NCBI GenBank assembly: GCA_001442925.1
Contig: LDXX01000003.1
Span: forward strand, 124,001 to 188,000
Reading direction: 5' to 3'
Length of the DNA: 64,000 nucleotides
DNA from: Candidatus Kryptonium thompsonii
Lineage (GTDB): Bacteria; Bacteroidota; Ignavibacteria; Kryptoniales; Kryptoniaceae
A program made the translations under genes and the position numbers. Below the pieces are notes generated by a model. The model did not search any database. It had not been told where the DNA came from and saw only the letters and a program-made list of their open reading frames with translations. This document shows, in pieces, positions 1-64,000 of the stretch. The number at the start of each line of letters is the position of its first letter. The first letter of the stretch is position 1.

Positions 1-1185
1 AAGTTTTTGGGTAAGGGACTTTATAGATTTCAACCTGAAGTTTCTGGAAGTGAAGGGAGATGGAAAAATTTTACAAAAGAGCAATTTAGTAGGATGTCGA
101 ACGATTGTTACAGGGTGAGGATTGGGAAGAATTATGTTTGGGTTGGGACTTGGGGTGGAGGATTGATAAAAATTGACAAAAATGACTCTTTAAAGTTTTT
201 TTCAAAAAATGAAGGAATAATGGGTGTAACCGAAGATACAAACTTCGTGGTCATAACTGACATCGCTGAACAAGGTGATCTTGTTTGGATTTTAAATTAC
301 AAGCCAAGGAATGCAAATATAATTTATCTTATGCGCAATGATTCATTGATTTATTCTTTTGTTAACGCTTATAACCCATCATACTATCTTAACACTCAGC
401 TCGAGATAGATGAGAAAGGGAAAAAATGGATTGTTTCTGAGCACGGATATATTTTCGTTTTTGATGACAATGGAACAATTTTTGACAAAAGTGACGATAA
501 ATGGATTGCGATTTCAAGAGCAGATGGTTTAAATGGGAATCCAACTGTGATAAAGTTTGATAATCGAGGCGATCTTTGGGTTGGGACGACTTATGGGCTT
601 AATATAATTGTTGACCTTGATGAGCCCTTGAAGGCTGGTAGCATAAGGAGTGTTTTTGCACTTCGTGATTTTTATATAAATGACATAGCTATTGATGGGG
701 CAAATAATAAATGGGTTGCGACAAAAAATGGCGTATGGGTTCTTTCGCCAGATGGGACAAATGTCATAGCCCAGTATGACGCAAGCAATTCGCCAATTTT
801 AAGCGATGATGTCAAGTCAATTGCTTTTGATCTTAATTCCGGGGTTGTTTATTTTGGAACTGATAAAGGGTTGACAAGTTTAAAAACGGAGTTCGGAAAA
901 CCTGCCGAGAATTTTACAACGATGAAGATTTATCCCAATCCCTTTCATCCGGAAAAGGATTTAAATGTTGTGATCGATGGACTTGTTGCTAATTCGACGA
1001 TAAAAATTTTCACAATTAGTGGTGATCTTGTAAAAACTATTATAACTCCCGGCGGTAAAACCGGCATTTGGGATGGAAAAAATGAAAAAGGACAGTATGT
1101 TCCCACCGGGATTTATATTATCATTGCTTACAACGAAGATGGAACACAAGTTGGGATTGGGAAAATAGCAATACTAAGAGATTAA
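1..1185 (+). CDS. Secreted beta-propeller protein with C-terminal sorting domain (5' partial)
   Basis: The reading frame is open from the first base, so the N-terminus lies outside the window. The visible part holds several repeats of the two-component-regulator propeller type, for example [44 protein letters not shown] and [12 protein letters not shown]. These suggest a seven-bladed beta-propeller. The last ~90 residues begin with IYPNPFHP and end in a FlgD-Ig-like fold ([18 protein letters not shown]), the usual form of a type A sorting domain for type IX secretion in FCB bacteria. It is therefore probably an exported or surface protein; any signalling role is unknown. Its stop codon overlaps the stop of the convergent rho gene by 4 bases. 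Confidence 0.8.
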
Positions 1186-2480
1186 GTGCTCATTGACCTC
1201 AAGAATTCTTTATTGTTCTTCGTTCCCCTCATATTCTCAAGTAAGAATTCCATAGCCTCAACTGGGGACATTTCACTTAAGAGTTTTCTAAGTATCCAGA
1301 CTCTGTTCAGTTCCTCTGGTTCTAAAAGCAGTTCTTCTTTTCTCGTTCCTGTTTTGTTGATATCAATTGCTGGGAATATCCTTCTGTCAGCAAGTTCTCT
1401 CGTAAGGACGACTTCCATGTTACCCGTTCCTTTAAATTCTTCAAAGATAACTTCATCCATTCGGCTTCCGGTATCAATTAAGGCTGTTGCTATTATTGTT
1501 AAGCTTCCGGCTTCTTCTGTATCTCTTGCTGCCCCGAAAAATTTCTTTGGTTTTATTAATGCGCTTGCGTCAATACCACCCGAGAGAATTCTTCCGCTGT
1601 GTGGCGTTACAAGGTTGCTGGCTCTTGCAAGTCGTGTTAAGCTGTCAAGAAGTATTACAACATCTTTTCCAGATTCAACAAGTCGTTTCGCTTTCTCAAG
1701 AACCATATCAGCAACTTGCATGTGTCTTTCGGGTGGTTCATCGAAAGTTGAGCTTATAACTTCAACATCAGGACCGACAGAACGTTCCATATCCGTGACC
1801 TCTTCTGGACGTTCATCAATCAAAAGGATGATAAGCTTTATCTCTGGGTGATTTCTCATTATGCTATTTGCCATCTTTTGCAAGAGGACAGTTTTACCAG
1901 CTTTTGGAGGCGATACAATCAAACCGCGCTGTCCTTTTCCAATCGGTGCAAATAAATCAAGGATTCTCATTGAGTATTCCCCGGGAACTGTCTCAAGCCG
2001 TATCCTTTTGGTTGGATAAAGCGGAGTTAAATTTTCAAAAAGAATTCGCTCTTGAGCTTTTTCGGGTGGAAGACTGTTTACTGTTTCAATTCTGAGCAAT
2101 GCGTAAAATCTCTCACCCTCTTTTGGTGGTCTGACCCGCCCAGCAATTGTATCCCCAGTTTTGAGATTAAATTTTTTAATCTGAGATGGAGAAACATAAA
2201 TATCATCTGGGGACGGGAGATAGTTGTAATTTGCTGATCTTAAAAAGCCATATCCATCAGGGAGAATTTCAAGAACTCCTTTGCTGAATATGACACCATT
2301 CTGTTCTTCACCTTCTTCAGCTTCACCTGTCCCAGCCCTTTGCTCTTGCATCTTCTCAAGTATTTTCATTATCAATTCCTGTTTTTTCAAATCACTATAG
2401 CCGGAGATGCCTATCTCCTTGGCAATTTTTTGAAGCTCCGCTACTTTTTTTGACTGAAGCTCCGTAATGTCCATTACCAT
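1182..2480 (-). CDS. rho: Transcription termination factor Rho
   Basis: ATP-dependent RNA helicase of factor-dependent termination; acts as a hexamer in the cytoplasm. At 432 aa it has normal bacterial length, without the long N-terminal insertion of many Bacteroidetes. The N-terminal Rho-N helix-extended-loop segment spans about residues 5-45. The cold-shock-like RNA-binding domain follows ([15 protein letters not shown]). The ATPase core has Walker [13 protein letters not shown], Walker [15 protein letters not shown] and the Q-loop region. The start is an ATG with a strong AGGAGGG site about 10 bases upstream; a second in-frame ATG lies two codons downstream. It is the last gene of a minus-strand run that includes folC and pyrDK. 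Confidence 0.97.
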
Positions 2481-2513
2481 TTTTAATTCACCCTCCTTTT
2501 TTATTTTTAATTT

Positions 2514-3839
2514 TTAAATTAAACACTCAATTTTTCGCTTTTCAATGTGAGCAATTATTTCACCAGCTAAATAGTGTGAGCCCGTGACTAAAATCAAATC
2601 TCCTTCCTTAGATTCGTTTACGATAAAATCAAATGCTTTATCAGAGTCATAAATGTAAACAGAGTTAACCCCATTTTGTTTGAAAATTTCAGAGATCATC
2701 TTTGCATCAAGGGCACGACCAATTTTTGGTTGCGTTGCTACTGCGAAATCAGTTACTTCAGAAAGTTTTTTGATCATCTTTTCATATTCCTTATCGCGCA
2801 TCACTCCAAATAGAAGCAGAAGTCTATTTCGTTTGAAAACTTCAAGTTCTGTAACAAGCTGATTTATAGCAGGATAGTTATGAGCCACATCAATTACAAT
2901 TTTCGGCTTTTGATGATAATTAGATAAGGGTTTCAAAACCTCAAGGCGAGCTTTCAATCCCGAAAATTCTTTAACTTTTAAAAGACCCTCATATAAGTTT
3001 TCCGGCTTATAATTTGCAAAGCCAAGATCTGAAAGCAATTCAAAAGTCAAAACCGCAAGCTGAGCATTTCTTGTCTGGAATTTTCCAGGAACACCTGCAA
3101 CTAAATCGACATAATAATTTTTCCCCGTTTTCAGGTCAAATTTTACCTTATACTCATCTGATTCCTTAAACATTATCTTTGAAATCTCGTCAGCTATGAT
3201 AAGTTTAGAATTTTTCTCATTCGCAACCTTTCTAATGACCTCTAAAGCCTCGCCGTCGCATCCAGTTATGCAAGGGATTCCTTCTTTAATTATCCCCGCT
3301 TTTTCAAACGCAATTTCTTCGATCGTGTCGCCAAGGATGTTCATATGGTCATACGAAACCGTCGTAATTACAGAGACCGCGGGTAAAATGATGTTAGTTG
3401 AGTCAAGCCTCCCGCCAAGGCCAACTTCAATCACAGCAAAATCGACTTTCTCATCGGCGAAGTGTTTAAATGCAATCGCTGTAGTTACCTCGAAAAATGT
3501 AGCTTTTAAAAGATCGATCTCGTTTTGTAGGGATTTTACATATTCAACGACTTTTTCTCTTGAAATCGGAATACCATCAACCCTTATTCTCTCGGTGAAA
3601 TCAACTAAGTGTGGTGAAGTATAAAGACCTACTTTATAACCACTTGCCTTTAAAATTGATGCTATAAACGATGAAGTTGAACCCTTGCCGTTTGTTCCAG
3701 CAATGTGAACTGAAATAAAATCTTTCTCAGGGTTCTGAAATAATTTAAGTAATTTCTCTATATTTTGCAAGCCAAGTTTGATTCCAAAACGCTGCAGAGA
3801 ATAGAGATAGTTTATGACCTCAATATATTTTTTCTTCAT
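2514..3839 (-). CDS. folC: Bifunctional folylpolyglutamate synthase/dihydrofolate synthase
   Basis: Mur-ligase-type enzyme that adds glutamate to dihydropteroate and to folates. The P-loop is seen as HIAGTNGKGSTSSFIASIL near residue 45, followed by the family motif YTSPHLVDFTERI. The Mur-ligase central region DSTNIILP... with SYDHMNILGDT is present, and the C-terminal domain carries IDVAHNYPA. The length of 441 aa is normal. It sits 33 bases after pyrD and 33 bases before rho on the same strand, so the genes are probably cotranscribed. Confidence 0.94.
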   Translation of the reverse strand: MKKKYIEVINYLYSLQRFGIKLGLQNIEKLLKLFQNPEKDFISVHIAGTNGKGSTSSFIASILKASGYKVGLYTSPHLVDFTERIRVDGIPISREKVVEYVKSLQNEIDLLKATFFEVTTAIAFKHFADEKVDFAVIEVGLGGRLDSTNIILPAVSVITTVSYDHMNILGDTIEEIAFEKAGIIKEGIPCITGCDGEALEVIRKVANEKNSKLIIADEISKIMFKESDEYKVKFDLKTGKNYYVDLVAGVPGKFQTRNAQLAVLTFELLSDLGFANYKPENLYEGLLKVKEFSGLKARLEVLKPLSNYHQKPKIVIDVAHNYPAINQLVTELEVFKRNRLLLLFGVMRDKEYEKMIKKLSEVTDFAVATQPKIGRALDAKMISEIFKQNGVNSVYIYDSDKAFDFIVNESKEGDLILVTGSHYLAGEIIAHIEKRKIECLI

Positions 3840-3871
3840 AAATTTTTTGCGTTATGTTTTTATCTTACCCG

Positions 3872-4798
3872 TCAGTGCGGAAGAGATTCAACGATTATAG
3901 AACCGACAATTTCGTTAATATCTTCAACTTTATTCTCCTCACAATATTTGACCAAGCCTGAGATGATTTGGAGTGGAGTACTCGGGTCGATGAAATTCGC
4001 TGTTCCGACTTGTATCGCCTTTGCTCCTGCTATCATGAATTCAATCGCATCTTCCCAAGTTGTTATTCCGCCGATGCCGATAATTGGTATATCAACATTT
4101 TGAAAAACCTCAAAAACTTTTGCAAGTGCAATTGGTTTTATCGCAGGACCTGAAAGTCCCCCTGTAATGGTTGAGATTTTAGGTTTTCTTGTTTTTATGT
4201 CGATTGCCATTCCAACAATTGTGTTTATCAAAGACACTGCATCTGCTCCTTCTTCTTTGCAAACTTTAGCGAACTCGGAGATCCTTGTAACATTTGGTGT
4301 AAGTTTGATTATCAATGTTTTATCTGTAATTTTTCGTGTCGCATTGACGATTTGGCGTGTCATTTCTAAATTTGTCCCGAATTCAAGTCCACCCTCTTTT
4401 ACATTTGGACACGAGATGTTAATTTCGTATGCGCTTATGCCCTCTGTATCTTCCAATCGTTTTATTATTTCACAGTAATCTTCAATTCTTTTTGCCGCAA
4501 TGTTTACAATTATTGCCGTGTCAAAGTTTTTCAGTATAGGTAATTTTTCGTTTATAAATTTATCAACTCCAATATTGGCAAGTCCAATTGAGTTTAGCAT
4601 TCCGCACGGTGTTTCAACTATCCGTGGCGGTGGGTTCCCAAGTTTAGGTTTAAGCGTTAAGGATTTAGTAACTATACCACCAAGTTTATTGATATCCACT
4701 ATTCCTATTAATTCATCGCCGTATCCAAAAGTTCCCGAAGCAACGAGAACTGGATTTTTAAGTTTTAATTTGCCAATTGTAACTTCTGTTTTGATCAT
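3872..4798 (-). CDS. pyrD: Dihydroorotate dehydrogenase, catalytic subunit (class 1B)
   Basis: FMN enzyme that oxidises dihydroorotate to orotate in pyrimidine synthesis. In class 1B it passes electrons to NAD+ through PyrK. The 308 aa chain is a TIM barrel with substrate loop NISCPNVKEGG, whose cysteine is the class 1 catalytic base, and FMN phosphate motifs IGIGGITTWEDA and AIQVGTANF near the C-terminus. Its start overlaps the end of pyrK by 4 bases (ATGA type), which supports assignment to class 1B rather than a class 1A or quinone-linked class 2 enzyme. Confidence 0.95.
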   Translation of the reverse strand: MIKTEVTIGKLKLKNPVLVASGTFGYGDELIGIVDINKLGGIVTKSLTLKPKLGNPPPRIVETPCGMLNSIGLANIGVDKFINEKLPILKNFDTAIIVNIAAKRIEDYCEIIKRLEDTEGISAYEINISCPNVKEGGLEFGTNLEMTRQIVNATRKITDKTLIIKLTPNVTRISEFAKVCKEEGADAVSLINTIVGMAIDIKTRKPKISTITGGLSGPAIKPIALAKVFEVFQNVDIPIIGIGGITTWEDAIEFMIAGAKAIQVGTANFIDPSTPLQIISGLVKYCEENKVEDINEIVGSIIVESLPH

Positions 4799-5553
4799 AA
4801 TAAAATATCTTTTGAATTAAAAATAGGACCGTCTTTGCAGGCTAATTTATATCTTTCATCTTTCGTTTTTACAGCGCAACCTTGGCATAGTCCCGTTCCA
4901 CATGCCATCGGGGTTTCAACCGAGACTTCGCAATCAAGATTTAGCTTGTCACATAGATCAATAAGTGCTTTGAGCATTGGGGTTGGTCCACAGCCGAAAA
5001 CTTTAGATGTAGAGTAATTGTCATTTATATTTGACTTAAAAAGTTCTACAACTGTTCCTCTGTATCCGTAAGAGCCATCATCTGTTGCGATGTTTACATT
5101 TACAAGTCCATCAAGCACAAGTTGTGATTTTGTTCTTGCTCCTACAAATGAAATTATGTTTTTACCTTTTTCTTTCAAAATTTTTGTTAAAAATGGGAAA
5201 GGTGCGATTCCAAGACCACCAGCAACTATTAAAGCTGTATTAAAATCACCGTCCACATTAAATCCATTTCCAAGCGGTCCAATTATGTCAATTTTTTCAC
5301 CAATTTTTATATTTGATAAAATTTTCGTTGCTTTTCCGACGATATTAAAGATTATTTGAATTCTATCTTCAATTATGTTGTAAATGCTAAAAGGTCTGCG
5401 CAGGAGAGGATCAAAATTTTCTGAAACCTTTACATTGATAAATTGTCCTGGCTTTGAAACTGCTGAAATTTCTGGCGATAAGAGTTCAATTCGATAGATG
5501 TTTTCAGCTACAGGTTCATTTAAGAGGACGGTCGAGGTTGTCTTTATTATCAT
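4795..5553 (-). CDS. pyrK: Dihydroorotate dehydrogenase, electron transfer subunit
   Basis: Iron-sulfur flavoprotein that carries electrons from PyrD to NAD+. The 252 aa protein shows the FAD-binding ferredoxin-reductase fold (LLRRPFSIYNI), the NAD-binding GGLGIAPFPFL segment, and the C-terminal [2Fe-2S] cysteines in ETPMACGTGLCQGCAV with a last cysteine in YKLACKDGP. The ATG is preceded by AAGGA about 5 bases away. The start lies 38 bases inside the end of the upstream TPR lipoprotein gene, an unusually long overlap that suggests translational coupling. Confidence 0.95.
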   Translation of the reverse strand: MIIKTTSTVLLNEPVAENIYRIELLSPEISAVSKPGQFINVKVSENFDPLLRRPFSIYNIIEDRIQIIFNIVGKATKILSNIKIGEKIDIIGPLGNGFNVDGDFNTALIVAGGLGIAPFPFLTKILKEKGKNIISFVGARTKSQLVLDGLVNVNIATDDGSYGYRGTVVELFKSNINDNYSTSKVFGCGPTPMLKALIDLCDKLNLDCEVSVETPMACGTGLCQGCAVKTKDERYKLACKDGPIFNSKDILL

Positions 5554-7432
5554 CTATCCTTCTTTTCTTTCTTTCCCGTATATTAAGTCTGTCTTCTTCC
5601 GAATCACTTATTGTTGGTTTTGGTTCTTCAATTTGCTTTGGTTTTGTTTCGATTGATGGTTTGGGAACTTGTAGGGTTTCAATTTTTTCTGGATTTAGCT
5701 TTAGCTCGGCTATCTTAGCATATTCAGATTCTGGAAAATTATTTAAGACATTTTTATAACACTCAATCGCCTTTGCAAAGTTTTTAAGTTTATATTCATT
5801 AATCCACCCAATTGCAAAAAATGCCCTCGCTTTTAATTGCGAATTTGAATTATGATTACAAATCATTGAAAGCATTTCCATTGCCGACTTGGGATCCTCG
5901 TCAATTAATGATATTGCCTTATTGTAAATTTCATTCAGTGTATCCTTTGTAAGTTCCGTCTTCATTCCAAGGAATTTCAAGGCTTGTGCTGAAAATTCGC
6001 TTTGTGGAAACTTTTTGATTAGCTCAAGGTAAATTTCTTTTGCCTTCCCTGTGTCAATCGTTTCATAAATTGTGCCAAGAAGATAATAAGAGCGCGGTGC
6101 AGTTGATGTCTCGGGGAAGTTTTTAATTATATCATTGAGATAGTAAATCGCCGAGTCAACTCGATTAAGTGAAATGTAAAAGATCCATGCAAGTGAGTAT
6201 TTCGCTTGTGCGATCAAGTTTTTGAGTGAATCAGTGTTTATTTTTAGCGTTGAATCAGTTGGGTTCACTGACTTTAAGATACTATCATTCCTTAATATAG
6301 TCAAATGATAGCGGAAATAATCATTCAACAATGTTGTCCTCCGCTGGGCTTGCTTTGTGATTTCACTTTGGGGGAATTCAAGCTGGGCTTTTTCATAAAA
6401 GAATTTCGCTGAATCATACTTTCCAAATTTTGTCTCATATATTTGACCAAGTTCGAAGTAACCAAGCGCGGATTCTTCGGTTCTTTTATAAGTTGTGTCA
6501 AGATAAATATATGTTTGAATAGCAAGTTCTGTTTTGCCAGATAAATAACGGATGCGGGCAAGCTCAAGGTAAATTTTCCCTTCGTAGTCTTTGTTTATGT
6601 TGGAATTAAGCAAATCATTTAGAACTCTTTCTGCAAGTTCATAATTTCCAAGTTCGCGTTGTTGTATAGCGTATTTTATAAGTGAATAAGTTTTGAGGTT
6701 TGTATTTTTTGTTGTTTTAGAGGCATTATAGTAAAACTTTGCGCTTTCGGTTGGATTTCTTCCTTCGTTTATCTCGCCAAGGTAGAATAAAATTTCAGCT
6801 TTATCCTCACCTTTTGCTTGTTGAGATGCGAGCTCAAGGTAATACGACGCGCTATCTATATCACCGAGTTTATATTTTGCAAATCCGTAAATTTTGTAAA
6901 CCTTCCATAGTTTTTTGTTTTTTGGATCTCGGTTTGCTTTGGTTTGAAATGAAATTACTGCGTCTTCATATTTTTTCTCCTTTGAGAGTGTGAGCATTAG
7001 AAAGTAGAGGGCCTCATCGTAAAGCTTGCTTTGGGGGAAAGTGGAAATAAGCTCGGCAAATTTTCTTTCGGCACCAAGATAATTATCCTGATAGAGATAT
7101 GCTTTCCCAATCATCAGAATTGCGTCATCCGCAACTGAACTGTTAAGGTAATACTGCAAAATCTTTGAGCATTTTTTTATAACATCGTCAAGCTTATTTT
7201 TTTCGGTTGGGGGGATTTTGAATTCAGAGTTAAGTTTTTCAATGGATAAAAATTTTTCGGATAATATTCTGCTTTGTATAGAGTTCTCGACCTGCTCGAA
7301 TATGGATTTAGCATTATAGTAAGTGTTGAAATATGCATTAAATTCACTTCTGACATTTTTCAAAAAATGACACCCAGAAAATATGGCGAATAGTAAAATT
7401 AACAAGGGGATTATTTTAACTTTGCGGTTCAA
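5516..7432 (-). CDS. TPR-repeat lipoprotein
   Basis: 638 aa protein with a lipoprotein signal peptide (hydrophobic stretch, then lipobox FSGC near residue 20), so it is anchored in the cell envelope. After the motif NAYFNTYYNAKSIFEQ the rest is tandem tetratricopeptide repeats (for example ELGQIYETKFGKYDSAKFFY, YYLLGTIYE, AFFAIGWINEYKL). The C-terminal ~40 residues are charged and low in complexity. The start is TTG; no nearby ATG gives a signal peptide. The overall form resembles the SprE/PorW lipoproteins of type IX secretion, but that link is only a suggestion. It is the first gene of the minus-strand run that continues with pyrK. Confidence 0.75.
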   Translation of the reverse strand: MNRKVKIIPLLILLFAIFSGCHFLKNVRSEFNAYFNTYYNAKSIFEQVENSIQSRILSEKFLSIEKLNSEFKIPPTEKNKLDDVIKKCSKILQYYLNSSVADDAILMIGKAYLYQDNYLGAERKFAELISTFPQSKLYDEALYFLMLTLSKEKKYEDAVISFQTKANRDPKNKKLWKVYKIYGFAKYKLGDIDSASYYLELASQQAKGEDKAEILFYLGEINEGRNPTESAKFYYNASKTTKNTNLKTYSLIKYAIQQRELGNYELAERVLNDLLNSNINKDYEGKIYLELARIRYLSGKTELAIQTYIYLDTTYKRTEESALGYFELGQIYETKFGKYDSAKFFYEKAQLEFPQSEITKQAQRRTTLLNDYFRYHLTILRNDSILKSVNPTDSTLKINTDSLKNLIAQAKYSLAWIFYISLNRVDSAIYYLNDIIKNFPETSTAPRSYYLLGTIYETIDTGKAKEIYLELIKKFPQSEFSAQALKFLGMKTELTKDTLNEIYNKAISLIDEDPKSAMEMLSMICNHNSNSQLKARAFFAIGWINEYKLKNFAKAIECYKNVLNNFPESEYAKIAELKLNPEKIETLQVPKPSIETKPKQIEEPKPTISDSEEDRLNIRERKKRRIDDNKDNLDRPLK

Positions 7433-7464
7433 GATTGAGCTTAAAATTGAGTTTAGCCTGCACT

Positions 7465-7493
7465 AATATAAAATAAATGTTTTCAAATTGCAA
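7465..7493 (-). promoter_or_regulatory. Sigma-70-type promoter for the TPR lipoprotein-pyrKD-folC-rho run
   Basis: On the minus strand TTGCAA (7493-7488) is followed after exactly 17 bases by TATATT (7470-7465). The predicted transcript starts near 7458 and gives a leader of about 26 bases before the TTG start at 7432. The assignment rests on sequence match only. Confidence 0.5.
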
Positions 7494-7585
7494 ATTACAA
7501 AATGGGGTTAAATTGTTGTTTTTTTTGTTTGTGGTTTTTAAATTTAAAAAAGTTTCCAAGTTAAATTTACTTATTGAAAAGTTAA

Positions 7586-8632
<1,047 letters not shown>

Positions 8633-8644
8633 TCTGCAACTTTT

Positions 8645-8679
8645 GCCTCCCCTTTTTATTGGGGGAGGCTTATTTTTTT
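8645..8679 (+). terminator. Intrinsic terminator after gap
   Basis: An 8 bp stem, GCCTCCCC (8645-8652) with GGGGAGGC (8662-8669), encloses a 9-base loop and is followed by a T-rich run. It starts 13 bases after the gap stop and should separate gap from the downstream genes at least in part. Confidence 0.9.
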
Positions 8680-8700
8680 CTAAATAAGTTGGGTTAAATT

Positions 8701-9420
8701 ATGCATGTTTTGATTTTTATTTTGTTCATTAATTTCTTATTCGCTCAAAGTGCTGACGAGATTATCAATAGAGCAATTGAAGCAGTTTCGGAGAATGATA
8801 AGAAAATTGAAAATCTTTCGGGTGAGTTTAAGCTTAAGGTTTTGCTTGATTATAATTTGACTGTTAAAAAGGGAAATTATGAGTTTTTATACGCTGTGAA
8901 GTTTGAAAACGGCATGGTAAAAGATAGAAAATTAGTTGCGACCCCAGGTAGTGTAGATTCGTCAAGTTTGATGATAGCGAAGCAAATTGAAAAGGTCAGG
9001 AGTGAAGAAAGTTTGAAAATAAAAAACCTCGTTTTTCCTTTTCTTCGCGTTAGGGATGGCTTGTCAGAGAAAAAGATAAATTTCAAATTTAACGGCTTTG
9101 AGAAAGTATCGGATAAAAATTGTTTTGTTATAAAAGTTGACTATAAGGTTAAAGGCGATACGACCAGTTCTGAAGGCACGGGGAAAATATGGATTGATCA
9201 ACAAAGTTATCTTCCAGTCAGGTGTGAGTATGATGTGACATATCAATCGAAGAAATTTGGGAAAAATCAAAGCAAACAGTTTCTGGATATTTCAAATTTT
9301 AAGGGGATTCTTTTGCCAATTAGAAACGAGGTTCAAGTTTTTCCGAAAATTTTATTTGTCAAGTTTGGGACAGTTAAAATAATCTACGAGACAAGCGATA
9401 TAACATTTTTTTTAAAATAA
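8701..9420 (+). CDS. Exported LolA-like protein
   Basis: 239 aa protein with an N-terminal signal peptide (hydrophobic core FILFINFLFA, likely cut after AQS). The mature part has alternating strands with conserved FEKVSDKNCFVIKVDYK and KIWIDQQSYLPVRCEYDV. This is the pattern of outer-membrane lipoprotein-sorting (LolA/LolB-like) or MucB-like half-barrel proteins, in which such lines describe sheet edges over a hydrophobic groove. The function is therefore probably periplasmic lipid or lipoprotein handling, but I cannot name a substrate. No good ribosome site is visible. pgk starts 15 bases downstream. Confidence 0.6.
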   Translation: MHVLIFILFINFLFAQSADEIINRAIEAVSENDKKIENLSGEFKLKVLLDYNLTVKKGNYEFLYAVKFENGMVKDRKLVATPGSVDSSSLMIAKQIEKVRSEESLKIKNLVFPFLRVRDGLSEKKINFKFNGFEKVSDKNCFVIKVDYKVKGDTTSSEGTGKIWIDQQSYLPVRCEYDVTYQSKKFGKNQSKQFLDISNFKGILLPIRNEVQVFPKILFVKFGTVKIIYETSDITFFLK

Positions 9421-9435
9421 ATTTTCCAAAGCACC

Positions 9436-10629
9436 ATGAGAAAAGTAACAATTGACGACCTGCACCTAAAAGGGAAAAAAGTTCTTGTTAGAGTTGATTT
9501 CAATGTCCCAATTGAAAGTGGCAAAGTCGCCGATGATACAAGAATAAGGGAAGCATTGCCAACGATAAGAAAAATTATCGCAGATGGGGGCAAGGCAATT
9601 TTGATGAGTCATCTTGGGAGACCAAAGGGAGGTTTTGATCCGAAATATAGTTTGAAACCTGTCGCAGAGCACCTTTCAACGCTTCTCGGGATGTCTGTTA
9701 AGTTTGCACCTGATTGCGTTGGTGATGAAGTGAGAAAAATGGTTGATGAATTAAAAGAGGGTGAAGTTTTGTTGCTTGAAAATGTAAGATTTCATCCCGA
9801 GGAGGAGAAAAATGATGAAAACTTTGCGCGTGAGCTTGCTTCATTGGCTGATGTTTATGTAAACGATGCTTTTGGAAGTGCGCATCGAGCTCACGCTTCA
9901 ACTGAAGGTGTTGCGAGGTTTCTCAAGGAGACCGCGATAGGTTATTTAATGCAAAAGGAGATTGAATATTTATCTAAAGCAACTTCAAATCTAGAAAAAC
10001 CATATGTTGCAATTCTTGGTGGCGCGAAAGTTTCAGATAAAATTCAAGTGATAAAGAATTTAATTGATAAAGTTGATGCATTTTTAATCGGTGGAGGAAT
10101 GGCGAATACATTTTTAAAAGCAAAGGGATATGAAGTTGGAAAATCACTTGTTGAAGAGGATAAAATTGAGCTTGCCAAAGAAATTTTAGATGAAGCTGAA
10201 GAGAAAAAAGTTACATTCCTTTTGCCAGTTGATTGTGTGATTGCCAACAAGTTTGCTAACGATGCTGAGTTTGAAGTTGTCGCGGTTGATAAGGTTAAAC
10301 CAGATTGGATGATACTTGACATTGGGCCTGAAACTGTAAAAAGATTTGGTGAAGTTTTGGAGAATGCAAAGACAATTGTTTGGAATGGGCCAATGGGTGT
10401 TTTTGAATTTGAGAATTTTGCAAAGGGAACATTTGAAATTGCTAAAATTTTGGCTGAGGTGACAAAGAAAGGAGCTATAACGATTGTCGGTGGAGGTGAC
10501 TCCGCATCCGCAATTTCGAAGGCAGGATTAGCTAATAGTGTTTCGCATGTTTCAACTGGCGGTGGCGCTTCACTCGAGTTCCTTGAAGGAAAGGTTTTAC
10601 CTGGAGTAGCTGCTATAAGGGATAAATAG
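9436..10629 (+). CDS. pgk: Phosphoglycerate kinase
   Basis: Transfers phosphate between 1,3-bisphosphoglycerate and ADP in glycolysis. The 397 aa chain has the normal monomeric PGK length. Family motifs run in order: [12 protein letters not shown] near the N-terminus, SHLGRPKG, the hinge and nucleotide region [11 protein letters not shown], and the C-terminal [14 protein letters not shown] and [15 protein letters not shown]. The start ATG has no clear Shine-Dalgarno site. It follows the LolA-like gene by 15 bases and is functionally paired with gap. Confidence 0.97.
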
Positions 10630-10758
10630 ATTTCTTAAAGTTTGTACTTATCTATAAAAGCGCCTTTCAAGTTGCTCATCTTATTCGCTGACAATTTTCT
10701 ATTTTTAATTTATTAAATGGTGTTGTATATTTTGTTTTGAAACGCAAAAATAATTTTT

Positions 10759-11613
10759 ATGCCAATGAGTTATAGATATTACAGGCCAAGTTTCTTTCGC
10801 GGTTTCAGGTTCTTCCCATCCGCGATAAAGTATTTCATTATTGTGAATGTTATTGTCTATCTTCTGCTTGTATTTTTTGGGTTGAACTTTAGAATTTCTG
10901 GCATTCCACTTTATCTTTATGTTTATAAATTTTTTGCCTTGAACCCAGTTGGAGATGGATTTCAATTTTGGCAACTGGTAACTTATATGTTCATCCACGA
11001 TCCGAAGGGAATTTTTCATATTCTTTTCAATATGTTGATGCTTTGGATGTTTGGGACTGAGATAGAAAATATGTGGGGAACGAAAAGATTTTTAGTTTAT
11101 TATTTCATAAGTGGGATTGGAGCTGGAATTACACATTTAATTTTTGCGCCACTTTTTGGTCAAATTGGTCCTGTGGTTGGGGCTTCAGGTGCAATTTACG
11201 GAGTTATGATTGCGTTCGCTGTTATGTTTCCCGATAGGCATATTTTTCTTTACTTTTTAATTCCTATTCCAGCGAGAATTTTTGTTGCTATCCTTGTGTT
11301 TTTTGATCTTGTGATGGGTGTTTTCGGAAGCGATGGGGTTGCACATTTTGCTCATCTTGGTGGGGCTGTTGTTGGATTTGTTTATATAAAACTGATGTAT
11401 GCTGGGTTCGATCTGTCTGATTTTATCTCAAAGATAAAATTTCCAAAGTTTAAAATGAAACGACAGAAGAGGAAATATCTTCTTGTTGATGATGAAATAG
11501 TGACACAGGAACAGATTGATGCTATCCTTGATAAGATAAGTCAATATGGATATGACAGTTTAACTGAGCGTGAGAAAAAAATTCTTTACGAGGCAAGTAA
11601 GAAATTGCGTTAA
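10759..11613 (+). CDS. Rhomboid family intramembrane serine protease
   Basis: 284 aa membrane protein with about six transmembrane helices, then a soluble ~75-residue tail. The catalytic serine lies in GASGAIYGVMIAF and the partner histidine in VAHFAHLGGAVVGF, as in active rhomboids. The motif FIHDPKGIFHILFNMLMLW in the second helix is also typical. It cleaves membrane proteins within the bilayer; the substrate is unknown. The tail (TQEQIDAILDKISQYG, then LTEREKKILYEASKKLR) is a short charged segment often found at the C-terminus of FCB rhomboids. ispG begins 24 bases downstream. Confidence 0.92.
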   Translation: MPMSYRYYRPSFFRGFRFFPSAIKYFIIVNVIVYLLLVFFGLNFRISGIPLYLYVYKFFALNPVGDGFQFWQLVTYMFIHDPKGIFHILFNMLMLWMFGTEIENMWGTKRFLVYYFISGIGAGITHLIFAPLFGQIGPVVGASGAIYGVMIAFAVMFPDRHIFLYFLIPIPARIFVAILVFFDLVMGVFGSDGVAHFAHLGGAVVGFVYIKLMYAGFDLSDFISKIKFPKFKMKRQKRKYLLVDDEIVTQEQIDAILDKISQYGYDSLTEREKKILYEASKKLR

Positions 11614-11637
11614 ATAAAAGAAAGTGGTGAAAACTTT

Positions 11638-12705
11638 ATGATAAATAGAAGAAAATCTCGCAAGGTTTATGTTGGAAATGTTCCCATTGGTGGTGACGCC
11701 CCGATTTCAGTTCAATCGATGACTAAAACGAAAACCGAAGATGTAAAAGGAACATTGAAGCAAATTTACCAGCTTGCAGAAGCTGGATGTGATATCGTTC
11801 GTGTTGCGGTTCCAGATAAAGAAGCAGCTGAGGCGCTTCCAGAAATTGTTAAAGGATCGCCAATTCCTGTTGTTGCGGATATTCATTTCAATCATATTTT
11901 TGCTTTGAAGGCGATTGAAGCAGGCGTTGCTAAAGTTAGGATAAATCCAGGGAATATTGGTTCAAAGGAGAGGATAAAGCAAGTTTTAAAAGCTGCTAAG
12001 GATAGGGGTATCCCGATAAGAATTGGTGTTAATTCGGGGTCACTTGAGAAGGATTTACTTGAGAAATATGGCTATCCAACTGCTGAAGCACTTTTTGAAA
12101 GTGCGATGCGTCATGTGGAAATATGTGAGGAATTTGGTTTTTCAGATATAGTGATATCAGTGAAGTCAACAGATGTGCGATTGATGATAGAGGCCTATAG
12201 ATTGATCGCGAGTAAAACAGATTATCCACTTCATCTTGGCGTAACAGAGGCGGGCCCATTTTTTAGTGGAACTATAAAATCTGCGGTTGGAATCGGAACT
12301 TTGCTAGCTGAGGGAATAGGGGATACGATAAGGGTTTCGTTGACCGATGATCCTGTCAAAGAAGTTGAAGTTGGGAGAGAAATCTTGCGTTCACTTGGAC
12401 TCGCATCAAGAAATGTTGAAATAATTGCCTGCCCAACATGTGGTAGACTTGAGGTTGATTTGTTTAAAATTGTAAATGAATTGCAGGATAAATTGAACAA
12501 AGTGAAAAAACCTGTTAAAGTGGCAATCCTTGGCTGTGTTGTAAACGGTCCTGGTGAAGCAAGTGAAGCTGATATTGGGGTTGCGTGTGGTAAGGGAGTT
12601 GGAATTTTATACCGAAATGGTGAGGTTGTGAGGAGAGTTAAAGAGGAAGAAATAGTTCAAGCTGTGATTGAAGAGGTGGAGAAATTTAATCCGAATGGTA
12701 GATAA
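11638..12705 (+). CDS. ispG: 4-Hydroxy-3-methylbut-2-enyl diphosphate synthase
   Basis: Iron-sulfur enzyme of the MEP isoprenoid pathway that reduces methylerythritol cyclodiphosphate to HMBPP. The 355 aa form is the short bacterial type without the extra domain seen in Chlamydia and plants. The TIM-barrel part has SVQSMTKTKTEDV and VADIHFNHIFAL. The cluster cysteines are in IIACPTCGRLEVD and LGCVVNGPGEASEADIG. The enzyme needs a low-potential electron donor, which fits with the ferredoxin-linked pyruvate oxidoreductase encoded next. Confidence 0.96.
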   Translation: MINRRKSRKVYVGNVPIGGDAPISVQSMTKTKTEDVKGTLKQIYQLAEAGCDIVRVAVPDKEAAEALPEIVKGSPIPVVADIHFNHIFALKAIEAGVAKVRINPGNIGSKERIKQVLKAAKDRGIPIRIGVNSGSLEKDLLEKYGYPTAEALFESAMRHVEICEEFGFSDIVISVKSTDVRLMIEAYRLIASKTDYPLHLGVTEAGPFFSGTIKSAVGIGTLLAEGIGDTIRVSLTDDPVKEVEVGREILRSLGLASRNVEIIACPTCGRLEVDLFKIVNELQDKLNKVKKPVKVAILGCVVNGPGEASEADIGVACGKGVGILYRNGEVVRRVKEEEIVQAVIEEVEKFNPNGR

Positions 12706-12771
12706 TTTGGAAATTTGCTTTTTAGATGTTTAATTTAATTTTTGTTAATCAAAAACTAATATTTGTCAAAA

Positions 12772-14739
12772 ATGAAAGAGGATAAATTTCCGTTTCCCGG
12801 GATACCGACGACATCTGATGGAGCTGGTGCAGTTGTATGGGTTGAGACGAATATAAGTCAAGGTGCCTGTGCTTATCCAATTACTTCTTCAACAACAATG
12901 GGTCAAGGCTTCCAAGCTGAGGTTGCGAATGGAAAAAGAAATCTCTGGGGTGAAAAACTTTTCTTTTTTGAGCCAGAATCAGAACATAGCTCTGCTTCCG
13001 TGTGTGAGGGATTTGCTGCAGCTGGTGGAAGGATCACCAACTTTACATCGGGTCAAGGGTTGATTTTGATGAAGGAGGTTCTCTATACCATAGCGGGCAA
13101 AAGATTGCCGGTTGTTTTTCACATTGGGGCAAGAGCTTTGACATCTCATTCTTTAAATGTTCATGCTGGACATGATGATGTTATGGGAGTTGCCGATTGC
13201 GGATGGGGGATAATTTTTGCAAGAAACGTTCAAGAGGTTGCGGATTTAACTTTAATAGCACATCGCGCCGCTGAAAATTCAATGACACCTTTTCTAATGG
13301 TTCAAGATGGTTTTCTAACAACGCATACAATTGAGAATGTTCTTTTACCGGAACCGGAACTTATGAAGCAATTTATTGATGATCCAAATAAGAAGCTGAA
13401 AAATTTGATGAACCCGTATTTTCCGCTTATGTCGGGAGTCGTTCAAAATCAAGATAGCTATATGAAAGGTAAAATTGCACAGCGATATTACTATGATAAA
13501 GTTCCTGGTGCAATTAAGGAGGCTATGGAAAAATATTATGAACTTACCGGCAGAAGATACGATTTTATAGATGCGTATAAGGTTGAAGATGCGGAATATG
13601 TTGTCGTTGGAATGGGGTCGTTTATGGAAACTGCAATGGCGACGGTTGATTATCTGAGAGAAGTTGAAGGTTTAAAAGTTGGAGCTTTGACTGTTACGGT
13701 TTTTGCTCCTTTCCCAAGCAAAGAGATTGTTGACGCGTTAAAGCATGTAAAAGCGTTCGCCGTTCTTGAGAGAATGGATAACCCGCTTGCGCAGTCAAAT
13801 CCACTGACAATGTCAATAAAAGCATCATTTGCAGATGCATTCGTTGGGTCCAAAGGTTATCCAAAAATAGATAGAATTCCGAAGATTTTCTCGGGTGTAG
13901 GAGGACTTGGCAGTAGAGATGTAAGACCCGGTGATTTTATCGCTATTTTCAAGAACATGATGAGAAATGATGGAAAAGAAAAAGAATTTTTTGTTGTAGG
14001 AATAAAACATGAACTTGCCCTTGAAAGGGAATATGATCCAGATGTTAGACCTAAAGGTGCTTTCTCAATGCGTGGTCATTCTGTTGGTGGATATGGTTCT
14101 GTTACAACGAATAAAATCATAGCTACTTTACTTGAGGACATATTTAAGCTTCAAGTGCAAGCATATCCGAAATATGGTTCGGAAAAGAAAGGATTACCGA
14201 CAACTTATTATTTAACCGCAGCGAAAGAAAAAATAAGAACGCATTGCGAGCTTACCCATGTTGAATTTGTCCCGATGAATGATGTCAATGCCTTTAATTT
14301 GGGCAATCCCCTTGCTGGTTTGAGCGAAGGTGGGATGATTTTTATTCAAAGTGATAAGGTGAATCCTGCTGATGTCTGGAATGAAATTCCGTCTTATGCG
14401 AAGAAAATCATAAAGGATAAAAAGATAAAAGTATATTTTTTAGACACTGTTAAGATTGCACGTGAGGTTGCTCCATCCCCAGACCTTGAACAAAGAATGC
14501 AAGGAATTGTTTTGCTTGGTATTTTTTTGAAGGTTACACCGTTTAGAGAAGAATATGGACTAAGTGAAGAAGAGTTATTTAAAGGTGTTGGAAAATCGAT
14601 TAGAAAATATTTCGGTAAACGAGGAGAAAAGGTAGTTCAAGCAAATCTTGAAGCAGTTAAACGTGGCTATTATGAGGTTATGGAAGTTCCACTGGATTTA
14701 ATAGAGGCTACGGAGGTTAAAGCTGAATTTGAATTTTAA
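12772..14739 (+). CDS. Pyruvate:ferredoxin oxidoreductase-type 2-oxoacid oxidoreductase, alpha-gamma subunit
   Basis: The 655 aa protein matches domains I-III of single-chain NifJ-type oxidoreductases. Domain I has ACAYPITSSTTMGQGFQAE and FTSGQGLILM, domain II VVVGMGSFMETAM, and the gamma-like domain III GHSVGGYGSVTTNKIIATL. With the next gene it would oxidise a 2-oxoacid, most likely pyruvate, to acyl-CoA and CO2 while reducing ferredoxin. The loop that reads DGFRTSHE in many NifJ proteins appears here as DGFLTTHT, so substrate preference is not certain. I chose the ATG at 12772; an in-frame TTG lies three codons upstream at 12763. No Shine-Dalgarno site is seen. The beta gene follows after 20 bases. 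Confidence 0.88.
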   Translation: MKEDKFPFPGIPTTSDGAGAVVWVETNISQGACAYPITSSTTMGQGFQAEVANGKRNLWGEKLFFFEPESEHSSASVCEGFAAAGGRITNFTSGQGLILMKEVLYTIAGKRLPVVFHIGARALTSHSLNVHAGHDDVMGVADCGWGIIFARNVQEVADLTLIAHRAAENSMTPFLMVQDGFLTTHTIENVLLPEPELMKQFIDDPNKKLKNLMNPYFPLMSGVVQNQDSYMKGKIAQRYYYDKVPGAIKEAMEKYYELTGRRYDFIDAYKVEDAEYVVVGMGSFMETAMATVDYLREVEGLKVGALTVTVFAPFPSKEIVDALKHVKAFAVLERMDNPLAQSNPLTMSIKASFADAFVGSKGYPKIDRIPKIFSGVGGLGSRDVRPGDFIAIFKNMMRNDGKEKEFFVVGIKHELALEREYDPDVRPKGAFSMRGHSVGGYGSVTTNKIIATLLEDIFKLQVQAYPKYGSEKKGLPTTYYLTAAKEKIRTHCELTHVEFVPMNDVNAFNLGNPLAGLSEGGMIFIQSDKVNPADVWNEIPSYAKKIIKDKKIKVYFLDTVKIAREVAPSPDLEQRMQGIVLLGIFLKVTPFREEYGLSEEELFKGVGKSIRKYFGKRGEKVVQANLEAVKRGYYEVMEVPLDLIEATEVKAEFEF

Positions 14740-14759
14740 ACAAATTGGAGCATGAAAAA

Positions 14760-16364
14760 ATGGAAGATAGAGAAAAATTCACTCAAGAAAATGGGAATCA
14801 ATCTTGGGAGGAAATTTACAAGGACATTATAGATATTGAATACTTTAACGAAGAAGTTGTTGGGGCTTATAACCGTGGGGTGGCTGAGGAAGAATTGCCG
14901 GCGGATATTTACACTGCTAGAAGTGTGATACCAGCTGGAACTGGTGCACTTAGGGATTTTAGTTATATTGCTCCGGAAATTCCACTTTTTAACTCTGATA
15001 ATTGTGTGGGTTGTATGGAATGTGTAACTGAATGTCCCGATACAGCTATACTTGGCAAGGTTGTTCCTGAGTCAAAATTGGAAGAGGAACTCAGTAAGAT
15101 TCAGGACCCAGTTAAAAGGGGACATTTTCGTAAGCAGTTTGCGAAGACCACGAAATACTATGATGTGCCGAAGAAGAAGGGAATTGAACCAGGTTTATTT
15201 ATGATCGCCGTTGATCCAACGAAGTGTAAAGGTTGCGCTGAATGTGTTGCTGCTTGTGGAGATCATAACGCTTTGCAGATGGTTAAAAAGACAAGTGAAA
15301 ATTTAAGAAGGTATAGGGAAGTTTTTGAATTTTATACAAAACTTCCAGAAACTCCGAAGGAATATATTCAGGATAAAGTCCTGGCTGATATGATGCTTGC
15401 TGGTAAATCTTTGCTTTATGTTGGTGGAGCTGGTTCTTGCATGGGTTGTGGTGAAGCCACTGCAATAAGAATGATGCTTGCAGCGACGGGTTTTGTCTAT
15501 GGACCTGAGAACATTGGAATTGTTGCAGCAACGGGATGTAATACGGTTTATTCATCGACCTATCCGTACAATCCATTTAGAGTGCCATGGATAAATTCTT
15601 TGTTTGAAAATGCTCCAGCTGTAGCAATTGGAATCAGGGCAAGGTGGGATCAAATGGGGTGGCAGCATAAAAGATTGTGGGTTATAGGTGGCGATGGTGC
15701 AATGTATGATATTGGTTTTCAGTCTCTTTCAAGAATGCTTGCTTCTGGTATGGATATAAAGGTTCTTGTCCTTGATACACAAGTTTATTCAAACACTGGA
15801 GGTCAATCATCAACTTCAAGCTATTTGGGGCAGGATACAAAACTTTCTGCTCACGGTAAAGAAATCAAGGGCAAGTCAGAAAGAAGAAAGGAACTTGCTC
15901 AGATTGTAATGATGCATCCCGATGTTTTTGTCGCTCAAACTACAGCGGCACATATTAACCATTTCTATCGCTCGATTCTTTCAGCAAATGAATTCCCAGG
16001 TCCTGCTGTTGTCATAGTCTATACAACATGCCAACCCGAGCATGGTGTCGGTGATGATATGGCTATGCATCAAGCAAAGCTTGCTGTTGAATCAAGAGCA
16101 TTTCCGCTTTTAATCTATGATCCGAGAAAAGGGGAAACAATTAGAGAAAGATTAAGTTTGCAGGGTAATCCTGCCGTCAAGGACGATTGGTATGTACACC
16201 CAAAGACGGGAGAGGTTATTGATTTTATTTACTTCGCAAGGACTGAAGGTAGGTTTGCGAAACATTTTGATAAGGATGGAAATCCCGATGAAGTATTATT
16301 GCAGGCTCAAGAAGATAGATTAAAAAATTGGCGATTGCTTCAAGAGCTTGCGGGATTGAGGTAA
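14760..16364 (+). CDS. Pyruvate:ferredoxin oxidoreductase-type 2-oxoacid oxidoreductase, delta-beta subunit
   Basis: Carries the two-cluster ferredoxin domain and the thiamine-diphosphate domain of the complex. Two [4Fe-4S] motifs are seen, CVGCMECVTECP and CKGCAECVAACG. The proximal-cluster cysteines are in GSCMGCGE, ATGCNTVY and TTCQPEHGVGDD, as in NifJ. The TPP/Mg2+ site is GDGAMYDIGFQSL with VYSNTGGQSSTSS. The ATG at 14760 has GGAG 9 bases upstream, so I prefer it to the in-frame TTG at 14745. The NifJ chain is thus split between domain III and the ferredoxin domain into two genes. Confidence 0.9.
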   Translation: MEDREKFTQENGNQSWEEIYKDIIDIEYFNEEVVGAYNRGVAEEELPADIYTARSVIPAGTGALRDFSYIAPEIPLFNSDNCVGCMECVTECPDTAILGKVVPESKLEEELSKIQDPVKRGHFRKQFAKTTKYYDVPKKKGIEPGLFMIAVDPTKCKGCAECVAACGDHNALQMVKKTSENLRRYREVFEFYTKLPETPKEYIQDKVLADMMLAGKSLLYVGGAGSCMGCGEATAIRMMLAATGFVYGPENIGIVAATGCNTVYSSTYPYNPFRVPWINSLFENAPAVAIGIRARWDQMGWQHKRLWVIGGDGAMYDIGFQSLSRMLASGMDIKVLVLDTQVYSNTGGQSSTSSYLGQDTKLSAHGKEIKGKSERRKELAQIVMMHPDVFVAQTTAAHINHFYRSILSANEFPGPAVVIVYTTCQPEHGVGDDMAMHQAKLAVESRAFPLLIYDPRKGETIRERLSLQGNPAVKDDWYVHPKTGEVIDFIYFARTEGRFAKHFDKDGNPDEVLLQAQEDRLKNWRLLQELAGLR

Positions 16365-16392
16365 GCGAAAAAGCTGGATATCGCAAGACAAT

Positions 16393-16421
16393 TTGATTTT
16401 TTGAGATATTAGAGTTATTTT
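16393..16421 (+). promoter_or_regulatory. Possible sigma-70-type promoter before the GAF/GGDEF gene
   Basis: TTGATT (16393-16398) and TATTTT (16416-16421) are 17 bases apart, about 35 bases before the ATG at 16456. The -10 box matches TATAAT in only four of six places, so this is a weak call in AT-rich sequence. Confidence 0.3.
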
Positions 16422-16455
16422 TTAGTAAAATTTTGCATATATGAGTTGATTAGAA

Positions 16456-18183
16456 ATGAACACGGTGGGAGACAACTCGGCGAAGGTTGTAGGTCTGTTT
16501 GTCTTTATGTTGATCCTTGTGCTTCTAATTGTAGCAATTGATAATAAGACAGTTAGATTATTAACTAGCATTGTTTTGGTAATTTCTTTAGTATTTACAG
16601 TTGCATTTATGATCTTAACCAAGAAGAAAAATATTTTAGATAAAATTCCTACTTACGAGGAAAGACGAACCATTTACACTATGGATGAAGGTTTTGTAAT
16701 TAAAAAAGCAGAACAGGGTCAAACAAGCTCAGGTGAAAAGTTAAACCCAAGAGAAGAGTTTAAAGAGCTTCTTAAAAAGATTCTTCTTCTCATTAAGAAA
16801 AATATCGTTGCTGATTCTGTTGCTTTTTACTGGGCTAATGAAGATAAAAAGCAAATGGTCTTTGAAGAAGGTATAACTGACTTAAGATTTAACTTTGTTC
16901 GTAGGTACAATTGGGATGATGATGCTTTAACTACAGTCGCTAGAACTGGAGTTCCAAAGGTAATTGGAGATATAAACTCTTCAGGGAGTGGAGATGTTAT
17001 AAAGTATCAAAGCCCAAGGGTAGAGAGTAAGTCTTTGCTTGTTTTTCCTGTTTTCTATAGAAATAAAACTGTTGGTGTTATTTTGCTTGATTCACATCAG
17101 GCTCAAACATTTAGCGATGATGATGTTAAAAATGTCGAGCTTTTCTCTGAATTGATCTCAGACCTTATAGGAAATTATATTACTAAATTTGACCTTTATC
17201 ATAAGGCGAAAATCCTTGAGGTTATCAGCGGAATTGAGAAGTTTGATTTAGGTGATTTACTTGAGAGGATTCAAAATTTTGCGATAAAAGTTCTTGACTG
17301 TTCAGCGGTTGCAATTGTTTTATTTGAGGAAGGGAAATGGGTTGTGGCACATGGCTATTCAAAACTTGGGAAATATGTTGAGGCTGGAACCGAAGTCAAA
17401 ATTGAGGGAACTCTTGTTGGTGAGGTTATAGTAAGCGGAATTCCTAAAGTGATTCCATCAACAAGAACCCAAGGCAAAGTTTATAGATTCACCGAGAATG
17501 AAAAGATCAATCTTGAGTCTTCGATTGCTGTTATCCCAATAAGATACGGGCAGAAGTGCTACGGTGCAATGCTCTTTGAACATCCAAAGTTATATTTTTT
17601 TTCTTCCCATAGTGAAATAAAAAAGCTTGAAACCCTTGCAAATCTTGTTGGTATGTTGCTTGAAAATGAGAACTTAAACGAGGTGATAGAAAGTTATTTT
17701 ATTTATGACGAGGAAACTCTTTTAATGAAGAAAAATTATTTTTACTCCAGATTGAATACCGAGATCAGCAGGAAAGCAAAACATGGCGGAGAACTTACCC
17801 TTGTTTTAATAAGTGTTGACAATGTTGATTACATAAAATCAACTTATGGCGATGAATCAGTTAAGGTAATTCAACCGCGCATCGCGGAGATAGTTCGAAG
17901 TAATTTGAATAGCTATGATCTTGCTGGCAAACTTGATGATGATTTAATTGGTGTTGCTCTTGTTGAGACGGGACCGAATGATGCTTATATATGGGCGGAG
18001 AAATTAAGGAGAATTATATCAAATCAAGAGATAAAATTTGAGGATAAGAGTTTTAGTGTGACGGTTACGATTGGAGTTTCAGCCTGGGATGGTGAAAGAA
18101 GCGCTGATAATTTTGTTGAAAAAGTTAAAAGAAACTTTTTAAAAGTGCTTCAAAATAGTGAAAATGTTGTCAAGGTTTTTTAA
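16456..18183 (+). CDS. Membrane-anchored GAF protein with degenerate GGDEF domain
   Basis: 575 aa protein. Two N-terminal transmembrane helices (about residues 9-27 and 33-53) precede two GAF-type sensor domains (about 90-240 and 255-410) and a C-terminal nucleotide-cyclase fold (about 430-575). The GGDEF signature position near residue 490 reads KLDDDLIGVAL in place of RYGGDEFAVLL. The two glycines and the catalytic glutamate are absent, so diguanylate cyclase activity is unlikely; it may bind nucleotide or act as a partner. The fold is still recognisable from LTLVLISVDNVDYIKSTYG and VTVTIGVSAW. It precedes the zinc-ribbon and microcompartment genes on the same strand. Confidence 0.8.
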   Translation: MNTVGDNSAKVVGLFVFMLILVLLIVAIDNKTVRLLTSIVLVISLVFTVAFMILTKKKNILDKIPTYEERRTIYTMDEGFVIKKAEQGQTSSGEKLNPREEFKELLKKILLLIKKNIVADSVAFYWANEDKKQMVFEEGITDLRFNFVRRYNWDDDALTTVARTGVPKVIGDINSSGSGDVIKYQSPRVESKSLLVFPVFYRNKTVGVILLDSHQAQTFSDDDVKNVELFSELISDLIGNYITKFDLYHKAKILEVISGIEKFDLGDLLERIQNFAIKVLDCSAVAIVLFEEGKWVVAHGYSKLGKYVEAGTEVKIEGTLVGEVIVSGIPKVIPSTRTQGKVYRFTENEKINLESSIAVIPIRYGQKCYGAMLFEHPKLYFFSSHSEIKKLETLANLVGMLLENENLNEVIESYFIYDEETLLMKKNYFYSRLNTEISRKAKHGGELTLVLISVDNVDYIKSTYGDESVKVIQPRIAEIVRSNLNSYDLAGKLDDDLIGVALVETGPNDAYIWAEKLRRIISNQEIKFEDKSFSVTVTIGVSAWDGERSADNFVEKVKRNFLKVLQNSENVVKVF

Positions 18184-18204
18184 AAATAAAAATCGTGATG
18201 TGGA

Positions 18205-18408
18205 ATGGCTAAAAAAGTAGCTTCATTTGCTGACAAGGTTGCAAAAGATGCGAAGAAGGTAATAGCAACCTGTCCTCAATGCGGTGCTCCTATTCAAGTT
18301 GCACAGCTTGTTGTTTCAAAGAAAAGCGAAGAAACAGGAAGTTGGCGGTATAGTAAAAAGTCTGTGAAAATTTGTAAATGCAATGAGAAGGAAATATATG
18401 CAATGTAG
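18205..18408 (+). CDS. Small zinc-ribbon protein
   Basis: 67 aa basic protein. A CPQCGAP knuckle and a later CKC pair (KICKCNEKE) could hold one zinc ion, as in short zinc ribbons. The N-terminal ~20 residues (FADKVAKDAKKVIA) look helical. I do not recognise a named family. It lies 21 bases after the GAF/GGDEF gene and 62 bases before the first EutN/CcmL gene, so it may be cotranscribed with them. A role in RNA or protein binding is possible but not shown. Confidence 0.6.
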   Translation: MAKKVASFADKVAKDAKKVIATCPQCGAPIQVAQLVVSKKSEETGSWRYSKKSVKICKCNEKEIYAM

Positions 18409-18470
18409 TTGGAACATTTTTGAGAAAATTTAAGTTATTTTATCTTTGAATAATAAAGGTTAAATGTCGG

Positions 18471-18743
18471 ATGATACTAGGAAAAGTCGTGGGAACGGTT
18501 TGGGCAACGAGAAAAGACGAAAGTTTGACAGGGTTAAAGTTTCAAATTGTTAAACATGTTGATCTTGAATATAATTTGAAAGATAACTTTTTGATAGCAG
18601 TTGATAGTGTTGGTGCTGGAGTAGGCGAGATTGTTCTCGTTGCCACTGGTAGTTCAGCACGGCTTACAGCCGTGACAAAAAATAAGCCAGTTGATGCTGT
18701 GATAATGGCGATTGTTGATAAGTTAGATGTCGTTTCAGATTAA
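18471..18743 (+). CDS. EutN/CcmL-type microcompartment vertex protein (BMC-P), copy 1
   Basis: 90 aa protein of the EutN/CcmL family, which forms pentamers that cap the vertices of bacterial microcompartments. Features are the N-terminal MILGKVVGTVWATRKDESL strand, the LKFQIVKHVD segment, and the diagnostic AVDSVGAGVGEIVLVATGSS followed by PVDAVIMAIVDKLDV. Length is normal for the family. The ATG at 18471 is used; an ATG at 18464 is out of frame. A second copy follows after 18 bases. No shell hexamer gene is found nearby, so this is a satellite pair. Confidence 0.93.
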   Translation: MILGKVVGTVWATRKDESLTGLKFQIVKHVDLEYNLKDNFLIAVDSVGAGVGEIVLVATGSSARLTAVTKNKPVDAVIMAIVDKLDVVSD

Positions 18744-18761
18744 AACTAAAGGATTGCGGGT

Positions 18762-19031
18762 GTGTTTATAGCCAAAGTGATTGGAACTGTGTGGGCAACG
18801 GTTAAAGACCAAAATTTGCGGGGATATAAGTTGCAGATAATTCAACCGTTAACTTCAAAGGGAGATAAGTTTGGTAGTCCGATTATAGCTGCCGACACGA
18901 TTGGTGCAGGTCCTGGAGAGGTGGTTATGTATATAACTGCTCGCGAGGCTGTGATACCTCTTGATGTTAAAGAAGCACCTGTTGATGCCTCAATTGTTGG
19001 AATAATTGAAAAAATTGATATCGGTTTATAA
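18762..19031 (+). CDS. EutN/CcmL-type microcompartment vertex protein (BMC-P), copy 2
   Basis: 89 aa EutN/CcmL homologue that shares the frame of copy 1: FIAKVIGTVWATVKDQNL at the start, YKLQIIQPL, then AADTIGAGPGEVVMYITA and PVDASIVGIIEKIDI. The two genes look like an old tandem duplication, with different loop residues that could suit different vertices or shells. The start is GTG, with AAAGGA 8 bases upstream; no in-frame ATG fits. The rpoD gene follows after 29 bases. Confidence 0.92.
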   Translation: MFIAKVIGTVWATVKDQNLRGYKLQIIQPLTSKGDKFGSPIIAADTIGAGPGEVVMYITAREAVIPLDVKEAPVDASIVGIIEKIDIGL

Positions 19032-19060
19032 AAACAAAATTTAAATAGCAAGTCAGAGGT

Positions 19061-19918
19061 ATGGTGAGAATTACGAAAACAATCACTAATCGGGAAAGCA
19101 TTTCTATTGACAAGTATCTCCAGGAAATTGGGAAATACGAACTGCTTACACCAGAGGAAGAGATTGAGCTTGCTCGTAGGGCAAAGCAGGGTGATGAAAA
19201 GGCCCTGGAGAGATTAATCCAGGCAAATCTTCGTTTCGTCGTTAGTGTTGCAAAACAATACCAAAATCAAGGTCTCCCGCTCGGAGACCTTATAAACGAG
19301 GGTAATCTTGGCTTAATAAAAGCTGCGAAAAGATTTGATGAGACGAGAGGATTCAAGTTCATATCTTACGCCGTTTGGTGGATAAGGCAATCAATTCTTC
19401 AAGCGCTTGCAGAGCAGTCAAGAATAGTTCGCTTGCCGTTGAATAGGGTTGGAGCTTTGAACAAAATCGGCAAGAAGCTAAGCCAGCTTGAGCAAGAATT
19501 TGAGCGTGAACCGAGCACTAATGAACTTGCAGAGGAGCTCGATATGAGTGTTTATGAAGTTGCTGATACTTTGAAGATTTCAGGAAAGCATATTTCAATG
19601 GATGCACCTTTTGTTCAGGGTGAGGACAATAAACTTCTTGATATCATGCCAAATGAAAATGACCCGATGCCTGATCATAGGCTTATGTATGAATCTTTGA
19701 AAAAGGATATTGAGGAGGCACTTAACACGCTTGACCCACGGGAAAGAGAGGTGGTTAAACTTTATTTTGGAATAGGGTATGATCATCCTCTCACACTTGA
19801 AGAAATTGGGGAAAAATTTAAGCTTACTCGTGAGAGAGTAAGGCAGATCAAAGAGAAGGCTATCCGAAAACTTAGACATCACTCCAGAAGCAAAGCACTC
19901 AGAGCTTACCTTGGATAA
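19061..19918 (+). CDS. rpoD: Housekeeping RNA polymerase sigma factor (RpoD/SigA type)
   Basis: 285 aa sigma-70 factor of the short form found in FCB bacteria, with region 1.2 followed directly by region 2 and no long region 1.1. Region 2 contains [36 protein letters not shown] and [10 protein letters not shown], the -10 recognition helix. Region 3 is followed by region 4 with [20 protein letters not shown], the -35 recognition helix. It is the probable main sigma factor. The ATG has an AGAGGT site. An intrinsic terminator follows the stop directly. Confidence 0.95.
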
Positions 19919-19922
19919 TTTG

Positions 19923-19952
19923 AAAATCCCGACCTCGAGTCGGGATTTTTTT
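19923..19952 (+). terminator. Intrinsic terminator after rpoD
   Basis: An 11 bp stem, AAAATCCCGAC (19923-19933) with GTCGGGATTTT (19939-19949), has the loop CTCGA and a run of seven T that begins in the stem. It lies 5 bases past the rpoD stop and should end the PFOR/BMC-P/rpoD transcripts. Confidence 0.93.
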
Positions 19953-20080
19953 ATTTAAAATTATGAGCGCAAAGCAATATTCAAATTTTGAATCTGCAAG
20001 GGGTTTTTGTTTGTGCCAACATTTAAGATAGCTGAAAGAAGATTTAACGCAGATAAAAATAATTAAAGGTTATTTTCTGA

Positions 20081-20869
20081 TTGATTTTAACAGTTAAAAA
20101 TTTGTCAGTTCATTTTTTCCTTGAGGATAAGGTGATCAAAGCGGTTGACGATGTCTCAATTGAAGTTGGTGAAGGCGAAATTGTTGCCATTGTTGGTGAG
20201 TCTGGGAGTGGAAAGAGTGTCACCGCTCTTTCAATAATTAACTTGATTGATCCACCTGGGAGAATTATCACAGGTGAAGTTTTGTGGCAAGGGAGAATTA
20301 ATATTTTGAAATTAAGTGAGGATGAGCTAAGAAAAATCAGGGGGAAGGAGATCGGTGTGATTTTTCAGGATGTGACGAATTCTTTAAACCCAGTTTTAAC
20401 AGTTGGAAAACAAGTTAGGGAAGTTTTTGAGACGCAATTAGGGCTTGATAGAAAGTCGGCAATGACTAAGGTTTTGGAACTCTTTGAGAGAATTGGGATA
20501 AAGGAACCTGAAAAAGTATATGAACTTTATCCACATCAACTTTCGGGCGGATTAAGGCAAAGAATTTTGATTGCAATGGCCTTTGCCCCAAGACCAAAAC
20601 TTGTGATTGCTGATGAGCCGACATCATTTGTTGATGCTTTAACTCAAAGTCAAATACTTGATTTAATAAAGTCTTTCCAAAGTGAGTTTAAAACATCTGT
20701 TCTTTTAATAACTCATAGCTTTGGGGTTGTTAGTGAAGTTGCAAATCGCGTTTATGTGATGTGGAGAGGGAAAATTGTAGAAAGTGGCACCGTCGCTGAG
20801 ATATTATCAAATCCAAAATACCCCTACACGCGAAAGCTAATTGAATCAGCAAAGTTTTTATCAACTTAA
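20081..20869 (+). CDS. Peptide/nickel-type ABC transporter ATP-binding protein
   Basis: 262 aa ATPase of the DppD/OppD class, which powers uptake of peptides or similar solutes. The P-loop is GESGSGKSVTALS, the Q-loop FQDVTNSLNPVLTVGKQV, the signature LSGGLRQRILIAMA and Walker B LVIADEPTSFVDA, with the switch histidine in LLITHSFGVV. The start is TTG, since the codon before is a stop. The usual C-terminal oligopeptide-binding-type extension is short. No permease or second ATPase is present in the window, so its partners must lie elsewhere. Confidence 0.9.
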   Translation: MILTVKNLSVHFFLEDKVIKAVDDVSIEVGEGEIVAIVGESGSGKSVTALSIINLIDPPGRIITGEVLWQGRINILKLSEDELRKIRGKEIGVIFQDVTNSLNPVLTVGKQVREVFETQLGLDRKSAMTKVLELFERIGIKEPEKVYELYPHQLSGGLRQRILIAMAFAPRPKLVIADEPTSFVDALTQSQILDLIKSFQSEFKTSVLLITHSFGVVSEVANRVYVMWRGKIVESGTVAEILSNPKYPYTRKLIESAKFLST

Positions 20870-20874
20870 AAAGT

Positions 20875-21681
20875 TTACTTCAGCACAGTCACATCCCCAG
20901 ATGAAAGTTTGATAATCCTTGAGTTATCATCTTCCAACAAGAGAAATCCCATATCGTCGACATCAATTGCTTTTCCAGTTATCTCTTTTCCACCCTGTAT
21001 CACTTTTATTTTTTTCCCAAGCATCTTGCATCTTTTCTTCCACCTTTCAAACACAGATTTAAAATCATTACTTTTGTTCAGGTTTTCGTAGTTAATTTCA
21101 AGCTGTCGAAGTATGTCTTTAACAAGCTCGGTTCTGTCGTAGATTTTACCCGTCGAAAGATATAGCGAGGTTGCATAATCGCGAATCTCTGGGGGGAATT
21201 CGCTTTGATTAACATTTATTCCAATACCAAGAATTATGAAATCGCCGCTTTCTGCAGTTATCGATGCTTCCATTAAAATTCCGCAGAACTTTTTGCCATT
21301 TATAAGCAGATCATTAGGCCACTTTGTTGTTACTTTGATATTTGCATTTTTCTCAATTGATTCTGCGACGGCTACAGCAGATAAAAAGGGGAAGATGGAA
21401 AATCTTTCTAACGGGATCTTTGGGCGTAGGATTATTGACATCAGTATGTTTTCCCCTGGATTTGCCTTCCATATCCTTCCAAATCTTCCCCGTCCATGCG
21501 ATTGATAATCAGCTATCACTACTGTTCCTTCTGGTTCATCTCTTTCGGCAATTTTTTTCGCATAATCCATTGTTGATTTTATGCTCTTGAAGAAAAGAAT
21601 CCTCTGACCGAAAACCTTTGTTCCAAGGTTTGTTGAAATTGTTTTCTCGTTAAATTCCATGAATGGAAACTTTGGCATCAT
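20875..21681 (-). CDS. birA: Biotin--[acetyl-CoA carboxylase] ligase (class I BirA)
   Basis: 268 aa enzyme that makes biotinyl-AMP and attaches biotin to carboxylase carrier proteins. The biotin-binding loop GRGRFGRIWKANPGEN and the catalytic TTKWPNDLLINGKKFCGIL are clear, and a C-terminal SH3-like domain follows. The N-terminal winged helix of bifunctional BirA repressors is absent, so it should not bind DNA. Its ATG overlaps the stop of the upstream cyclase gene by 4 bases, hence probable translational coupling. Confidence 0.94.
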   Translation of the reverse strand: MMPKFPFMEFNEKTISTNLGTKVFGQRILFFKSIKSTMDYAKKIAERDEPEGTVVIADYQSHGRGRFGRIWKANPGENILMSIILRPKIPLERFSIFPFLSAVAVAESIEKNANIKVTTKWPNDLLINGKKFCGILMEASITAESGDFIILGIGINVNQSEFPPEIRDYATSLYLSTGKIYDRTELVKDILRQLEINYENLNKSNDFKSVFERWKKRCKMLGKKIKVIQGGKEITGKAIDVDDMGFLLLEDDNSRIIKLSSGDVTVLK

Positions 21682-23846
21682 TTAGTTTGCATCACAAACA
21701 CACCAGTCCAATTTGGGGGTGGGGAAGACTCTTTAAAATATAGACAGCGTTGGATATATAGTTTACATGTGAAATCATTTGGATAGATTTCGAGTGCTTT
21801 TGTAAATCTATCAATTGCTTTATCCCATTCCATTGAGCGGTAAAGTTCAAGTCCATCGTGATAAATTTCCAGGAATTTTTTCATTTCATCGGGCAAAGTA
21901 TCATTAACTGGAGCAATCAGCTCATAGACTCTAACAGGTTCTGTTTTTCCTTTGACGACAAGTAGATCGAGTTCTCTGCAAATAAATTTATCTTTTACCT
22001 TTTTATAAGTTGATTCGCCTATCATAATGTTTGTTCCATATTCTTTATTTGCTCCTTCAAGTCGGGAAGCAAGATTAACATCATCCCCAACGACTGTGTA
22101 ATTGAATTTAATTTTTGAACCCATATTTCCAACTATCACCTTGCCTGTGTTAATTCCTATTCTCATTTTTATTTCAGGTCTTTTAAGTTTTTTCCATTTC
22201 TCGCGTAATTCTTTTAATTTTTCCTGCATTTCAAGTGCGGTGACGCAGGCGTTATAAGCATGATTTTCATCTGGTATGGGAGCTCCCCAGAAAGCCATTA
22301 TCGCATCGCCAATATATTTATCTATTGTGCCCTTATTTTTGAAGATGATGATGGAGAGTTCATCGAGCAACTCATTGAGCAATGTGACAAGTTCGTGCGG
22401 TGTTAATTTTTCGCTCATCGTCGTAAAGCCCTGGATATCACTGAATAAAATTGTAAGTTCTCTTTCTTCGCCACCGAGAGCCATAAGCTCTGGGTTTTCA
22501 ATAAGTTTATCGACAACAGATGCGTCAACATATTTTTCGAACATGCTCCTTATTTGTTGCTTTTGCTTATTTTCCCTGAAAGTTAAAAAGCTCACGGATG
22601 ATATGTAACATATTAGAATTCCAAGCATTGGCTCAGCATTATAAAACCATCGCAGAAATTGTGTAAATGAAAGAAAGGAAAAAGCGAAATAACCAATTAA
22701 AATTGAAATTGTTAAAATCAAACTATTGCGAAATTTCGTCACAAAACCTGACAAACCAACTATCATCGTTAAAACTATCATAATAAAAATCTGAACACGC
22801 CAGCTTACAGGACGTATGAAATTTTGAGACACAATGGTGTTAAACACATTTGCGTGAATAAAAATGTTGGGCGATTTCTCGGAAAATGGATTTGGTCCAA
22901 GATCCCCAAGTGAACGTGCCGTCGGTCCGATTATTACAATTGCGTTTTTAAACTGTGAAAGAAATTCATGGTCACCCTTTACCCCAGCTTCAATTACCTT
23001 GTAAAGCGAAACTTGTCTGAAGATTGTATCTGGTCCAGCGTAGTTTATAAAAAGTTCCGACTTCAAACTCGTTGGGATTTTGAAGCCATCAAAATCAAAG
23101 ATTATTTCATTTCTTTTCTTAACGATGTTAACTTTTCGATAATCAATTCCAAGATATTCAAGCGCAAGGACAAGACCAAGTGATGGATAGACTCTACCAG
23201 CGTATTCAATAAAGAGTGGAACACGACGCTGAACCCCATCGAATGGATCTGGCAAAATTGCAACATGCCCAATTCCAGCTGAAGCCTCAACAAGTTCATC
23301 AAATGATTTTCCAGCAAATGTAACGGAGCGATGAAAGTATTGTTTTAATTCAGGTTGAATTGGAACTCCCCAATGTTTTACTTTATAATGAACAAGACTA
23401 TCAATGTAAAAATCAAGCTCATCGTCACTTATTCCCGAAGGTCTATATGGTCCAACCGCAAGGAAAACATTTGAATGTTCAGCGGTATAAACAAGAAGGT
23501 TATTTAAATTTTCATCACTTTGCTTGTTTAAGAAAAGGTCTATGCCTATAGCCTTTGCTCCAGCTTCGGTCATGTAATAAATTGCTTGGGCAGTGATGTT
23601 GTGTGGAATGGGATAATTAAAATCAATAAGTTCTCTTTCATCGATTTTGACAATTATCAAATTGGGGTTCGGAAGGATAGGTCCACGGGTTTTGAACATC
23701 ATATCAAGTGATTTATATTCAAGTGCTTTAAAAAAACTACCAAAGATATCGGTCTTAAATAAAAAGAGTGTTAGAAGAATTGAAATCGTTGCAAAGAGTA
23801 TTCCAAAGGGGGCATATTGAATTCGTTTCTTGCTGAAAAGCCTCAT
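21678..23846 (-). CDS. CHASE2-domain class III adenylate/guanylate cyclase
   Basis: 722 aa membrane receptor cyclase. One N-terminal transmembrane helix is followed by an extracytoplasmic CHASE2 sensor domain (about residues 35-335), three transmembrane helices (about 345-430) and a class III cyclase domain (about 456-650). Metal-binding aspartates are seen in ILFSDIQGFTT and KYIGDAIMAFWG, and the substrate region in FNYTVVGDDVNLASRLEG. A short TPR-like tail follows (YRSMEWDKAIDRFTKALEI). It should make cAMP or cGMP in response to an unknown envelope signal. Two 10-base direct repeats lie upstream at 23944-23974. Confidence 0.92.
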   Translation of the reverse strand: MRLFSKKRIQYAPFGILFATISILLTLFLFKTDIFGSFFKALEYKSLDMMFKTRGPILPNPNLIIVKIDERELIDFNYPIPHNITAQAIYYMTEAGAKAIGIDLFLNKQSDENLNNLLVYTAEHSNVFLAVGPYRPSGISDDELDFYIDSLVHYKVKHWGVPIQPELKQYFHRSVTFAGKSFDELVEASAGIGHVAILPDPFDGVQRRVPLFIEYAGRVYPSLGLVLALEYLGIDYRKVNIVKKRNEIIFDFDGFKIPTSLKSELFINYAGPDTIFRQVSLYKVIEAGVKGDHEFLSQFKNAIVIIGPTARSLGDLGPNPFSEKSPNIFIHANVFNTIVSQNFIRPVSWRVQIFIMIVLTMIVGLSGFVTKFRNSLILTISILIGYFAFSFLSFTQFLRWFYNAEPMLGILICYISSVSFLTFRENKQKQQIRSMFEKYVDASVVDKLIENPELMALGGEERELTILFSDIQGFTTMSEKLTPHELVTLLNELLDELSIIIFKNKGTIDKYIGDAIMAFWGAPIPDENHAYNACVTALEMQEKLKELREKWKKLKRPEIKMRIGINTGKVIVGNMGSKIKFNYTVVGDDVNLASRLEGANKEYGTNIMIGESTYKKVKDKFICRELDLLVVKGKTEPVRVYELIAPVNDTLPDEMKKFLEIYHDGLELYRSMEWDKAIDRFTKALEIYPNDFTCKLYIQRCLYFKESSPPPNWTGVFVMQTK

Positions 23847-23943
23847 CTTTTCCTAGTTAGAAGTTTTATGCTTAAAATTTGAGCTTCACATAAATTTAAG
23901 TTTGTGGATTCAAAACTCAAAATATAAATCGCTGTCGGCTTAC

Positions 23944-23974
23944 TTGCGCAAGGCGATGCAATATTTGCGTAAGG
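23944..23974. repeat. Pair of near-identical 10-base direct repeats spaced 21 bases
   Basis: TTGCGCAAGG (23944-23953) and TTGCGTAAGG (23965-23974) are 21 bases apart, or two turns of the helix. They lie about 100-130 bases before the start of the CHASE2 cyclase gene, in the gap after the upstream gene ends. The spacing is like that of paired operator sites. No protein is known to bind them. Confidence 0.35.
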
Positions 23975-24008
23975 GGTAAGGTAATTCCCAATGTCCAAAG
24001 ATTTACGG

Positions 24009-26567
24009 TTAAAATTTCCAGTAGAGCAATGATTTAACTGTTTGCAGTTGAGTTGGGTCGGCCCCTCTTCTTCCTCCAAACACGAAAACATTCTGCCCTT
24101 TTTCAAAGATTTCTTCTTTTTTATATTCCTTCCCTTTTTTAGTTTGCTGTGCAGATGTTTTTGAAGCTTCTTGAATTAATTTTTTCAGCTCTTCCTTTGA
24201 AATCTGTTTCTTTGATATATCTTTTTTCTCAGCTGCAACCTCCCCAAGTTCCTTCAGAATGTCTTCAATGCCGAGAACTTCGTATGCTTTCTCTGGCGAT
24301 TCGAATTTTGATATTGCAAGTTCAAAGAATTGCCTCGCTGTTTCTGGGTCATCATTCAAATATAGCAAAAGCCCAGTGTTGAGATATACACCACCATCGT
24401 TGGGGTCAAGGTCTGTGCTCTTTTTGTAAAATTCCAGTGCTTTTTGTGGCTCGTTCTTGAGGAAGTAAATGTTTCCAAGCGAATTGTAAGTTACTGGGCT
24501 TGAGAACTTTGAAATAAATTTTTCAGCTTCGTCATATTTATCGAAAAGAACGAAAATTTTTGCGAGCTTGTTCATTGAAATTTCATCCCCTTGGTTGACG
24601 AGTGATTTCACCACATCGCCTAATGTTTTTTTGTAAGTTTCTATAAACGCTGAGATATCAGCTTGCGTTGTTGAAGCAACTATGGATATATCTGGCTTAG
24701 TTTGGGGTTTAGCCAATCCCTCAACATTTACAGGTGGGAAATACTTCCATCCCATGTGTGTATCGATGATATAAACATTTCCACTTTTGACAAGGGATAT
24801 GCCAGACTTCGGGTCAGTTTTGACTTTCCCCTCACCGCTGAGTTTATAGTATTGCTCAGCCCCAGTTTTCCAAGCTGTTGCAAAAGGTTCAGTTATAAGC
24901 GTCGTTTCAATTGGAAGCCATACATCGCCATCGTAGATTATGTAATCATACTGGTTTAAACTCACAAGATGAACGTTCTTATATGGTATCCCTGTGTCAA
25001 ACATCATGAAGATATGGTCTGATGTTAAGATAAATGCTGTTCTAATTCCGATGCTTTCAAGCAAAGATGCTAACAAAATTGCATGATCATCGCAATCTCC
25101 TGTTTTGTAATATAGAAGTTCTCTTGGGAAATAAACATTGTCAAGTATCTCATTTCCAGCAACCTTCCATGGGTCGGACACATACTTTATTCCGTATGTG
25201 CGAACCGAATTGTAAATAACCATCGCATTGAAAATGTTTCTCGGCAGTTCTTGATTAGTTAGATTCACTGAACCAAGAACAGACCTTGCAAATTCCTTGA
25301 CAACTTCATCATTCGGCGTTACGAAAGAACAAACAGATTCGGGAATCCTCCATGAGATTGCATTGCGGTTAAAAATTGAAACTGGTTTTGTTAAGCTCCT
25401 CTCTTGTGTTTTTCCACCAACTATATAGCTAATTTTAGCCTGTGCCTGAGAAGTTATGTTTTCGCTTAATTTTAAAAGTGAGAAGATATCAAGAGTCACG
25501 GGAACCGAAATTGTCTCTTGAGAATTTGGATTTACTTTTGGCAAGATAATTTCACTTGGCATTTTCATAAATTCTGGAATTAAAACTGAAACCTTAACAT
25601 TTCGAATTTCGCTTTTTGAAGAATTCTCGACGGTAATCTTTCCAATTGGATTGGTGGCATAAAAGTTATATTGGGATGGGAAGATTGGAAGAATTGAAAA
25701 ATCAGTTATGACAAGAGATACCTCACCAACGGTTGTTTTCGCTTCTGTTTCCTTCTCAGGTGGAGATAATGTTAATCGCTTTGGTGTGAATTTAATAATT
25801 TTTAACTTTCCATAATTTGCAAGTTCTTTTCTGAATTGGTCTTCATTTACAATCAGGGCATCGAAAACTAAAACATTTGTGTCGAAAAATTTATATTTTA
25901 ATGCTTTGATCGAAGGGATGAACTTCTGAAGTTCTGATTCAATTTGCATCGCTTTATCTTGGGAGATACCATAAACTGCAATTTCAAATTTCTTGATTTG
26001 TTCTTCTTCCTTTGCCCTTTCCTTGATTTTTGCAACAACATCTTTTGCGACTTTATTGGCAAGAGATCTAAACAATGAATTAACTGCTCCTCTCTTATCC
26101 TGCCCAAATTTTCTATCGCTTGCAGTCAGCGAACCTATCAATTCACCTGTGTCGGTATAAATTATCTTTATGTCAACTTGTCCTGTATATTTATGTTGTT
26201 TTACATCGTAAAATTCGGATTCACCACCGTATTCTGCGCTTGCATACCCAAGGACTATGATCTCAGCCCCGAAGCGATTTTCGTATTCTTTAGCCTTTTC
26301 TGGATCCCCCTCTGCTTGTTCAAGTTCCTTTGCCCGTATGCTTTCAAAAGCGTGATAATCAATTACTTTAAAACCCTCTTTCAATAATTCATTTTCAATG
26401 CTGGATGCGATTGTCCTTGTGCCGGTGAAATTGCCATCTACGAATTCGTCAATCACAACCATAACTTCAGGCTGTGTCATTCGCTTGACCGCTTTTTCAA
26501 CATCTTGTGAGAAAAGGAGTGAATAAAAAAGAATTAAGAAAAAGCCAAGGGATAAAGTTTTGCTCAT
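24009..26567 (-). CDS. Exported protein with CsgG-like, transglutaminase-like and TPR regions
   Basis: 852 aa with a signal peptide (hydrophobic LGFFLILFYSLLFS, cut before QDVEKAV). The N-terminal ~170 residues (VVIDEFVDGNFTGTRTIASS) resemble the CsgG/FlgT nucleotide-free sandwich. A middle Ig-like region follows, then a transglutaminase/protease-like domain with the cysteine in KTGDCDDHAILLASLLESIGI, a histidine in TSDHIFMMFD and an aspartate in YDGDVWLPIE. C-terminal TPR repeats (YNSLGNIYFLKNEPQKALEF) end the protein. The triad looks complete, so a peptidase or cross-linking role in the periplasm is possible. The ATG has a GAGGT site. It stands alone, 138 bases from perR. Confidence 0.75.
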   Translation of the reverse strand: MSKTLSLGFFLILFYSLLFSQDVEKAVKRMTQPEVMVVIDEFVDGNFTGTRTIASSIENELLKEGFKVIDYHAFESIRAKELEQAEGDPEKAKEYENRFGAEIIVLGYASAEYGGESEFYDVKQHKYTGQVDIKIIYTDTGELIGSLTASDRKFGQDKRGAVNSLFRSLANKVAKDVVAKIKERAKEEEQIKKFEIAVYGISQDKAMQIESELQKFIPSIKALKYKFFDTNVLVFDALIVNEDQFRKELANYGKLKIIKFTPKRLTLSPPEKETEAKTTVGEVSLVITDFSILPIFPSQYNFYATNPIGKITVENSSKSEIRNVKVSVLIPEFMKMPSEIILPKVNPNSQETISVPVTLDIFSLLKLSENITSQAQAKISYIVGGKTQERSLTKPVSIFNRNAISWRIPESVCSFVTPNDEVVKEFARSVLGSVNLTNQELPRNIFNAMVIYNSVRTYGIKYVSDPWKVAGNEILDNVYFPRELLYYKTGDCDDHAILLASLLESIGIRTAFILTSDHIFMMFDTGIPYKNVHLVSLNQYDYIIYDGDVWLPIETTLITEPFATAWKTGAEQYYKLSGEGKVKTDPKSGISLVKSGNVYIIDTHMGWKYFPPVNVEGLAKPQTKPDISIVASTTQADISAFIETYKKTLGDVVKSLVNQGDEISMNKLAKIFVLFDKYDEAEKFISKFSSPVTYNSLGNIYFLKNEPQKALEFYKKSTDLDPNDGGVYLNTGLLLYLNDDPETARQFFELAISKFESPEKAYEVLGIEDILKELGEVAAEKKDISKKQISKEELKKLIQEASKTSAQQTKKGKEYKKEEIFEKGQNVFVFGGRRGADPTQLQTVKSLLYWKF

Positions 26568-26608
26568 GATTTGACCTCACGAATTAATTTTTTACTTGCC
26601 TAGTAATT

Positions 26609-26637
26609 ATTTTAAGCAAATTAAAAACAAATATCAA
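26609..26637 (-). promoter_or_regulatory. Sigma-70-type promoter for the transglutaminase/TPR gene
   Basis: On the minus strand TTGATA (26637-26632) precedes TAAAAT (26614-26609) by 17 bases. The predicted start near 26602 gives a leader of about 35 bases. The match is by eye in AT-rich DNA. Confidence 0.5.
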
Positions 26638-26675
26638 GCCCCGTTAAGGAAGTTGTGACATAAATCAAAATAAAA

Positions 26676-26700
26676 AAGGCGACCTTGCAAAGGTCGCCTT
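26676..26700 (-). terminator. Intrinsic terminator after perR
   Basis: A perfect 11 bp stem, AAGGCGACCTT with its complement at 26690-26700 and a 3-base loop, is followed on the minus strand by six T. It starts 6 bases past the perR stop and ends the peroxide-defence run. Confidence 0.92.
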
Positions 26701-26705
26701 TCAAT

Positions 26706-27104
26706 TTAGTTTGATTCATCTATTAGACATTTATCACAGAGTCCAAAGATATCCAGTTTTGTAAATTTAACTTTAAAATTCCGCCCAGCAAGAAAAGTTT
26801 CAAGATTTAAGCTATTTTCCCGAATTGGGAGATCATACACAGAGTTACACTTTAAACAAATGAAGTGATAATGCGGTTCAAGATTCGCATCGTATCTTGC
26901 ACTTGAAGAACCGTGGATTGTCACCTCACGAATCAATCCCTCATCTTTCAAAAGATTTAAATTTCTATATACAGTTCCAAGGCTTATATTCGGTATCACC
27001 TTGCGAACTTGTTCGTAAATCCAATCAGCCGTCGGATGGATATCTGTATTCTGTAAAATTCTCAGAATCGCTTCTCTTTGTTTACTACCTCTACGACTTG
27101 CCAT
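26706..27104 (-). CDS. perR: Fur-family peroxide repressor, PerR type
   Basis: 132 aa metal-dependent repressor. The winged helix includes HPTADWIYEQVRK and SLGTVYRNLNLLKDEGLI (recognition helix). The regulatory metal site matches PerR in the stretch ARYDANLEPHYHFIC, where PerR uses an aspartate at the place that is often glutamate in Fur. The structural zinc site is the pair FICLKC and GLCDKC. The context of rubrerythrin and Dps supports peroxide rather than iron control. It is the last gene of the island and probably represses its own transcript from the operator near 30104-30118. Confidence 0.88.
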   Translation of the reverse strand: MASRRGSKQREAILRILQNTDIHPTADWIYEQVRKVIPNISLGTVYRNLNLLKDEGLIREVTIHGSSSARYDANLEPHYHFICLKCNSVYDLPIRENSLNLETFLAGRNFKVKFTKLDIFGLCDKCLIDESN

Positions 27105-27123
27105 CGATAACTACCTCTGAATT

Positions 27124-27714
27124 TTAATTGGATTCTAAATCCTTGATTAATTCATTTCGAGTTTCGGGGTTTATGATTGAGAAGGCTTTATAATTTGGAT
27201 GATCAATTACGATTTTAACTTCATTTTCAAAATTTTTAAAGTCTTCAATCTGTTCGGGCTTAAATTTAAATTTTATAAAGTGAACGGCGCTTATTCTATC
27301 GTCTTTGCTATGACCTTCTTCAAATTCAGCATAAATTTTGTGTTTATTTCCAATTTCCAAGTAGACATGATTACCCCTGTCAAGTCCTATAAAACTATCA
27401 AGAACAGGACGCAAAAGTTGTGGATCATCGACTTCAATGAAAAGCGTTGCGCTCAATTCATTTCTTTCTGGGATCAGCTCGTTATATGTATCAACTTCAA
27501 ATTTTATTTCGTTATCATCAACCATCCTTTCCGCTCTCATCATCTCCTGAATTTGGAAAAGCACGGTGTCTCTATTTTCAAACACAAGCGAGACCCTATT
27601 TCCGACTTCAACCCTGCGCTTTTTCTTCAAATCGATGATATATCTTCTAAAGTCTTCCCTTATTTTTTCGTATTCGTATATGTTTTTTACCTCTGAGAGT
27701 TCAATCTTCTTCAT
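27124..27714 (-). CDS. DUF3501-family protein
   Basis: 196 aa soluble protein of the DUF3501 type: KKIELSEVKNIYEYEKIRED at the start, then RRVEVGNRVSLVFENRDTV, and EMMRAERMVDDNEI. The second half is alpha/beta (ATLFIEVDDPQLLRPVLDSF, VHFIKFKF). From memory, this family often lies beside rubrerythrin and a heterodisulfide-reductase-like iron-sulfur protein, and the same three are found together here. Its biochemical role is not known; a part in peroxide reduction or iron-sulfur upkeep is inferred from context only. Confidence 0.8.
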   Translation of the reverse strand: MKKIELSEVKNIYEYEKIREDFRRYIIDLKKKRRVEVGNRVSLVFENRDTVLFQIQEMMRAERMVDDNEIKFEVDTYNELIPERNELSATLFIEVDDPQLLRPVLDSFIGLDRGNHVYLEIGNKHKIYAEFEEGHSKDDRISAVHFIKFKFKPEQIEDFKNFENEVKIVIDHPNYKAFSIINPETRNELIKDLESN

Positions 27715-27759
27715 TTTATTTTAAGTTTTTGTTTTTAGCTCAGTTTTGTCTCAATTGAA

Positions 27760-27785
27760 AAGATGGGGGATAAAACCCCCATCTT
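27760..27785 (-). terminator. Hairpin terminator between dps and the DUF3501 gene
   Basis: A 10 bp stem, AAGATGGGGG (27760-27769) with CCCCCATCTT (27776-27785), has a 6-base loop and a short T tract on the minus strand. It lies 12 bases past the dps stop, within the island, so it may reduce but not abolish transcription of the two downstream genes. Confidence 0.75.
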
Positions 27786-27797
27786 GACATTTCTCAC

Positions 27798-28271
27798 TTA
27801 TGATAAAAATGATCTTAACATCCAAGCAGTTTTTTCATGTTTTTCCATAAGCTCTGTTAAGAAGTCAGCCGTTCCAAGATCTTGATATTTTTCTCCAACG
27901 GTCACTATATCGTCTCTCAAGTTTCTTATAATGGTTTCATAATCATTAAGAAGATTTGAGAGCATTGTTTTGGCGTCGGGATATTCGCCTGGATGTTCTT
28001 TTAATCTTGTAAGTTCAAGAAATTCTTTCAAAGTTGCAACGGCATTACCACCGAGCGTTCGTATTCTTTCAGCTACATCGTCAACATATTCATTTAGTTC
28101 TTCATACAACGATTGAAAGAATTTGTGCAATTCATTGAACTGCATTCCAACCACATTCCAGTGGTAGTTTCTCGCTTTTGTGTAAAGCACGTATTCATCT
28201 GCGAGCAAGGTGCTTAGAATTTTAATTACGCCTTCGAGATTTTTTTCTGAGATTCCGATATTCGGCTTCAT
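27798..28271 (-). CDS. dps: Dps-family ferritin-like DNA protection protein
   Basis: 157 aa protein of the Dps family, which forms dodecamers that oxidise Fe2+ with peroxide and store the iron. The inter-subunit ferroxidase ligands are seen in ARNYHWNVVGMQFNELHKFF and EELNEYVDDVAERIRTLGG. The C-terminal helix has DLGTADFLTELMEKHEKTAWML. It stands between the iron-sulfur gene (22 bases upstream) and DUF3501 in the PerR island, consistent with peroxide-induced expression. Confidence 0.95.
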   Translation of the reverse strand: MKPNIGISEKNLEGVIKILSTLLADEYVLYTKARNYHWNVVGMQFNELHKFFQSLYEELNEYVDDVAERIRTLGGNAVATLKEFLELTRLKEHPGEYPDAKTMLSNLLNDYETIIRNLRDDIVTVGEKYQDLGTADFLTELMEKHEKTAWMLRSFLS

Positions 28272-28292
28272 GGCTTTTCTCTTGTTTTTGTT

Positions 28293-29567
28293 TTATTTTT
28301 CGTTTAAACCGTATGCGTTATAAAGAATTTGAATTGGATGCAAGCCTTTTTTCCCAGTTCCTTTTTGAATTTGTAATTGTGCAAGCGTGCAGTCGGAAGA
28401 GACAACAAGTTGCGTGTCATCGCTCTGATTTATTTTATCAAAGATCGGCTTACCAACTTTCAGCGACATTTCAAAAAACTCTTTCTTCATGCTCCATGTC
28501 CCATCATGCCCTGAGCATCTCTGAATCATTTCAACTTCTGTTCCAGGTATTAATTCGAGCAAATCTCGTGATTTATAACCGATATTTTGTGCCTTGAGAT
28601 GGCATGGCAAGTGATAGATAATTTTACCTTGTGGATTTTTAAAATCGGTTTTCAATTTTCCTTCCCTATGTAACTTCATCAGGTATTCTGAGACGTCATA
28701 AGTATGTTGAGCAATTAACTTTGCATCTTCATCATCTGGAAGAAGCATAGTATATTCTTGCTTAAGCATATAACTGCATGTAGGTGCTGGTATCACGATA
28801 TCGTAGCCTTGTTTTACATATCTGATAAGTGAGTTAACATTAAATTTTGCATTTTTGACTGCTGAATCAATGTCCCCACCATCAAGGAACGGCATCCCAC
28901 AGCATTTTTGTTCTGGAACGATAACCTCTACTTCGTTATGCTCGAGAACTTTCAAAATTGCCTTACCGAGTTCGGGCTCGTTGTAGTTTACAGTGCATGT
29001 ATAAAACAAAACTACCTTTCCATTTTTAGCTTCTTTCTTTCCATTTTGCTTTGCATATTTTTTAAACCACTTTTCAAATGTTTCACTGTGATACTCGGGC
29101 AAGTTTCTTTCTCTGTGAATTCCGAGTGTTTTCTCCATTAAAACTCTGCTTATTTTCAGGCGATTAGCTAGATTGATCAAACCCGAAAATTTGCTACCAA
29201 GTTTTCCTATTAAGTCAGCTTGTCCAAGAATTTTGTCACGTAAAGGTATTCCTTCTTTTTTGGCTTTTACAGCTTTCGCTCTTAACATCAATCTTGGAAA
29301 ATCAAGTTCATAGTGATGGGGTGGGGTATAGGGACACTTTGGGAAACAAAGTTTACAGTCATAACAAAGTTCAACAACCTTGTAATAATCCTGTTTTGTT
29401 AAATCGTCTAAGTTGTCTGTTTCGTCAATTTTTTTGAATAGAAACTCAAATGATGGACAAAGATTGTAGCAAAGACGACAACCATTACAGATGTCAAATA
29501 TGCGGTGCATTTCTTTAAAAAGGGCTTCTTCATCCCAAAATTTGGGGTCTTTTAAATCAAAGACCAT
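28293..29567 (-). CDS. Heterodisulfide-reductase-like (CCG) iron-sulfur protein
   Basis: 424 aa redox protein related to GlpC and HdrD. The N-terminus has two [4Fe-4S] motifs, CNGCRLCYNLCP and CYDCKLCFPKCP. Two cysteine-rich CCG-type domains follow: the first ends in EQKCCGMPFLDGG, and the second reads HLPCHLKAQNIG then RCSGHDGTW, where the doublet cysteine is replaced by CSG, as in GlpC-like proteins. No membrane helix is seen. Between rubrerythrin and Dps, it is a good candidate electron donor for rubrerythrin, which here lacks its own rubredoxin domain; this is inference. Confidence 0.85.
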   Translation of the reverse strand: MVFDLKDPKFWDEEALFKEMHRIFDICNGCRLCYNLCPSFEFLFKKIDETDNLDDLTKQDYYKVVELCYDCKLCFPKCPYTPPHHYELDFPRLMLRAKAVKAKKEGIPLRDKILGQADLIGKLGSKFSGLINLANRLKISRVLMEKTLGIHRERNLPEYHSETFEKWFKKYAKQNGKKEAKNGKVVLFYTCTVNYNEPELGKAILKVLEHNEVEVIVPEQKCCGMPFLDGGDIDSAVKNAKFNVNSLIRYVKQGYDIVIPAPTCSYMLKQEYTMLLPDDEDAKLIAQHTYDVSEYLMKLHREGKLKTDFKNPQGKIIYHLPCHLKAQNIGYKSRDLLELIPGTEVEMIQRCSGHDGTWSMKKEFFEMSLKVGKPIFDKINQSDDTQLVVSSDCTLAQLQIQKGTGKKGLHPIQILYNAYGLNEK

Positions 29568-29604
29568 GTGCTTTCCCTTAGTTTTGTTTTAAAAATAAAA
29601 AAAG

Positions 29605-29624
29605 CGGGGCTTTGGGAAGCCCCG
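29605..29624 (-). terminator. Intrinsic terminator directly after rubrerythrin
   Basis: An 8 bp GC-rich stem, CGGGGCTT (29605-29612) with AAGCCCCG (29617-29624), has the loop TGGG and a long T run on the minus strand. It lies 13 bases past the rbr stop but before the rest of the island, so most transcripts probably end here and rbr should be the most abundant message. Confidence 0.88.
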
Positions 29625-29636
29625 TTGCTTTTGGAA

Positions 29637-30074
29637 TTATTTAGCTCCCGTTAAGCTTTCAAGTGCCTTCTGGAATCTCGTTGCGTGAGATTTCTCGGCA
29701 CGTGCAAGAGTCTCAAACCACTCAGCAATATCATCAAATCCTTCCTCACGCGCTGTTCTAGCAAATCCTGGATACATCTCGGTGTATTCATACGTTTCGC
29801 CAGCGATTGCGGATTTGAGATTTGCAACTGTGTCTCCAACAGGCTCGCCCGTGACGGGATCGCCAGCTCCATATTGTCTCAAGAAATCAAAATGCCCAAA
29901 AGCGTGCCCTGTTTCACCCTCGGCAGTATCCCTGAAGACACCAGCGATATCAGGATAACCCTCAATGTCTGCTTGACGGGCAAAATACAGATAACGACGA
30001 TTTGCCTGGGATTCCCCGGCAAAACCAGCCTTGAGATTTTCAAGCGTCTTGGTTCCAGCAAGTGATTTCGCCAT
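29637..30074 (-). CDS. rbr: Rubrerythrin (without rubredoxin domain)
   Basis: 145 aa di-iron protein that reduces hydrogen peroxide in anaerobes. The four-helix bundle ligands are seen in [40 protein letters not shown] and [11 protein letters not shown]. The C-terminal rubredoxin domain (two CxxC pairs) is missing, so electrons must come from a separate protein, perhaps the iron-sulfur protein encoded next. The ATG has a strong AAAGGAG site. The gene heads the island, with a promoter and PerR-box-like operator directly upstream. Confidence 0.95.
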
Positions 30075-30103
30075 AGCTTTACTCCTTTAATTTTTGTTTT
30101 AAA

Positions 30104-30118
30104 TGATAACGATTACTA
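30104..30118 (-). promoter_or_regulatory. PerR/Fur-box-like operator upstream of rubrerythrin
   Basis: The minus-strand 15-mer TAGTAATCGTTATCA matches the PerR box TTATAATNATTATAA at 10 or 11 of 14 informative places and is partly palindromic. It lies just after the predicted transcript start and 30 bases before the rbr ATG, a place where a bound repressor would block transcription. A perR gene ends the same gene run. No second copy was found before perR, DUF3501 or dps. Confidence 0.6.
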
Positions 30119-30129
30119 TTTGCAATTAT

Positions 30130-30158
30130 AATATACACTTTTAAAATCAATTTGTCAA
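30130..30158 (-). promoter_or_regulatory. Sigma-70 promoter of the rubrerythrin island
   Basis: On the minus strand TTGACA (30158-30153), a perfect -35 box, is followed after 17 bases by TATATT (30135-30130). The predicted start is near 30123, directly before the PerR-box-like site. This is the best promoter in the window. Confidence 0.75.
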
Positions 30159-30186
30159 GTTTTGCAAGATTAGAATTTATTAATCT

Positions 30187-30213
30187 AAAGCAGGGGTAAA
30201 ACACCCCTGCTTT
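30187..30213 (-). terminator. Hairpin terminator after aconitase
   Basis: A perfect 11 bp stem, AAAGCAGGGGT with ACCCCTGCTTT (30203-30213), lies 9 bases past the acnA stop. The T tract on the minus strand is short (TTTAGATT). The stem is better followed by T on the plus strand, but no plus-strand gene ends nearby, so the hairpin most likely serves acnA and isolates the rbr promoter. Confidence 0.75.
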
Positions 30214-30221
30214 TTATTGAT

Positions 30222-32906
30222 TTATTTTGAATTTTTAAGTAGTTTTCGTAGGACAGTTTGCATTATCCCACCGTTTATATAGTATTCAACCTCGACTGGG
30301 GTATCGAGGCGGGCGATAACTTCAAAGGTTTTAATTGAACCGTCACTCGACTTCGCGGTTACTTTTAATATTTTTCTTGGATAAAGGTTTTCGGCAATTC
30401 CTTCAATTGTGTATTCTTCAAAGCCAGTTAAACCAAGTGTTTCTCGATTTTCGCCTTCTTTGAATTGAAGCGGTAGGACTCCCATTCCAACTAAATTACT
30501 TCTATGTATGCGTTCGAAACTTTCAGCGATGACAGCTTTTACACCAAGTAAGTAGGTACCTTTAGCAGCCCAGTCGCGTGAGCTTCCAGTTCCGTATTCC
30601 TTTCCTGCTATTACAATAAGTGGTCGGTTTTCTTGTTTGTAGCGCATGGCTGCATCGTAAATGAACATCTTTTCGCCTGTTGGTATGTAGATTGTCCAAC
30701 CACCTTCAACACCAGGGAGCATTAGGTTTTTTATTCTTACATTTCCGAAAGTTCCACGCATCATCACTTCGTGAGCACCTCTTCTTGCTCCAAATGTATT
30801 GAATTCAGATTTTGGAATGCCTCGCTCGATTAGATATTTCCCAGCAGGGCTATTCTCCGAGATCGAACCAGCAGGTGAGATGTGATCCGTTGTGATGGAA
30901 TCGCCGAATACCGCAAGGCAATATGCATTGGTTATATCTTTGGGAGGTTCTACCTCAAGTTTTAGGTTCTCAAAGAATGGTGGGTTTTGGATGTAAGTTG
31001 AGTTTGGATCCCATTCAAAAAGTTCACTTTCCGTGATCGGTATGTTTTTCCAATATTCATTTCCTTCAAAGACATCAGCATATTTTTTCTTGAAAAGTTT
31101 TGAGCTAAGAACTTTGTTTATTGTTTCGTTGATCTCATCTTGACTTGGCCAGATATCCTTTAAATAAACTGGGTTTCCATTCGGGTCATAACCAATGGGT
31201 TCGTTGTTGAAGTCAATATCTATTTTTCCAGCGATAGCATAGGCGACAACAAGGAGTGGCGAAGCAAGATAATTTGCTTTGACAAGTGGATGAATCCGAG
31301 CTTCAAAGTTTCTGTTTCCACTCAAAACGGCGGTTACGACTAGGTTATTTTCAGTGATTGCTTTTGAAATTTGTTCTGGAAGGGGACCACTGTTTCCTAT
31401 GCATGTGGTACAGCCATATCCAGCAAGGTGAAAACCAAGGGCTTCAAGATACGGCATAAGTCCAGCTTGTTGTAAATATTCTGTCACAACTCTTGAGCCT
31501 GGGGCTAAACTTGTTTTAACATAAGGTTTTGCTGTTAATCCCTTTTCAACCGCTTTTTTAGCGAGAAGCCCAGCGCCAATTAAAACAGTTGGATTTGATG
31601 TATTTGTGCAGGATGTTATAGCTGCGATCACAACGGAACCGTGAGTTAACTCAACTTTTTGATTGCGAAATTGAATTTCAACTGTCTTTTTTTGTTCATC
31701 GTTAATTTTATAGTTTTCCTTTAGAACCTTATCAAAGTGTGGTTTTATTTCGCGGAGTAAAACTTTATCTTGGGGCCTGCTTGGTCCAGCAAGCGTTGGT
31801 TCAATTTGGCTCATATCGATTTCCACTACATCTGTATATTCAGGCTCAGGCGAGTCATCATATCTGAAAAGACCTTGTTCTTTGGCATAAACTTCAACTA
31901 TCTTAGCGATGTTCTCTCGTCCTGTTAACTTTAGGTAGTTGATCGTCTCATTATCTATTGGGAAGAAGCCACATGTTGCGCCATATTCGGGAGACATATT
32001 TGCGATAGTTGCTCTGTCAGCGACGGAGAGTTTAGATACACCTGGTCCGAAATATTCTACAAATTTCTCAACTACCCCTTTTTTGCGGAGAACGTTTGTA
32101 ATTGTCAAGACAAGATCAGTTGCAGTTACTCCTTCTGGAAGCTCACCTGTTAACTTGACGCCGATGACCTCTGGAATCGTTATGTAATAAGGTTGTCCAA
32201 GCATAACAGCTTCCGCTTCAATTCCTCCAACACCCCATCCGAGAACTCCAAGTCCATTTATCATTGTTGTATGCGAGTCAGTTCCAACAAGCGTATCGGG
32301 GAAAGCAAATCCATTTTCAACTTGAACAACTTTTGAAAGATATTCAAGATTTACCTGGTGAACAATTCCCGTTCCTGGCGGGACAACTCTAAAGTTTTTG
32401 AATGATTTTTGAGCCCATTTTAGAAGTATATATCTCTCTTTGTTGAGTTCGAATTCCCTCTTTACGTTCCAATCAAACGCATAAGATGTTCCAAAGTATT
32501 CAACTTGAACCGAATGATCAATTACGAGATCAACGGGTTTAAGGGGATTTATAATTTTTGGGTCTTTGCCAAGTCGTTTAACTGCATCGCGCATTGCTGC
32601 GAGGTCAACAACGCAAGGCACACCTGTGAAGTCTTGAAGAAGAACCCTTGCGGGCATATATGGGATTTCTCGTAATGGTGGCTTGGGTTGCCATGAGGCA
32701 ATTGCTTTTACATCTTCTTCTGTGACGAGATAACCGTCACAGTTGCGAAGCATATTTTCAAGAAGGATTCGTATTGAGTATGGAAGCTTTGAGATCTTTG
32801 TAAATCCTTGCTCTTCGAGCCAGGGTAGTTTGAAAATTTTGAGTTTTTTTCTGGCAACTGTAATTGTTGAAATTGCTTCTTTAAAAGGATGTGCATTATT
32901 AGTCAT
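30222..32906 (-). CDS. acnA: Aconitate hydratase (AcnA/IRP type)
   Basis: Citric acid cycle enzyme that isomerises citrate to isocitrate through a [4Fe-4S] cluster. Motifs include VPPGTGIVHQVNLEYL, GTDSHTTMINGLGVLGWGVGG, the cluster cysteines in AAITSCTNTSNP and GYGCTTCIGNSGPL, and the C-terminal domain 4 segments FGDSITTDHISPAGSI and GKEYGTGSSRDWAAKG. I start at the ATG at 32906 (894 aa, normal for AcnA). A longer frame runs to a TTG at 32969 but adds a hydrophobic stretch unlike the family. It ends the minus-strand run that begins with ruvB. Confidence 0.95.
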   Translation of the reverse strand: MTNNAHPFKEAISTITVARKKLKIFKLPWLEEQGFTKISKLPYSIRILLENMLRNCDGYLVTEEDVKAIASWQPKPPLREIPYMPARVLLQDFTGVPCVVDLAAMRDAVKRLGKDPKIINPLKPVDLVIDHSVQVEYFGTSYAFDWNVKREFELNKERYILLKWAQKSFKNFRVVPPGTGIVHQVNLEYLSKVVQVENGFAFPDTLVGTDSHTTMINGLGVLGWGVGGIEAEAVMLGQPYYITIPEVIGVKLTGELPEGVTATDLVLTITNVLRKKGVVEKFVEYFGPGVSKLSVADRATIANMSPEYGATCGFFPIDNETINYLKLTGRENIAKIVEVYAKEQGLFRYDDSPEPEYTDVVEIDMSQIEPTLAGPSRPQDKVLLREIKPHFDKVLKENYKINDEQKKTVEIQFRNQKVELTHGSVVIAAITSCTNTSNPTVLIGAGLLAKKAVEKGLTAKPYVKTSLAPGSRVVTEYLQQAGLMPYLEALGFHLAGYGCTTCIGNSGPLPEQISKAITENNLVVTAVLSGNRNFEARIHPLVKANYLASPLLVVAYAIAGKIDIDFNNEPIGYDPNGNPVYLKDIWPSQDEINETINKVLSSKLFKKKYADVFEGNEYWKNIPITESELFEWDPNSTYIQNPPFFENLKLEVEPPKDITNAYCLAVFGDSITTDHISPAGSISENSPAGKYLIERGIPKSEFNTFGARRGAHEVMMRGTFGNVRIKNLMLPGVEGGWTIYIPTGEKMFIYDAAMRYKQENRPLIVIAGKEYGTGSSRDWAAKGTYLLGVKAVIAESFERIHRSNLVGMGVLPLQFKEGENRETLGLTGFEEYTIEGIAENLYPRKILKVTAKSSDGSIKTFEVIARLDTPVEVEYYINGGIMQTVLRKLLKNSK

Positions 32907-32978
32907 GATAGGTTTTGAATTTTGTTTTTCTACCGTAAGTAAGTTAAACAAAAGGTGGAAAAATTTCAAACAAAGATA

Positions 32979-33971
32979 TTATAGCTTGCTGGATTTTAGA
33001 ACTTCTGGATTTACAACATTTGCTGGTATTTTACCTGTTAAAACTTTAACGATGTTTTCTGCAGCGACTATAGCCATTTTTGTTCTCGCTTCAAAGGTTG
33101 CGCTTCCGATGTGGGGTGTTAAAACGACATTCTCAAGTTTAAGTAGTTCATCTGGGACAAAAGGTTCTTGTTCAAAGACATCAAGCCCAGCCCCAGCAAT
33201 TCTTTTATTTTTGAGGGCTTTTATCAAAGCTTTTTCATCGACGACCTCTCCCCTCGATGTGTTTATGAGATATGCGGTTTTCTTCATCAGTTTTATCTCT
33301 CTTTCGCCAATTAAGTGTCGCGTTTTTGGTGTCAGGGGAACATGGATTGTGATTATATCTGAGTTTTTAAGTAGTGTGTCAAGCGATACTTTTTTAGCTC
33401 CGACTTCTTCTTCAAGTGTTTCGTTTCGATTTGTGTTAAAGTAAAGGACTTTCATTTTAAATCCTTTCGCTCTTAAACCAACAGCAGTTCCAATTCTACC
33501 TGCACCAATTATTCCAAGAGTTTTGCCAGCAAGCTCGGTTCCAAGCAAAAGCATCGGAGCCCATCCTTTAAATTTTTTCTTCCTGACGAATTTGTCAGCT
33601 TCGATTATCCGCCTTGTTACCGCAAGTATAAGAGCCCATGTGAGATCTGCGGTTGCATCCGTTAAAACTCCAGGGGTGTTTGTCACAACTATTCCGCGTT
33701 TGGTCGCTTCGACGATGTCAATATTGTTAAAGCCAACTGCATAATTGGAAATAACTTTACACTTATCCATGTTTTTGATAACCTCAGCATCTATTTTATC
33801 ATTTAAAAGACAAAGCAGAGCATCGACACCGCGAACGTTTTTGACGAGTTCATCATGGGTTAAATTCCTGTCCTTTGTATTGACTATGACATTTTTAAAA
33901 TTTTTTCGTAGGATTTGGAGCCCTGCTTCGGGAATTTGTCTTGTGATGAATATGGTGTAGTCTTTTTTCAT
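32979..33971 (-). CDS. D-2-hydroxyacid dehydrogenase (glyoxylate/hydroxypyruvate reductase-like)
   Basis: 330 aa NAD(P)-dependent dehydrogenase. The Rossmann motif is GIIGAGRIGTAVGLRAKGF. The catalytic arginine, glutamate and histidine are in INTSRGEVVDE, GLDVFEQEP and TPHIGSATFEAR. The start KKDYTIFITRQIPEAGL matches glyoxylate/hydroxypyruvate reductases, which begin with a similar beta strand. The ATG at 33971 is preferred: the frame extends to 34049 but that would overlap the macrodomain gene and add an unrelated basic stretch. The substrate is most likely glyoxylate or hydroxypyruvate, but D-lactate-type acids are possible. Confidence 0.9.
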   Translation of the reverse strand: MKKDYTIFITRQIPEAGLQILRKNFKNVIVNTKDRNLTHDELVKNVRGVDALLCLLNDKIDAEVIKNMDKCKVISNYAVGFNNIDIVEATKRGIVVTNTPGVLTDATADLTWALILAVTRRIIEADKFVRKKKFKGWAPMLLLGTELAGKTLGIIGAGRIGTAVGLRAKGFKMKVLYFNTNRNETLEEEVGAKKVSLDTLLKNSDIITIHVPLTPKTRHLIGEREIKLMKKTAYLINTSRGEVVDEKALIKALKNKRIAGAGLDVFEQEPFVPDELLKLENVVLTPHIGSATFEARTKMAIVAAENIVKVLTGKIPANVVNPEVLKSSKL

Positions 33972-34005
33972 ATGGTGATATGAATTTGGTTTTACATGCA
34001 GATTG

Positions 34006-34569
34006 TTATGATTTTTGAAATTTTTGTTTAAACTCTTCAACAAATGCATTTAAAGTGGGTTCATCGAAAAGGCAAAATCTTATCTCTTCTATGCTTGTGT
34101 GTGGGTTTTCTTCCAGAAACTTTACAGCGGTTTCGATTAAGATCTTAGCACATCTTTCTTTTGGAAATCCAAATATGCCAGCGCTTATTGCAGGGAATGA
34201 GATTGATCTCAATTTTCTTTCGTGTGCTATTTTTAAACTTGATAAAACAGCACTTTGCAATTTTTCATCTTCTTGGCTTTTTCCACCTTTCCAGACGGGT
34301 CCGACTGCATGAATAACAAATTTTGCAGGCAATTTGCCAGCACCGGTGATCGCTGCGCTTCCCGTTGGGACATATCCAATTTTATCACTTTCCTCCTGGA
34401 TTTCATATCCACCTTTTCGGACGATCGCGCCTGCAACTCCACCACCATGTTTAAGGTATTCATTTGCTGCATTTACAATTGCATCAACATTTTCTTCTGT
34501 TATGTCGCCGTGAACTATTCGAATAATTTTATCCCGAATTTTTGCTTCGTGTAAAACTTTATTTGACAT
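34006..34569 (-). CDS. Macrodomain protein (ADP-ribose binding, YmdB-like)
   Basis: 187 aa single macrodomain that binds ADP-ribose and can remove it or its O-acetyl ester from substrates. Motifs in order: VHGDITEENVDAIVNAANEY, HGGGVAGAIVRKGG (phosphate loop), ITGAGKLPAKFVIHAVGPVW, and FPAISAGIFGFPKERCAKIL (second loop). The asparagines of the active site are present. Its start overlaps the end of the methyladenine glycosylase gene by 11 bases, so the two are probably translated together. The target is unknown. Confidence 0.93.
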   Translation of the reverse strand: MSNKVLHEAKIRDKIIRIVHGDITEENVDAIVNAANEYLKHGGGVAGAIVRKGGYEIQEESDKIGYVPTGSAAITGAGKLPAKFVIHAVGPVWKGGKSQEDEKLQSAVLSSLKIAHERKLRSISFPAISAGIFGFPKERCAKILIETAVKFLEENPHTSIEEIRFCLFDEPTLNAFVEEFKQKFQKS

Positions 34570-35200
34570 TTTTAATCCTTGGTTTTATTTTAACTTTTGA
34601 AACGAAGGGATTCCCCTGAATAAAAAATCTCCATTTTTTATCCGTCCCTACGCTTATTCCAATTCGTTGGCTTCGTCCAATTTTAAATTGCATCTCAATG
34701 CCGGGATCGATTATGAAGATTTCATCACCAAGCAAGGATACGCCGTTTAAGCTTTTGTCAATTTTAAACGCTTGGCAAAATTTTGCAGGTCCATTTGTCA
34801 AGTTGTAAATGTCGTCTGTATTTCGAAATTTTTTCATTATCTCAATTCCTTCAATTGGTTCAACCGCTCTGATCAAAACAGCTGCAGGGAAACCTTCTTT
34901 TTCTGTTACAACATTGAAACAATAGTGCATTCCATATGTAAAATAAACATAAGCATGTCCGCCAGGTAAATACATTATTTTATTTCTTGGCGTCATCCCT
35001 CCGTAAGCATGGCATGCGGGGTCATTTTCGCCTACATAGGCTTCAGTTTCAACAATTCTTCCAGCCAGAATTTTGCCATCGAGCTGTCTTACAATGATTT
35101 TACCAAGTAATTCGCGGGCAACTTTAAGCGTAGGCTGAAGGTAAAAGCTTTGATTTAATTTTCTGTGATCAAGAGAGAGCTTTGCGACTTCAAACTTCAT
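34559..35200 (-). CDS. 3-Methyladenine DNA glycosylase, AAG/MPG family
   Basis: 213 aa monofunctional base-excision enzyme that removes alkylated purines and etheno-adenine. The family motifs are present: ARELLGKIIVR, the catalytic glutamate in RIVETEAYVGENDPACHAYGG, TPRNKIMYLPGGHAYVYFTYG, and LTNGPAKFCQAFKID near the C-terminus. An in-frame GTG two codons earlier (35206) would overlap the upstream stop by 4 bases; I prefer the ATG at 35200. It lies between an aldehyde dehydrogenase gene and a macrodomain gene. Confidence 0.93.
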   Translation of the reverse strand: MKFEVAKLSLDHRKLNQSFYLQPTLKVARELLGKIIVRQLDGKILAGRIVETEAYVGENDPACHAYGGMTPRNKIMYLPGGHAYVYFTYGMHYCFNVVTEKEGFPAAVLIRAVEPIEGIEIMKKFRNTDDIYNLTNGPAKFCQAFKIDKSLNGVSLLGDEIFIIDPGIEMQFKIGRSQRIGISVGTDKKWRFFIQGNPFVSKVKIKPRIKNVK

Positions 35201-35202
35201 CT

Positions 35203-36825
35203 TCACTTGTTTGGAAGTTGGGATTGAAATTCTTTTATTATCTTTTCTATCTGTTCTTCTGTGATCCCTGTGCCATAAATTTTTTCAGCGCCGTGGCTTG
35301 GCATTGGATAAGGCTTTTGTTCAGAGCCTACCGGTGGATTTCCAGCCTTTAAACGTATTCTTTCCTCGATTTCTTCAATTATGCTTTTTGCCTCCATTTT
35401 CAAAGTTTGGGATGAGAATCTTTTAGAGTCTTGAACTTGAACTTTGTTTCCTTCAATATCATGGATTGGGAGCAATTCATAAGCGAGTCGTTTTATCTGG
35501 ATAAGATGTTTTGCTGTGACATTTTCTGAAATGATCGAATGTCCGAGCGTTCCGGGTCCAAGCGTCATAGATGGGTCAAGACCTGTCGTATAACCTACAG
35601 CGCCAAGGGCAGCGACGGTGTTGACGAGAACTCTAAATGCTGGTTTTTCAAGTGCGAACTTCGTAATTATATCGGGATCGCTTGAGTGTATAACCATTGT
35701 GTGTCCAAGCCCACCGAACTCAAGAAGCTCAATGCATTTGTGGCAGCCTTCCCTCCAACCGTCAACTGTGTAGAAAGCAAGAATTGGAGAAAGTTTTTCA
35801 ACGGATAGGGGATATTGCTTGCCAACGCCTTCAAGTTCAGCTATTAACACAGTTGTTTGCTCAGGGACGGAGAAGCCCGCTTTTTGAGCTATATATGCAG
35901 CCGGCTTTCCGACTATTTCAGGGTTTATCCCACCTTGTGGTGTTAAGATGATTTTTTCAAGTTTTGCTTTTTCATCTGGGTTACAAAAGTAAGCGCCTCG
36001 TTTTTTGAATTCATAGATCACTTGTTCTCTTATCGGGGAGTCGCATACGACAGCATTTTCAGCGGAGCAAAGGGTTCCATAGTCAAATGTTTTTCCAAAA
36101 ATTATGTCAGCAACTGCTTTCTTTATATTCGCGGTTCTCTCAATAAAGGCTGGGACATTTCCAGAGCCAACACCATAGGCTGGTTTTCCAATGCTATATA
36201 CCATTTTGACCATTTGGGTGCTTCCAGTTGCAAGTATAAGCGAAACATCGCGATGTTTGAGAAGTTCCATCGTTCCCTCAATTGTAACCTCGGTCAAGCA
36301 CTGAAATAAATTTCTTGGTGCACCAGCTCTTTCAGCAGCGGTTTGCATCACTTGAATTGCTTCATAGGTACACTTCACAGCTCTTGGGTGCGGGCTTACG
36401 ACAAGGGCATTTCTAGTCTTGGCTGAGATTAGTGCTTTAAACATCGCAGTGGAAGTTGGGTTCGTCGTCGGGATAAGTGCAGCTATCACCCCCATTGGTT
36501 CAGCGATTTCAACAACTCGTTTTGATTTATCGTAATTTATGACGCCAACAGTTTTTAAATCTTTTATTGATTCGTATGTGAATTTCGTCGCGAATTCATT
36601 TTTCAATTTTTTGTCTTCCCATTTCCCAATTCCTGTCTCTTCGACTGCAAGCTTTGCGAGTCTTTCCGATGCTTCGTATCCAGCCTCAAACATTGCTTTG
36701 ACGATTTTGTCAACTTGTTCTTGGGGGTAATTTTTATATTCAAGGAATGCGTCTTTCGCCTTGGCGATAAGCTCGCGGGCTTGCTGGATTGAGATCAAAT
36801 CTTTATCTTTGAGTTCAAATGGCAT
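35203..36825 (-). CDS. CoA-acylating aldehyde dehydrogenase, probable microcompartment cargo
   Basis: 540 aa enzyme related to EutE/PduP that converts an aldehyde, CoA and NAD+ to acyl-CoA. The catalytic cysteine is in [14 protein letters not shown] and the nucleotide region in [16 protein letters not shown] with [15 protein letters not shown]. It is about 70 residues longer than EutE at the C-terminus: a Pro/Gly-rich linker ([19 protein letters not shown]) ends in an amphipathic helix ([16 protein letters not shown]). That layout is typical of encapsulation peptides that direct enzymes into microcompartments. The two BMC-P genes at 18.5-19.0 kb support this. The natural aldehyde (acetaldehyde, propanal or lactaldehyde) cannot be told. 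Confidence 0.9.
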
Positions 36826-36844
36826 AAGATTTTTTAAATTGTTT

Positions 36845-37291
36845 TTATTCCATTAAAATTGACGCTGGATGCCATAAGCTCAAACCACTTTTTTCGTCGT
36901 AGACTCTTTCAAGTGGCTCCCCTTCAAATTCTTCTATTATCAGTTCACATGCGAAAATTTCGGTTCCCATCATCAAATGGCCGCCGAAGCATTTACCCTG
37001 ATTATCAGCAAGTGCTATGTGGCAATGAACAAACGGTTGTCCATTTAAGACGCTCACATTTCCAATACAACTTACAATTTCCATTTCTTGGTCGAGTTCA
37101 AGGTTATGATACTTTTTTTCTACTTGGTCATAAAAAGCTATCACCGCTTTTTTAACTGCTCCTATTGCGGTTATTTTGCCAATCCTTATGTTTTCTTCTT
37201 TACAAATTCTCGTAATGCTTTCAAGAAGGTCAGCTCCTTCGGGAAGGCGACCTATATAAGTTCTGCGGAGCGAATATTGTTTTCTTGACAT
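36845..37291 (-). CDS. PPC/DUF296-domain protein
   Basis: 148 aa protein consisting of one plant-and-prokaryote-conserved (DUF296) domain. Typical parts are IGRLPEGADLLESITRICKE, ITAIGAVKKAVIAFYD, and the conserved VHCHIALADNQGKCFGGHL with GTEIFACELIIEEF. Two histidines in the middle could bind metal. Such proteins form trimers; their bacterial role is not established. The gene starts 15 bases after ruvB and ends 20 bases before the aldehyde dehydrogenase gene. Confidence 0.85.
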   Translation of the reverse strand: MSRKQYSLRRTYIGRLPEGADLLESITRICKEENIRIGKITAIGAVKKAVIAFYDQVEKKYHNLELDQEMEIVSCIGNVSVLNGQPFVHCHIALADNQGKCFGGHLMMGTEIFACELIIEEFEGEPLERVYDEKSGLSLWHPASILME

Positions 37292-37305
37292 TAAAGTTTC
37301 CCTTT

Positions 37306-38352
37306 TTAGTTATCAAATAAACCCGGTTGTTTTTCGGATTTTGTTTTTATGAAACCAAAGTGTTTATATGCAAGTTCTGTTGCGACCCTTCCCCTTGGGG
37401 TTCTTTTGATAAATCCTTCTTGAATTAGATATGGTTCATAAACTTCCTCAATCGTTCCTTCTTCTTCTCCAACGGCGATGGCGATTGTTCCAATTCCGAC
37501 GGGGCCACCGTTATATTTTTCAATGATCGTGAGAAGAATTCGTTTGTCCATATCGTCGAGCCCATGTTCATCGACATCAAGTGCTTTAAGTGCATATTCA
37601 GCAACTTCTTTCGTTATGATTCCAGAATATTCAGCGAGTTTTTCGTCAGCTTGGGCGAAATCCCTTGCTCTTTTCAACAGCCTATTTGCGATTCTCGGTG
37701 TTCCTCTTGATCTTCGAGCAATTTCATATGCTCCTTCTTCTGTGATCTGAATTTGCAAAATTTTTGCTGAGCGTTTTATAATTCGGCATAATTCTTCAGG
37801 GGTATAATAGTCAAGGCGTGCGCTTATCCCAAAGCGAGCCCTTAAGGGAGCTGTAAGTAATCCTGCTCTTGTTGTTGCTCCAATGAGTGTAAATCTTGAA
37901 AGATTTAATTTAACGCTTCTTGCATTTGGACCTGTATCAATTACAATGTCAATTTTAAAATCTTCCATTGCTGAATAAAGATATTCTTCAACTATCGGGC
38001 TTAAACGGTGTATTTCATCGATAAAAAGAACTTCTCTATCGCCAAGCGTTGTTAAAATTCCAGCTAGATCGCCGGGTTTTTCAATTACGGGACCTGATGT
38101 CACTTTTATCCCGACGCCGAGTTCATTTGCAATTATATAGGCAAGCGTTGTTTTTCCAAGTCCCGGTGGACCTGTGAGAAGAACATGGTCAAGTGGATCG
38201 CCCCTCATTTTCGCTGCTTGTATAAAGACTTTAAGGTTATTCACTATTTTTTCCTGCCCGACGAAATCTTCAAATCTTAATGGCCTGAGTTGTTGATCTA
38301 CCTCGACATCAATTTCAAGTTTTTCGGGGTTTGTGTAACCTAACTTTGCCAT
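37306..38352 (-). CDS. ruvB: Holliday junction branch migration helicase RuvB
   Basis: 348 aa AAA+ motor that drives branch migration with RuvA. The protein has Walker [18 protein letters not shown], Walker [14 protein letters not shown], sensor 1 [11 protein letters not shown], the arginine finger region [15 protein letters not shown], and a C-terminal winged helix ([20 protein letters not shown]). ruvA and ruvC are not in the window. It is the first gene of the closely spaced minus-strand run ruvB-PPC-aldehyde dehydrogenase-glycosylase-macrodomain-dehydrogenase-aconitase. Confidence 0.96.
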
Positions 38353-38505
38353 GAAAGTTTCAACAGGGTAAATTTTTTGTTTAATTTAAAAACATTAAAA
38401 TTTAAACGCAACCTGAAGGGTCAAGCGTCGGTTTCTCGGATTGATTTTGAGGGAAATTTTTATTATAAATTTATTGGCAACTTAAAACAAGCAAAAACAT
38501 CAGGT

Positions 38506-39852
38506 ATGAAACACCTGCTTGAAAAAGTATTTCAACTTAGCCAAAGAAATACGAACATCAAAATTGAATTTATTGCTGGTGTTACGACATTTATGACGAT
38601 GTCTTATATCATTTTCGTTCAACCTGTCGTTTTATCTCATGCTGGGATTGATTTCGGAGCTGGGCTTATTGCAACTTGCGTGGGTTCGGCGATCGGTTCA
38701 GTTATAATGGCTTTGCTTGCAAACTATCCAATCGCTCTTGCCCCGGGGATGGGTGAAAATTTTTTCTTTGCTTACACAGTTGTTGGAAGCATGGGTCTTT
38801 CTTGGCAATCTGCCCTGGCAATTGTATTTCTTTCTGGAGTTTTGTTTAGTATTCTTTCGCTTGTAAAGTTGAGAGAAGCAGTTATTGATGCGATGCCAGG
38901 ATGTTTGAAAAATTCAATAGCGACTGGAATTGGACTTTTTATCACGTTGATTGGTTTTATTCAAGCTGGTATCATAAAGATTAACTCAGGAACTCACCTG
39001 CCACAACTTGGTGAAATTCACAGGGCTGAGGTTTTGATTTCAATTGCTGGCTTAATTTTTACATCTGTTCTTTTGGCGCGCGGTGTGAGAGGTTCAATTT
39101 TAATTGGAATAATTTTTTCGGCAGTTCTTTCTATTATTTTGGGGATTGTTAAGTTTGAAGGTAAGTTGATTGCATTTCCAGAGGTGAAGGAATCGGCGAT
39201 TTTCAAACTTGATTTTTCAAATTTTTTTGACATTACATTTCTTGTTGCTGTTTTAGTTTTTCTTTATATGGTTTTGTTTGATACTGTTGGAACATTGATA
39301 GGGGTTGGGCAAGCAGCTGGGCTTGTCGGGAAGGATGGGAAGCTCCCGCGGGCAGAGAGGGCGCTCTTGTCTGATGCACTTGGTACAACCTTTGGAGCTT
39401 TGTTAGGCACATCGACAGTTACGGCTTATATAGAAAGCGCTTCAGGAGTTGCTGTCGGTGGGAGAACTGGTTTAACATCGATTTTCGTTGCTTTATTCTT
39501 TTTAATCTCGCTTTTCTTTTATCCGATTGTTAAATTGATTGGCGGTGGAATTGAGATTGAGCCGGGTTATGTTCTTCATCCGATCACTGCGCCAGCTCTT
39601 ATAATTGTTGGGAGCATGATGGTGAGGCCTGTGATCAACATAAATTGGGATGACATTACGGATTCAATACCTGCGTTTATAACTATGCTTGGAATACCTT
39701 TAACATTTAGCATCGCGGATGGCATCGCTCTCGGTTTTGTATCATACACAGTTGTAAAATTGTTCAGTGGAAGGTTTAAGGAAATAAATTGGATGATCAT
39801 TATATTGACCTTGGTCTTTCTTGCCAGATATATTTTCCTTGCGTTAAAATAA
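38506..39852 (+). CDS. NCS2-family purine permease (AzgA type)
   Basis: 448 aa inner-membrane transporter for adenine, guanine or hypoxanthine with about 12-14 membrane helices. Family motifs are FIAGVTTFMTMSYIIFVQP at the N-terminus, LALAPGMGENFFFAYTVV, and YIESASGVAVGGRTGLTSI, which contains substrate residues. I start at the ATG at 38506 with AGGT just before it. The frame remains open to a TTG at 38377, but the added 43 residues are polar and not of the family. The 150-base gap to divergent ruvB therefore forms a long leader; no purine riboswitch was recognised there. Confidence 0.92.
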   Translation: MKHLLEKVFQLSQRNTNIKIEFIAGVTTFMTMSYIIFVQPVVLSHAGIDFGAGLIATCVGSAIGSVIMALLANYPIALAPGMGENFFFAYTVVGSMGLSWQSALAIVFLSGVLFSILSLVKLREAVIDAMPGCLKNSIATGIGLFITLIGFIQAGIIKINSGTHLPQLGEIHRAEVLISIAGLIFTSVLLARGVRGSILIGIIFSAVLSIILGIVKFEGKLIAFPEVKESAIFKLDFSNFFDITFLVAVLVFLYMVLFDTVGTLIGVGQAAGLVGKDGKLPRAERALLSDALGTTFGALLGTSTVTAYIESASGVAVGGRTGLTSIFVALFFLISLFFYPIVKLIGGGIEIEPGYVLHPITAPALIIVGSMMVRPVININWDDITDSIPAFITMLGIPLTFSIADGIALGFVSYTVVKLFSGRFKEINWMIIILTLVFLARYIFLALK

Positions 39853-39866
39853 AAAGTGAAATAACC

Positions 39867-40148
39867 ATGGCTTATCAGATCGAAGTAAAACAGATCAAGC
39901 CATTTCCAGTTGCAGAATTTGAAGTTAAGGTTTCCGGGAAATCACAAACTACGCATATCGTTTCACTTGAGGAGAATTATTTTAAAAAGTTAACAGAGGG
40001 CAAGATAACCGCGGAGAAACTTGTTTATCTTTCTTTTGAGTTTTTGCTTGATCGTGAGCCGAACACATCGATTCTGAAGCGTTTCAACCTGCGCGAGATA
40101 AATCATTATTTTCCCGAGTATGAAAATGAAATAGTTACGATGTTTTGA
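39867..40148 (+). CDS. Conserved protein of unknown function
   Basis: 93 aa soluble protein. The first half is a small beta sheet (AYQIEVKQIKPFPVAEFEV, TTHIVSLEENYFKKL); the second is helical with a striking end, FEFLLDREPNTSILKRFNL then EINHYFPEYE. I recall similar short proteins in several phyla but no function or name. The ATG at 39867 is used; a longer frame from 39789 overlaps the permease gene. It sits 14 bases after the permease and 80 bases before yajC. Confidence 0.7.
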   Translation: MAYQIEVKQIKPFPVAEFEVKVSGKSQTTHIVSLEENYFKKLTEGKITAEKLVYLSFEFLLDREPNTSILKRFNLREINHYFPEYENEIVTMF

Positions 40149-40228
40149 TGTAAATTTTGAATTCTGGTTTTATTTTTTTATTTTCAAATAACTAAATTTG
40201 AAGCAAAGTTATTTCGGAGGTAAAAGGT

Positions 40229-40534
40229 ATGATTCTTTTATTTCAAGCTCAGCCGGATGCAACCAGCAGTTTGATCAGCACGATCATAATGTTTGTCGCG
40301 ATATTCTTGATCTTTTATTTTTTGATAATAAGGCCACAGCAAAAAAGAGCGAAGGAGCATCAGAAACTGATCGAGTCTTTAAAGAAGGGTGACAAGGTTA
40401 TAACTTCGAGTGGAATTCATGGCAAGGTTGTTGGACTTGATGATAAAACGGTTCTGATTGAAGTCGATGATGGCGTCAAGATAAAATTTGAAAAGGCTGC
40501 GATAGCAGCTGTCACCCGTGAGGGACAAGGTTAA
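40229..40534 (+). CDS. yajC: Preprotein translocase subunit YajC
   Basis: 101 aa membrane protein that associates with SecDF in protein export. One transmembrane helix (about residues 13-33) ends in the signature YFLIIRPQQKRAKEHQKLI, then a small domain with LKKGDKVITSSGIHGKVVGL. The ATG has a strong GGAGGT site. secD and secF are not adjacent. An intrinsic terminator follows. Confidence 0.94.
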   Translation: MILLFQAQPDATSSLISTIIMFVAIFLIFYFLIIRPQQKRAKEHQKLIESLKKGDKVITSSGIHGKVVGLDDKTVLIEVDDGVKIKFEKAAIAAVTREGQG

Positions 40535-40567
40535 TTTTTGCTGGAAATTTTCGGCACTTAATTTTAA

Positions 40568-40600
40568 TTGGGACAGAGTTAATCTGTCCCAAATTTTTTT
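40568..40600 (+). terminator. Intrinsic terminator after yajC
   Basis: A perfect 10 bp stem, TTGGGACAGA (40568-40577) with TCTGTCCCAA (40583-40592), has the loop GTTAA and is followed by seven T. It is 34 bases past the yajC stop and only about 27 bases before the ribBA start. Confidence 0.93.
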
Positions 40601-40626
40601 AATAAAGATAACCTTGGAGGTGAGAT

Positions 40627-41868
40627 ATGATGCCCATCGAGCGGTTTAATACGATAGAGGAAGCGATCGAGGATATTAAAAATGGTAAAATTGTCATAGT
40701 TGTTGATGATGAGGATAGGGAGAATGAAGGCGATTTTATAATTGCAGCTGAAAAGGTAACCCCTGAAGCTGTTAATTTTATGGCGAAGTATGGTCGTGGG
40801 TTAATTTGCGTCGCTATAACGGAACTGAGAGCCCGTGAACTTGAGCTTGAGCCAATGGTTGATTTTAACACATCAAAGCACAACACGGCTTTCCTTGTGA
40901 GCGTTGATTACATTAGAGGAACGACAACTGGGATTTCTGCATTTGACAGGGCGAAGACGATTCAAGCAATTGTTGATCCCAATTCAAAGCCTGGGGATTT
41001 CGCAAAGCCTGGACATGTTTTCCCACTTCAAGCTGTTGAAGGCGGAGTTTTGAGAAGAGCTGGACATACTGAAGCAGCTGTTGATCTGGCACGGCTTGCT
41101 GGACTTTATCCAGCTGGCGTGCTGTGTGAAATTATGAATGATGATGGGACAATGGCTCGCGTCCCTGAGCTTTTTAAAATTGCGAAAAAGTTCGGACTCA
41201 AAATTATAACTATAAAAGACCTTATAAGTTATCGTCTCAAAAGAGAAAAACTTATCCGAAAGATCACAACTACCAAACTTCCCACAAAATATGGTTTCTT
41301 TGAACTTCATCTTTATGAAAGTTTGACCGATGGAAAGGTTCACGTTGCCCTTGTCAAAGGGAAAGTTGATGATGGTGAACCAGTCCTCGTTCGTGTTCAT
41401 TCCGAATGTTTGACCGGTGATGTCTTTGGCTCATTTAGATGTGATTGCGGAGATCAACTTCATTCTTCTATGAAGATGATCGAGCAGGAGGGTAGAGGAG
41501 TTTTGCTTTACATGAGGCAGGAAGGTAGAGGAATTGGGCTTGTGAATAAAATCAAAGCATATAGATTGCAGGACGAGGGAAAAGATACAGTTGAAGCAAA
41601 TGAAATGCTTGGATTTAAGCCTGACTTAAGAGATTATGGAATCGGCGCTCAAATCCTTGTTGACCTTGGGATAAAAAAGATGCGACTTTTGACCAATAAC
41701 CCCAAGAAGATCGTTGGACTTGCTGGGTATGGACTTGAAATTGTTGAAAGGGTACCAATTGAAATTCAACCAAACGAAGTTAACATCCATTATCTCAGGA
41801 CGAAAAGAGATAAGCTTGGGCATTTAATTTTGATGGACGAAAAGAAAGAAAACAACGAGAGCAAATAA
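40627..41868 (+). CDS. ribBA: Bifunctional DHBP synthase/GTP cyclohydrolase II
   Basis: 413 aa riboflavin-pathway enzyme that supplies both precursors of lumazine. The N-terminal RibB domain has [28 protein letters not shown] and [20 protein letters not shown]. The C-terminal RibA domain has the zinc site in [20 protein letters not shown] and [16 protein letters not shown]. Two ATG codons stand in a row; the first has GGAGGTGA 6 bases upstream. No FMN riboswitch was seen before it, because the terminator of yajC occupies the space. Confidence 0.96.
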
Positions 41869-41873
41869 AGTTT

Positions 41874-43280
41874 ATGTATCCTGAAATACTTGAGCATTGG
41901 CAGATAAAAAAAGTTCTTGAAAAAGCTCTCGCAAGAGGTGGCGAATTTAGCGAAATTTATTTTGAATATAAGACCGAAATGACAATAAATCTTTCTGAAA
42001 ATAAAATCAAAAATTTAAGCTACGGGATTTCTTCAGGGCTTGGCGTCAGAGTTATATCTGGGGCGAAAACTGGATATGCTTATACGGATGATTTTAGTTT
42101 TGAAAAAATTTTAAATGTTGCAGAGGTTGCTTCGTATGTTGTCGATAACAGTTCAAGACCCACAAGTGTTAACCTTGAGGAGAAAAGGAAGGCAAAGCAA
42201 AACTTTTCAATTGAGAAGCCAATTTACCTTCTTGAAGTTGACAAAAAAATCGAATGGATTAAACGTGCAAACGATTCAGCCAGAAGTTATGATGGAAGAA
42301 TAAAACAAGTTGATATAAATTATTATGAAAGCACAAGATATTTTTGGATAGCAAATTCCGAAGGGATTTTTGTTGAAAGCGATGATTCTTTGTTTAGAAT
42401 TTTTATTACATCGGTTGCTATTGATGATGGGTTGCGTGAAATGGGGATAAGTTATTTGGGTGGAAGATTTGGATATGATTATTTGGTTGAACATTCGCCT
42501 GAGAAGATGGGTATGGAATCCGCAATGCAGGCGGTTTCAAAGTTGAAGGCTAAACCTGCACCTGCTGGAAATTTTCCCGTTGTAATTAAATCTGGCTGGG
42601 GTGGTGTCCTTGTTCATGAGGCGGTTGGGCATGGGCTTGAAGGAGACTTCAATAGAAAGGGAATCTCTGTTTATTCAGGAAAGATTGGGCAGAAGGTTTG
42701 TTCTGAACTTGTCACGATAATTGATGATGGAACGATTCCGAACTCAAGGGGTTCCCTTGCAATTGATGATGAGGGGACGCCGATGATGAAAACGGTTTTG
42801 ATTGAAAATGGGATGTTGAGAGGTTATATGCTTGATAAGTTGAATGCAAAACTTATGGGGCTTGAATCAACTGGGAACGGTCGCAGGGAATCTTATAAAT
42901 ACTATCCGTTGCCAAGGATGCGTAATACATACATTGAGGCGGGGAAGGACGATCCAAATGATTTAATAAAAAGTGTTAAGTATGGGATATATGCGAAATC
43001 GCTGGGCGGGGGGCAAGTTGATATTGTGAGTGGGAATTTTGTGTTCGAGATAAACGAAGGTTATTTGATTGAAAACGGCGAAATAACTTATCAAATTCGA
43101 GGGGCGAATTTAATTGGAAATGGTCCAGAGATAATGAAAAGAGTAATCGGGGTTGGCAACGACCTTGAAATTGAGAAACGGACTGGAAGTTGTGGAAAAG
43201 ATGGTCAATATGTTCCAGTTGGTGTTGGACAGCCGACAATTCTTGTAAGTGAAATCACAGTTGGCGGGACGCAAGTTTGA
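41874..43280 (+). CDS. tldD: Metalloprotease TldD
   Basis: 468 aa protein of the TldD/PmbA family, which degrades unfolded peptides and matures some modified peptides as a TldD/TldE heterodimer. The zinc motif HExxxH is clear in VLVHEAVGHGLEGDFN, with a further ligand expected in the CSELVTIIDDG region. The N-terminal domain has LSENKIKNLSYGISSGLGVR. No TldE/PmbA partner is adjacent. It starts 5 bases after ribBA and its stop overlaps the next start (TGATG). Confidence 0.94.
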   Translation: MYPEILEHWQIKKVLEKALARGGEFSEIYFEYKTEMTINLSENKIKNLSYGISSGLGVRVISGAKTGYAYTDDFSFEKILNVAEVASYVVDNSSRPTSVNLEEKRKAKQNFSIEKPIYLLEVDKKIEWIKRANDSARSYDGRIKQVDINYYESTRYFWIANSEGIFVESDDSLFRIFITSVAIDDGLREMGISYLGGRFGYDYLVEHSPEKMGMESAMQAVSKLKAKPAPAGNFPVVIKSGWGGVLVHEAVGHGLEGDFNRKGISVYSGKIGQKVCSELVTIIDDGTIPNSRGSLAIDDEGTPMMKTVLIENGMLRGYMLDKLNAKLMGLESTGNGRRESYKYYPLPRMRNTYIEAGKDDPNDLIKSVKYGIYAKSLGGGQVDIVSGNFVFEINEGYLIENGEITYQIRGANLIGNGPEIMKRVIGVGNDLEIEKRTGSCGKDGQYVPVGVGQPTILVSEITVGGTQV

Positions 43281-44338
43281 TGAAGAGGGTGCTTGGGAAA
43301 AACTATCTTCTTATTCTGTTCTTTTTTATTTATGGTTGCAATTTTATTGTCAACATCAAAGACGAAGCTATGAAAGAAAGAATTCAAATTTATAAGCGAG
43401 GTTTTAACTTCACCTCTTGGAAGAGGACGGAGTATTCCATGGATTACGCTAAAAATTCGTTTGACACGATGGCGACTTCTGGCGCAAATTTGGTTTCAAT
43501 AGTTGTCACACTTTATCAAAAAAGCCCAGACGATACGCTTATTATTGACGATCCAAACAAAACTCCAAGCATCTATTCAATTTCTCAGATTGTTCAATAT
43601 GCTCATTCAAAAAATTTTGGTGTCATGTTAAAAATTCATCTTGACACATATGATGATATCTCGAGGACGAAGATAAAACCGTCGGATATTCCCGCTTGGT
43701 TTAGAAATTATTCAAAGTATGTTTTGAATTACGCAAGGATATGTGAGATGCTTGGGGTTGAGATGTTTTGCGTTGGGACGGAGCTTTTGTCTTTAAGTGG
43801 CGAAAGAACTTTATGGGCGGAATTAATTGACAGCGTGAGGAAAATTTACACTGGAAAAATTATCTACGCTTCAAATTTTGATGAGTACAGGAATGTTTCT
43901 TTTTGGGATAAGGTTGATTACATTGGTGTGGATTTTTTTGCTCCAGTGTCAAACAAAACTGATCCAGTTTATGATGACCTTGTTCTCGGTTGGCAACCTT
44001 ATTTGAACGATTTGAAAAGTTGGTTTAGCGAAAATCATTCGGGTAAGAAATTAATTTTTACCGAGGTAGGTTATCCATCCACTGATGGAGCAAGTATGAA
44101 GCCGTGGAGCGTTGGAAATGTGTTGGATTTAGAGGAGCAAAGCTTATGTTATGAGGTTGCACTTGATATAATTTCAAGTGTTGATTTTGTTGATGGCATA
44201 TTTTTTTGGAATTGGAACGCTGATTTGATGGCTGATTTCTTGAAAATGGGATTTTCTCCCTATGGAAAACCAGCTTTTGAAGTTTTAAAGAAACATTGGG
44301 TGAAACAACAAGTTTTAAGTAAAAACAAAATTTGGTGA
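43280..44338 (+). CDS. GH113-like glycoside hydrolase lipoprotein
   Basis: 352 aa lipoprotein with a signal peptide that ends in the lipobox YGCN (about residue 20). The mature domain is a TIM barrel: RGFNFTSWKRTEYSM at the start, then a strand-4 acid in FCVGTELLSLSG and a strand-7 acid in LIFTEVGYPSTDG, which match the catalytic glutamates of GH113 and related clan A enzymes. The final strand has GIFFWNWNAD. The substrate is probably a beta-mannan or similar glycan, but this is not certain. The ATG at 43280 overlaps the tldD stop by one base. Confidence 0.8.
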   Translation: MKRVLGKNYLLILFFFIYGCNFIVNIKDEAMKERIQIYKRGFNFTSWKRTEYSMDYAKNSFDTMATSGANLVSIVVTLYQKSPDDTLIIDDPNKTPSIYSISQIVQYAHSKNFGVMLKIHLDTYDDISRTKIKPSDIPAWFRNYSKYVLNYARICEMLGVEMFCVGTELLSLSGERTLWAELIDSVRKIYTGKIIYASNFDEYRNVSFWDKVDYIGVDFFAPVSNKTDPVYDDLVLGWQPYLNDLKSWFSENHSGKKLIFTEVGYPSTDGASMKPWSVGNVLDLEEQSLCYEVALDIISSVDFVDGIFFWNWNADLMADFLKMGFSPYGKPAFEVLKKHWVKQQVLSKNKIW

Positions 44339-44346
44339 TTTATAAA

Positions 44347-44832
44347 ATGGTAGAAGATAGGAATGAAATAGTTCATTTGTCCAGAGAGAAATACGAAGAG
44401 CTTTTAAAAGAATTAAACGAGCTAAAGACAAAAGGAAGAGCTGAAGTTGCAAGGAAGATAGCTGAGGCGAGAGGGCACGGTGATATTTCTGAAAATTCAG
44501 AGTATGAAACTGCGAAACAGGAACAAGAGATGCTTGAGATGAAAATTAAAAAACTTGAAGAAACTCTTGCAAAGGTGAAAATTATAGATACGAAAAATTT
44601 GCCAACTGATAAAGTTTATTTATATTCACGGGTTAAGGTTTTAAATCTTGATACAAATCAGGAGATTGAATACACTATTGTTTCAACTCATGAGGCAAAT
44701 TCGGCTGAGAAAAAAGTGTCTAATAAATCACCCATTGGCAAGGGATTGCTTGGAAAGCAAGTTGGAGATATTGTTGAGATCAAGGTTCCAATTGGAATCG
44801 TCAGATATAAGATACTTGAGATAAGCAGATAG
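44347..44832 (+). CDS. greA: Transcription elongation factor GreA
   Basis: 161 aa factor that rescues backtracked RNA polymerase by stimulating cleavage of the transcript. The N-terminal coiled coil carries the acidic tip in ARGHGDISENSEYETAKQEQ and LEMKIKKLEETLAKV. The C-terminal FKBP-like domain has NKSPIGKGLLGKQVGDIVEI. The ATG at 44347 (MVEDRNEIVH) is used; an in-frame TTG five codons upstream overlaps the previous gene. Confidence 0.96.
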   Translation: MVEDRNEIVHLSREKYEELLKELNELKTKGRAEVARKIAEARGHGDISENSEYETAKQEQEMLEMKIKKLEETLAKVKIIDTKNLPTDKVYLYSRVKVLNLDTNQEIEYTIVSTHEANSAEKKVSNKSPIGKGLLGKQVGDIVEIKVPIGIVRYKILEISR

Positions 44833-44845
44833 TTGCGTTGAAGAA

Positions 44846-45817
44846 TCAATTCTCCGCGGGTGCTGATGCTTTTCTCAATCTGTCCATAATTGCAAGTCCA
44901 AGTCCTGTTTCTGTAACCGCTTGTGCATAGATTACGCTCACACCTGAATCATCGAGACGATGCAATGCTGAAAATAAATTTGCAGCTGCTTCAATTAAAT
45001 CTCCGTTTTCTGATAAGACTTCGATATGTTTTGCTTTTATTTTCAATTCATTTTTTTTAAACAGGAGAATGCCTACATTTTCTGTTTCGTTTATTTCACT
45101 TAACTCATCTAATGATTTAAAAATTCTGACGGGTGTTTTGGGTGAATAATGTTTTTTTAATTGTCCAGGTGAAAGGATTTTTTCAGAGCTGGGTTGAATT
45201 TTCACTTTGCCTATGATTTTTTCGATTTCTTCAACAGGTAAACCGCCTGGTCGAAGAATTTTTGGCTCCTCATCGATTAAGGATAAAACTGTTGATTCAA
45301 TGCCGATTGGACATTTTCCACCATCAAGGATTAGGTCAATTTTATCGCCAAGCATTCTTTCGACATGGTCAGCGGTTGTTGGGCTGATATATCCAAAGGG
45401 ATTTGCGCTTGGTGCGGAAATCGGGGTTTCAGCATTTTCAATCAATGCAAGTGCAACATTGTGTGAGGGCATTCTTATAGCAACGGTTGGTAAGCCAGCG
45501 GTGACAATATCGGGGACGATATTTGATTTAGGTAAAACGAGGGTTAATGGTCCAGGCCAGAATTTTTCAATCAATTTAAGTGCTTTTTCATCAACTTGGG
45601 TTGTAAGTTTTTCAAGCCATTCGATTTTCGATATGTGAACTATAAGAGGGTCAAAAGTGGGTCGTTTTTTTACTTCGAAAATTTTGGCGACTGCGTATGG
45701 ATTCAAGGCATTTGCACCAAGTCCATAAACTGTTTCAGTTGGGAAAGCTACAAGTCCACCTTCTTTTATTATTTTCCCAGCAAGTTTTATGTTTTCTTCT
45801 GTAGCTTTGACTCTCAT
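44846..45817 (-). CDS. tsaC: Threonylcarbamoyl-AMP synthase, Sua5 type
   Basis: 323 aa enzyme that makes threonylcarbamoyl-AMP for the t6A37 modification of tRNAs. The YrdC core has the signature GGLVAFPTETVYGLGANAL, KKRPTFDPLIVHI and ISAPSANPFGYISPT. The C-terminal Sua5 domain begins around SPGQLKKHYSPKTPVRIF, which marks the long Sua5 form rather than short TsaC. It is transcribed towards greA and diverges from dnaK over a 183-base gap. Confidence 0.94.
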   Translation of the reverse strand: MRVKATEENIKLAGKIIKEGGLVAFPTETVYGLGANALNPYAVAKIFEVKKRPTFDPLIVHISKIEWLEKLTTQVDEKALKLIEKFWPGPLTLVLPKSNIVPDIVTAGLPTVAIRMPSHNVALALIENAETPISAPSANPFGYISPTTADHVERMLGDKIDLILDGGKCPIGIESTVLSLIDEEPKILRPGGLPVEEIEKIIGKVKIQPSSEKILSPGQLKKHYSPKTPVRIFKSLDELSEINETENVGILLFKKNELKIKAKHIEVLSENGDLIEAAANLFSALHRLDDSGVSVIYAQAVTETGLGLAIMDRLRKASAPAEN

Positions 45818-45923
45818 CAGTCAAAAATGCTTAAATTTCTGAAATCTTTTCAAATTTATGCCAAAATTTAGCAGATGAAAGTAAAAATGAATTTTAAAGG
45901 GCTTTGATTTTCAATTATTTTTC

Positions 45924-45940
45924 TTGGCATAGACTTTGCA
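45924..45940 (+). promoter_or_regulatory. Sigma-54-like promoter element upstream of dnaK
   Basis: The 17-mer TTGGCATAGACTTTGCA matches the sigma-54 consensus YTGGCACGRNNNTTGCW at 12 of 14 fixed places. It has GG and GC in the -24 and -12 positions, 10 bases apart. It would start transcription near 45951, about 50 bases before the dnaK ATG. No convincing sigma-70 pair and no CIRCE element were found in the same gap. Presence of RpoN in this genome is not known. Confidence 0.4.
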
Positions 45941-46000
45941 TAAGTAAATTTACAGAAAAATTTTAAGTTTTACGAAAACAAAATATCTAGGTGAGAAACC

Positions 46001-47917
46001 ATGGGAAAAATTGTTGGAATTGATCTTGGAACTACAAATTCTGTAGTTGCTGTAAAGATGGGAAATGATATTGTTGTGATACCAACTTCAGAAGGTCCGA
46101 GGACTTTGCCATCAGTTGTTGCGTTTACAAAGACTGGTGAGAGACTTGTAGGGCATCCTGCGAAAAGGCAGGCGATCACAAATCCAGAGAATACAATTTA
46201 TTCGATAAAAAGGTTCATGGGACGATTTTATGATGAAGTGATCGAAGAGGCGAAGAGGGTGCCTTATAAAGTTGTGCGTGGACCAAACAATACCGCAAGA
46301 GTTCAGATTGGAGATAGAATTTATTCACCGCCAGAGATTTCCGCTATGATTTTGCAAAAGTTAAAACAGGATGCTGAGGCATATCTTGGTGAGAAAATTA
46401 CAGATGCAGTTATAACTGTTCCAGCTTATTTCAATGACGCTCAGAGACAGGCAACCAAAGAAGCTGGAGAAATCGCAGGATTAAATGTTAGAAGAATTAT
46501 CAATGAGCCTACCGCTGCGTCGCTTGCATTTGGACTTGATAAGAAAGGTAAGCAGATGAAAATCGCTGTGTTTGACCTTGGTGGTGGAACATTTGATATT
46601 TCGATTCTCGAAATAGGTGAGGGTGTTTTTGAGGTTAAGGGAACGAGTGGAGATACACATCTTGGTGGTGATGATTTTGATCAGAGGATTATTGATTGGA
46701 TTGCTGAGGAATTTTTAAAGCAGGAGGGTGTAGATTTGCGTAAGGATCCGATTGCTTTACAAAGATTGAAAGAAGCAGCGGAGAGAGCGAAAATTGAACT
46801 TTCAAGCAGACTTGAGACCGAGATTAATCTTCCATTTATTACTGCGACGAGCACTGGACCGAAACATCTTCAGATGACATTGACGAGAGCGAAGTTTGAA
46901 GCGTTGATAGATGATTTGTTGCAAAAGCTTATCCCACCATGTGAGGAAGCGTTGAGAAGAGCGAAGTTAACAGTTGATGATATCGATGAGGTAATTCTCG
47001 TTGGTGGCTCAACGAGAGTTCCGAAAGTCCAGCAAATAGTTCGTGATTTCTTTAAAAAGGAACCGAACAAGAGTGTTAACCCAGACGAAGCAGTTGCAAT
47101 AGGTGCAGCGATCCAAGCGGCAGTTCTCGCTGGTGAGGAGAAAGATATTCTCTTGCTTGATGTAACTCCGCTTTCGCTTGGAGTTGAGACGCTTGGTGGT
47201 ATCATGACTGTTTTAATTCCAGCGAATACCACAATCCCAACAAGAAAAACTGAAATATTCACAACAGCAGCGGACAATCAGACATCTGTTGAGATACATG
47301 TATTGCAAGGTGAGAGACCGATGGCAAAAGATAATAGAACACTTGGAAGGTTTATACTTGATGGTATACCGCCAGCGCCGAGAGGAGTTCCACAAATTGA
47401 GGTTACATTTGATATCGATGCCAATGGAATTTTGCATGTGACGGCTAGGGATAAAGCAACGGGTAGGGAGCAGAGTATAAGAATAACGGCTTCGAGTGGA
47501 TTGAGCAGAGAAGAAATTGAGAGGATGAAACGCGAAGCTCAAGAACATGCGGAGGAGGATAGAAGGAAACGCGAGGAAGCTGAACTGAGAAATCAAGCTG
47601 ATAATCTTGTTTACACAACTCGCAAGCAACTTAACGAAATTGGAGATAAACTTCCATCTGATTTGAGAAGCAAAGTTGAGATGAAGGCAAATAAACTTGA
47701 AGATATGATCAAAACTGGTGCACCGATTGCTGATATACGAGCTGGGATTGATGACTTAACTCGCGCTTGGAATGAGGCTTCAAACTATCTCTATCAACAT
47801 GCATCTGCTGGAACCAGCTACACGAGCGGTACTTCGCAGAGCTCAGAGACGAAGAAAGATATTAAAGATGCGGATTATGAAGTAGTTGATGACAAGGATA
47901 AAAAAGAGAAGAATTAA
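46001..47917 (+). CDS. dnaK: Chaperone protein DnaK (Hsp70)
   Basis: 638 aa ATP-dependent chaperone that works with DnaJ and GrpE and, for aggregates, with ClpB. The nucleotide-binding domain has [27 protein letters not shown] and [14 protein letters not shown]. The substrate-binding part has [14 protein letters not shown] and [15 protein letters not shown]. The helical lid and a disordered Ser/Thr-rich tail follow. The ATG has AGGTGAG upstream. dnaJ and grpE are not in the window, but clpB follows after a terminator. Confidence 0.98.
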
Positions 47918-47948
47918 AGATTTGAGAATTTAAAAGAACCTTTTTCAA

Positions 47949-47977
47949 AAGGCGAGGTTTTAAACCTCGCCTTTTTT
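47949..47977 (+). terminator. Intrinsic terminator between dnaK and clpB
   Basis: A stem of 8-10 bp, GGCGAGGT (47951-47958) with ACCTCGCC (47964-47971), is extended by A/T pairs and followed by six T. It should separate the dnaK and clpB transcripts, at least in part. Confidence 0.92.
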
Positions 47978-48009
47978 ATCAAAAATAAAATAATGGAGGT
48001 GATCGAAAC

Positions 48010-50670
48010 ATGAATTGGAATAAATTTACCATAAAATCCCAAGACGCCATTCAAAAAGCAATGCAAATTGCTGCTGAAAAAAGTCATCAAGTTATTGAAC
48101 CTGAACATTTGCTTCTTGCATTAATTGATGATGAAACTGGTCTTGTAAATTCGATCATAAAGAAAATCGGTGGGAATGTTGCTTACATTAAAAATAGATT
48201 AAATCAATCAATTGCCAGATTTCCCCAAGTGCAAGGAGCTGGGCTTGGGAATCAGTACATTTCACAAAGTTTGATGAAAATTTTTGACGATGCTTTGAAA
48301 GAGGCAAATCAACTGAGGGATGAGTATATAAGTGTTGAACATTTACTAATTGCACTTGCGGAAAATAAAAATAATGATGCTGGTCGTATTCTTGCTGATC
48401 AAGGGATAACCAAAGATGCCATTTTGAAGGTAATGCGAGAGATTCGAGGTTCACAAAGGGTGACCGATCAAAATCCAGAGGACAAGTATCAAGCGTTGCA
48501 GAAGTACGGTAGGGATTTAACCGAGCTTGCTCGCTTGGGTAAACTTGACCCTGTCATCGGTAGGGATGAAGAAATTCGTCGTGTGATGCAGGTTCTTTCA
48601 AGAAGGACGAAAAATAACCCAGTTTTAATCGGTGAACCAGGCGTTGGTAAAACTGCCATTGTTGAAGGCATCGCACATAGAATTGTTCAAGGTGATGTCC
48701 CTGAGTCATTAAAGAATAAGAGAATTTTTGCGCTTGATATAGGTGCTTTGATAGCAGGAACGAAGTATCGAGGTGAATTTGAAGATAGATTGAAAGCTGT
48801 TTTGCGTGAGGTTCAAGAATCCAACGGTGAGATAATTTTGTTCATCGATGAATTGCATACAATTGTAGGAGCAGGTGCAGCTGAAGGCGCAGTTGATGCA
48901 GCAAATATGTTGAAACCAGCGCTTGCTCGAGGAGAACTTCATGCAATTGGTGCGACAACGATTGATGAATATAGAAAACACATCGAGAAAGATCCAGCTC
49001 TCGAAAGAAGATTTCAACCGATCCTTGTCGAGGAACCATCTGTTGAAGATACAATTTCAATTCTGCGTGGGTTGAAAGAAAAATATGAAATTCATCATGG
49101 TGTAAGGATTACAGATGCTGCGATAGTAGCTGCTGCACAATTGAGCCATAGGTATATTAGCGATAGATATCTTCCCGATAAAGCCATTGATTTAATTGAT
49201 GAGGCAGCATCAAAATTGAGAATTGAAATTGATTCAATGCCCGAGGAACTTGATGAAATTGAAAGAAAGATAAAACAACTTGAGATTGAGCGAGAAGCTG
49301 TTAAGCGTGAATTAACATCAAACTACGCAACGGATATTGATAGGAAGGCGACTGAGAAAAAACTTGAAGATATAGAACGTGAGATCGCTTCTTTGCGTGA
49401 GGAAAGAGATCGATTGAGGGCACACTGGCAAACTGAAAAAGAACTTATAAAGTCAATCCATGAAATAAAGGAACAAATAGAAAAAGCAAAAATTGAATCA
49501 GAAAAAGCTGAAAGGGAAGGGGATTACGCAAAGGTTGCTGAGATTAGATATGGCGTAATCCATTCGCTCGAGATGAAGCTAAAAGAGACAACACAAAAGT
49601 TAGCCGAAGTTCAAAAAGATTTGAGAATGCTAAAGGAAGAGGTTGACGCTGAAGATATAGCCGAAATTGTTTCAAGATGGACAGGAATCCCAGTTCAAAA
49701 GATGCTTGAAAGTGAAAGGGTTAAACTTTTAAATATGGAGGAGAGATTACACGAAAGAATCGTGGATCAGGAAGAAGCTGTTAAGGCTGTTAGTAATGCA
49801 ATTCGCAGAGCAAGGGCAGGGCTTCAAGATGAAAGGAGACCTATTGGTTCGTTTCTTTTCATTGGTAGCACAGGCGTTGGGAAGACAGAACTTGCAAGAG
49901 CGCTTGCAGAATTGCTTTTTAACGATGAGAACGCTATGGTGAGAATTGATATGTCTGAATATATGGAAAAATTTTCAGTTTCACGATTGATTGGGGCACC
50001 GCCTGGTTATGTTGGATATGAAGAGGGTGGGCAGTTAACAGAAGCTGTAAGAAGGAAACCTTATTCGGTCGTTTTGCTTGATGAAATTGAAAAGGCGCAC
50101 CCAGAAGTTTTTAACATCCTGCTTCAAGTTCTTGAAGATGGGCGCTTGACGGATAGCAAAGGACATGTTGTTAATTTTAAAAACACGATTATCATCATGA
50201 CATCCAACATTGGCTCGCACATAATCCAAGAGAAAATATCAAGAATGAACTACGAAGATAAAGACAAAGTTATGGAAGAAATAAGAAACGAATTAATGCA
50301 ACTTTTGAGACAAACGATAAGGCCTGAATTCTTGAACAGGATTGATGAGATAATCTTCTTTAAGCCACTGACGAAAGAAGATATACTTAAAATAGTTGAC
50401 TTGCAAATAAAACAAGTTAATAAGCGTCTTGAGAAAAATAATATGAAGATTGAGCTCACTGACAAAGCTAAGGTATGGCTCGCTGAAATTGGTTATGATC
50501 CGACATTTGGTGCAAGACCTTTGAGAAGGGTTATACAGAAACACATACTTGACACACTTGCTGAAAAAATCCTTGCTGGGGAATTTATGAGTGGTGATAC
50601 TATTATAGTAGATGTTGATTTTTACGGTAAGCCAGTCTTTACTAAAAAAGCAGAAGTTGAAGTTGTCTAA
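48010..50670 (+). CDS. clpB: ATP-dependent disaggregase ClpB (Hsp100)
   Basis: 886 aa hexameric AAA+ machine that pulls proteins from aggregates and hands them to DnaK. The Clp-N domain ([15 protein letters not shown]) covers the first ~150 residues. The first AAA+ has [18 protein letters not shown]. The middle coiled coil, needed for disaggregation, runs over about 400-530 (rich in [20 protein letters not shown]). The second AAA+ has [18 protein letters not shown] and [20 protein letters not shown]. The presence of the M-domain separates it from ClpA and ClpC. The ATG has a near-perfect GGAGGTGATC site. Confidence 0.97.
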
Positions 50671-50673
50671 ATG

Positions 50674-50712
50674 ATGACAGGGGAGAAAATCCCCTGTCAT
50701 TTTTTATTTTTT
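50674..50712 (+). terminator. Intrinsic terminator after clpB
   Basis: A perfect 11 bp stem, ATGACAGGGGA (50674-50684) with TCCCCTGTCAT (50690-50700), has the loop GAAAA and a T-rich tail. The tail overlaps the 3' end of the convergent methyltransferase gene. Confidence 0.92.
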
Positions 50713-51651
50713 CTTTTTTCTTTTCTTCTCTTCTTCGAATTCAAATAACTTTAAAATGCCAGATTCAGAAACAAACTCCCTGATTCTTTTTTCTGCCAAC
50801 TTCACATACTCTTCATTTATCTCATACCCTATGTAATGCCGTTTGGTTTTTATAGCCGCAATCCCTGTTTGTCCACTGCCCATAAAAGGATCTAAAACAA
50901 TTTCCCCTTCAAAGGTATAAAGCTGAATCAATCTATACGGTAATTCTACAGGAAACGGTGCGGGATGCCCAACTTTTGTAGCTGGTTCCGCAGGAAATGT
51001 CCAAACGCTTTTGGTAAATTCGAGAAATTCATCTCTGGAAATAGTGCTTTTTCTTCCCAAATTTTCTCTTGAGAAAGTACCTTTTGAAAAGACTAAAATG
51101 TATTCGTGCACATCTCTTAGCGTTGGATTTTTAGCGGAAAGCCAAGTGCCCCATGCTGTTGAAGGGCTGCTACTTGATCCCTTGTTCCAGATGATTTCGC
51201 CTCTCATCAAGAAACCTAAATCAAGCATGTCTTCAATGATAAAAGCGTGAAGCGGAATGTATGGTTTTCTTCCAAGATTGGCAATATTAATGCATGCCCT
51301 TCCTCCTGGAACAAGAACTCTTTTAACTTCACTCCATACCCTTTTCAAAAATGCTCTATACTCATCCAAAGTAAGGTTCTCATCATATTCTTTCCCTACA
51401 TTATAGGGCGGTGAAGTAACCATTAGGTGAATGCTGTTATCAGGTAACTCTTCCATCCTTTCGCTTGACTTACAAAGGATCTTATCCAAGATGTGAGACG
51501 GAACTGGGTTTTCTGTATATTCTACAGCTTCTTCTTTGGGTAATCCTTCATATAATTTGCTTGCGTAGAACGGGGTAGAATCATGGGCAATTCTACCTGG
51601 TGAGCCGAATGAACTCGTTTTTGTTCCGATTTTTTTCCGATTGTTGCTCAT
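50704..51651 (-). CDS. Type II DNA methyltransferase, class beta (probable N4-cytosine)
   Basis: 315 aa modification enzyme of a restriction-modification pair. Catalytic motif IV is TSPPYNVGKEYD; the SPPY form favours N4-cytosine over N6-adenine (DPPY). The AdoMet motif I comes after it in LDPFMGSGQTGIAAIKTKR, which gives the class beta order. The C-terminus is very basic (EEEKKRKKKK). I start at the ATG at 51651: a GGAGG site lies 6 bases upstream, within the end of the nuclease gene. Only one base separates the two genes, so translation is probably coupled. Confidence 0.9.
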   Translation of the reverse strand: MSNNRKKIGTKTSSFGSPGRIAHDSTPFYASKLYEGLPKEEAVEYTENPVPSHILDKILCKSSERMEELPDNSIHLMVTSPPYNVGKEYDENLTLDEYRAFLKRVWSEVKRVLVPGGRACINIANLGRKPYIPLHAFIIEDMLDLGFLMRGEIIWNKGSSSSPSTAWGTWLSAKNPTLRDVHEYILVFSKGTFSRENLGRKSTISRDEFLEFTKSVWTFPAEPATKVGHPAPFPVELPYRLIQLYTFEGEIVLDPFMGSGQTGIAAIKTKRHYIGYEINEEYVKLAEKRIREFVSESGILKLFEFEEEKKRKKKK

Positions 51652-51652
51652 T

Positions 51653-52285
51653 TTAATCCTCCATCCAAAGATCAACCCATCTTTTGTAAGGATTAAAGTT
51701 TACTTTTGTTTTTTGCCAATTTATTTCAATTTTTCTTGTCATATTATCATTAACTAAACTTGATAATGCCTCTTTAGAGATTTCAACACCTCTTGGATTT
51801 GTTCCAGGTTTTGGAAGTTTAATATAGTTTTCTCTGCCAATTCTGTCAAAAAGGTTGATTTGAGTTTCTAATGGAATATAATAAAATCCTCCAACATCAT
51901 TCCAGTTAATTTGGATAAGCAAAATATCGCAAGAAGGATAATAATTTTCGCGAAATTCCTTTGCTTTTTGAGCATCGACTGTCCATATAAGTTTAACTCC
52001 TCCGAAACTTTTACCAGTAATTGTTTTAATTGATATTGGCTCGCCAAATAATTTTACATCTACCTCAGGTTCAGTTATAGGAATGTTTGTCTCGACATTT
52101 GCTTCACCAAATTTATAAATGAGCAATGCTACAATTATTCTTTCTCGAACTGAGCCAACCTCCATCCCTGTTTTACCCGCCCTCGAGCTTTCTAATTCTG
52201 CGAGTTGGAAAAGGTAAGGTAAACGATTTTTTATCTTCTCAACAAGCCTTGTATCTTCAAATATCTCTATCAAGCGACTGGGCAT
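51653..52285 (-). CDS. Type II restriction endonuclease, ThaI-like
   Basis: 210 aa protein next to the methyltransferase. It resembles ThaI-type endonucleases, as I recall that family; ThaI cuts CGCG. A PD-(D/E)xK-type centre can be read in ITEPEVDVKLFGEPISIKT, where an aspartate and the SIK lysine have the usual spacing. Other conserved-looking segments are IEIFEDTRLVEKIKNRLPY and SSRAGKTGMEVGSVRERI. The ATG at 52285 is used; the frame runs on to a TTG at 52366. The predicted site CGCG is inference from family likeness and fits an N4-cytosine partner. Confidence 0.75.
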   Translation of the reverse strand: MPSRLIEIFEDTRLVEKIKNRLPYLFQLAELESSRAGKTGMEVGSVRERIIVALLIYKFGEANVETNIPITEPEVDVKLFGEPISIKTITGKSFGGVKLIWTVDAQKAKEFRENYYPSCDILLIQINWNDVGGFYYIPLETQINLFDRIGRENYIKLPKPGTNPRGVEISKEALSSLVNDNMTRKIEINWQKTKVNFNPYKRWVDLWMED

Positions 52286-52383
52286 TTTTATTTCTCTATC
52301 TTTTTGTTGGCGAGATAAAGTATAACTTGTCTTATCAACTCTAAACAAAACTGCAATCACTTCCAAATCAGCATTCTTGACAT

Positions 52384-52413
52384 ATTATACCCTATTATTT
52401 TCATTTTTCCCAA
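52384..52413 (-). promoter_or_regulatory. Promoter of the restriction-modification genes
   Basis: On the minus strand TTGGGA (52413-52408) and a perfect TATAAT (52389-52384) are 18 bases apart. The predicted start near 52377 gives a leader of about 90 bases to the ATG at 52285, or 11 bases to the alternative TTG at 52366. Confidence 0.5.
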
Positions 52414-52422
52414 GTTTTTCCA

Positions 52423-54567
52423 TCAAATCTCATATTCAACCGACAAATTGAAATTCCTTATCGGTGCCAAATTCCCAACGATTTCAACATAGTTATACTG
52501 CAAAAGATTATTTCCGTTTAGATAAATTTTGAATCTTTTCATATCAATCCCAAGCCTTGCATCGACAACATAAATGGGCACTCTTGCCTCAGCGTCGGAG
52601 ACGATGAGTTTTAAAAGTTCATCAATTCTTTCATATTTGCTGATAAATCTAAAGTCAATTCCTGCAAATAGGAACTTATAACTTGCATTTGTGTTGGCGT
52701 AAAAAATGTGTTTCGGCCTGTATTTCAAGATTGCATTTTCACTTAAATCCCACGGGAAAAGATAAGTATAACCAAGCGAAAAACTTATAAAGTTTACAGG
52801 ATAAAAGTTAATTCCAACTTCTGCTCCTTGTATTCTTGCTTCTGTAACATTTTTAAATATAATTTTTCCGTCTGTATCAAATACTGGTTCAATCAAGTTC
52901 CAATAGTGATTCCAAAATAGCGATAAATCAATCAGTATGATTGGTGATATAAACCTTGAGCCAACCTCAAACGATATAGCTCGCTCTGGTTTTAAAGATG
53001 GATTTGGTTTAACAGTTACACCTGCGGCAGTTGTGCTTGTGAAGGCTTCGCTTATTGCCGGGGCTCTGAAACCCGTCCCGAGTGATGTTCTAAAATTTAA
53101 AGTTTGGGTGAGTTTGTAAATTGCACTGAATTTTGGGTTTATCTGCCCTGTGTACTTCAGAGAATCAAGTTTATATAAATCATTTCTTAATCCAAGTGAA
53201 ATGGAAAGCTCCGGTAAAAGTTTGATATCGTCCTGAAGATATAACGCAATTGAGTGTGAATTTCGCCTTCCGAAGAGCGAAGATTTGACGGTGTTGTAAG
53301 TCAATTCAATTCCAGCTATAAGATAGTTTCTTTCGTCTGGTTGATAGTTGAGTTGAACTTCGGAGTTTGTAAGTCCAGCGGTGCTTCGATTTTGTGGAGT
53401 TCCATTATCATTCCATTTGTTTCTGAAAAAGCCAAGGCGAAAAGTGTAAAAGAATTTCGGGGTCATGATTTTTTTGTATTGTGCGAAGGTGACAAATCTT
53501 TCTGAATTTACCATCGCTCCAACATCTTCATCTCTTGGTCGCAAGGCATTTCTCAGATTTTTCCAATAGAAAAATGTTTCGTTTTTTTGTCGAAGATAGG
53601 TGAAAATAAGGTTTAAAGTTGAGTACGGGGAAAAGGTGTACTTAAATTTTGAAAAAAGATTCCATCTGTGATAGTTCTGATTTTGCTTGTATCCTTCATC
53701 AATGCCTCTTTGAATATGGATTAGCGAACTTAAATTTTGAGTTGATAAATTCAGTGAAGCAAAACCGCCATAGTAAAATCTATTTCTTTGGCTCCATCGC
53801 CATTCTTGATAATATGGTTTATCATACATTCCGAAGTAAGTTCTAAAGCGTAAATTTTGTCTTGGGCTGGTTTCTTTTGTAATTACATTTATCACTCCGC
53901 CTATAGCATTTGAGCCGTAAAGAGCTGAACCAGCGCCCTTTACAATCTCAACTCTATCAATTTGCCAAACTGGTATGGCTTCCCATATTATTTCTCCTGC
54001 ATCGCCAGTTAAAAATGGCATCCCATCGAAGAGAAGCAAAACTCTTGTTCCCGTACCTCGACTGTATCCACTTGAACCACGAATGTTAACTTGATATTGA
54101 ATCATATTAACGCCTGGAACATAGCGAAGTATATCATCGATTTGAAGATTGTTTCTATTTGAAATGAGTTCAGATTCAACTACGTGCGTGCTTATCGGGA
54201 TTTCGCTTAGTGTCTGCTCCCTTCTTGTCGCTGTTATAACAACTGGTTCAGTCGTGTAAGCGGTTGGTTTTAACTCAACTGTTATGTTAGTTTCTTGAGC
54301 AGGCAAGATTTCAATCTCAATCCTTTTTGTTTCATAGCCTATCGCTGAAAATTTAAGTGTGTATTTCCCGGGTTTGATATTTTTGATTATAAATTTTCCA
54401 TCCGGGTTTGTTGCTGAGCCAAGAAATGTGTTTTCAAGTAGCACATTAACTCCGAAGATTGGTTGCTTGGTTTCTGAGTCAAGCACCACACCGGATAAAG
54501 TTCCCGGTTTTTGCTGTTGAGAGAAGAGCTGTGAAATTATTAAAAGTAAGAGAATGAAAATTCGCAT
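52423..54567 (-). CDS. TonB-dependent outer-membrane receptor
   Basis: 714 aa receptor of the CirA/BtuB type. A signal peptide (LLLLIISQLFSQ) is followed by a carboxypeptidase-like regulatory domain (LSGVVLDSETKQPIFGVNV, about residues 22-105), common in FCB receptors. The plug has VVITATRREQTLSEIPIS, IRGSSGYSRGTGTRVLLLFD and GSALYGSNAIGGVINVITK. A 22-strand barrel follows and ends in NFNLSVEYEI with an aromatic-poor last strand. The ligand is unknown; metal chelates, corrinoids or sugars are possible. A small lipoprotein gene lies 4 bases upstream. Confidence 0.94.
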   Translation of the reverse strand: MRIFILLLLIISQLFSQQQKPGTLSGVVLDSETKQPIFGVNVLLENTFLGSATNPDGKFIIKNIKPGKYTLKFSAIGYETKRIEIEILPAQETNITVELKPTAYTTEPVVITATRREQTLSEIPISTHVVESELISNRNNLQIDDILRYVPGVNMIQYQVNIRGSSGYSRGTGTRVLLLFDGMPFLTGDAGEIIWEAIPVWQIDRVEIVKGAGSALYGSNAIGGVINVITKETSPRQNLRFRTYFGMYDKPYYQEWRWSQRNRFYYGGFASLNLSTQNLSSLIHIQRGIDEGYKQNQNYHRWNLFSKFKYTFSPYSTLNLIFTYLRQKNETFFYWKNLRNALRPRDEDVGAMVNSERFVTFAQYKKIMTPKFFYTFRLGFFRNKWNDNGTPQNRSTAGLTNSEVQLNYQPDERNYLIAGIELTYNTVKSSLFGRRNSHSIALYLQDDIKLLPELSISLGLRNDLYKLDSLKYTGQINPKFSAIYKLTQTLNFRTSLGTGFRAPAISEAFTSTTAAGVTVKPNPSLKPERAISFEVGSRFISPIILIDLSLFWNHYWNLIEPVFDTDGKIIFKNVTEARIQGAEVGINFYPVNFISFSLGYTYLFPWDLSENAILKYRPKHIFYANTNASYKFLFAGIDFRFISKYERIDELLKLIVSDAEARVPIYVVDARLGIDMKRFKIYLNGNNLLQYNYVEIVGNLAPIRNFNLSVEYEI

Positions 54568-54571
54568 TGTT

Positions 54572-55102
54572 TCAATCTTTTAAATTTTGTTTTGCAATTA
54601 GGAAGCCAATTATTTCAGCAAATTTAAACGGTTGGGGTGGGGGATTGTCAAAGTCGCATGTGATGTTAATTCCTCTTATGAATTTACCATATGGAATGTA
54701 AATTGGGGTTGGAATCGTGTCATATTCCGTTGTATCGTAAACTCCAATTGCTTTCCAATCTGAAAATATGTTTGGGCCATATTGAAGTGCAACTGCAATG
54801 TATTCCCATTTTCCAGTGTCTGCAAGAACTTCGTATTTTGTTGAGTCTACTTTTTTTGGCAATGATTGGCTAAATTTTGCTTTTCCCCCTAAAACTTCGT
54901 TTATTATATCACTTGGTGGATAATTTCTAAAAGCTACAACTCTTAGATCATAAACTGTATCTGGCCATGTGCCTTTGAAATAAACCGTTCCACCAAACCC
55001 AGGCTCTTCATAGATCAGGGTGCCTGCTTCCGTTGGTTTTAGTCCATGGTCACACGAGAGAAGAAAGAGAAGAAAAGGAGCAATTAAAAATATCTTGCGC
55101 AT
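54572..55102 (-). CDS. Small lipoprotein paired with the TonB receptor
   Basis: 176 aa with a lipoprotein signal (hydrophobic FLIAPFLLFLLSC, lipid on Cys 17). The mature part, about 160 residues, is likely beta-rich (GGTVYFKGTWPDTVYDLRVV, INITCDFDNPPPQPFKFAE) and may be a small Ig-like or transthyretin-like domain. I do not recognise the family. It is the first gene of a two-gene unit with the receptor, so a role in substrate capture or barrel assembly at the outer membrane is a fair guess. Confidence 0.7.
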   Translation of the reverse strand: MRKIFLIAPFLLFLLSCDHGLKPTEAGTLIYEEPGFGGTVYFKGTWPDTVYDLRVVAFRNYPPSDIINEVLGGKAKFSQSLPKKVDSTKYEVLADTGKWEYIAVALQYGPNIFSDWKAIGVYDTTEYDTIPTPIYIPYGKFIRGINITCDFDNPPPQPFKFAEIIGFLIAKQNLKD

Positions 55103-55164
55103 ATTTGCAAAACTTGGTTTATTTTTTTATCTTTTGAAAGTTAAAAAAATAAAACTTTACGCAG

Positions 55165-55410
55165 ATGGCAAAGCCAAAAGAGAAAAAGTCCAAAGTTATT
55201 TTTCCTAAGCATGAAATTCCTTTTTCAGCAGTAAATTTTTTCCTCCTTATTTTTGGCGTTGTTTTAATTTTTATCGGTTTTTATCTTATGGCAATAGGTG
55301 GAGTTGATAGTTTCACCGCTGTTACGCTTGCGCCGATTCTTTTGTTTATCGCATATGTTATAATTATACCGCTTGCGATTTTAAAGAAGTTTAAAAACGA
55401 AAAGAGTTAA
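55165..55410 (+). CDS. DUF3098-like two-helix membrane protein
   Basis: 81 aa protein with two transmembrane helices (about residues 20-42 and 53-73). The layout of a basic N-terminus, FFLLIFGVVLIFIGFYLMA and then VTLAPILLFIAYVIIIPLAI resembles DUF3098, found in Bacteroidetes and relatives; the ITLAPI-type segment at the start of the second helix is the main clue. Function is unknown. It diverges from the lipoprotein gene and its stop overlaps the convergent thiamine-binding gene by 4 bases. Confidence 0.7.
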   Translation: MAKPKEKKSKVIFPKHEIPFSAVNFFLLIFGVVLIFIGFYLMAIGGVDSFTAVTLAPILLFIAYVIIIPLAILKKFKNEKS

Positions 55411-55718
55411 CCCTTTTTCACACTTCGCCCAAGTTTTTCTTCAACGCTTTTAACTTTGCTCTCAAGCGCTCCAACTCTACCTTTTCTATAATCAACCTTG
55501 ATTGTAATAGATATTCTGTTACATTCGTCTTTCAACGCTTCAAAACATTTTTTAATCGTATTAAACACATCATCCCATTCCCCTTCAATTATGGTTCCCA
55601 TTGGTGTTAACTTATATTCAAGCCCACTTTTGTCAACTATATCTACACATCTTGCAACATATTTGCTCACGCTTTCACCTTGTCCAATTGGGGTCATGCT
55701 AAATTCGCAAAGTAACAT
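55407..55718 (-). CDS. MTH1187/YqgV-family thiamine-binding protein
   Basis: 103 aa protein of the MTH1187 family (DUF77), which forms tetramers and in some members binds thiamine. Characteristic segments are CEFSMTPIGQGESVSKYVARC, GLEYKLTPMGTIIEGEWDDVF and ISITIKVDYRKGRVGALESK. Whether it buffers thiamine in this cell is not known. No TPP riboswitch was seen upstream. It lies 10 bases after the next small membrane gene. Confidence 0.9.
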   Translation of the reverse strand: MLLCEFSMTPIGQGESVSKYVARCVDIVDKSGLEYKLTPMGTIIEGEWDDVFNTIKKCFEALKDECNRISITIKVDYRKGRVGALESKVKSVEEKLGRSVKKG

Positions 55719-55728
55719 AGATGGTTGC

Positions 55729-55989
55729 TCAATTTTGTTTTGAATTTAGGTTCAGGTAATCTTCGTGTAGGCTTTGAATACATTCACCGCAAAAGTAGTA
55801 AATTTTTTCAATCCCAATAGCTCTCTCAACAAGTTTTCCTTTATCAAATGTTCTACCGCAAAGAGTGCATTTTAATTGTGCTGAATATGGATTTTGCGAT
55901 CTCTCCTGTTTCAAAATTAAACCATACCCGTAGAAGATGGCAAATATCACGATCAAAATAATAATTGCGATTCCGATTAAACCTATCAT
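55729..55989 (-). CDS. Small membrane protein with zinc-finger-like cysteines
   Basis: 86 aa protein with one N-terminal transmembrane helix (IGIAIIILIVIFAIFYGYGL) and a soluble domain that has two CxxC pairs, KCTLCGRTF and YFCGECIQ, 25-30 residues apart. Together these could bind one zinc. I do not recognise the family. It is in a run of small minus-strand genes with spacings of 10 bases or less, 3 bases after the 63-residue protein gene. Confidence 0.65.
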   Translation of the reverse strand: MIGLIGIAIIILIVIFAIFYGYGLILKQERSQNPYSAQLKCTLCGRTFDKGKLVERAIGIEKIYYFCGECIQSLHEDYLNLNSKQN

Positions 55990-55992
55990 TTT

Positions 55993-56184
55993 TTATTTCT
56001 CTTTCTTTATGACATATTTCTCGTAAATTTCACGAAGCCGTCTCATTGATAGAGAATCAAGGTCTTCGTCGTCTTTGTGTCTTTTAAGAAACATTTCAAA
56101 ATCGTATTTGTCCTTTCCCTTTAATCGATATGAAATTCGCTGAAGTTCTTCGATCATCTTTTTTTGCTCTGCGTATGTAGTCAT
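55993..56184 (-). CDS. Small charged helical protein of unknown function
   Basis: 63 aa, mostly helical and highly charged (EQKKMIEELQRISYRLKGKD, MRRLREIYEKYV). No signal peptide, membrane helix or cysteine. The spacing of hydrophobic residues suggests a short helical hairpin. It lies 20 bases after the outer-membrane protein gene and 3 bases before the next gene, which supports it as real. Function unknown. Confidence 0.6.
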   Translation of the reverse strand: MTTYAEQKKMIEELQRISYRLKGKDKYDFEMFLKRHKDDEDLDSLSMRRLREIYEKYVIKKEK

Positions 56185-56204
56185 TTTGTAAGTTTTGTTA
56201 ATTT

Positions 56205-56915
56205 TTAAAATGAGTAAGCTATTCCAAGAACAAAGGTCATTGTATCAAAATTAATTCTCGTTCTAAAAGGTGACGGATCAATTTGGATGATGTAGCCATC
56301 GTAGCTTATCGAGCTGTCTTTAAATTTGCTTTCAACCTCAACAATTGGATCGCGAAATTTTAATTCTGCCTTGAGCCCCAAATTTTTAAGCAAGTTATAT
56401 CCAACTCCCGACATCACTTGGATACCAAGATTAATCGGCGAATTTTGAACCTCACTTCTTGTGTTAACGATGGATTTGGTAAAATTTCCTTTATAAGCAC
56501 CGACCCCGCCACCGATGTAAACGCTCCATTTCTCAGAGCTAAATGGAGCGAGAAAAAATAAATTTAGTTCGGCGATGTAAATTGTGTATTTATCTTCAAT
56601 TGGAATTTTTATGAGTTGATTGGAAATTCTTCGTGTTAAGAAATCGCCAACTTTTTTATTTACGACTTCAAGTGATAGCCCCGCTAAGTAACCTTCGGTT
56701 ATTTTATGTCTTAGTTCAGCCGAGAAGCCGAACCATCCATTGACTTCGGTTGAAAAATCGCGCAAGCCTCTATCTCTTGAGATCACATCTGGATAAACGA
56801 AGGCGGAAAGAATGTAGTTAAAATTTAAAGAAATTGACTTGCTAGGCTGGGCGAATGAAAAGCTCAAAAGTGGTAGGAACAACAAAATTAAACTTTTTGC
56901 AAGTTTTGGAAACAT
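56205..56915 (-). CDS. Outer-membrane beta-barrel protein
   Basis: 236 aa with a signal peptide (SLILLFLPLLSFSFA, cut near QPSKS). The mature protein alternates polar and hydrophobic residues in strands with glycine-rich turns (VYIGGGVGAYKGNF, IQVMSGVGYNLLKNLGLKAE) and ends in FVLGIAYSF, a typical last barrel strand with terminal aromatic. This is the pattern of small 8-strand barrels such as the OmpX/opacity class. Ligand and role are unknown. It lies 64 bases after the isomerase gene, which could help fold it. Confidence 0.75.
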   Translation of the reverse strand: MFPKLAKSLILLFLPLLSFSFAQPSKSISLNFNYILSAFVYPDVISRDRGLRDFSTEVNGWFGFSAELRHKITEGYLAGLSLEVVNKKVGDFLTRRISNQLIKIPIEDKYTIYIAELNLFFLAPFSSEKWSVYIGGGVGAYKGNFTKSIVNTRSEVQNSPINLGIQVMSGVGYNLLKNLGLKAELKFRDPIVEVESKFKDSSISYDGYIIQIDPSPFRTRINFDTMTFVLGIAYSF

Positions 56916-56979
56916 AGCTTAGTTATAGATTATTGTGCGAAATCAGCCCAGCCTTTATCAAAGCTGGGCAATATAGAAA

Positions 56980-59091
56980 TTATTGCTCGAAATACAAGGA
57001 TCGGTTGTCAACTATTTTAGCGTTCTTTTTCAAATTATCGATCCAGCTGAAAAATAGTGTGTTTTTCTTTTCGTTGTAAATTTGTTGTTTTAAGGTTTCG
57101 TGTTGGGATTTATAAGCGGAAGAGTCAAAAGGTGTTTTATTTACAAGTTGAATGAGATAAACAAATGAATTGCCTTTTATAGTTTGCGAAATTTCATTTG
57201 GTTTCATATCAATGAGTTTGCCAAGGACATTTTCATCCGTGCCAATCCCAGGAATTCCACCAGAAAGCGTGAAACCTGATGCAGTTTTTACTTCAAGCGT
57301 TGAATCAAGCTTTGTTATAGATTCAAGACCTTCGTTTTTGTTGAGTTTAGTTCTGAGGCTTTCAAGATAATTATATGCCTTGTCTTTAAGTTTTTCGCGC
57401 CTTACTCTAACCTTGATCGCTTCTCTTACTTCTTCAAGTGGTCTTATACCAGCTTCTTTGATTTCGCTTATTGTAAAGACCGCGAACCCACCTCTGATCT
57501 TGAACACAGGGCTTACACTTCCCAATTTATTTGAAAATGCCCAATCAGAGATTGTCTTGTTAAACCCAATTCCAGGGATAGGTGAATCTTTGGTAAACGG
57601 TGGTGTTGTTTTGATGTCAAGACCAAGCGCTGAAGCTTCCTGGACAAATTTTTTCCCACTTACAGTGTGGCTGAAGTCTTCCGCTCGCTTTCTCTGCGAT
57701 TCTATTGTTTCGGAGCTTGCTCTCACACCTAATTTAATGTCAGCAATTTTTAATTCTCTGTTGTCTTTGGCGATAACTTTGATGATGTGCAGACCATATT
57801 GAGTTCTGACGGGACCAACTATTTCTCCAGGTTTTGCTTTAAAGCACGCTTCTTCAAATTCTTTTACCATTCTTCCCTTTCCGAACCAACCGAGATCTCC
57901 ACCTTTACTGGCTGTAACTTGATCAACGGAGAAAGTCGCAGCAAGCTTTGCAAAATCCTCACCCTTTTTCGCAAGGTTGAGAATATCTTTAGCAAGATTG
58001 TATGATTCGGCTGTGTCTCGACCAATGGGGACGAGAATATGGCTTGCTCTTACAAATGTATCAGAACCTTTGCGTTCATCAAGAATTTTTATAAGGTGAA
58101 TTCCATCGCTTGCTTTCAACGGCCCAACAATTTCACCAACTTTTTTATCCCATATTTCATTTTCAATTTCGGGTAAAAGTTCACCATGCTTAAAAAATAC
58201 ATCTGAGAAAGGTGCTTCTGAGTAATTCTTTACAAGCTCAACAAAGTCAGCCCCTTGCATCGCTTGTTGTTTAAAGTTTTCTAGCTCCCTCAAAACGGAT
58301 GCAGTATCTTCCGCGGATGGCATATCAGAGAAAAGTACATATTTCAAGCGTCTCGTTTCTTGGATCCTGAATTCATCTTGATGATTCCTGTAATATTCTT
58401 TTATCTCGTCATCTGTTGGTTCGCTTATCTCTTTGGAAAATCTATTTGGATCAAGTGAGACATATTTAATTTCATATCTTGTATTTTGCTTCTCGAACCT
58501 TTCTCTTATTTCCCCTTCACTCACAAGAACACTTGCAAGGAGACGGCTTTGAAGTTTTTCCGTTAATTTTTGCGCCTTCAAAAATTTTTCAACCTCTATC
58601 CAAAATTGCCTCGCTTGTGGGGTTGTTGATTTCAAAGCCCTTTCAAGGAGAACTCTGTCTATTTTCCCTGTTGAATCCACAAAATTTCTCTTAACTGGTT
58701 CAGGTAATGTTTCAGGTGAATTCAAAACCCAATCGGTTATTTCTTCATCTGTTACTGTTAAATTAAGTTTTTTTATCTCTTGTTCGATAAGTTTTCTTGT
58801 GACAAGTTGTTCCCATACTTGATTTCTAAGCTGTTCGAGCATAAAATCGTCGGGATCATTTCCAGTTCTTTGCTTGAAATTTTCAATTTCAAATTCAAGG
58901 GCTTGATTGAATTCTTGATAAGTTATCTCTTCCCCGTTAACTATCCCAATTGGTTCGCGTGCGAAGCCATTGCTGCGGTGTCTGCCGGTTATATCCATTC
59001 CCCAATCAAGGACAATTGTTAAAAGGAAAAGAATTACAAGTGATAAAAGAATTGCTGGTAAATTATCTCTCATCTTAGCCATTATGGGCAT
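56980..59091 (-). CDS. PpiD/SurA-like periplasmic peptidyl-prolyl isomerase
   Basis: 703 aa membrane-anchored folding factor. A short cytoplasmic start and one transmembrane helix (LLSLVILFLLTIVLDWGMD) precede a SurA-N-like chaperone region (IGIVNGEEITYQEFNQALE). Two parvulin domains follow: one less typical (about 240-345) and one clear (about 345-450) with RASHILVPIGR, FSVDQVTASKGGDLGWFGKG and YGLHIIKVI. A helical C-terminal domain closes it, as in PpiD. It probably assists outer-membrane proteins. ATG codons occur at residues 1, 4 and 7, so the exact start is not certain. Confidence 0.9.
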   Translation of the reverse strand: MPIMAKMRDNLPAILLSLVILFLLTIVLDWGMDITGRHRSNGFAREPIGIVNGEEITYQEFNQALEFEIENFKQRTGNDPDDFMLEQLRNQVWEQLVTRKLIEQEIKKLNLTVTDEEITDWVLNSPETLPEPVKRNFVDSTGKIDRVLLERALKSTTPQARQFWIEVEKFLKAQKLTEKLQSRLLASVLVSEGEIRERFEKQNTRYEIKYVSLDPNRFSKEISEPTDDEIKEYYRNHQDEFRIQETRRLKYVLFSDMPSAEDTASVLRELENFKQQAMQGADFVELVKNYSEAPFSDVFFKHGELLPEIENEIWDKKVGEIVGPLKASDGIHLIKILDERKGSDTFVRASHILVPIGRDTAESYNLAKDILNLAKKGEDFAKLAATFSVDQVTASKGGDLGWFGKGRMVKEFEEACFKAKPGEIVGPVRTQYGLHIIKVIAKDNRELKIADIKLGVRASSETIESQRKRAEDFSHTVSGKKFVQEASALGLDIKTTPPFTKDSPIPGIGFNKTISDWAFSNKLGSVSPVFKIRGGFAVFTISEIKEAGIRPLEEVREAIKVRVRREKLKDKAYNYLESLRTKLNKNEGLESITKLDSTLEVKTASGFTLSGGIPGIGTDENVLGKLIDMKPNEISQTIKGNSFVYLIQLVNKTPFDSSAYKSQHETLKQQIYNEKKNTLFFSWIDNLKKNAKIVDNRSLYFEQ

Positions 59092-59197
59092 GGTGCGTCT
59101 TTTACCTCAAATTGTTTTTGATTTTTTGTAAATTTAAAGCAAAAGGGTTAAAAATCAAAAGACAGGATGGATGTATCTTCCTCAGGTGAGAATTCAT

Positions 59198-60649
59198 TTA
59201 ACCTTTTATGTTGCCGATTGGCCTTAAAGCGGCAACTTTTCTTGAAATGCCCGCTCTATCAACTGCTTCAATTACATCCGATATGTTTTTGTACGCTGCT
59301 CCTGCCTCCTCAACTAGGCCAGATTTTGAAGCAGCCCTTACATATATACCTCGCTCTTCCATTTGTTTGATAAGCTGATTATAATTTATCTCCTTTTTTG
59401 CCTTATGCCTGCTCATTGTTCTTCCACTGCCGTGGCAGGTTGAGCCAAATGTTTCTTCCATTGCTCTTTTGGTTCCAACGAGAAGATACGAACCTGTTTC
59501 CATTGAGCCACCAATTATTACAGGTTGACCTGTATCTTTGTAAATTTCTGCAAGCTCCGGATGTCCGGGTCCAAATGAACGGGTTGAACCTTTTCTGTGA
59601 ACGAGAAGCTTTTTAATTTTTCCATCAACTTCATATTCTTCAGCTTTTGCGATGTTGTGTGCAACATCATAAACTAAGTGCATTTCAAGTTCTTCTGCAG
59701 ATTTTTTGAAAACTTTTTCGAATGCTTCCCTAACTCTGTGAAGAATGACTTGACGATTTGCAAACGCCATATTAGCTGCACAAAGCATAGCGGAGTAGTA
59801 ATCTCTACCTTCGGGTGAGTCAATCGGTGCGCAGGCAAGTTCTTTGTCAAGAAGTGGGATGCCATATTTTTTCATGGCGTCAAGAAAAACTTTTAAATAA
59901 TCTGTTGCTATCTGATGCCCGAAACCTCTTGACCCGCAGTGAATCATAACGACGATTTGACCTTCTTGTTCAATTCCAAAGCTATTTGCAACATTGTGAT
60001 CAAAGATTCTATCAACAACCTGTATTTCAAGGTAGTGATTTCCCGAACCAAGTGTCCCAAGTTGATCTATTCCACGTTCCCTTGCTTTTTTGCTTACCTT
60101 GGATGGATCGGCTCCTTTTATAGCACCGTGTTCCTCAATTCTTTCGAGATCTTCCTTCCAACCATACCCATGTTCAACGCACCAGCGAGCACCTTTTACC
60201 ATTACTTCATCAAATTGTGAATTTGACAGTTTAACAAATCCAGTTGCTCCGACTCCAGTTGGGACAGTTTGAAATAGAAGGTCAACAAGTTCTTTAAGCT
60301 TTGGTTTCACTTCTTCAAGCGTTAAGTTCGTTTTTACAAGTCGCATTCCGCAGTTTATGTCAAAACCTATACCTCCGGGCGATATGACACCACCGTCAAA
60401 ATCAAACGCAGCTACACCTCCAATTGGAAAACCATAACCCCAGTGTCCGTCTGGCATGCATAGAGCGTATTTTTGAATCCCGGGCAAACAGGCAACATTT
60501 GTCACTTGTTCAAAGACACCTTCATCCATTGCATCAAGAAGTTGTTTAGTGGCGTAAATCCGCGCGGGTACACGCATGCCTTTCTTATATGTTTCAGGTA
60601 TTTCCCAAATAACTTCTGAAATTCTTTTTATTTCCTTTGGTGCAGGCAT
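59198..60649 (-). CDS. rtcB: RNA-splicing ligase RtcB
   Basis: 483 aa GTP- and Mn2+-dependent ligase that joins 2',3'-cyclic phosphate or 3'-phosphate RNA ends to 5'-OH ends. Metal-site motifs are MPDGHWGYGFPIGG, GIGFDINCGMRLV, GSGNHYLEIQ and MIHCGSRGFGHQ. The histidine that takes guanylate is expected in STCHGSGRTMSRHKA. The length is that of the long RtcB form. No Archease, RtcA or RtcR gene is adjacent, so its targets (tRNA halves or stress-cleaved RNA) are unknown. Confidence 0.96.
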   Translation of the reverse strand: MPAPKEIKRISEVIWEIPETYKKGMRVPARIYATKQLLDAMDEGVFEQVTNVACLPGIQKYALCMPDGHWGYGFPIGGVAAFDFDGGVISPGGIGFDINCGMRLVKTNLTLEEVKPKLKELVDLLFQTVPTGVGATGFVKLSNSQFDEVMVKGARWCVEHGYGWKEDLERIEEHGAIKGADPSKVSKKARERGIDQLGTLGSGNHYLEIQVVDRIFDHNVANSFGIEQEGQIVVMIHCGSRGFGHQIATDYLKVFLDAMKKYGIPLLDKELACAPIDSPEGRDYYSAMLCAANMAFANRQVILHRVREAFEKVFKKSAEELEMHLVYDVAHNIAKAEEYEVDGKIKKLLVHRKGSTRSFGPGHPELAEIYKDTGQPVIIGGSMETGSYLLVGTKRAMEETFGSTCHGSGRTMSRHKAKKEINYNQLIKQMEERGIYVRAASKSGLVEEAGAAYKNISDVIEAVDRAGISRKVAALRPIGNIKG

Positions 60650-60736
60650 TGCCGTTTTTGAAGGTTTGTTTTTCTTGTGTTAATAATTTACTAAAAATTT
60701 TGAAGTGATTCCAAATGGGGAGTAAGGTCGAAACTT

Positions 60737-61531
60737 TTACATTTCTTTTGTCCCCGAACTATGACAGACGATGCACGGCTTTTTCCAATCAAAATTTTCA
60801 AAATCAAAAACAAGGGCGTATGTTAAACCTTTATCCGTCCATGAAAGAATATTAAATCCATCTCTGGTATCCAAATAAAAGTTAATATCTTTGAAGTTAA
60901 CCTTCCTTTTTCCGTGCGGGCTTGCACTTTTAGATGGTGCAACAAGTAATGTCATAGGCCGACCGTCCATCTCGTATGACACAAGCGCAGCATAATCGTT
61001 GTTCAGCGCCACAAGTCGCGCTCCTTTTATGCGATAGGGTTGGTTTGAGGGATCTGGATAACGCGGAAGGCGAAAGTTGAATTTTAACTTTTTATCAAAC
61101 CAGTTTGAAATCTCTGCCTCAGAAGATGTCTGTATTTCAAGGGGAAGTTGGCCGTTAATCTGTCTTATGTGATTTTCGACCGCTATAGCTGCCAAATCAG
61201 TACGCTGTGAGTAAAAGTAAATAGTTAATAAGACACCGATAAAAAAGATTGCAACCATGACAAGAGAAAAAGACCGTATAAAAGTTTTGCTTTTTTTCGG
61301 CTTAAATTTCTCAATTTGCTTTACAAGTTCGGTTTTGAAATCGTTAAAATCGATGTTTATTTCTTCTTTTAAAATTCTTATTGAATCAACGAAGTCACGC
61401 TGTTGCTTTAAAATTTTTGCGCATTCAGCGCATTCTTTTATATGTTGTTTAAATTGTTCAAGCTCATCTCCGGCAAGTTCACCGTCAAGGTAAAGGTTTA
61501 TCCAGACTTTAATTGTTTTGTGATCTATCAT
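60737..61531 (-). CDS. Membrane anti-sigma factor with C-terminal CxxCH motif
   Basis: 264 aa anti-sigma factor for the ECF sigma gene just upstream. The N-terminal zinc-finger domain has H30, C34 and C37 in QHIKECAEC, typical of zf-HC2. One transmembrane helix (about 87-107) leads to an extracytoplasmic domain with RPMTLLVAPSK and FNILSWTDKGLTYALV, as in RsiW-like proteins. The unusual part is the end: KKPCIVCHSSGTKEM, with C253, C256 and H257 in the CxxCH pattern for covalent haem c. I use the ATG at 61531, two bases after the sigma stop; a longer frame overlaps the sigma gene. Confidence 0.85.
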   Translation of the reverse strand: MIDHKTIKVWINLYLDGELAGDELEQFKQHIKECAECAKILKQQRDFVDSIRILKEEINIDFNDFKTELVKQIEKFKPKKSKTFIRSFSLVMVAIFFIGVLLTIYFYSQRTDLAAIAVENHIRQINGQLPLEIQTSSEAEISNWFDKKLKFNFRLPRYPDPSNQPYRIKGARLVALNNDYAALVSYEMDGRPMTLLVAPSKSASPHGKRKVNFKDINFYLDTRDGFNILSWTDKGLTYALVFDFENFDWKKPCIVCHSSGTKEM

Positions 61532-61533
61532 CG

Positions 61534-62043
61534 CTATTTCTTTTCGTAAATTTTTAAAAACGCTTCTTTCAGTTTTTCCCTTGCTCTGTTTAATCTCGAC
61601 ATAACTGTTCCAAGTGGACAATCAAGAATTTTTGAAATTTCACTATATGAAAAATCCTCAAAATACCTCAAAATAAGAATTTCCTTATACGCATCTGGCA
61701 AATCGTTCAATGCTTTCATCAGCAATTGACGCATTTCATTATTAATTAACAATTCCTCTGGATTTATATTCCATTCATCGCTTACATTTTCAATTGTTTC
61801 ATCAAGGTGAATGGGCGAAATTAAGTTTCTTTTTCGTTGGTTCAACCATAGGTTTCGCATAATTGTAAAAAGCCAAGCCTTCACATTTGAATTTTCGTCA
61901 AGTGAATCCATATTCTTCAATGCTTTATAGCAGGTTTCCTGAACTAAATCTTTCGCATCCTCTTCGTTTCCAGTCATTGCAAGTGCATACCTCAGCAAGG
62001 AATCAATTGAATTGATGATCTCTTTTTTGATTTTTTCAAACAT
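61534..62043 (-). CDS. ECF RNA polymerase sigma factor
   Basis: 169 aa alternative sigma factor with region 2 (YALAMTGNEEDAKDLVQETC and VKAWLFTIMRNLWLN) and region 4 (LPDAYKEILILRYFEDFSYS then CPLGTVMSRLNRAREKL). It is expected to be held at the membrane by the zinc-finger anti-sigma encoded next and freed by an extracytoplasmic signal. The ATG at 62043 fits the family; the frame runs on to 62106. Candidate targets include its own operon and the facing peroxidase gene. Confidence 0.93.
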   Translation of the reverse strand: MFEKIKKEIINSIDSLLRYALAMTGNEEDAKDLVQETCYKALKNMDSLDENSNVKAWLFTIMRNLWLNQRKRNLISPIHLDETIENVSDEWNINPEELLINNEMRQLLMKALNDLPDAYKEILILRYFEDFSYSEISKILDCPLGTVMSRLNRAREKLKEAFLKIYEKK

Positions 62044-62077
62044 TGCTGATTGCCAGAAGTTTTCATAAGGTAAGGTA

Positions 62078-62106
62078 AATATAAAAAAGTGAAACAGGAA
62101 TTTCAA
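62078..62106 (-). promoter_or_regulatory. Promoter of the ECF sigma/anti-sigma genes
   Basis: On the minus strand TTGAAA (62106-62101) and TATATT (62083-62078) are 17 bases apart. The predicted start near 62071 gives a leader of about 28 bases. The sequence looks like a housekeeping promoter. The usual ECF autoregulatory -35 (AAC motif) was not evident, so this unit may be transcribed constitutively or from the tRNA promoter as well. Confidence 0.5.
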
Positions 62107-62115
62107 ATAGAGATG

Positions 62116-62188
62116 TGGAGCCGACGGGATTCGAACCCGTGACCTCCAGAGTGCGATTCTGGCGCTCTCCCATCTGAGCTACGGCCCC
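62116..62188 (-). tRNA. tRNA-Ala (anticodon CGC)
   Basis: The 73-base cloverleaf reads on the minus strand. The acceptor stem GGGGCCG pairs with CGGCTCC and includes the G3-U70 wobble pair that identifies alanine tRNA. The anticodon stem CCAGA/TCTGG holds the loop ATCGCAC, whose anticodon CGC reads GCG codons. The T arm is GGGTTCGAATCCC-like. The discriminator base is A. CCA is not encoded. The gene lies 72 bases upstream of the ECF sigma start on the same strand. Confidence 0.96.
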
Positions 62189-62202
62189 CTAGGTTTGATA
62201 TA

Positions 62203-62231
62203 AATATATTGAACATAAGACGGAAAAACAA
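62203..62231 (-). promoter_or_regulatory. Promoter of tRNA-Ala
   Basis: On the minus strand TTGTTT (62231-62226) and TATATT (62208-62203) are 17 bases apart. Transcription would start near 62196, about 8 bases before the tRNA 5' end. Confidence 0.5.
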
Positions 62232-62306
62232 ATTATCAGTGGAATAAATTGGCACTTTCGCTTGTCTTAATAAGTGAAAGTCGAAAAAATAAAGAAACAA
62301 ACGACC

Positions 62307-63461
62307 ATGCGGAGATTGGAAAAATTTTACTGGTTTGTTTTACTATTCATCGTCTTTTTATTGTCCTTTACATTTGTCAGCGAAAAGCAAGCAAACTCAT
62401 CTTCAAAAGCAAGTTATGAAGTAAAAATCCCACTCGGTATCCCAAGGGATTTATGGGAGATATTCATTCCGCCAGATAACCCAATAACCCCTGAAAAGGT
62501 TGAACTTGGAAGGAAACTTTATTTTGATAAACGCCTTTCCGTTGATAATACTGTTGCCTGTGCTACTTGCCATGACCCGAAATTTGCATTTGCAGAAAAT
62601 AAAAAGGTAAGTGAGGGGGTAGGTGGAAAGAAGGGCGCGAGAAATGCTCCAACTGTTTTAAATGCAATGTTTTTTGAACAACAGTTTTGGGATGGAAGAG
62701 CTCCAACACTTGAAGAACAGGCAAAACAGCCGATAATCAATCCGATTGAAATGGGCATGCCAGATCATGATGCGGTTGTTAAAAAATTGAAAGGAATCCC
62801 TGAATATGTTGAGGCATTTAAAAAAGTTTTCGGTGGCGAGATCACCATTGATAGAGTTGCCCAAGCCATCGCTGCTTTTGAGAGGACATTATTGACGGGA
62901 AATTCGCCATTTGACAGGTTTATCGCTGGTGATGAGAATGCCATTAGTGAGTCTGCGAAGAGAGGGTGGCAATTGTTTCAAGGCAAAGCCAGATGTATAA
63001 CATGTCATGAGTTCAATCGTTCAAATCCATTCTTCACGGATAATAAATATCACAACATCGGTGTTGCGATGAACAAGGAGGGATTTGCGGAACTTGCGAA
63101 GAAAGCCGAACAACTTGCGAAGCAAGGACGACTTGATAAGAGAAAACTTGATGAGCTTGCGCTTGACCCAGCATTTTCTGAACTTGGGAGATTTCTCGTA
63201 ACATTTAATCCCAAGGATATCGGTGCGTTTAAAACTCCAACATTGAGAAATGTTGAACTTACCGCCCCTTATATGCACGATGGGAGTGAGGCAACGCTTA
63301 TGGATGTTATTGAATTTTACAATAGGGGTGGGAATGCGAATCCAAATCTATCGGGTGAGATGAGACCTCTTAATTTAACAGATCAGGAGAAGCAGGATCT
63401 TGTTGAATTTTTGAAGGCATTAACAGGTGAATTTCCAAAAGATTTCCCCGAAAATAAATGA
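62307..63461 (+). CDS. Di-haem cytochrome c peroxidase-like protein (CcpA/MauG family)
   Basis: 384 aa periplasmic protein with an N-terminal hydrophobic signal (FYWFVLLFIVFLLSFTFV). Two haem c motifs are seen, CATCHDPKFAF and CITCHEFNR, in the usual order of a high-spin N-terminal and low-spin C-terminal haem domain. The link KTPTLRNVELTAPYMHDGS supplies the distal methionine/histidine region. In classical members it reduces H2O2 with electrons from cytochrome c; MauG members oxidise proteins instead. The ATG at 62307 is preferred; an in-frame GTG lies at 62274. It faces away from the haem-motif anti-sigma gene. Confidence 0.92.
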   Translation: MRRLEKFYWFVLLFIVFLLSFTFVSEKQANSSSKASYEVKIPLGIPRDLWEIFIPPDNPITPEKVELGRKLYFDKRLSVDNTVACATCHDPKFAFAENKKVSEGVGGKKGARNAPTVLNAMFFEQQFWDGRAPTLEEQAKQPIINPIEMGMPDHDAVVKKLKGIPEYVEAFKKVFGGEITIDRVAQAIAAFERTLLTGNSPFDRFIAGDENAISESAKRGWQLFQGKARCITCHEFNRSNPFFTDNKYHNIGVAMNKEGFAELAKKAEQLAKQGRLDKRKLDELALDPAFSELGRFLVTFNPKDIGAFKTPTLRNVELTAPYMHDGSEATLMDVIEFYNRGGNANPNLSGEMRPLNLTDQEKQDLVEFLKALTGEFPKDFPENK

Positions 63462-63488
63462 ACAAATAAACAAAGGAGGTGCAAAATC

Positions 63489-64000
63489 ATGCCTAAAATG
63501 CCAAGTGAAAGGAAAGAAGAGCAATACTTGAAAGAGCGAGATGAATTTTTCAAGGCTCTTCCGAAATTAAACCGAAGGCAGTTTATTAAAGTTGCGATGG
63601 CTTCTGCAGCGGTCGCGCTTGCAAAGAATCAATTCCCGCCGCATTCATTCCAGCTTGTTGAAGCAGTTGAAGCAAAGCAAGGTGGTGGGACCGAAGTCAA
63701 GTTCAGATTTGCCTACATTTCGGATACCCATCTTTACGAACGAAAGCTTAATGAAAGATTTGTCCGCGCTGCTTTGAAGGCAGTTCAAGATGTGAATGCG
63801 CTTGATCCACAGCCTGATTTTGTTTTGTTCGGCGGTGACCTTGCTCAACTTGGGCAGCCTGAGGAGTTAAAGCTTGGTAAAGAGATTTTAAGCGAGCTTA
63901 AACCAAAACTCTATATGATGGTTGGAGAGCACGATTGGTATCTTGATCTCGGTGAGAAGTGGATTGAACTATTTGGTAAACCGTATTATTCGTTTGATCA
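63489..64000 (+). CDS. Tat-exported metallophosphoesterase (3' partial)
   Basis: The ATG follows a strong GGAGGT site, 27 bases after the peroxidase stop; the frame is open to the end of the window (170 residues visible). The twin-arginine signal is NRRQFIKVAMASAAVALA, residues 28-45, so the protein is exported folded, probably with metals in place. The calcineurin-like core begins with AYISDTHLYE (D-x-H), then LFGGDLAQLG (GGD). The next motif is GEHDWYLDL, where the usual GNHD has a glutamate for the asparagine. The substrate is unknown. It is probably in one operon with the peroxidase-like gene. Confidence 0.88.
   Translation, partial: MPKMPSERKEEQYLKERDEFFKALPKLNRRQFIKVAMASAAVALAKNQFPPHSFQLVEAVEAKQGGGTEVKFRFAYISDTHLYERKLNERFVRAALKAVQDVNALDPQPDFVLFGGDLAQLGQPEELKLGKEILSELKPKLYMMVGEHDWYLDLGEKWIELFGKPYYSFD

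Follow-up and report, generated by a model that had tools for sequence, protein, structure and literature searches.

The window, a stretch of 64,000 nucleotides from Candidatus Kryptonium thompsonii, carries the gene of an acylating aldehyde dehydrogenase with a long C-terminal tail and two genes for microcompartment vertex proteins (BMC-P) (Table 1). The vertex pair lies 16.2 kb from the dehydrogenase gene, in agreement with the 16 kb given in an earlier note on this DNA. The dehydrogenase gene itself is located between ruvB-PCC and a methylpurine glycosylase gene. Among the loci sampled, roughly two thirds have it behind ruvB, either directly or a few genes on, and others have it behind a gene for a LytTR regulator.

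Table 1. Positions of the dehydrogenase gene, its tail elements and the associated genes in the window
Feature	Position	Strand	Basis and remarks
BMC-P vertex protein 1	18471..18743	(+)	PF03319, 106 bits
BMC-P vertex protein 2, adjoins rpoD	18762..19031	(+)	PF03319, 96 bits
Acylating (acetyl-CoA-forming) acetaldehyde dehydrogenase, predicted microcompartment cargo	35203..36825	(-)	540 aa, ATG start
C-terminal encapsulation-type helix, residues 522-537	35215..35262	(-)	Conservation, amphipathicity; AlphaFold helix 523-535
Tail motif 1 (IEERxRxxAGN), about residues 481-498	35332..35385	(-)	Alignment conservation; AlphaFold helix 482-493
PCC/DUF296-domain protein, directly upstream of the dehydrogenase	36845..37291	(-)	Adjacent in several families; no tag seen

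Two hexamer (BMC-H) genes were present on contig C5 of the same genome, beside a YbbR-like gene. The second of these (L005:9622-10116, genome G000) appeared by eye to possess a helical, Rho_N-like C-terminal extension, and in relatives the extension is longer, with open frames of about 180 to 370 amino acids. Three BMC-P genes were found in most relatives, including most members of the genus (e.g. L104:6832-7113), and the third vertex gene adjoins dprA. The shell-gene search of the genome under study yielded only two BMC-P genes and neither a third vertex gene nor a tandem BMC-T gene, and its shell composition is therefore uncertain. Shell searches indicated that the genus seems to be devoid of BMC-T. 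In five other genomes (L087, L091, L098, L102 and L105) tandem BMC-T lies beside a gene for a PduS/RnfC-like flavoprotein of electron transfer, a candidate electron outlet. The system of the organism is spread over contigs C3, C5 and C13, and the shell genes of its relatives occur at up to four places with no main locus. The scattering of shell parts and cargo described in the earlier note is real and is conserved across many families.

Dehydrogenase core and two-part tail

The dehydrogenase was assigned to family Aldedh (PF00171) by a family search and passed the curated model TIGR02518, 'acetaldehyde dehydrogenase (acetylating)', by a narrow margin (627.8 versus a cut-off of 620.1 bits). Acetaldehyde is the predicted substrate by virtue of this model. 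The gene is present as a single copy in its genome, the runner-up match exhibiting only 24% identity. The closest solved structures were those of acetylating and Listeria-type enzymes and of an AdhE domain. The enzymes of the TIGR02518 type (PDB 5j78 and 3k9d) have the same core fold and sequence, with 51% identity to both and an invariant Cys253, and the dehydrogenase domain of AdhE likewise shares core fold and sequence with the enzyme. In contrast to all of these, the enzyme from the window possesses a long disordered tail in which two helices are conserved. The acylating dehydrogenase with a linker and a C-terminal amphipathic helix, as proposed in the earlier note, was therefore confirmed by PF00171, TIGR02518, the AlphaFold model and the helical moment. 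The EutE/PduP-like core proposed there has to be corrected with respect to PduP, as PduP-type structures were further off.

In the AlphaFold model the core was confident up to about residue 455 and was followed by a tail of low confidence. The linker and the terminal helix were thus where the earlier note had placed them, but the tail starts nearer to residue 455 than to residue 490, and motif 1 had been overlooked. In an alignment of 22 tails the I, R and N of motif 1 were invariant and the A and G nearly invariant. The terminal helix had the consensus GxGISEEEIxKIIKEF across families. Its hydrophobic moment in the enzyme from the window was 0.515, a value reached by only 4.5% of the 15-mers from the open reading frames of the window, and the median for 37 orthologous tails was 0.62, at about the 99th percentile. 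As the helix is kept across families, it is not due to chance. The moments of motif 1 and of the helix of the organism's own DeoC (see below) were unexceptional, and the roles of these two elements are therefore argued from conservation. With an amphipathic terminal helix of the 15 to 20 amino acid class behind a disordered linker, the tail has the form of an encapsulation tag.

A profile search of 149 genomes revealed no second protein with the same two-motif tail. Weak matches to the helix only were considered as further cargo and discarded, as they look like chance and occur in genomes devoid of shell genes too. In a tree of the dehydrogenases the rows with the two-motif tail formed one clade of 44 rows with a support of 98, and this tail seems to be limited to the Ignavibacteria-like class and its near relatives. 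Among cultured relatives, Melioribacter roseus and Stygiobacter electus possess the tagged dehydrogenase. Dehydrogenases of KSB1 and a related bin (L269, L270, L274 and L282) have a different middle motif, FPYQKALxxDVSRKG, in front of the C-terminal helix.

Distribution of the tail and the shell genes

The genome under study was compared with 148 relatives. Vertex genes were present in 56 of these 149 genomes, nearly all of which are drafts, and 93 had no shell. The full tail was detected in 48 genomes; every one of them had vertex genes, and none of the 93 shell-less genomes encoded such a tail. The restriction of the tail to microcompartment genomes, proposed as a check in the earlier note, was therefore observed. 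Eight shell genomes had no full tail. In two of them (G031 and G013) the dehydrogenase was present with a shortened or different tail, in G033 the gene was cut by the contig end, and in G051 and G060, which are 79% and 68% complete, no orthologue was found. In the remaining three (G011, G104 and G123) a different dehydrogenase is encoded close to the shell genes. Contig C1 of G123 (about 3214000-3223600) has a microcompartment locus of another kind, which comprises many BMC-H genes, a single vertex gene and a gene for a Pta-type transacylase. Only one shell-less relative (G057) possessed a homologue (46% identity), and no helix was present at its end.

As an outgroup, the 80 nearest homologues were retrieved from the species collection. 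Vertex genes (PF03319) were sought in 48 of the source genomes, which represent several phyla, and were found in all 48. Because of this result and the distribution among the relatives, the dehydrogenase family seems to be bound to microcompartments. Both results also support the reading of the tail as an encapsulation tag. Fisher values for the co-occurrence ranged from 1e-31 to 1e-33 with kinship ignored, and as the tree shows only a small number of gains and losses, these statistics are inflated by kinship.

Extended DeoC and the link to deoB

As the earlier note had stated, no aldehyde producer was recognisable in the operon of the dehydrogenase. Elsewhere the genome encodes an EP-tagged deoxyribose-5-phosphate aldolase (DeoC), and this enzyme, encoded on another contig, is very probably the source of the aldehyde. 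The protein (G000:C13) comprises 302 amino acids, passes TIGR00126 and has the N-terminus MHMDREYLEKIIEELLLEVKK. In shell genomes DeoC is extended by about 70 amino acids, consisting of an encapsulation-type helix, a Cys-rich stretch and a spacer with 'GAxRIS'; in shell-less relatives the protein begins almost at the catalytic domain. The Cys-rich stretch (e.g. CDPREPCAGCGYC) between the targeting helix and the DeoC domain was seen in L210 (G031), L215:6451-7359 and other DeoC N-termini and is degenerate in family f10. It is possibly a metal site.

A search with the full-length protein detected the extended DeoC in 52 of the 56 genomes with vertex genes. It was absent from G011, G104 and G123, which have other shell types, and from G119, which is 74% complete. 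PF01791 alone was unsuitable as a marker, as it matches aldolases in nearly every genome, so the complete DeoC including the extension served as the marker. In G057, which had been flagged by the start of its alignment, inspection of the sequence revealed a short N-terminus unrelated to the extension. Only one shell-less genome, the genus member G001 (78% complete), has kept a tagged DeoC (L187, G001:C11); neither a shell gene nor the dehydrogenase was found there, which reflects either an assembly gap or a recent loss. In the mixed families f4, f13, f17 and f22, and in f2 versus f1, the shell-less members had neither the tagged dehydrogenase nor the extended DeoC (about five contrasts, by family code, from the presence tables). 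The extension undergoes only about three changes of state on the DeoC tree, so that the co-occurrence of DeoC and shell rests on few independent events, and a test of independent pairs had too few pairs.

Of the 29 vertex loci fetched, 24 have the phosphopentomutase gene deoB next to the vertex pair, the exceptions being four loci of the own genus and one of family f18. In the relative L232 a single 10-kb stretch contains deoB, the two vertex genes, rpoD and the gene of the tagged dehydrogenase. The product of DeoB, deoxyribose-5-phosphate, is the substrate of DeoC. The link between deoB and the vertex genes could be old synteny.

Known microcompartment types and a proposed pathway

The FRAG type was reported for Ignavibacteriae and related groups, with no signature enzyme or function and few proximal dehydrogenases (Sutter et al. 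2021, PMC8217296). FRAG1-7 were listed among the types without an obvious signature enzyme, for which an environmental correlate was expected to reveal the function (PMC8217296). The system described here likewise has shell genes at remote places and no enzyme cluster, and was assigned to FRAG by this gene arrangement; three BMC-P genes, as in the FRAG triplet, occur in most relatives and two in the own assembly. The present system adds to FRAG as published two tagged enzymes encoded at remote places, the dehydrogenase and DeoC, and the link to deoB. The open-licence literature searched contained no paper that connects FRAG with DeoC.

The SPU (sugar phosphate utilisation) type is read as serving the use of deoxyribose (PMC8217296). 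In G013 and seven Anaerolineae (the latter SPU6 by taxon only) a single cluster of this type unites a tagged DeoC with a similar extension, a tagged RpiB, the dehydrogenase family and shell genes. The dehydrogenases are 50 to 54% identical to the enzyme from the window, and BMC-H and BMC-P are common to both systems. Whereas enzymes, shell genes and tagged RpiB are clustered in SPU, the system described here is scattered over three contigs, and the tail of its dehydrogenase has an extra motif. Some genomes with the HO type (Haliangium type) have a remote gene of the DeoC family with an EP-like N-terminus (PMC8217296), a likeness to the present system, although HO, unlike that system, has a main locus.

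Gene families, tags, co-occurrence and linkage make it highly probable that these genes specify a FRAG-type microcompartment, encoded among housekeeping genes, which would convert deoxyribose-5-phosphate to acetyl-CoA. Cytosolic DeoB would form deoxyribose-5-phosphate from deoxyribose-1-phosphate derived from deoxynucleosides, and the tagged DeoC would release acetaldehyde from it. In the lumen the dehydrogenase, presumably anchored to the shell by its C-terminal helix, would convert acetaldehyde, CoA and NAD+ to acetyl-CoA. Acetyl-CoA or its product would then leave the compartment, probably through ordinary cytosolic Pta, since the compartment-specific PduL is missing. A PduL-type phosphotransacylase was absent from the own genome, which ruled it out as the exit enzyme, and was present in only 3 of the 149 genomes, all three of which have a further shell locus or one of a different kind. 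Pta was rejected as a tagged core enzyme, as it occurs in 147 of the 149 genomes with or without shells and the lengths of the open frames show no obvious extension. No tagged enzyme for the recycling of NAD+ or CoA was identified.

It is improbable that the cargo dehydrogenase receives its aldehyde from another source (lactaldehyde from a class II aldolase, a diol or ethanolamine route, or external acetaldehyde) and that the tagged DeoC is a side activity. In four genomes a class II aldolase gene (PF00596-like) does lie a few kilobases from the third vertex gene, and PVM and GRM5 compartments employ such aldolases (PMC8217296). However, a terminal helix tag is missing from this aldolase, its gene belongs to a generic cluster of cell-wall and recombination genes, and it was rejected as the aldehyde producer. 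Moreover, the dehydrogenase scores above the cut-off of the acetaldehyde model, its closest matches are acetylating acetaldehyde dehydrogenases, and the tag is found on DeoC, which in its tagged form tracks the shell.

The reactions of DeoC and of the dehydrogenase are both reversible, and the genes lie among constitutive housekeeping genes with no inducible operon, as would suit a biosynthetic direction, in which acetyl-CoA is reduced to acetaldehyde and DeoC joins this to glyceraldehyde-3-phosphate to form deoxyribose-5-phosphate. We regard this direction as very improbable, as the position of deoB by the vertex genes points to salvage or catabolism, and a catabolic role is ascribed to SPU compartments, which have the same enzymes (PMC8217296). 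Hardly any weight is given to the view that the tail serves assembly or the binding of a partner in a free cytosolic enzyme and does not target a shell: motif 1 is conserved and differs from an ordinary encapsulation peptide, but the tail occurs only alongside shell genes, the dehydrogenase gene is flanked by shell genes in G013 and adjoins them in many outgroup loci, and the sole shell-less homologue among the relatives is tail-less.

The degradation of deoxyribose-5-phosphate to acetyl-CoA in a FRAG-type compartment thus remains the preferred reading. We propose more tentatively that FRAG of the Ignavibacteria-like class may be a constitutive deoxyribose organelle with dispersed genes and remote tagged cargo, and that the tag of the dehydrogenase may be two-part, with motif 1 as the binding site for a second partner, for instance the tagged DeoC or the helical extension at the C-terminus of the second BMC-H.

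If the preferred reading is true, FRAG gains a function, the conversion of deoxyribose-5-phosphate to acetyl-CoA, backed by tags, phylogenetic profile and linkage. Cargo encoded far from the shell genes, which is missed by locus-based surveys (within 12 ORFs), would be findable by the combination of tag and profile. Such an organelle can then be encoded among housekeeping genes (ruvCAB, rpoD, dprA and ybbR).
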